IMG/VR virus record: IMGVR_UViG_3300030098_000370
Location: 1-23,224 of that record
Length of the DNA: 23,224 nucleotides
Reading direction: 5' to 3' (one strand)
DNA from: a virus
Shown here: in pieces, positions 1-23,224 of the stretch
Layout: every line of letters starts with the position of its first letter
How positions within the stretch are numbered: the stretch's first letter is position 1
The notes under the pieces: model-generated
Databases searched by the model: none
What the model saw: only the letters and a program-made list of their open reading frames with translations
What the model was told of the DNA's origin: nothing
Made by a program: the position numbers and the translations under genes

Positions 1-178
1 TAATCAACAACCACTACAAGCTGCGACTGCACAGAATAAAGTTACTGGATCAGGAGGAACACAAGCCTCTGCACTATTGGCCTCTGAGATACAGCGAGTT
101 AAACGAGCTAGAAATAAACCACAAATGTCAGCGTTAAATACTCAAGCATTTCAAACTACAGGATTACAGTTAGCATGA
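1..178 (+). CDS. C-terminal part of a small virion/tail protein upstream of the portal (gp7.3-like position), 5' truncated
   Basis: An open frame runs from the window edge (first full codon at 2) to the TGA at 176-178. It encodes the last 58 residues of a protein whose start lies outside the window. The visible part is Gln/Ala/Thr rich, then has a basic stretch (IQRVKRARNK) and ends in TTGLQLA. In T7 the gene just before the portal is 7.3, a small tail/adsorption protein that also ends in a basic segment and a short Gly-Leu/Ile-type tail, so the position and general form fit. The sequence match is too weak to be sure. The stop overlaps the portal start (ATGA), which suggests translational coupling and supports a real gene. 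Confidence 0.6.
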   Translation, partial: NQQPLQAATAQNKVTGSGGTQASALLASEIQRVKRARNKPQMSALNTQAFQTTGLQLA

Positions 179-1725
179 CAGATATAAGTAAACGATATGG
201 AGACTTAACTCGTAGGAGACAGAACTTCTTAGAACGTGCCTATGATGCAGCAGAGCTAACTATACCTTTTATTCTCCCAAGAAATAAAACACAAGACCAT
301 GATTTACCTACACCCTTTCAAGGCATTGGTGCTAGAGGGGTAAATAATTTGTCAGCAAAATTATTGTTGACTTTGTTTCCACCTAATTCCCCATTCTTTA
401 AGTTCCAAATAGATGACTTCACGTTAGCAGAACTACAAGCTCAGAGAGCACCAGTAGAAGAAGGTCTCAATGCTATGGAACGTGCAGTCATGGATGAGGT
501 GGAGAGTAGAGCTATGCGTGTACCTCTCAATGAGGCTCTACGTCATTTAATTATTACAGGTAATGTATGTCTCCATGTAGAAAAAGATAATAAGATAAGA
601 GTCTTTCATCTAGATCAGTTTGTTTGTAGGAGAGACCCACAAGGACATATGTTGGAAATCATTGTCCATGAGATGATGAGCCGTCAGTTATACATGGACA
701 TCTTTAAGAAGATGCCTCCGAAAGAATCTGGTGATGGTGATAAGGCTGATGAAAAAGAACTCAACTTATATACAATAGTTAGGCGTAAAGATAACAAAAT
801 TCATGTTCATCAAGAAGTAAACAACATGAAGATTCCGGGTACTAATTCTATATTTCCTCTAGACAAGAATCCGTGGTTAGCCTTGAGGTTTTCTTCTATT
901 GATGGTGAGGATTATGGTAGAGGATTTGTAGAAGAATACTTAGGTGACTTAAGAGCACTTGAAGGATTAAGCAAAGCTATCCTTGAGGGTTCATCAGCTG
1001 CAGCTAGAGCTATCTTTCTAGTCAGACCTAATGGAACTACCAAACTAAAAACAATATCGCAAGCTCCTAACCTAGCGGTAAGACAAGGTTCAGCAGAAGA
1101 TGTAAGTGTATTACAGATGGAGAAGTTTAATGACTTCCGAGTAGCTAGAGAAACCTTAGAACAAATTGAGAGAAGACTAGCTGCTGCCTTCCTGTTAAAT
1201 CAAAGCGTACAGAGAGATGCAGAAAGAGTGACGGCAGAGGAGATACGTTTCCTCGCTAATGAACTAGAGACATCCTTAGGTGGTATCTATAGTCTTCTCT
1301 CACATGAACTTCAGTTGCCTCTGATTAGAAGAATAATAGCAGTATTAGAGCGAGGTAAGAAGCTACCACAATTACCTAAAGATACAGTAGAGCCTATAAT
1401 TATTACAGGGTTTGAAGCATTGGGTAGGGGTAATGATGCTAATAAACTAGCTACATTCCTACAGACTGCAGCTCAGATACTAGGCCCGGAAGCTGTAATT
1501 ACTTATACAAATGTTAGTGATGCTATGAAAAGGTTAGGTACTGGATTTGGTATCGACATGAAGGGGTTAATTAAACCGCAAGAACAAGTACAACAAGAAC
1601 AACAACAAGCCCAACAAGCACAGATGCAAGCAGAGATGGCGAAGGCTGCTACTCCTAATGTAGTGTCTCAAGGGGGCGAAATGATGAGGGAGCAAATGAA
1701 TGGCAACCAAAGACAAGAAGCCTGA
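175..1725 (+). CDS. gp8: Portal (head-tail connector) protein, T7 gp8-like
   Basis: Forms the dodecameric ring at the capsid vertex through which DNA is packaged and ejected, and to which tail tubular protein A attaches. The 516 aa length is close to T7 gp8 (536 aa). Family-typical features are the early 'LLTLFPPNSPFFKF' type segment (about residues 64-77), the central 'GEDYGRGFVEEYLGDLRALEGL' type segment just after the middle, and the later 'RVTAEEIRFLANELE' type helix near residue 355. The C-terminus (about 465-495) is a Gln/Ala-rich helix, as in many podovirus portals. It follows the upstream gene by an ATGA overlap and its 3' end overlaps the next small gene by 26 nt. Gene order (portal, scaffold, capsid) independently supports the call. 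Confidence 0.95.
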   Translation: MTDISKRYGDLTRRRQNFLERAYDAAELTIPFILPRNKTQDHDLPTPFQGIGARGVNNLSAKLLLTLFPPNSPFFKFQIDDFTLAELQAQRAPVEEGLNAMERAVMDEVESRAMRVPLNEALRHLIITGNVCLHVEKDNKIRVFHLDQFVCRRDPQGHMLEIIVHEMMSRQLYMDIFKKMPPKESGDGDKADEKELNLYTIVRRKDNKIHVHQEVNNMKIPGTNSIFPLDKNPWLALRFSSIDGEDYGRGFVEEYLGDLRALEGLSKAILEGSSAAARAIFLVRPNGTTKLKTISQAPNLAVRQGSAEDVSVLQMEKFNDFRVARETLEQIERRLAAAFLLNQSVQRDAERVTAEEIRFLANELETSLGGIYSLLSHELQLPLIRRIIAVLERGKKLPQLPKDTVEPIIITGFEALGRGNDANKLATFLQTAAQILGPEAVITYTNVSDAMKRLGTGFGIDMKGLIKPQEQVQQEQQQAQQAQMQAEMAKAATPNVVSQGGEMMREQMNGNQRQEA

Positions 1726-1915
1726 ACGAAACGTAGTTTCTAAGGCTGAACTAAAGGAAGTAGTAAAAGAGCGTGATAAGATTCTTGAACAAAAAGCTGC
1801 ACAAGTAGGGTCATCTGGTGGGATGCCATCAACCTACACAAAGATCAAGCTCAGTAGCGGTGCAATTTTAGAAACGTATGGGGAAGGTTATGGCAGAGCA
1901 AATAACAGTAAGTAG
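1700..1915 (+). CDS. Small hypothetical protein between portal and scaffold
   Basis: A 71-residue, Lys/Glu-rich protein. The first half is predicted helical and highly charged (about residues 4-35, with KAELKEVVKERDKILEQK). The second half is a short segment with a Ser/Gly motif and 'YTKIKLSSGAILETYGEGYGR'. I do not recognise the family. Its ATG is preceded by GGGAG at 1688-1692 (7-nt spacing), a good ribosome binding site inside the end of the portal gene. It overlaps the portal gene by 26 nt and the scaffold frame by 38 nt. Squeezed between portal and scaffold, it may be a head-assembly accessory, but that rests on position alone. Confidence 0.7.
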   Translation: MATKDKKPERNVVSKAELKEVVKERDKILEQKAAQVGSSGGMPSTYTKIKLSSGAILETYGEGYGRANNSK

Positions 1916-2672
1916 TGATAATCCTGATATGTCAGCAGAGGAAGCTCACAATCAGGAGATGTTGAGTAAGGTTGAAGAAGTAGAACATGGAATAGATGGA
2001 GTTCAACCTACAGAACAACCAGACGATAAGTTTGGTGGAGATTATGAAAAGCTTAAAAAGAGCTATGAAGAACTCGAAAGAAAATTTCATGCACCCGAAG
2101 AAACTCAACCTGACTTTGAGAGGTCACAAGACTTAAGTATTCCAGAAAAATCAGATGCTCCATTTGACATGGAAGCTCTTACTAAAGAATACGCTGAAAC
2201 TGGTGGTTTAACTGATGCAAGTTATAAAACCTTAGCTGAGGCAGGTATAAGCAGAGAATATGCTGATACATATATAGCAGGAGTAAAAGCTTTAGGTGAA
2301 CAAATAGGCAATCAAGTAAAAACTTCTGTAGGTGGTGAACAAGAATATTCTTCAATGGTGGAGTGGGCTAAGACGAACTACACTGAACAACAAATAGAAG
2401 CGTATGATGCTGCTGTTAATAGCGGAGATGTTAACTCTGCTATGTTGGCAGCTAAAGGACTTATGGCAGACTATCAAGGAGCAACTGGTATAGAAGGAAC
2501 TACTTATGGAGGCGAGTCTCCTACTGGTGATACTTCTGGTAATGTATTTAGAAGTAATGCCGAAGTAGTCCAAGCTATGAGAGACCCAAGATATGAAAGC
2601 GACATGGCATATCGTCAGGATGTGCTAGATAAACTAGATAGATCAGAGATATTTGCTACTGGTACTATCTAA
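1878..2672 (+). CDS. gp9: Capsid assembly (scaffolding) protein, T7 gp9-like
   Basis: Internal scaffold that directs procapsid assembly around the portal and leaves before DNA is packaged. The 264 aa protein is acidic and helix-rich, with an N-terminal half full of Glu/Asp and a central segment (about residues 95-200) containing 'YKTLAEAGISREYADTYIAGVKALGEQ', typical of T7-like scaffolds. It lies directly before the capsid gene, as in T7. The start is uncertain. The ATG at 1878 has no visible Shine-Dalgarno. The in-frame ATG at 1890 is preceded by GGGAAGG (1881-1887), but at only 2 nt spacing, and would give 260 aa (MAEQITVSSDN...). Both overlap the preceding small gene. Confidence 0.9.
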   Translation: MGKVMAEQITVSSDNPDMSAEEAHNQEMLSKVEEVEHGIDGVQPTEQPDDKFGGDYEKLKKSYEELERKFHAPEETQPDFERSQDLSIPEKSDAPFDMEALTKEYAETGGLTDASYKTLAEAGISREYADTYIAGVKALGEQIGNQVKTSVGGEQEYSSMVEWAKTNYTEQQIEAYDAAVNSGDVNSAMLAAKGLMADYQGATGIEGTTYGGESPTGDTSGNVFRSNAEVVQAMRDPRYESDMAYRQDVLDKLDRSEIFATGTI

Positions 2673-2688
2673 CTTCACAGCGAACAAG

Positions 2689-2746
2689 TAACTTAAAGAC
2701 CTTCTGAGGAAGACAATCTTTTAGCGAAACGCAACTAACTTAAAGA
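2689..2746 (+). promoter_or_regulatory. Direct repeat and small hairpin upstream of the capsid gene (candidate late promoter or processing region)
   Basis: The 89-nt gap before the capsid gene is one of the two longest in the window. It holds two exact copies of TAACTTAAAGA (2689-2699 and 2736-2746), each preceded by a related AGCGAA(A)C stretch. Between them lies a short hairpin: CTTC (2701-2704) and GAAG (2709-2712) around TGAG, with outer AAAGA/TCTTT pairing (2695-2699, 2717-2721). T7 has its strongest late promoter (phi10) and an RNase III site at this place. The function here is inferred from position and the repeat. No match to a known phage polymerase promoter is claimed. Confidence 0.35.
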
Positions 2747-2748
2747 TG

Positions 2749-2755
2749 AAAGGAG
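2749..2755 (+). promoter_or_regulatory. Strong ribosome binding site of the capsid gene
   Basis: AAAGGAG ends 6 nt before the ATG at 2762. It is among the closest matches to the 16S rRNA 3' end in the window, fitting the most highly made protein. It contrasts with several downstream genes that start at bare TAAATG junctions. Confidence 0.8.
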
Positions 2756-2761
2756 TTTACT

Positions 2762-3742
2762 ATGGGTGTAACAGCTACAACTGCACCGGCAGTAACAATG
2801 ACTCGATCTGGTCAAGCGAACTCCACAGGATCATCAACTGCGTTATTTCTAAAAGTATATGCAGGTGAAGTCCTGACAGCGTTTGAGCAAGCGAGTGTAA
2901 CAATGGACAAGCACGTTGTCCGATCTATTAACTCAGGTATTAGTGCTCAGTTTCCTCTAGTTTGGAAGACTGCTAGTACCGAATATGCGTACATCAATGC
3001 TAGTGGTAACACTGGTACAGCAGCTAACAAGCTTGATGGTACAGCTATCAACAAGAACGAGAAGGTCATCTCGATTGACGGCTTGTTAATTGCGGATCAC
3101 TTTGTCAATAATCTTGATGAAGCTATGAATCATTATGATGTACGATCCATTTATGCTAAAGAGGCAGGTATCGCTCTTGGTACTCAATGGGATAAGAATA
3201 TTCTACAGCAGGGTGTTCTTGGTGCTAGATCTTCTACACTAGTTTCTGGTGGTAATGGTGGATCAGTATTAACGGCTGCAGGGTATGGTACTACTGGTTC
3301 TACCCTAGCTGCAGGTATGTTTGATGCAGCTCAGAAGTTAGACGAAAACAATGTACCTGAGAATGATAGGTATATGTTTGTTAAACCGGCTCAGTATTAT
3401 CTGATGGCCGAAACTACTAACGTCATCAACCGGGATTGGGGTGGATCAGGAACGTACTCAGAAGGTACTGTCTTGAAAGTTGCAGGTATTAACATTGTTA
3501 AGACCAACAACTTGCCTACTACCAACATCACTGGTGGAACTGTTACCACACATGAAGGTAACTTCTCTACTACTGTTGGACTTGTTATGCACAAGTCTTC
3601 CGTTGCTACAGTTAAATTAATTAACTTGGCAGTTGAGACCGAGTATGACATCAAGCTTCAAGGTTGGTGGATCGTAGCGAAGTATGCTATGGGTCACGGA
3701 TTTATTAGACCTGAAGGTTGTGTTGAGCTTAAAACCTCATAA
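2762..3742 (+). CDS. gp10: Major capsid protein, T7 gp10A-like
   Basis: Forms the icosahedral shell (HK97 fold in the T7 family). The 326 aa length is close to T7 gp10A (345 aa). Family features include the N-terminal 'FLKVYAGEVLTAFEQASVTMDKH' region (about 29-51, the N-arm and E-loop start), 'GLLIADHFVNNLDEAMNHYDVRSIYAKEAGIALG' type sequence in the first half, and the late 'RYMFVKPAQYYLMAE' type P-domain strand. I see no slippery site or extension equivalent to the T7 gp10B frameshift product near the stop. The gene is flanked by the long 5' leader described above and an intrinsic terminator just after its stop, so it can be expressed at high level as a near-independent unit. Confidence 0.96.
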   Translation: MGVTATTAPAVTMTRSGQANSTGSSTALFLKVYAGEVLTAFEQASVTMDKHVVRSINSGISAQFPLVWKTASTEYAYINASGNTGTAANKLDGTAINKNEKVISIDGLLIADHFVNNLDEAMNHYDVRSIYAKEAGIALGTQWDKNILQQGVLGARSSTLVSGGNGGSVLTAAGYGTTGSTLAAGMFDAAQKLDENNVPENDRYMFVKPAQYYLMAETTNVINRDWGGSGTYSEGTVLKVAGINIVKTNNLPTTNITGGTVTTHEGNFSTTVGLVMHKSSVATVKLINLAVETEYDIKLQGWWIVAKYAMGHGFIRPEGCVELKTS

Positions 3743-3747
3743 TACTT

Positions 3748-3817
3748 GGGGAGTCTGGAATTAATATGTTAAACCGAGAGGTTGTTGCAACTATTATTCT
3801 AGGCTCCCCCTTTTTTT
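3748..3817 (+). terminator. Intrinsic terminator after the capsid gene, T7 T-phi position
   Basis: The left arm 3748-3761 (GGGGAGTCTGGAAT) pairs with the right arm 3796-3809 (ATTCTAGGCTCCCC) over 14 bp with two G-U wobbles, followed by C and seven T (3811-3817). The loop is 34 nt and contains a perfect AACC-GAGA-GGTT mini-hairpin (3772-3783) and a GTTG...CAAC one, so the structure may be branched. The position, five bases after the capsid stop, is that of the T7 late terminator. It would reduce but not stop transcription into the tail genes, setting capsid mRNA in excess. Confidence 0.85.
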
Positions 3818-3833
3818 AATTTAGGAGACAACA

Positions 3834-4394
3834 ATGGTTGATACATCACGCACAGTTGCTGATTTAACAACTAACTTATTTCAGAATGGTCAAGCAGCAG
3901 GGTCTATAACACCCCAAGACTTGCGTGATTTTGTTGAAACTACTCAGGCTAAACAAGGTAGTATTTATATATCAACACCTTCCTCTACAAGTATAGCTTC
4001 TGCCGGGACTTATTTAGAAGGTGCAGGTACTTATACTCTTAGTACAGCTCCAACTGCTAATGAGTTTGATATGAATACTAATGCAAGACTTAGGTACACA
4101 GGAACACCTACAGTAAACTGTATGTTCATGGCCTCTGCTTCATTAGAAATAGATACATCAGCAGTTAACAAAGAGTTTGCAATAGCGTTGCATAAGAACG
4201 GAACACTTATCACAGGAACAAAGATGGTAGGTTTCTCTCCGGCAACCACAGTTAATTCAGTTAATATAACTACAATGGGTTATGCTTCTATGGCAACAAA
4301 TGATTATATTTCAATCTTTGTAGCTAACATAGATAGTACCGATAATTTAACCTTAAGAAATGCTCAGTTAATGGGCATGAGTTTGGTGACTTAA
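3834..4394 (+). CDS. Virion structural protein with C1q/TNF-like C-terminal fold (head-fibre-like)
   Basis: A 186-residue protein with no T7 counterpart, inserted between capsid and tail tubular A. The N-terminal ~33 residues contain the 'VADLTTNLFQNG...ITPQDLRDFV' motif found at the N-termini of many phage decoration and fibre-like proteins, probably the virion-binding segment. The rest (about 45-186) is rich in short beta strands with 'FAIALHKNGTLI' and 'NDYISIFVANID' segments, resembling the trimeric C1q/TNF-like jelly roll of phage head fibres. Its ribosome site is AGGAG at 3823-3827. It lies just downstream of the capsid terminator and abuts the next gene (TAAATG). Head fibre or decoration protein is inferred. 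A neck fibre is an alternative. Confidence 0.6.
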   Translation: MVDTSRTVADLTTNLFQNGQAAGSITPQDLRDFVETTQAKQGSIYISTPSSTSIASAGTYLEGAGTYTLSTAPTANEFDMNTNARLRYTGTPTVNCMFMASASLEIDTSAVNKEFAIALHKNGTLITGTKMVGFSPATTVNSVNITTMGYASMATNDYISIFVANIDSTDNLTLRNAQLMGMSLVT

Positions 4395-5000
4395 ATGTCT
4401 TTTATATCTACTACTCCCATAACAGAATTAGAAGCAGTTAATATGATGTTAGCAGCTATAGGTGAATCTGCAGTATCTAGTTTAGAAACGGCTACTACTG
4501 TAGAAGTAACTCAAGCAAAGAACTTACTATCAAACATTAATCGTGAAGTTCAGCAAAAAGGTTGGCACTTTAATACTGAGTGGGATGTTAGTTTAAGTCG
4601 AGATGCAGATGATAGAATACCTATTGGATCAAATGTATTATCTATTCATGTAGAAAATAAGTTAACTACCATTAGAGGTATAGATGGAGTTATGTACTTG
4701 TATGACTTGGATAACAATAGGTTTACTTGGACATCTAATTTAGATAATGCTGTAACCATAACCTTATTAGAATTCCAGAATACTCCACAGACCCTCCGAC
4801 AGTATGTTACAGCTAAAGCTGCAAGAGTATTCCAAGAAGAAGTAGTGGGTCAAGTATCAGCAGAATCAGTTAACAGACTAGAAGAATCGGAAGCTTATGC
4901 TGATCTACTAGATGATGAAGCAGAACGAGCAGGATTTAACGTAGGATTTGGAACATTAGACATGGTGAATATGACTAAGACCTATAGGAAATTATGGTAA
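4395..5000 (+). CDS. gp11: Tail tubular protein A, T7 gp11-like
   Basis: Adaptor (gatekeeper) ring joining the portal to the nozzle and providing the fibre attachment site. The 201 aa length nearly equals T7 gp11 (196 aa). Recognisable features are the N-terminal 'ELEAVNMMLAAIGESAVSSLE' segment (about 10-30), 'NINREVQQKGWHFNTEWDV' (about 47-65, the conserved GW.FN motif), and the C-terminal helix 'YVTAKAARVFQEEVVG'. It starts directly at the stop of the previous gene (TAAATG) with no clear Shine-Dalgarno, so translation is probably coupled. Confidence 0.95.
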   Translation: MSFISTTPITELEAVNMMLAAIGESAVSSLETATTVEVTQAKNLLSNINREVQQKGWHFNTEWDVSLSRDADDRIPIGSNVLSIHVENKLTTIRGIDGVMYLYDLDNNRFTWTSNLDNAVTITLLEFQNTPQTLRQYVTAKAARVFQEEVVGQVSAESVNRLEESEAYADLLDDEAERAGFNVGFGTLDMVNMTKTYRKLW

Positions 5001-7394
5001 ATGCCCCTTATCAACGAGCAAATAAGCAACTTAATCAATGGAGTTTCACAACAACCTCCTAGTTTAAGATTAGCTTCCCAAGCAGAAGCTCAAGAAAATG
5101 GACTATCTACTCCGGCTGAGGGTCTAAAGAAAAGACCACCCTTAGAGCACGTTAAGAAAATTAATACACACACTGATACTGACTCATATATTCACTATAT
5201 TAACAGAGATGAAACTGAAAGATACATAGTTAAAGTAACCTCTGATCAATTTGACTCAGCGTTCTCTACCGATTTTACTCAAGCTAATTTAACAGTTACA
5301 GATTTAGAGGGAACTGCACAGACAGTCTCAGGTTTCACTGGTGATAATAAAACGTACTTGACCTTAGCTAATGCTAGAGATAACTTACATCTATTGTCTA
5401 TAGCTGATACCACATTTATTGTTAATAAAACTAAGACTACGGCTAAGAGTTCAACACTAGGAACTACTAGAAATCCAGAAGGAATTATATTTCTAAAGCA
5501 AGCTACTAGTGCATCTACTATGACCGTCTATGTAGATGGTTCTCTTGTATCTACAGTAACTTCCAGTAGTGATGCTACTACACAGATTGATGATATAGTT
5601 AGTGATCTTACTACTGCTATAGGTTCTACCTTTACTATCACTAAGTTTGGTAGTAGTAATGTTCATATTACAAGGCAGAATGGAGCTGACTTTACGTTAC
5701 ACTGTAACGCACCTGAGTCTAACCTAATAGCAATTAAAGATACTGTAGTCGATTTCACAGAACTACCGGCTAGAACTAAAGATGGCTTTACTATTCGTAT
5801 TACAGGAGAGCCTAACAGTGGTTCAGATGATTACTGGATTAAACATACAAACTCCTCTGATGCTGATGTAGGAGAATGGACAGAAACAGTAGAACCGGGA
5901 TTAGCTAATACTATTGATCCTGCTACTATGCCCTTGACTTTAATCAGGACAGCCCCCAATACCTTTACTTTAAGTCAAGTTACTTGGGTAAATAGAGTAG
6001 CCGGAGATGCTACTACAGCTCCTGATCCTAGTTTTATAGGGCAGAAAATAAATGATATGTTCTTCCACAAGAATAGATTAGGATTCTTAGCCAATGAAAA
6101 TATTATATTGTCTGAGCTGGGAGAACACTATAATTTTTATGCTACAACTGCCACCACAGTATTAGATACGGCAGTTATTGATCTAGCTTCACCCTCTAAT
6201 GAAATAAGTATATTACATCATGCTATACCACATAATGAAGACCTCCTTATCTTTAGCGACTTTAGCCAGTTTAAGTTATCAGAATTTGCAGCTGGTGGAC
6301 TCACACCTACAAATGCTAAACTTTCAAAGCTAACGTCTTACGAACATGATAAGACTGTTAAACCTATAGTCAATGGTAGGAAGGTTTACTTTTCTGATGA
6401 AAATGATGGGTTCTCTACTGTTAGAGAATTTGGGGTAATTGAAGATTTACAAGAAGAAACTGCTGAAAACATAACTTCTCATGTTCCAAGCTATATTAAT
6501 GGTAGGGGTTTTAAGATCATCCCACATGATGAGACTCTATTTATTCTCTCAGATGAGAGTATGAATGAAATCTTTGTGTATAAGTATCTCTTTCAGAATG
6601 GTGAGAAGAAGCTCAGCTCTTGGTCTAAATGGAAATTTAAACCAGAAGAACAAGTCATAGGCTTGCACGTTATAGACTATATTGCTTACTTTGTTATTGT
6701 TAGACCTGATGGAACTTACATTGACAAGATGACTCTACAAGATGTCAACCTTGTAGGACTTACTGAGTCTAATACTCAACTCTCATTTAAGCCACACTTA
6801 GATAGACTTGATTCTATCACAGGGGTCTATAATGCAGGTACGGATAAAACTACTTGGACATTAGCTTATCCTGATGACTTTGATTCTACCTTTAGATTGA
6901 TCTATGGTGCTCAGTGGGAAGGTAAAGCAGGTGGTCAAGTACAAGGAGTTTCACAGACTTCTCCTACAACTCTTATAGCTACAGGAGATTTCTCTGCTTA
7001 TCCAGTATGGGTAGGTAAAGAATATCAGTTCCTCTATGAGTTTACTGAGCCTACGATTAAAACAGAAGTAGCAGGTAGATTAAGCTCTCTTTCTGGTGGT
7101 ATTCTAAAGATTAGGAAGTTCAATATAGATTATTTTAAGGCAGGATTCTTTGATATGAGAATTACAGCTCCCGGTAGAGATCCGTTTAACCACACTTTTA
7201 CCGGTAGAATTCTTGGGTCTACATTAAATAAGGTTGGAACTGTACCATTTGAAACTGGTAATTTTAAGAAGCTGATTTTAGCTGATGCAAAAGGATTAAA
7301 GATTGAGCTTGTATCTGACTCCTATCTCCCCTGTGCATTTACAGGAGCAGATTGGGAAGGTAACTATGTAGTTAGGACGGTAAGTAGGAGATAA
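5001..7394 (+). CDS. gp12: Tail tubular protein B (nozzle), T7 gp12-like
   Basis: Forms the hexameric tail nozzle that closes the DNA channel. The 797 aa length is almost that of T7 gp12 (794 aa). The N-terminus 'INEQISNLINGVSQQPPSLRLASQAEAQENG' (about 4-34) is the hallmark of the family, followed by 'GLKKRPP'. A later conserved stretch is 'FHKNRLGFLANENIILSELGEHYNF' (about 351-375). The remainder is beta-rich. It begins at the stop of the gp11-like gene (TAAATG) and is followed after 1 nt by the gp13-like gene. Confidence 0.97.
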   Translation: MPLINEQISNLINGVSQQPPSLRLASQAEAQENGLSTPAEGLKKRPPLEHVKKINTHTDTDSYIHYINRDETERYIVKVTSDQFDSAFSTDFTQANLTVTDLEGTAQTVSGFTGDNKTYLTLANARDNLHLLSIADTTFIVNKTKTTAKSSTLGTTRNPEGIIFLKQATSASTMTVYVDGSLVSTVTSSSDATTQIDDIVSDLTTAIGSTFTITKFGSSNVHITRQNGADFTLHCNAPESNLIAIKDTVVDFTELPARTKDGFTIRITGEPNSGSDDYWIKHTNSSDADVGEWTETVEPGLANTIDPATMPLTLIRTAPNTFTLSQVTWVNRVAGDATTAPDPSFIGQKINDMFFHKNRLGFLANENIILSELGEHYNFYATTATTVLDTAVIDLASPSNEISILHHAIPHNEDLLIFSDFSQFKLSEFAAGGLTPTNAKLSKLTSYEHDKTVKPIVNGRKVYFSDENDGFSTVREFGVIEDLQEETAENITSHVPSYINGRGFKIIPHDETLFILSDESMNEIFVYKYLFQNGEKKLSSWSKWKFKPEEQVIGLHVIDYIAYFVIVRPDGTYIDKMTLQDVNLVGLTESNTQLSFKPHLDRLDSITGVYNAGTDKTTWTLAYPDDFDSTFRLIYGAQWEGKAGGQVQGVSQTSPTTLIATGDFSAYPVWVGKEYQFLYEFTEPTIKTEVAGRLSSLSGGILKIRKFNIDYFKAGFFDMRITAPGRDPFNHTFTGRILGSTLNKVGTVPFETGNFKKLILADAKGLKIELVSDSYLPCAFTGADWEGNYVVRTVSRR

Positions 7395-7395
7395 A

Positions 7396-7872
7396 ATGTC
7401 TTTAGTAAAATTCAAAGATTATATTAAACCTTACCATAGAAAAAGTAAACTTGAAGATGTTGTAGAATTATATCCTAGACTCAGAGAAGCGGATCAACGT
7501 GAAGTAGAAACCTTAGGAAGCTCCCCTGAGAAAGCCTTAGTGTTTGCTTATCTTAATAGCTCTACTTGTAGGACTATTATTAATAGCATGGGTCATCCTG
7601 TAGCTATGTTTGGAGTAGTTCCATTAGATAAATATGCAGGTTCAGTATGGATGTTAGGAAGTAATGGTTTACCTAAAATTAAGCAAGCCTTTTTAAAAGA
7701 GTGCCGACAGGAAGTAATTAAGCTAAATGAAAAACATCCTTATCTCTGCAATATAATTGATAGTAGAAATACACTTCATGTTAAATGGATTAGGTGGTGT
7801 GGTTTTAAAATCATTGGAGAGACCATAATTAACAATGTTAAATTTTATGAATTCTGTAGGGTAGGTACTTAA
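7396..7872 (+). CDS. gp13: Internal virion protein A, T7 gp13-like, GNAT-like fold
   Basis: A 158-residue protein in the T7 gene 13 position (T7 gp13 is 138 aa). The layout is that of a GNAT acyltransferase-like fold: a strand pair 'HPVAMFGVVPLD', a loop 'GSVWMLGSNGLPKIKQAFLKECRQEVIKL' (about 78-112) where acetyl-CoA would lie in true enzymes, then 'LHVKWIRWCGFKIIGE' (about 127-142). T7 gp13 is needed for proper assembly of the internal core and is not known to be an active enzyme. The canonical (R/Q)xxGxG/A acetyl-CoA motif is not evident here, so activity is doubtful. GGAG at 7387-7390 lies before the ATG. Confidence 0.85.
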   Translation: MSLVKFKDYIKPYHRKSKLEDVVELYPRLREADQREVETLGSSPEKALVFAYLNSSTCRTIINSMGHPVAMFGVVPLDKYAGSVWMLGSNGLPKIKQAFLKECRQEVIKLNEKHPYLCNIIDSRNTLHVKWIRWCGFKIIGETIINNVKFYEFCRVGT

Positions 7873-8462
7873 TGCCAATATTTCAAACATTATATACTGG
7901 TAGGTTTTTAGCAGAGACGTTTGGGGCTGATGTTCAGTATAAAAGGGATACTTTTGCTGCTGATACAAGGTTCTATGATGCTCAAAAACAAGTAGCCATA
8001 AACAATCAATTAGCCTACAATTCATTTTTACACATCAATCAAGAACAAGCATTAGATTTAAAACGATTAGCCTTTGATAAAGCTGATATTAGGCGAATGT
8101 CTATGGAAGAAGTAGCAAAACAAAGGGCTATAAATGCAAGTATGGGTGGAGATAGAGGCAGAGTTGGTCAGAGTTCTGATGCAGTAATAGATAATATAAG
8201 ACGTAGGGCTTACTTAGCTTTAGCTCGGAAAGACTTAAATAGACAGATAAGAATGGCAAGCTTTGACCAACGAAGGAAGAATGTAACTCTAAGTACGACT
8301 AGTAAGAATAATATAGCTTTTTCCAACTTACAAATTAGTCCAAGTAAAACTGGAGCTATCCTTAAAGTGTTGGGTTCTGGTATACAGAACAATATTGATG
8401 CTAAGGTCGGTACTTTGAGTACCTCAGGTAAAGCCACACAAACTACAATTACTACAACATAA
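7872..8462 (+). CDS. gp14: Internal virion protein B, T7 gp14-like
   Basis: In T7, gp14 is ejected first and forms the outer-membrane pore of the DNA translocation channel. This product has exactly the T7 length (196 aa) and the expected position between gp13 and gp15. It is Ala/Gln/Arg-rich and mostly helical with a central 'FLHINQEQALDLKRLAFDKADIRRMSMEEVAKQRAINASMGGDRGRVGQSSDAV' type region (about 53-105), in which the 'G.....G.SG/SSDAV' turn is typical of podovirus gp14-like proteins. The C-terminus is Ser/Thr-rich. The start overlaps the preceding stop by one base (TAATG). Confidence 0.85.
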   Translation: MPIFQTLYTGRFLAETFGADVQYKRDTFAADTRFYDAQKQVAINNQLAYNSFLHINQEQALDLKRLAFDKADIRRMSMEEVAKQRAINASMGGDRGRVGQSSDAVIDNIRRRAYLALARKDLNRQIRMASFDQRRKNVTLSTTSKNNIAFSNLQISPSKTGAILKVLGSGIQNNIDAKVGTLSTSGKATQTTITTT

Positions 8463-8480
8463 AGATTTATTGGAGCATAT

Positions 8481-11267
8481 ATGTCACAGCAAGACCAATT
8501 CAGGCTTGATCCTGTTGAAACAAAAATCACAGCTCCTATTTCTGATGTTTCAGTTCAACAAACTCCTACTAATGATACTGGGTTACAAGCCGGTGTAACT
8601 GCCCTTTCTCAAGCTATGGGAAGTTTAGCTGATTTTGCTAAAAAAAGACGAATACAAGAGGACACCCTTATAGCTGAGGAAGCTGCAGCTAGAGAAGAAG
8701 TAATGCCGGGAGGACTACTACCAGTAGCTCAATCAGCTTATCACAATGTTGTTGATATAAATACTAAAGCTGAGGTATTAGCTAGTGTCAAGCTATGGAC
8801 TGAGGGTGATGATTACTTAGGAGTTATTAAGAGTGATGCCACTTCTAGAGAAAAATCAGATGTTTTAAAGAACAAGTTTGCTTCCTTCAAAGCTGAGGGA
8901 ATGAATTCTATTAGAAATCCTGCCTTACTACAGTCATTTAATCTTGAGATGAATGAGTTACAAGCAGCTCAAGAAAAGATCATCTATGAGATAGAAAAGA
9001 AAGATATGACTGTAGAAACTATTCAAGGGATAAAGAATGTCATAACAGATGCTAAGAATTTTGCTGAGATAACAGGTGCAACGGAACTAGCTGACATATT
9101 TAATAAAAGATGGATTAATGCTATGGGTCTAGATGTTAAAAAGACTCTGCCGTGGATTACTAATAAAGAAGCACGGCTCTTAGCTATGCAGACTTTAATG
9201 CAAGATGAAGATATTCTATTGAGACCTGATATTATCCATGATATTCTAGGAGAAGAATACTCTAAAGGGTTTACTTATTCTGCCTTACTCATAGGTACTG
9301 GTGATGATGCTGATGCTTTCAGAAAGATGCACTCAGAATATCTATCAGACTCCAAGGCTTTATTCACTAAACTATCTACAGAAGACAAGGCTTCTTATGA
9401 TAAATTGGTAGAAGACTCAAGAGATGCGGCTTACCAGATATTCATGGAGAATGGGGCAACTATGGAAGCTGCCACAATGGTTAGGGAGTTCCTGACTAAT
9501 AGTGGAGCTTTTGATGACAAGAAGAAACTTGAGTCAGAGATGAAATCCTTTGAGTCATACTTCAATAGTGCTGAGAGATATGGTAGGTTTTCCAAGCAAT
9601 ACCAAGAAGTAGTAGACTTGGTTATCAAGAATGAGATCACAACTAAACATCAGCTTAATAGTCTTCTTCTAGCTAAACAGATTAATACTGACTTATGGTC
9701 AGAGGTCGGAACTCTACTAACAGAAGAAGGTGAGCAAAGAAAGAGTTTAATCAAGAGCTATAAGGAAAGTACATCTACTATGCGTTCCCAGATGGTTTCC
9801 TCTATTAAAATGGCTCTCAGTAACAATAAGAATCTCTCAGCTATTCTTGAGGTCATGGATAAGAGAAAGCTGGGGAATGCTGAGATGTTGAAACTCATAG
9901 CTGACAGCGGTTTAGATGGTGGTGAGTTTTCTACCATGATGAATGGGCTACAGGTAATGCTCAATGACATGGATAAACTAGCTACTGAATGGGGAACTAG
10001 AGATGCAGCTACAGATTCCCCTGTTAGAACCGATGAGTTCATGCAAGTCTTCAAGGAACAAGGACATCAGCTATTACAAGCAGCTAGAAAGATATCTGAG
10101 TTAACAGCACAAGAAGATGAACAACTAAGAATATCCATTGAAAATAAAGCTCAGAATAAAACTGCTTCTAAACTAGGGTTTCAATTTGGGGGTACTGATA
10201 AAAAACTCCCTTGGATGGAACAAGTAAAACAAAAGAATAAAGAAGTTAATGAAGCAATAAAAAAGAGAATAGTAGATCAAGCCAAGGTTAACAAACAGGA
10301 CAACCAGAAGGTAGTAGAGAAAGTTAATCAACTGAAAAAAGATGGTATGTTTGATGGAATACTTGGATATCTAATGCCGGGAACCTTCAGTCCTACTCAG
10401 GAAGGTATGAGAGATAAACTGGAAGCTGGAACTACAAATGAAACTCAGGATCCTAAACCAAAGGATAAAAAAGATTCCAGTTGGTTTGATAAACTCGTAG
10501 GAGAACAACAAACAGGAACATATAAATCGGGTAAGAACTACACCTATGATAAAAAGAAAAGTGAGGATGAAGAAGAATACCTAAAGAGACTATTAAATCC
10601 TTCAAGTACACCTATTACAGTTCCAAAGTATCAAGAAAAAGTACCTCAAGCAGAACTGGATAAGAATGTGGATTACCAAAGGTGGAAGAATAGACAGCAA
10701 CAACTAAAAGATAACGTAGATAGAATAGGATTTCGTCATCAGTTGTTCAATGAGTTAGGTAAACTTACTCTTGTTAGCATGAATACAGGCAAAGATATCA
10801 AGGATAATCCCGGTAATGTAGAAGAAGGTCAGGGGTTTGGTGGTGAGACTGGTGAACTCTATGCAAAAGATAGAGTAAAACAAGGGAGGAAACCTTTTGT
10901 AGTCTTTGATACTCCTCAGATGGGCTTGAGGGCTATGTTCATGGATATACGCACAAAGATTAAAAGTCTTGATGGTAACTTGTTAAAGATGATTACCAAG
11001 TATGCACCTCCAGAAGACAATAATGATACCAAGGCTTACTATGAACACGTTAAGAAAAATGTTGGAGGTAAAGAAAAGGTAACTGAGGATGACTTGATGG
11101 ACATAGTAAGGACTATGATTAAACATGAAAATAAACCAGAGGTTGCTGACTACTACCTAAGTGATCCTAAAATTCTTAAAGAGGCCTTTGAGTTATCTAA
11201 GAAACAGCTTCCTAGCGGAACTACCTATAAAGAAGCTATAAAACTAATAAAAGGGCTAGAGGTTTAA
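8481..11267 (+). CDS. gp15: Internal virion protein C, T7 gp15-like, with a C-terminal P5-type murein-hydrolase-like domain
   Basis: In T7, gp15 is part of the internal core and, once ejected, of the periplasmic tunnel. This protein (928 aa) is longer than T7 gp15 (747 aa). Residues 1-650 are long helical repeats as in gp15. Residues about 640-735 are a Lys/Asp/Glu-rich, low-complexity linker. Residues about 755-905 form an added domain with 'NPGN' (776-779), 'PFVVFDTPQMGLRAM' (ending near 819) and 'YAPPEDNNDTKAYY' (841-854). This N-P-G-N / G-x-RA / APP-N-T-x-Y pattern is that of phage P5-type virion proteins linked to cell-wall degradation. Hydrolase activity is inferred. The ribosome site GGAG (8472-8475) is 5 nt before the ATG. 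Confidence 0.85.
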   Translation: MSQQDQFRLDPVETKITAPISDVSVQQTPTNDTGLQAGVTALSQAMGSLADFAKKRRIQEDTLIAEEAAAREEVMPGGLLPVAQSAYHNVVDINTKAEVLASVKLWTEGDDYLGVIKSDATSREKSDVLKNKFASFKAEGMNSIRNPALLQSFNLEMNELQAAQEKIIYEIEKKDMTVETIQGIKNVITDAKNFAEITGATELADIFNKRWINAMGLDVKKTLPWITNKEARLLAMQTLMQDEDILLRPDIIHDILGEEYSKGFTYSALLIGTGDDADAFRKMHSEYLSDSKALFTKLSTEDKASYDKLVEDSRDAAYQIFMENGATMEAATMVREFLTNSGAFDDKKKLESEMKSFESYFNSAERYGRFSKQYQEVVDLVIKNEITTKHQLNSLLLAKQINTDLWSEVGTLLTEEGEQRKSLIKSYKESTSTMRSQMVSSIKMALSNNKNLSAILEVMDKRKLGNAEMLKLIADSGLDGGEFSTMMNGLQVMLNDMDKLATEWGTRDAATDSPVRTDEFMQVFKEQGHQLLQAARKISELTAQEDEQLRISIENKAQNKTASKLGFQFGGTDKKLPWMEQVKQKNKEVNEAIKKRIVDQAKVNKQDNQKVVEKVNQLKKDGMFDGILGYLMPGTFSPTQEGMRDKLEAGTTNETQDPKPKDKKDSSWFDKLVGEQQTGTYKSGKNYTYDKKKSEDEEEYLKRLLNPSSTPITVPKYQEKVPQAELDKNVDYQRWKNRQQQLKDNVDRIGFRHQLFNELGKLTLVSMNTGKDIKDNPGNVEEGQGFGGETGELYAKDRVKQGRKPFVVFDTPQMGLRAMFMDIRTKIKSLDGNLLKMITKYAPPEDNNDTKAYYEHVKKNVGGKEKVTEDDLMDIVRTMIKHENKPEVADYYLSDPKILKEAFELSKKQLPSGTTYKEAIKLIKGLEV

Positions 11268-14200
11268 ATGGTTAAAAGAACTGAGCCAACACAAGAAGAT
11301 ATATTTGCAGATGACTATATAGAGCATGATTCTAGTGCAGTCTCCAATTGGGCTAATCTAAGGAAACGTAGAGATGAGTATGAGGGTTCTTCAGCTCACA
11401 TAAATGATCTACAGGATATAGCACATGATAACCAATTTGCTCCTATAGCTGACCAAGAGATCAGCAAGATTGCCAATAATGATGATAGTGGTTTCTTTGG
11501 TACTGTTATGAACATGGGTAAACAACTTGGTATAGGTGCTGCCAAAGGTGTTGAAGAAACATTGGAATTTGCAGGAGTAGTTGAGGATAATGCTTTTCAT
11601 CTGCCTGATCCTACAACTACTGCCGAGAGTCTTGTTCAAGGTATCGGGCAGTTCCTCCCATTGTTTATCCCAAGTAATATGGCTATCTCTGCAGCTCTTA
11701 GAGCTTCTACTTTCTTTGGTAAAACAGAACAACTCACTAAAGCTGGACAAATGGTTTCAGCTATGGGAGCTGGAGCTATCTCTGATTTTGCTTCATTTGA
11801 TCCTAAAGATCCTAATGTAGCTAACTTCCTGTTAACTTCAGGTGCAATAGCCAAGGACAGTATGGCTGGAGCAGCTCTTAAAGAGTGGTTAGCTCAAGAC
11901 GATAGTGACTCTAGGTTAACTGCAAGAACTAAAAATGCTACTTCAGGTCTTATTGCTGGAGCTATAGTTGACCAAGTATTTAGAGCTGCTGGTGGAGCTA
12001 TCAGGGGATTCAGAGGTAAGAATGGAGAGGTCATTCCAGATGATAAGGTTAAACTGGATGACATGGATGAAGGTAATATCTATGCAGATGATGACTATGG
12101 AGTAGCACCTACAGAAAATCCTCTATGGGATGTAGATGATGCTCCTAAACAACAGTATACCTCAGAGAAGACTTCCATTAACCAAAGTAAACCTACAGCT
12201 TTAGTTAACTCTAAGGGTATCAAGTGGGAAAAAGATACAGTTAACCTAGATATAGGAGGAGGTAAACACCCTAAAACTACAGAATCTCTAGCTAGAAAGG
12301 GTGTTACCAATCATATTTATGATCCCTTTAATAGAACCAGAAGTCAGAACAAGGCTGCTATAAGATCTGCTGGTGATGGACAGTCTGATACAGTAACTAT
12401 CAGTAATACTTTAAATGTTATAAAGGAGCCTGAGGTAAGAACAAGGATTCTAAGACAAGCTGAGAATGCTCTTAAAGAGGACGGTAAGGTATATATCCTT
12501 ATCCATGAGGGAGATAAGTCTGCTTTAGGTAAAGAAACACCAAAAGGATGGCAGAATAATAGGAAAGCTAATACTTACCTAGAAGAAGTACAGGAAATAT
12601 TTCCTAATGCTACTCGTAAAGGAAATGTTATTACAGCTTCCAAAGAGGGAAGTAAGAGTTTATTTGATGCTGTAAGACCTGTAGTGGGTCATCAGTTAGA
12701 TACACTACAAAAGATGAAGACTACTGATCCTGAGTACATTAAGAAACTCCAAGATCAACTCCCATCAAGACAAGCAGCCATACTGGACGAAGCTGATAAA
12801 TTAGAGAGAGATTACCTCACTCCATTTGAAAGAGAAACTCCAGAGAGACAACAACAAGTATACGACATTATTGAAAGATGGGCTAAAGGTGAGGCCGTAC
12901 AGGACTCTGATATGAGTATCATTGAGTCTATGAACTTACTGAAGATCGAGGATGAGGGTGATATCCCCAATCTCTTACAGTTTCTCTCAAGAGAAATGGA
13001 TATAGCAAAGCTCACTAAGAAGACTATCAAGGATGGTGACTTTGATACCATGTCAGGGTTACAGGAGATATACAACTTAGACAAAAGATCTGCCGTAAAG
13101 ATCATACAGAAACACAAGGGTAACGTCAGGGAAGCCATAAGATTTGTAGGAGCTGCAAGAGCATTAGCTACAGGATTTATGAAGAAAGCTGACGAATCTT
13201 TGGATCTCTTTGTTAAAACTGGTGATGAAGTTCATTGGGATGAGTTCCAGAAAAACTCAGGGTTGGGCTATGATATGCTAGTAGCTGGTGGTGAGCTAAG
13301 TAAAGCCTCCTCAGACTTACTAAGAGCACATAAGCAGACAGTTAACCGAATGAGTAATCTGGAAGAAGTCAAGTTCTTTGCCAGAGAAAACATACTTAAA
13401 GAACCCTTTGAAGTCCGAAAGACTAAAGCTGGTAGATTCAAGAAGCTGAAGAAACAGGATGAGATGGAGATAGAGGGTAGATTTACGGGGGGTCAGAAAC
13501 GTAAGATCAAAATAGACAAGAAGAAAAAGAAAGACTTGGTACTCTCAGAGCAAAAGAGACTCAGAAAGAAGTTTGAGAGACTCTCTAAAGAGATCAGGAA
13601 GCTCAGAGAACAAAATGAAAAGGATGTAGCAGACCTCTTAAAGAAGGACTTGGAGTTCCAAGAGTTAGGAATCAAGAAACTTCAGGATGAAAAGAAAGCT
13701 TTATTAAAGCAAATAAGAGCCAAGAAGCGAAAAGGTGTACCTAAGTCAGCTAAAGAAGCCGAGAAACAACGCATAGAAACTCTCAATAAACAGATAACAG
13801 AACTTACCTTGATGAAAGCTAAACTAATCAAGGAAGGTATCGCTCCTGAGAGAAAAGCCAAGATAATCAAAAGTGACCATGAGAAGAAACTAATAGCTGA
13901 CAGGGAGAAACTCAAGGAAGAATTAGGTCTCATAGAGAAGAAAGGGTTAACTGACGAAGAAATCAGGGAATTAGCTATAGAACAAGCTAGAAGGGAAGAA
14001 ATAGTTGACATAGAGAATGCTAATATAATGCAACTCAAGGCTAGACTGTCGGCTATGAGGCTGAGTGGTAAAGCTAGAACCAGAGATGCTGGACTTGAAC
14101 TGTATATTAATGGTCTATTATCTTCCATTAAAACCTCAGAGGTTAACTTCTTAGGTAATCTGACAGCTATGTTTACTAGTGTTATAGACCGAATGTATGC

Positions 14201-16079
14201 AGGGGCTAAATCTGGTGGTGAAATACAGTTTAAAGAAGCTACAGAACTCATGTGGGGGTATCTACAGGAAATCCCTGAGTTCTTTAGTATTGTCCATAAG
14301 GCATGGAAGACTCCACTGGATAACAATGTTAAACAGGACTTCATAAGACCTGAGAATAGAGCTATCAGTAAAGAAGCATTCAGACAAGGAGGAAGTTTAG
14401 GTAAAGCTATAGACTATGTAGGTTCTGTAGTTAATTTTCCCGGTAAACTTCTGCTTACTGCCGATGAAGTATTTAAAACTTTCAACTATAGAGCTGAAGT
14501 TAAAGCTTTAGCTTACCGTAAAGCTGTAAATGAGTTGGGAAGTGCTGGAGCATCCTCAGGAGAAAAACATCTACTCAGAGAACGAATAGATGACATTATG
14601 AATAACATAGCTAAACATGAAGATATTACTGATGCTGCCAGAGAATTTGCAGCCAAGAATACTTATACCAATAAACTTGCTGACCATGTAGAAGTTGATC
14701 CTATTACAGGTAAGGAAAAGGTAGTCCAAGGATTAGGCAATAGACTCAAAGGTATACTTGAGAAAGATCCTACAGGTATTGTAAGGGTATTTATACCCTT
14801 CTTTCAGACTCCGGCTAACCTCCTCAATTTTGCATGGGAACGAACACCTTGGCTACGAAGGTGGAATAGAACACTACAGGATGAATTGGCAGGTAAGATG
14901 GGGCAAGGAGCCAAGGAACTGGCAGAAGCTAGAGTTGCTACTTCTCGTATTATGTGGGGAGGTATGTTCGCTGCAGCTTGGTCTGGTAATTTTACTGGTG
15001 CTCCTCCACTTGATCCTAACCTAAGGAAAACCTTAGAAGCTGATATGGGTGGCCCACATTGGTATAGCTATCATGGTGGTATACAAGATGGTTGGAAGAA
15101 GTATGATAGATTCGATCCTCTTGGTGTAATCATGGCTGCTAATGCAAACTTAGCTATTATGATGAAAGCTTCTGTTAATCTACATAAACAGTATCAACAA
15201 GGTGACCCCTCAGATGAAATCTTTGAGAAGGCTAAAGAAGTATTAGAAGCAGGAATCATGGGTACTGTCAAACTACTAACAGATAGACACTATCTTCAAG
15301 GGTTTGCAGAACTAATAGACATTATGACAGGCGATCACAAGGGGTTATCTAAGTTAAGACCCTTTGGTAAACGTCTAGTAGGTGCTATTGATCCTAGAAC
15401 TAGCTTCTATTCTTCTTTTAGACGTAATCTAACTAGAGGTATTGAACCAGAAAAACTTGAGAAACTCCAACATACTGACATGGAAAGTATGGGAGACTTT
15501 GCTAAAGAGATAGGCATTATCTTTGAAGAAGCATTGAGGGATGTAACCCCCGGTTATGGAACAAAAGTAGCAGCTAAAAACTTAGTAGGTGAGCCTGTAT
15601 TGTTTCCGGGTGGTAATGAAGAAATAGATAGGACACCTTTTCAGATGATGGGAGATATAGGTAAGGCTCTATTTGATCCTAACCCTCCTGTAACTGGTTC
15701 TAAGAGTCCTCTAATCCGTAAATTAGCAGAGTTAGAGTCTACTCAAGGTCAACCATCTACAGTTAACAAGATAAATGGTATGACTATGACTGATGAAGAA
15801 AAGGCATTCTTTGTTGATAGATGGACTGAGTGGAACAAGAAGCTGGAGAAACTTGTAGTCTCTAAGAGTTTCACCCAGTTACCTCTAGGTACTCAACGGT
15901 TTATCCTTGAGTTGGCTATAAGTGGTAATAAGGAAAGAGCCAAGAAACAAACCTTGATAGCTTATGAGAGACTACTTCATGGTACATTTGAATTTAAGAT
16001 TAATGAGTTAAGGAAACGAGTTTCTGAGGATATGCCTACAGGATTTAATCAATTTAACCTAATGCAAAGAGAACAATAA
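11268..16079 (+). CDS. gp16: Internal virion protein D, T7 gp16-like, with embedded SAM-methyltransferase-like domain
   Basis: The largest ejection protein (1603 aa against 1318 in T7), expected to enter the cell ahead of the genome. Residues ~75-245 are hydrophobic helices with 'AGAISDFASFDPKDP' (~168-182). Residues ~315-460 look like a class I methyltransferase: 'NLDIGGGKHP' (motif I, ~325-334), 'YDPFNRT' (351-357), 'DTVTISNTLNVI' (374-385) and 'GKVYILIHEGD', then 'GWQNN'. Residues ~750-935 are a long Lys/Glu/Arg coiled coil. After ~940 comes the 'SEVNFLGNLTAMF' helical region, then 'YDRFDPLGV', shared with large phage ejection proteins. I find no N-terminal lytic transglycosylase motif such as T7 gp16 has. 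It starts at TAAATG after the gp15-like gene. Confidence 0.88.
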   Translation: MVKRTEPTQEDIFADDYIEHDSSAVSNWANLRKRRDEYEGSSAHINDLQDIAHDNQFAPIADQEISKIANNDDSGFFGTVMNMGKQLGIGAAKGVEETLEFAGVVEDNAFHLPDPTTTAESLVQGIGQFLPLFIPSNMAISAALRASTFFGKTEQLTKAGQMVSAMGAGAISDFASFDPKDPNVANFLLTSGAIAKDSMAGAALKEWLAQDDSDSRLTARTKNATSGLIAGAIVDQVFRAAGGAIRGFRGKNGEVIPDDKVKLDDMDEGNIYADDDYGVAPTENPLWDVDDAPKQQYTSEKTSINQSKPTALVNSKGIKWEKDTVNLDIGGGKHPKTTESLARKGVTNHIYDPFNRTRSQNKAAIRSAGDGQSDTVTISNTLNVIKEPEVRTRILRQAENALKEDGKVYILIHEGDKSALGKETPKGWQNNRKANTYLEEVQEIFPNATRKGNVITASKEGSKSLFDAVRPVVGHQLDTLQKMKTTDPEYIKKLQDQLPSRQAAILDEADKLERDYLTPFERETPERQQQVYDIIERWAKGEAVQDSDMSIIESMNLLKIEDEGDIPNLLQFLSREMDIAKLTKKTIKDGDFDTMSGLQEIYNLDKRSAVKIIQKHKGNVREAIRFVGAARALATGFMKKADESLDLFVKTGDEVHWDEFQKNSGLGYDMLVAGGELSKASSDLLRAHKQTVNRMSNLEEVKFFARENILKEPFEVRKTKAGRFKKLKKQDEMEIEGRFTGGQKRKIKIDKKKKKDLVLSEQKRLRKKFERLSKEIRKLREQNEKDVADLLKKDLEFQELGIKKLQDEKKALLKQIRAKKRKGVPKSAKEAEKQRIETLNKQITELTLMKAKLIKEGIAPERKAKIIKSDHEKKLIADREKLKEELGLIEKKGLTDEEIRELAIEQARREEIVDIENANIMQLKARLSAMRLSGKARTRDAGLELYINGLLSSIKTSEVNFLGNLTAMFTSVIDRMYAGAKSGGEIQFKEATELMWGYLQEIPEFFSIVHKAWKTPLDNNVKQDFIRPENRAISKEAFRQGGSLGKAIDYVGSVVNFPGKLLLTADEVFKTFNYRAEVKALAYRKAVNELGSAGASSGEKHLLRERIDDIMNNIAKHEDITDAAREFAAKNTYTNKLADHVEVDPITGKEKVVQGLGNRLKGILEKDPTGIVRVFIPFFQTPANLLNFAWERTPWLRRWNRTLQDELAGKMGQGAKELAEARVATSRIMWGGMFAAAWSGNFTGAPPLDPNLRKTLEADMGGPHWYSYHGGIQDGWKKYDRFDPLGVIMAANANLAIMMKASVNLHKQYQQGDPSDEIFEKAKEVLEAGIMGTVKLLTDRHYLQGFAELIDIMTGDHKGLSKLRPFGKRLVGAIDPRTSFYSSFRRNLTRGIEPEKLEKLQHTDMESMGDFAKEIGIIFEEALRDVTPGYGTKVAAKNLVGEPVLFPGGNEEIDRTPFQMMGDIGKALFDPNPPVTGSKSPLIRKLAELESTQGQPSTVNKINGMTMTDEEKAFFVDRWTEWNKKLEKLVVSKSFTQLPLGTQRFILELAISGNKERAKKQTLIAYERLLHGTFEFKINELRKRVSEDMPTGFNQFNLMQREQ

Positions 16080-16080
16080 T

Positions 16081-18348
16081 ATGGCTAGAGCAAAAGATGT
16101 ATACACAGCAGATGGTAGTACACAGTCATTTGCTGTAACCTTTCCTTTTATAAGTAGAAGTCATGTAACTGTTACTGTTAACGGAGCTTCTGCTACTTTT
16201 ACTTGGGTAAATGACGGACAGATTACTATTAGTTCACCTACAGTAGTCAATACAGATAAGGTAATTATTCAAAGGGCTTCAAGTGATACTGTCAGATTAG
16301 TTGATTATGTAGATGGGTCTAACCTTACTGAGTCAGATTTAGACTTAGATTCTAAACAAGCCTTCTATATGTCTCAAGAAGCTCTAGATGAGCGTGACAA
16401 TCATCTAGCATTAGACGTATCAGGAGCTGATAGTTGGGATGCACAGTCTAAAAAGATCACAGACCTTATTACTCCTACTAATGCTAATGATGCTTCTAAT
16501 AAATCTTATGTAGACGCACAGATTGACATAAGTACAACCAATGCTGATAATGCTGCTGCCTCTGCTACCGCTTCTGCTACCAGTGCAACTGCTTCTGCTG
16601 CGAGTGCTACCGCTGCCTCTACCAGTGAAATTAATGCTGCTACTAGTTATGATAATTTTGATGATCGGTATTTAGGTCAGAAGTCAAGTAATCCAAGCGT
16701 TAATAATGATGGAGACTCACTAATTACAGGAGCTTTATATTTTAATACGACAAATGATGTAATGATGGTCTATTCTGGATCAGCTTGGCAGAGAACCACT
16801 CCTACTAGTTCAGATCAAACAGCAATTAATACCGTAAATTCAAACTCAACTAACATTAATACCGTTGCTGGGATTAGTAGTAACGTGACAAGCGTTGCTG
16901 GGATAAGTGGGAACGTAACATCGGTGGCTGGTAACGCTACGAATATAAATACGGTTGCTGGAAATAATGCAAACATAACCACCGTTGCTGGAAAGGCAAC
17001 AGAGGTTGGGCGTTTAGGTACTGCTGATGCTGTATCTGATATGAATACTTTAGGCACAGCCGATTGTGTTTCAGATATGAACACGCTTGGCACAAGTGCA
17101 AACGTAACAGCCATGTCAAATTGTAGTGGATCAATCGCTAATATTAATACGGTGGCTGGGATTCAAGCTAATGTAACAACCGTTGCTGGGATTAGTAGTA
17201 ATGTCACAACCGTTGCTGGAAACGCAACTAACATGAATACAGTTGCTGGAATAAGTTCTAACGTCACAAGTGTTGCTGGAATAGCCAGTGATGTTACTGC
17301 CGTTGCCAACGATGCTACAGACATCGGAAATGTTTCTTCAGGTATTGGGAATGTAAATATTGTAGGAGATGATTTATCAGGGCAATTTTCTCACATTGAT
17401 GATGGAGGATCAATTACAGATGCAGTCACAAGTTCCTCTGGAACATCGAATGTGCAGACGGTAGCAACCAATATTGCCAGTGTGAATACGCTAGGTACTG
17501 CTGATGCTGTGTCTGATATGGCGATTTTAGGTGATGCAGACATAGTTGCTGATATGGCAGTTTTAGGTGCGACAGGTGTTGCTGATGATATGGAAACTGT
17601 AGCTAATAATATTAGTAATGTAACAAGTGTTGCTGGAAATGCAACTAATATAAATGCGGTAGCGGCAGATGCCACGGACATAGGAAATGTTTCTTCTGGA
17701 ATTGGAAACGTCAACCTCGTTGGTAATGACTTGTCAGGTCAATTTTCTCATATTGATGATGCAGGGTCAATCACATCGGCTGTTACAAGTTCCTCTGGTA
17801 CATCAAACGTTCAGACAGTAGCAACTAATATTGCCAATGTGAATCTCACTGGTGGATCAATTGCTAACGTCAACAATACTGGTGGATCAATTGCTAATGT
17901 AAATACGGTGGCAGGCTCAATCGCTGACGTAAATCGTTATGCCGAAGAATATAAGATTGCGAGTTCTGCTCCATCCTCTCCTTCAGAGGGCGATCTTTGG
18001 TACGACAGCACCACAAATGTTCTTAAATGTCACAATGGTACAACTTTTGTAGCCGTTACTTCAGCAACAGCAGGGATCACCGATGTAGTGGATGACAGTT
18101 CTCCGCAACTTGGTGGCAACCTTGATATGAATGGCAATAATGTAGGTGGAGTTACCCCCACAGAAATGGGTTACGTTTCTGGCGTGACTTCTGCTATTCA
18201 GACTCAAATTAATAACATTGATACCGATTTATCCAACGATAGTTCACCTCAACTAGCTGCTGCATTGGATTGTCAAAACAACAACATTACAAATACAGGC
18301 ACTATTAGCGGTGCTAATTTACAAATTGATTTTGGAGGTCTGACTTAA
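16081..18348 (+). CDS. gp17: Tail fibre protein with T7 gp17-type N-terminal domain
   Basis: A trimeric fibre bound to the tail by its N-terminus. Residues ~1-110 match the T7 fibre attachment domain ('YTADGSTQSFAVTFPFISRSHV' near the start, 'AFYMSQEALDERDNH' about 98-112). Residues ~150-190 are Ala/Ser/Thr-rich, a likely coiled stalk. Residues ~193-245 and ~635-665 are two related 'G.LYFNTTNDVMMVYSGSAWQ' type modules. Residues 258-620 are built of ten-residue NxxTVAGxxx units plus a duplicated 59-residue block. The C-terminus ends abruptly (QIDFGGLT) without a chaperone or receptor-binding knob, and the next gene, 1 nt away, supplies such parts. The two may form proximal and distal parts of one fibre. 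Confidence 0.93.
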   Translation: MARAKDVYTADGSTQSFAVTFPFISRSHVTVTVNGASATFTWVNDGQITISSPTVVNTDKVIIQRASSDTVRLVDYVDGSNLTESDLDLDSKQAFYMSQEALDERDNHLALDVSGADSWDAQSKKITDLITPTNANDASNKSYVDAQIDISTTNADNAAASATASATSATASAASATAASTSEINAATSYDNFDDRYLGQKSSNPSVNNDGDSLITGALYFNTTNDVMMVYSGSAWQRTTPTSSDQTAINTVNSNSTNINTVAGISSNVTSVAGISGNVTSVAGNATNINTVAGNNANITTVAGKATEVGRLGTADAVSDMNTLGTADCVSDMNTLGTSANVTAMSNCSGSIANINTVAGIQANVTTVAGISSNVTTVAGNATNMNTVAGISSNVTSVAGIASDVTAVANDATDIGNVSSGIGNVNIVGDDLSGQFSHIDDGGSITDAVTSSSGTSNVQTVATNIASVNTLGTADAVSDMAILGDADIVADMAVLGATGVADDMETVANNISNVTSVAGNATNINAVAADATDIGNVSSGIGNVNLVGNDLSGQFSHIDDAGSITSAVTSSSGTSNVQTVATNIANVNLTGGSIANVNNTGGSIANVNTVAGSIADVNRYAEEYKIASSAPSSPSEGDLWYDSTTNVLKCHNGTTFVAVTSATAGITDVVDDSSPQLGGNLDMNGNNVGGVTPTEMGYVSGVTSAIQTQINNIDTDLSNDSSPQLAAALDCQNNNITNTGTISGANLQIDFGGLT
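16852..17319 (+). repeat. Two arrays of degenerate 30-bp (ten-residue) repeats in the tail fibre gene
   Basis: Array one (16852-17001) has five units and array two (17140-17319) six units of 30 bp, all in frame, encoding N-(I/V)-(N/T)-(T/S)-V-A-G-x-x-x. The protein motif is better conserved than the DNA: each unit differs at synonymous positions, though GTTGCTGG is almost always kept. A further partial pair lies near 17617-17676. The regular period suggests a repeated beta or triple-helical shaft unit whose number could change by slippage or recombination. Confidence 0.85.
17311..17487 (+). repeat. Copy 1 of a duplicated 177-bp block in the tail fibre gene
   Basis: Encodes 59 residues beginning DATDIGNVSSGIGNVN. 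It matches 17668-17844 at 54 of 59 residues, with equal length and no gaps, but with many synonymous differences. It contains the 'DLSGQFSHIDD' core and ends in 'TVATNIASVN'. Confidence 0.9.
17668..17844 (+). repeat. Copy 2 of the duplicated 177-bp block in the tail fibre gene
   Basis: The second copy of the block at 17311-17487, 357 bp downstream and in the same frame. The five residue changes are I/L, D/N, G/A, D/S and S/N. The spacing implies duplication of a larger 357-bp unit whose remaining part has since diverged. Confidence 0.9.
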
Positions 18349-18349
18349 A

Positions 18350-19783
18350 ATGGCTAAACAATTACAATTGAGGGGTGGCACAACCTCCGAACATTCATCT
18401 TTTACTGGTGCAGTGCGTGAAGTGACCGTAGATACCGACAAGAAGACGATTGTGGTGCATGATGGTAGTACGGCTGGTGGTTTTCCTCTTCACCGCAACA
18501 GTATTACTTCTGGCAGTTACAATGTGGGGTTGGGGGAGAACGCTGGAACGTCTATAACTACAGGTTCATATAATGTCGCAATAGGGGAAAAAGCACAGTA
18601 TCTAGTAACTACTGGTCAGCGAAATACAGCCGTTGGTCATAATTCTCTTAAAGACAGTACGGCAAGTTACAATACAGCGTTTGGATTTAAGACATTATTT
18701 ACTAATACCTCTGCTACTTACAATGTTGGAATGGGGTATCAAGCTTTATGGGCTAATACCACAGGGGGCAGTAATACTGCTGTTGGTGGTGAGGCCGCCA
18801 TGAATGGTACTACAGGTACTAATAATGTGGCTATTGGTCGTAATGCTTTGAAAAATGCTACAACTAGTGGCAGTAATGTAGCGATTGGTAGTTCAGCATT
18901 GGCAGCTATGACTACTGCTGGTTCAAGTAATACTGCTGTTGGTAACAGTGCGTTGGGTTCTGGCGTTGGTGGAACATATAATGTGGCTATTGGTCGTGAA
19001 TGCTTGTTAAGCAATTCTGGAACTTACAATACGGCAGCTGGTTCTTTTGCGTTACAGGCTAATACAAGTAATAACAGTGCTGCTTTTGGTTATCAAGCTG
19101 GTTATGCAAACACAACTGGATACAATCACGTTGCTGTTGGTTTTCAGGCTCTGCTGGCAAACACCACAGGCGCTCAAAATGTTGGCGTTGGTCATAGTGC
19201 TTTGAAGGCCGTCACCACAGGGAGTAATAATACTTCAATTGGTCAAAGTGCAGGGCAGTCGATAACTACAGGATCAAACAATGTTCTCATTGGAAAATAT
19301 GTATCAGCGTCTTCCGCTACTGTCTCAAATGAAATTACATTGGGAAGTTCAGATGTAGCTACTCTCCGTTGCAATCAAACAACTATTTCATCCCTTTCAG
19401 ATGAAAGAGATAAAGCACAAATCACAGACCTACCAGAAACAGTTGGTTTAGATTTTATTAATTCTTTAAGGCCAGTAACATTCTATTGGGATAGACGAGA
19501 ATGGTACGACAACGGTATTCCTGATGGATCAAAAATAAATACGACATTCCGAAGCTGGAAATCAAACTCTGGTATGAGAATGGGGTTTGTTGCCCAAGAA
19601 GTAGACAGCAAGACTGTAGGGGAAAAATGTTTAGAAGACTCAGGGATGGTGACAAAAACTAATCCAGACAAATTAGAGTTTGCACCAGCACATTTAATCA
19701 CACCGTTGGTCAAAGCAGTACAACAACTAACCGAGCAAAATGCTCAATTACTAAAACGCATAGAAGAATTGGAGACAAAATAA
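18350..19783 (+). CDS. Second tail fibre/adhesin: YadA-head-like repeats with C-terminal S74 intramolecular chaperone
   Basis: A 477-residue protein. Residues 1-50 hold the 'QLRGGTTSEHSSFTGAVREVTVDT...HDGSTAGG' module common at the start of marine phage fibres. Residues ~55-320 are about a dozen ~20-residue repeats of the type TTGxxNTAVGxxAL, as in trimeric autotransporter (YadA) head domains, giving a left-handed beta-roll trimer. Residues 350-477 are a Peptidase_S74 (endosialidase-type) chaperone: 'SDERDK' with Ser350-Asp351 as the expected self-cleavage site, then 'FINSLRPVTFYW', 'MGFVAQEV', and a C-terminal coiled coil 'VKAVQQLTEQNAQLLKRIEELE'. The chaperone trimerises the fibre and is then released. 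A good ribosome site (GGAGGT) overlaps the end of the previous gene. Confidence 0.92.
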   Translation: MAKQLQLRGGTTSEHSSFTGAVREVTVDTDKKTIVVHDGSTAGGFPLHRNSITSGSYNVGLGENAGTSITTGSYNVAIGEKAQYLVTTGQRNTAVGHNSLKDSTASYNTAFGFKTLFTNTSATYNVGMGYQALWANTTGGSNTAVGGEAAMNGTTGTNNVAIGRNALKNATTSGSNVAIGSSALAAMTTAGSSNTAVGNSALGSGVGGTYNVAIGRECLLSNSGTYNTAAGSFALQANTSNNSAAFGYQAGYANTTGYNHVAVGFQALLANTTGAQNVGVGHSALKAVTTGSNNTSIGQSAGQSITTGSNNVLIGKYVSASSATVSNEITLGSSDVATLRCNQTTISSLSDERDKAQITDLPETVGLDFINSLRPVTFYWDRREWYDNGIPDGSKINTTFRSWKSNSGMRMGFVAQEVDSKTVGEKCLEDSGMVTKTNPDKLEFAPAHLITPLVKAVQQLTEQNAQLLKRIEELETK

Positions 19784-19998
19784 TGGAAGAAGAAATTACA
19801 GTAGAAGAAATAGCGCAACATTATAGTTCTGCTATGGACTCTGTAAATCTGATTAATGAAATTGTAGCATCTGGTGACACCGATGGTGAGTCAATTGATG
19901 CTTTACAACGAAACAAAGAACATTTAGAAATTATGGTTGCTAAAGATTTTTGGACTACAGAAGATTTACAACCATTTAAAGACGCTATAGAGGCATAA
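19783..19998 (+). CDS. Small acidic hypothetical protein after the fibre genes
   Basis: 71 residues, strongly acidic, predicted to be two or three helices ('ITVEEIAQHYSSAMDSVNLINEIVAS', then 'DALQRNKEHLEIMVAKDFW'). I do not recognise a family. It overlaps the S74 fibre stop by one base (TAATG) and has GGAG at 19771-19774, 8 nt before the ATG. Its coupling to the fibre gene makes a fibre assembly helper possible, but the sequence shows no direct sign of that. Confidence 0.75.
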   Translation: MEEEITVEEIAQHYSSAMDSVNLINEIVASGDTDGESIDALQRNKEHLEIMVAKDFWTTEDLQPFKDAIEA

Positions 19999-20022
19999 CA
20001 ATTTAACTTAGGAGAAATCACA

Positions 20023-20232
20023 ATGGGAGAAAATAAAAAGACACCCATAATGATTGATGACAAAGAGTATGATATTGAAAGTTTCAATGATGAGCAAAAA
20101 AGAATGTTAAATCATATTGTTGATTTGGATAGGAAGATGGAATCTAGTGAATTTAATCTTGAACAATTACGCTTTGGCAGAGAATCATTTTTAACGCAAC
20201 TTAAAAAAAGTTTAGAAACTGAGGAACAATGA
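20023..20232 (+). CDS. Small conserved phage protein (resembles DUF6447)
   Basis: 69 residues: an N-terminal strand-turn 'TPIMIDDKEYDIESFNDEQKRMLNHIVDLDRKM' followed by a helix 'FNLEQLRFGRESFLTQLKKSLE'. This 'I.IDdkeY....l.dEQK.mLNHi.DLDRK....FN..QL..GR..F...L..SL' pattern is one I associate with a small protein family in marine myo- and podoviruses (DUF6447), usually found near structural or fibre genes. The function is unknown. AGGAG (20010-20014) lies 8 nt upstream of the ATG. The stop overlaps the start of a 22-codon frame (ATGA). Confidence 0.75.
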   Translation: MGENKKTPIMIDDKEYDIESFNDEQKRMLNHIVDLDRKMESSEFNLEQLRFGRESFLTQLKKSLETEEQ

Positions 20233-20297
20233 TCAGAGCATTTATTATACTAGCAATCATCATGTTTACAATATTAAAAGCATTTCAACTTTTCTAA
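20229..20297 (+). CDS. 22-residue hydrophobic membrane peptide
   Basis: A 22-codon frame, MIRAFIILAIIM then FTILKAFQLF, starting at an ATGA overlap with the previous stop and preceded by TGAGG (20220-20224). Nearly the whole peptide is one transmembrane segment with an Arg near the N-terminus and a Lys late in the helix. It ends 10 nt before the GTG of the next gene, and its stop lies inside that gene's ribosome site, so the three genes are tightly tiled. Such frames could be chance, but the start overlap, the Shine-Dalgarno and the membrane character argue for a real gene. A role in lysis (pinholin- or antiholin-like) is speculation from position. Confidence 0.5.
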   Translation: MIRAFIILAIIMFTILKAFQLF

Positions 20298-20307
20298 GGA
20301 GTACACT

Positions 20308-20565
20308 GTGCCTGATCAAAAGCAAGATATTCTGAATAAACTTAATGAGATGCACACAGATGTCCTCCTAATTAGAAGTGATCTAGGCAGAACTCAAGAA
20401 GAAGTAGATGAACACGAACTTATCTTACGAGGTAAATCTAAAGTAAATGGGATAGTATCAGAAGTTAAAGCTATGAAGACAGCCCAAGTTACTTCTAATA
20501 GACTTTGGCTTTTAATGGTATCAATTATTGGAACTGTAGTGACTTGGTTAGGACTAACAAAATGA
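20308..20565 (+). CDS. XhlA-like membrane protein, GTG start (lysis-associated candidate)
   Basis: 85 residues: an N-terminal helical/coiled-coil part (1-60, 'DILNKLNEMHTDVLLIRSDLGRTQEEVDEHE') and a single C-terminal membrane segment (about 65-83, 'RLWLLMVSIIGTVVTWLGL') ending in Lys. This tail-anchored layout is that of the XhlA haemolysin/holin-associated family (PF10779). T7 gp17.5, at the same place in gene order, is a small holin with one membrane segment, but its topology differs. The start is GTG at 20308, preceded by AAGGAG at 20296-20301. The stop overlaps the next ATG (ATGA). Holin or holin partner is inferred. Confidence 0.75.
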   Translation: MPDQKQDILNKLNEMHTDVLLIRSDLGRTQEEVDEHELILRGKSKVNGIVSEVKAMKTAQVTSNRLWLLMVSIIGTVVTWLGLTK

Positions 20566-20858
20566 AAAAGACTCGTAATCAACTAGTAACAGAACTATTA
20601 ACTAATAAAGAAAATCTACATAGACTTATTATTATTGAGTGGTTTGATCCTTATGATGATAGTGATGAAGTCACTATAGATACTTTAGATGCTAAAAAAG
20701 CTTTATATGAATCCTGTGGTTTTCTCATGGGAGTGTCAAATGATCATGCCGTTATTGGTTATAATAAAGACATGATTGAAAAAGGGAAGTACAAGGGATG
20801 TGGATATATACCATTGTCTCTTATTACTAACGCACATTTAATGGATAGAAATTGCTAA
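20562..20858 (+). CDS. Conserved small hypothetical protein
   Basis: 98 residues from the ATG at 20562 (MKKTRNQLVTELL), which overlaps the preceding stop (ATGA). A longer reading from a TTG at 20505 is possible but would begin inside the XhlA-like membrane segment and has no ribosome site, so I reject it. The sequence holds 'IIEWFDPYDDSDEVT', 'ALYESCGFLMGVSNDHAVIGYNKD' and 'GCGYIPLSLITNAHLM'. This W-x-D ... S-x-G-x-L ... IPxxLI pattern, with a small five-stranded look, recurs in short phage proteins of unknown function near lysis and packaging genes. I know of no assigned activity. Confidence 0.75.
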   Translation: MKKTRNQLVTELLTNKENLHRLIIIEWFDPYDDSDEVTIDTLDAKKALYESCGFLMGVSNDHAVIGYNKDMIEKGKYKGCGYIPLSLITNAHLMDRNC

Positions 20859-20868
20859 AGGAAACAAA

Positions 20869-21159
20869 ATGCACGAAATGTTTGATATGTTTATGGGTCA
20901 ACAATGGTTTCAAATAGCAGGTGAGATTGTTCTTATCTTCACAGCTGTAACTGGGGCGTTACCTGATAGGTGGGTACAAAGAGTACCTATGTTAAGCACT
21001 GTATGGCCTATCTTCAACTGGCTTGCAGGTAATGTGTTTAATAACATTAATCACCCTAATGGTATGGCAGCTAAACAAGATGTGGAGGAAGAAATTGACA
21101 GAGCTAAAGCTAAAGTTAGGGAGCGTACTTCTATGCCTGATGTTCTTAATGGGCTGTAG
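20869..21159 (+). CDS. Two-helix membrane protein, candidate holin or inner spanin
   Basis: 96 residues. A clear membrane segment lies at about 13-31 (WFQIAGEIVLIFTAVTGAL) and a second hydrophobic stretch at about 41-57 ('MLSTVWPIFNWLAGNVF'), joined by a short basic loop 'PDRWVQR'. The C-terminus (65-90) is a charged helix 'KQDVEEEIDRAKAKVRER'. Two hairpin membrane segments with a charged tail fit a class II holin. The nested downstream lipoprotein makes an inner spanin an alternative, although spanins normally have one N-terminal membrane anchor. AAAGGAAA (20857-20864) precedes the ATG. Its 3' part is overlapped out of frame by the lipoprotein gene from 21095. Confidence 0.75.
   Translation: MHEMFDMFMGQQWFQIAGEIVLIFTAVTGALPDRWVQRVPMLSTVWPIFNWLAGNVFNNINHPNGMAAKQDVEEEIDRAKAKVRERTSMPDVLNGL
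21084..21089 (+). promoter_or_regulatory. Ribosome binding site that fixes a TTG start for the nested lipoprotein gene
   Basis: GGAGGA lies inside the coding region of the two-helix membrane protein, 5 to 6 nt before the TTG at 21095. It sits too far downstream to serve the in-frame ATG at 21080. The match to the anti-Shine-Dalgarno is as good as any in the window. Confidence 0.65.
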
Positions 21160-21370
21160 CACCGCAACTGAACTAATAGCACCTGTAGTTAACTTTGGGT
21201 TAGGACTTTATAATGCTGATACATATTACTCAAAGGAGTGTGCTTGGTATGAAGAAGTAAAATTTAGTAAGGAATCCAAAGATATACTTAAGGAACACCC
21301 TGAGTTAACTACAGATTTAGCTAAGGTAGCTAGGAATAACGATATATATAAAGAAGTATGTGGTGAGTAA
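21095..21370 (+). CDS. Small lipoprotein nested out of frame, Rz1-like (outer spanin) candidate
   Basis: 91 residues from the TTG at 21095. The N-terminus reads MTELKLKL, then hydrophobic GSVLLCLMFLMG and Cys21, a lipobox (L-M-G-C) for signal peptidase II. An ATG at 21080 would add MWRKK and also give a signal peptide, but lacks a ribosome site. The mature part has 'ECAWYEEVKFSKESKDIL' and ends 'NNDIYKEVCGE', a C...(C)-terminal Cys pattern recalling small phage lipoproteins next to lysis genes. The first 65 nt overlap the membrane-protein gene in another frame, as Rz1 overlaps Rz in T7 and lambda. The mature domain is not proline-rich as in Rz1, so the spanin role is inferred. Confidence 0.7.
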   Translation: MTELKLKLGSVLLCLMFLMGCSTATELIAPVVNFGLGLYNADTYYSKECAWYEEVKFSKESKDILKEHPELTTDLAKVARNNDIYKEVCGE

Positions 21371-21557
21371 AAGTATATTTGATTTATCATTTCAAGAACG
21401 TAGATGTGAATTAGGGATTCATAATTATATCAATTTTATGGATTCTCCAATAGATGTTGAGTATAAATTAGATGTACCAAATGAAGTTCTAATGTGTAGA
21501 AAATGTGGATGTCTAACATTACCACAAGAATTATTAGATAGAGAGGTAAATAATTAG
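21360..21557 (+). CDS. Small zinc-ribbon-like protein, GTG start
   Basis: 65 residues from GTG at 21360 (a second GTG follows at 21363). It overlaps the lipoprotein stop by 11 nt. Four potential metal ligands are Cys16 and His21 ('RRCELGIHNYI') and Cys46 and Cys49 ('VLMCRKCGC', with Cys51 extra). The C-x4-H ... C-x2-C-G arrangement, with a 24-residue middle, resembles short bacterial and phage zinc-ribbon proteins of the 'RC.LG.H ... CR.CG' kind. The ribosome site is weak, suggesting coupling to the lipoprotein gene. A DNA- or protein-binding adaptor is possible, but no function is shown. Confidence 0.7.
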   Translation: MVSKSIFDLSFQERRCELGIHNYINFMDSPIDVEYKLDVPNEVLMCRKCGCLTLPQELLDREVNN

Positions 21558-21559
21558 GA

Positions 21560-21892
21560 ATGGCAACAATAATAACTGATGAATGTATCAATTGTGCGGT
21601 CTGTGAACCTGAATGTCCTAATGAGGCAATAGACGATGGATCAGGAGAGGACTTAGATTATTACTATATTGATCCCACACTATGTACTGAATGTGTAGGA
21701 TTTCATGGTGAAGAAGCGTGTCAAGAAGTGTGTCCTGTAGATTGTTGTATTCCAGATGAAAATATAGTTGAGACAGAAGAAGAACTATTAGCAAGAGCTA
21801 TTAGATTACATCCAGATCAAGAGTTTCCTATATTAGCAGAACTTACTGAAAAAACATCTATATTTCGTAATCCTAATAGAAAAAACGCATAA
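21560..21892 (+). CDS. yfhL-like: 2[4Fe-4S] ferredoxin, YfhL/Alvin type
   Basis: 110 residues. The N-terminal half carries two cluster motifs: C9-x2-C12-x2-C15-x3-C19-P and C42-x2-C45-x8-C54-x3-C58-P. The eight-residue spacing in the second motif and the 'ITDECINCAVCEPECPNEAI' and 'TLCTECVG' sequences mark the Allochromatium-type ferredoxins that include E. coli YfhL. The C-terminal extension 'VETEEELLARAIRLHP' also matches the YfhL family tail, so all parts needed to bind clusters are present. Low-potential electron transfer in the cytoplasm is expected and the partner is unknown. Codon use is as AT-rich as its neighbours (every Cys is TGT), so the gene looks well adapted to the phage. It starts 2 nt after the zinc-ribbon gene. 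Confidence 0.93.
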   Translation: MATIITDECINCAVCEPECPNEAIDDGSGEDLDYYYIDPTLCTECVGFHGEEACQEVCPVDCCIPDENIVETEEELLARAIRLHPDQEFPILAELTEKTSIFRNPNRKNA

Positions 21893-21897
21893 TGAGT

Positions 21898-21902
21898 GGA
21901 GG
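21898..21902 (+). promoter_or_regulatory. Ribosome binding site deciding the small terminase start
   Basis: GGAGG ends 5 nt before the ATG at 21908. It would be read as codons if the upstream in-frame GTG (21896) were the start, so the ATG at 21908 is preferred. Confidence 0.7.
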
Positions 21903-21907
21903 AAGAA

Positions 21908-22126
21908 ATGAGTAACGGCACAGTTAAAGATATGGGAGAGTTACATGGGTTATTGGCTAGAACATTGGCTGAAACTATTAAGTCAGGAGAAGCCACTCCG
22001 GCACACCTTAATGTGGTGCGACAGTTTCTTAGAGATAATAATATTGAGTGTCTTGGCACTAATAATGAAGATATAAAAGCACTTGTAGAGGAACTACCAT
22101 TTGAAGAATCAATTAGACCTAATTAA
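21908..22126 (+). CDS. terS: Terminase small subunit (DNA maturase A), T7 gp18-like
   Basis: 72 residues from the ATG at 21908, shorter than T7 gp18 (89 aa). It recognises concatemeric DNA and recruits the large subunit. Family signs are 'LHGLLARTLAETIKSGEATPAHLNVVRQFLRDNNIE' (helix-turn with the conserved GEATPA.LNV.RQFL core, about 12-47) and the C-terminal 'VEELPFEE', a short segment near the end typical of the T7 group. It lies directly before the large subunit and overlaps its probable start by 26 nt. Confidence 0.92.
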   Translation: MSNGTVKDMGELHGLLARTLAETIKSGEATPAHLNVVRQFLRDNNIECLGTNNEDIKALVEELPFEESIRPN

Positions 22127-23224
22127 AAGTGACTTTAGGAACTTCTTGTATCTTGCATGGAAGCATTTAGCATTACCTAATCCAACTCCTATACAGTATG
22201 ACATAGGTGAGTACCTACAATCCGGGCCAAAGAGACTGATCATACAAGCTTTTAGAGGAGTAGGTAAGTCTTGGATTACCTCAGCATTTGTAGTATGGAA
22301 ACTCTTGGTTGACCCCCAGTTAAAGTTCTTGGTGGTCTCCGCATCCAAACAGAGGGCAGATGACTTTTCTACGTTTACTAAAAGAATCATTAATGAAATG
22401 CCGATCCTCCAACATCTCAAAGCGAGAGAAGACCAACGAAATTCTAATGTGGCTTTTGATGTTGCTCCTTCTAGGGCTGCCCATGCTCCTAGTGTTAAGT
22501 CTGTTGGTATCACTGGTCAGATCGTAGGATCAAGAGCACACTTCATTATTGCGGATGACGTTGAAGTATTATCTAATGCTTTGACCCAAGTAATGAGGGA
22601 TAAGTTGGGAGAAGTCGTAAAGGAATTTGATGCTGTAGTTATGCCCAAAGTAGGCCGTATAGTTTACTTGGGTACACCTCAGGTAGAAGAAAGCTTATAT
22701 GCAGGACTTCAAGATAGAGGCTATGAATGTAGAATATGGCCTTCTCAGATGCCTTCTAACAAGCTAAAAGAATTTTATGGACATAGACTAGCCCCATTTA
22801 TTCTCGATATGGGTAAGTCAGTAGGAGAACCCACAGACCCTCTTAGGTTTGATTCTCTTGATTTGGCAGAACGAGAGGCTTCCTATGGTAAATCAGGGTT
22901 TGCCTTACAGTTTATGTTGGACACCAGTGGAGAAGATGATCAAAGATACCCACTTAAACTCCATGATCTACTTGTTATTCCCTTAGAAACAGAGAAAGCA
23001 CCGGGAAGAATCCTGTATGGTAAAGGTGAACTCATGGATTTACCGGCAGTAGGACTTACAGGTGACTACTTTTATCATCCTTTTGAGGTATCTAATGACT
23101 ATTACGATTATACTGGGTCTGCTATGCACATTGATCCTAGTGGTAGGGGATCAGACGAAACTGGATATGTAGTTACTAAAGAATTAAATGGTAAAATCTT
23201 TGTACTAGCCGTAGGTGGACTTAA
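22101..23224 (+). CDS. terL: Terminase large subunit (DNA maturase B), T7 gp19-like, 3' truncated by the window
   Basis: The frame is open from 22089 to the window edge (no stop). It encodes the packaging motor: an ATPase and a nuclease that cuts concatemers. Walker A is 'AFRGVGKS' (50-57 from a start at 22101), Walker B 'FIIADDVE' (148-155), the coupling segment 'VYLGTPQ' follows, and 'IDPSGRGSDETGY' (344-356, with Asp345) opens the nuclease domain. The alignment with T7 gp19 is close throughout ('SVKSVGITGQIVGSRA', 'GFALQFML'). No ATG lies near the expected N-terminus. The TTG at 22101, with GAGG at 22088-22091, gives a sensible length, MKNQLDLIKSDF matching the T7 'LKGDF' region. The start codon is therefore uncertain. 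About 40% of the protein lies beyond the window. Confidence 0.95.
   Translation, partial: MKNQLDLIKSDFRNFLYLAWKHLALPNPTPIQYDIGEYLQSGPKRLIIQAFRGVGKSWITSAFVVWKLLVDPQLKFLVVSASKQRADDFSTFTKRIINEMPILQHLKAREDQRNSNVAFDVAPSRAAHAPSVKSVGITGQIVGSRAHFIIADDVEVLSNALTQVMRDKLGEVVKEFDAVVMPKVGRIVYLGTPQVEESLYAGLQDRGYECRIWPSQMPSNKLKEFYGHRLAPFILDMGKSVGEPTDPLRFDSLDLAEREASYGKSGFALQFMLDTSGEDDQRYPLKLHDLLVIPLETEKAPGRILYGKGELMDLPAVGLTGDYFYHPFEVSNDYYDYTGSAMHIDPSGRGSDETGYVVTKELNGKIFVLAVGGL

Follow-up and report, generated by a model that had tools for sequence, protein, structure and literature searches.

A predicted class I SAM-methyltransferase domain inserted into the gp16-like ejection protein of a marine T7-like podovirus

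Genome context

The window (the whole stretch of viral DNA analysed here, 23,224 nt) comes from a marine T7-like podovirus. Its open reading frames and their profile matches follow the T7 gene order of portal, scaffold, capsid, tail tubes, gp14, gp15, gp16, tail fibre and terminase, and a gp13-like protein is present too. The features at the ejection-protein locus are:

7872–8462 (+): gp14-like internal virion protein (phrog_805, E 7e-4, and gene order)
8481–11267 (+): gp15-like ejection protein (phrog_873 'endolysin' at aa 775–911, E 5.1e-11)
11268–16079 (+): ORF of the gp16-like internal virion (ejection) protein, 1603 aa, carrier of the predicted methyltransferase
11613–12005 (+): N-terminal helical gp16 module (~aa 116–246), directly before the insert; aligns with gp16 of CRP-227, ProddE and S28-C10 and with L051–L054
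12051–12677 (+): inserted segment (~aa 262–470), acidic linker plus methyltransferase, delimited by alignment with L051, L053, L052 and L054 and by the linkers of the AlphaFold2 model
12147–12653 (+): predicted class I SAM-methyltransferase domain (aa 294–462), from PF13489, the family HMM, the AlphaFold2 model and Foldseek
14130–15707 (+): C-terminal gp16 core (~aa 955–1480), common to podoviral internal virion proteins

An earlier sequence-only reading of this DNA had called the 11268–16079 product gp16-like, and both profile match and gene order bear this out. The model phrog_6651 'internal virion protein' matches aa 1054–1396 (E 4.8e-25), and tblastn aligns the protein with genes annotated as internal virion protein D in pelagiphages, in roseophages and in the Desulfovibrio phage ProddE. 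Judged by profile, tblastn and gene order, the ORF is thus of the gp16 class (internal virion protein D), and it resembles T7 gp16 in gene position and in a C-terminal core with homology to that of the podoviral internal virion proteins D. A hydropathy scan for membrane segments was uninformative, its two 19-mers (aa 126 and aa 1285) being marginal. The methyltransferase, in turn, sets the protein apart from T7 gp16, in which we know of no such domain. A further difference concerns wall hydrolysis: T7 gp16 has an N-terminal transglycosylase (PMC8954989), whereas in the window a peptidoglycan-hydrolase-like region lies at the C-terminus of the gp15-like protein (10803–11213, +; phrog_873 'endolysin'), a pattern that looks like domain swapping between ejection proteins.

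A methyltransferase domain in the gp16-like protein

The Pfam family PF13489 (Methyltransf_23) was matched by the whole gp16-like protein with E 4.4e-6 and by the domain alone with E 2.1e-7; against a cut-off of 27 bits the scores were 27.0 (that is, at the cut-off) and 31.3 bits, respectively. A family HMM from which the window protein and its near twin had been left out gave 197.4 bits on aa 294–459, and the best score among 500 shuffled versions of the gp16-like protein was 5.1 bits. Searching the PDB with the single domain (phmmer) returned weak unrelated matches only; the family profile reached an arsenite methyltransferase at 7e-4. PADLOC found no match in the window protein, and its MADS mad2 model matched two homologues of the domain weakly (0.005 and 0.04).

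The near twin, contig L001 from another metagenome, has the same arrangement, with the domain inside a gp16-like protein. Identity to the window is 87% in the best protein segment, 79% in the domain and 94% in the core, and the domain shows a dN/dS of 0.14 against L001, indicating purifying selection. With 197 bits from a profile built without the window against 5 for shuffles, a confidently predicted fold (below) and an independent contig arranged alike, the probability left for chance similarity or an assembly artefact is negligible. An assembly chimera, specifically, is ruled out by the like arrangement in the independent metagenome.

AlphaFold2, given 31 sequences as input, modelled the domain with pLDDT 90 and pTM 0.86 and a topology of beta1-A-beta2-B-beta4-D-beta5-hairpin-E-beta6-beta7. 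The model has a Rossmann-like alpha/beta fold, with the D/ExGxG SAM loop after beta-1 and, at the end of beta-2, the acidic residue typical of class I methyltransferases (D352). When the model was compared with the PDB by Foldseek, 128 chains were found at E<=0.001; among the 50 listed, nearly all were SAM-methyltransferases (Trm9, METTL6, RsmC, UbiG) at probability 1.00, with TM-scores to these solved structures of just ~0.4–0.57. Viral structure models of the same domain family gave TM-scores of 0.83–0.90.

The canonical seven-stranded sheet is incomplete, as the model lacks beta-3 (motif III) and alpha-C. From D352, the acid of beta-2, it is just 22 residues to D374, where the beta-4 segment starts, and the stretch from motif II to beta-4 is ~20 residues shorter than in UbiG. 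Beta-3 is common though not universal among class I methyltransferases, where beta-3 and alpha-C usually touch the SAM adenine. The domain is thus modelled as a compact class I variant without beta-3. It shares motif order and fold with the UbiG/Trm9-like family PF13489, whose cut-off it passes, and differs from it in an additional conserved N-terminal motif and in the Q429/Y437 region.

Conservation was measured over 80 non-redundant family members. The main motifs are:

12150–12182 (+): N-terminal motif QQYTSEKTSIN; Q295, S299, T302 and S303 kept in at least 95% of the 80 members
12243–12266 (+): motif I, NLDIGGGK (aa 326–333), the putative SAM-binding loop; D328, G330 and G332 invariant
12318–12335 (+): motif II, YDPFNR (aa 351–356); D352 invariant, N355 and R356 at least 93%
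12387–12422 (+): beta-4 signature DTVTISNTLNVI (aa 374–385); L382 and N383 invariant, N380 99%
12504–12515 (+): HEGD (aa 413–416), after beta-5; G415 88%
12543–12566 (+): KGWQNNRK, past the hairpin behind beta-5; Q429 99%

D328, G330, G332, D352, L382 and N383 are invariant in all 80 members, while Q295, N361, N380, G406 and Q429 reach 99%. In the model, KGWQNNRK probably forms the rim of the active site. Pfam, the family HMM and AlphaFold2 agree with the sequence-only reading, all of whose quoted motifs are present and whose expectation of a Rossmann fold is matched by the model and its Foldseek neighbours. The span it had given (12210–12647) does contain the domain, but is slightly short and cuts off the N-terminal motif (Q295...S299..T302-S303). 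Profiles and model together indicate that the gp16-like protein holds a genuine class I SAM-methyltransferase domain at about aa 294–462.

A catalytically dead domain that gp16 keeps for structure or for binding (to sense SAM, or to bind DNA or a partner) could explain the missing beta-3/alpha-C and two of the three positions at which the copy in the window does not follow the family consensus (V381 to T and G419 to A; the third is P310 to T). We consider it unlikely, as the residues of motif I, motif II and beta-4 are invariant across the 80 members, stand-alone genes included, the domain is under purifying selection, and gp16 relatives manage without it. Activity is instead to be expected, since the family as a whole retains motifs I and II and the beta-4 signature.

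When aa 1–560 were modelled together, the model was poor overall (mean pLDDT 61.5), with the domain a block of ~80–94 between linkers at 240–284 and ~465–485 that were mostly below 50. Because a confident block stands between low-pLDDT linkers, the methyltransferase looks like an autonomous tethered unit.

Insertion and recurrence of the domain

The closest gp16 relatives, L051 and L053, are 51% and 50% identical to the whole protein. Together with L052 and L054 they align collinearly on both sides and lack the segment at ~aa 262–470. Aligned in this way, the methyltransferase is a clean insertion between the N-terminal helical module and the remaining gp16-like protein. The domain was absent from 80 of 80 gp16 relatives collected by the C-terminal core, four of which are incomplete or cut at a contig end. 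As close relatives mostly do without it, we regard the domain as an accessory insert, not a feature of gp16.

A scan with the domain itself found more than 200 relatives, of which 80 were retrieved for analysis; with ORFs from earlier scans, 116 (some of them duplicates) were analysed for association with gp16. Gp16-like sequence and methyltransferase share one ORF in L011, L013, L025, L169 and L184/L188, and the L169 contig also has T7-like tail-tube and terminase genes. In L190, L196 and L198 the methyltransferase ORF overlaps the start of the gp16 ORF, and in L153, a large polyvalent protein with the methyltransferase, the gp16 match is weaker. By sequence comparison, then, about five further lineages have a gp16-like protein to which a member of this family is fused, and in one more lineage the member occupies a neighbouring ORF. 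The survey of related podoviruses suggested by the sequence-only reading thus has a mixed outcome, the domain occurring in some relatives while close ones mostly lack it. On a tree of the gp16 core, domain-bearing proteins are scattered among those without the domain; at least seven changes in its presence are needed (gains and losses being undistinguished), five of them forced by well-supported branches, on a tree in which L025 and L153 sit on long branches.

Most other relatives belong to very long proteins (ORFs of 1182 aa at the median), in keeping with the likeness to polyvalent-type domains already suspected from the sequence. In the large proteins scanned, the domain is accompanied by ART-PolyVal, LPD38, LPD1, RadC, Zeta toxin and MuF-like domains. 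Stand-alone methyltransferase genes occur in phages, in Vibrionaceae megaplasmids and in a Rhodocytophaga. The window protein itself is an ejection protein with one catalytic domain; its homologues L010, L013, L022 and L039 look polyvalent by Pfam.

One of these, L013 (5331–8507, +), has a gp16 N-module, a Zeta toxin (Pfam, 4.9e-17), the partner domain described below and the methyltransferase in the same slot, with the core in the next ORF; it resembles a multi-cargo ejection protein. In L055 (4239–9734, +), a gp16-like protein of 1832 aa, aa 32–79 match ART-PolyVal (ADP-ribosyltransferase) slightly below the curated cut-off, and in the other long gp16 proteins scanned with Pfam for additional cargo there was no confident match. 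The gp16 equivalent of Methylophilales phage MEP301 (L047 4927–8026, +) consists of two overlapping ORFs, and similar splits are seen in L013, L025 and L198.

Relationship to a phosphorothioation-associated family

The only NCBIfam model matched repeatedly was TIGR04096 (dnd_rel_methyl, 'DNA phosphorothioation-associated putative methyltransferase'). It matched 14 of 31 family members at E<=0.05 (best 4.6e-6), all far under its cut-off, and gave the window protein 11.2 bits where 150 along the whole model are required. Going by these scores, TIGR04096, a family that the sequence-only reading does not name, is the nearest curated one, and the window domain appears related to it at the level of the superfamily only.

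Stand-alone methyltransferases often have close by an uncharacterised gene for a ~150-aa partner protein with the motifs VGK..Y.H, PDFD and HHKW:

L016 10645–11112: partner gene
L151 8433–8954: partner gene
L206 8200–8757: partner gene
L015 6762–7334: partner gene

In a 485-kb phage the partner protein matches positions 320–476 of TIGR04096, its C-terminal half, with E 4.1e-24. In Vibrio, partner domain and methyltransferase form one fused protein; polyvalent proteins, the gp16-like L013 among them, also contain the partner, as do L010 and L034. In three database proteins that bear the TIGR04096 name (e.g. WP_011316602, Trichormus plasmid A), the partner precedes the methyltransferase. The Trichormus protein has a further copy of the partner towards its C-terminus, as does, weakly, an Azospirillum protein. 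One of the three lies beside dndB and a PAPS-reductase-family gene, the other two beside FtsK-type genes.

Phage family and TIGR04096 proteins share, partly as read by eye, KTxI, DxGxG, DP, VLNVIE..ER and FQ..Y, so that both can be written as a compact methyltransferase KTxI ... DxGxG ... DP ... AD.V....VLNVIE...ER ... FQ ... Y, and QQYTSEKTSIN in the window is the counterpart of the KTxI motif. Some phage-family members are moreover paired with the same ~150-aa partner, as neighbouring gene, fusion or part of a polyvalent protein. Full TIGR04096 proteins differ in being ~650–750 aa long, with the partner N-terminal of the methyltransferase, and in lying in dnd/FtsK clusters. The window protein does not reach the family cut-off, no dnd genes are seen around it, and it gave no match to the partner domain (TIGR04096 320–476), so that the methyltransferase half stands alone; the enzyme might in consequence work differently or be incomplete.

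In L045 (5380–7440, +), from the Rhodocytophaga, the partner, a stand-alone methyltransferase and a GGGQDS gene form a three-gene run; read by eye, the GGGQDS motif is PP-loop-like and recalls PAPS-reductase/DndC proteins. Full-length TIGR04096 proteins were looked for in 148 genomes from the order to which L045 belongs, where all matches were partial; plasmid records did contain full-length ones. The open-access literature yielded no tested function for the phosphorothioation-associated methyltransferase.

Possible role of the domain

In T7, gp16 leaves the virion before the genome does and forms a path across the envelope; the N-terminal part of the protein acts in the periplasm, the C-terminal part on the side of the cytoplasm (PMC8954989). 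We think it likely that the gp16-like protein of the window carries, in its linker, an intact and active methyltransferase as virion-delivered cargo for early counter-defence or take-over. The compact enzyme would have been acquired as a modular unit in a flexible linker behind the N-terminal helical module. Synthesised late, it would enter the virion within gp16 and be threaded out together with that protein when infection begins. It would then refold on the cytoplasmic side, where host SAM is usable, and methylate a host or phage target prior to phage gene expression. Packaging and ejection of the domain are probable given the gp16 identity of its carrier, and cytoplasmic action is most likely because a methyltransferase needs host SAM. 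A folded domain has to unfold for passage through the tail. In T7 the number of gp16 molecules that enter a cell is very small, so a weak enzyme would be limited in effect. Of the possible purposes, counter-defence or take-over seems the most likely from the company that the domain keeps, as the family accompanies polyvalent toxins and effectors as well as DNA-sulfur loci and so points to host-phage conflict.

The sequence-only reading had proposed that such an enzyme might modify incoming DNA against restriction. A precedent exists in DarB of phage P1, a virion-carried polyvalent methyltransferase with such a proposed role, which resembles the window protein in being a methyltransferase within a multidomain phage protein (PMC5512222), and the nearest curated family sits in DNA-phosphorothioation clusters. 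DarB-type enzymes are defined by NPP(Y/F), LPD36 and an SWI2/SNF2 helicase partner (Iyer et al. 2017, PMC5512222). Pfam found neither an SF2 helicase nor LPD36 in the window protein or the scanned gp16-type homologues, and the family has SN[VT]LNVI where NPP(Y/F/W) is expected; on motifs and partners a DarB-type adenine methyltransferase is rejected. Classical DNA base methylation is unlikely more generally, since the family has neither NPP[YFW] (N6A/N4C) nor PC (C5) and the ~165-aa domain is without a target-recognition domain. The closest folds, moreover, are tRNA, rRNA and small-molecule enzymes (50 listed of 128 chains). These points weaken the anti-restriction proposal, and we hold a DarB-like base methyltransferase that marks incoming phage DNA to be improbable.

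It is quite possible, if short of an even chance, that the enzyme serves take-over by modifying a host nucleotide, metabolite, RNA or protein (a signal nucleotide, tRNA, RNA polymerase or a defence factor), in the manner of injected ADP-ribosyltransferases. Trm9, METTL6, RsmC and small-molecule enzymes as Foldseek neighbours, ART-PolyVal and Zeta toxin among the domain partners, and the conserved Asn/Gln-rich positions N361, N380, N383 and Q429 are consistent with this, although neighbours within the class I methyltransferase fold do not predict substrates.

We also put forward, as a rather doubtful proposal, that podoviral ejection proteins have a slot for cargo in which counter-defence enzymes have been captured time and again. 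The most often seen of these would be a virion-delivered relative of the phosphorothioation-locus methyltransferase, acting at DNA entry on DNA-sulfur or other backbone or nucleotide chemistry or on the defence machinery that goes with it. If true, this would be a counter-defence route so far undescribed for T7-like phages.

Virion-carried methyltransferases in polyvalent proteins are already known, DarB belonging to a different methyltransferase family; we found no description of a methyltransferase in a podoviral ejection protein in the open-access literature. The recognised functions of T7 gp16 are wall hydrolysis and DNA translocation, and do not include the carriage of effector enzymes. 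Virion-delivered enzymes act ahead of phage gene expression and can thereby meet defences that strike incoming DNA. A methyltransferase lodged at a gp16 linker in phages unrelated to one another, and akin to a component of DNA-phosphorothioation systems, also links two questions, the target of the Dnd-associated methyltransferase and the cargo range of ejection proteins, and a compact domain of ~165 aa suits purification and substrate screens.

Other observations

The tail fibres of the window (16081–18348) and L001 (4268–6091) have the N-terminus in common and differ in the number of NVTxVAGIxxN repeats. The distal gene set of L001 also differs from that of the window, suggesting turnover of the host-range region. 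Just upstream of the terminase, the window encodes an unusual 110-aa 2[4Fe-4S] ferredoxin (21560–21892, +; CINCAVCEPECP...CTECVG), which matches PDB 1blu at E 1.4e-22 and YfhL at 1.2e-17 and is possibly an auxiliary metabolic gene.
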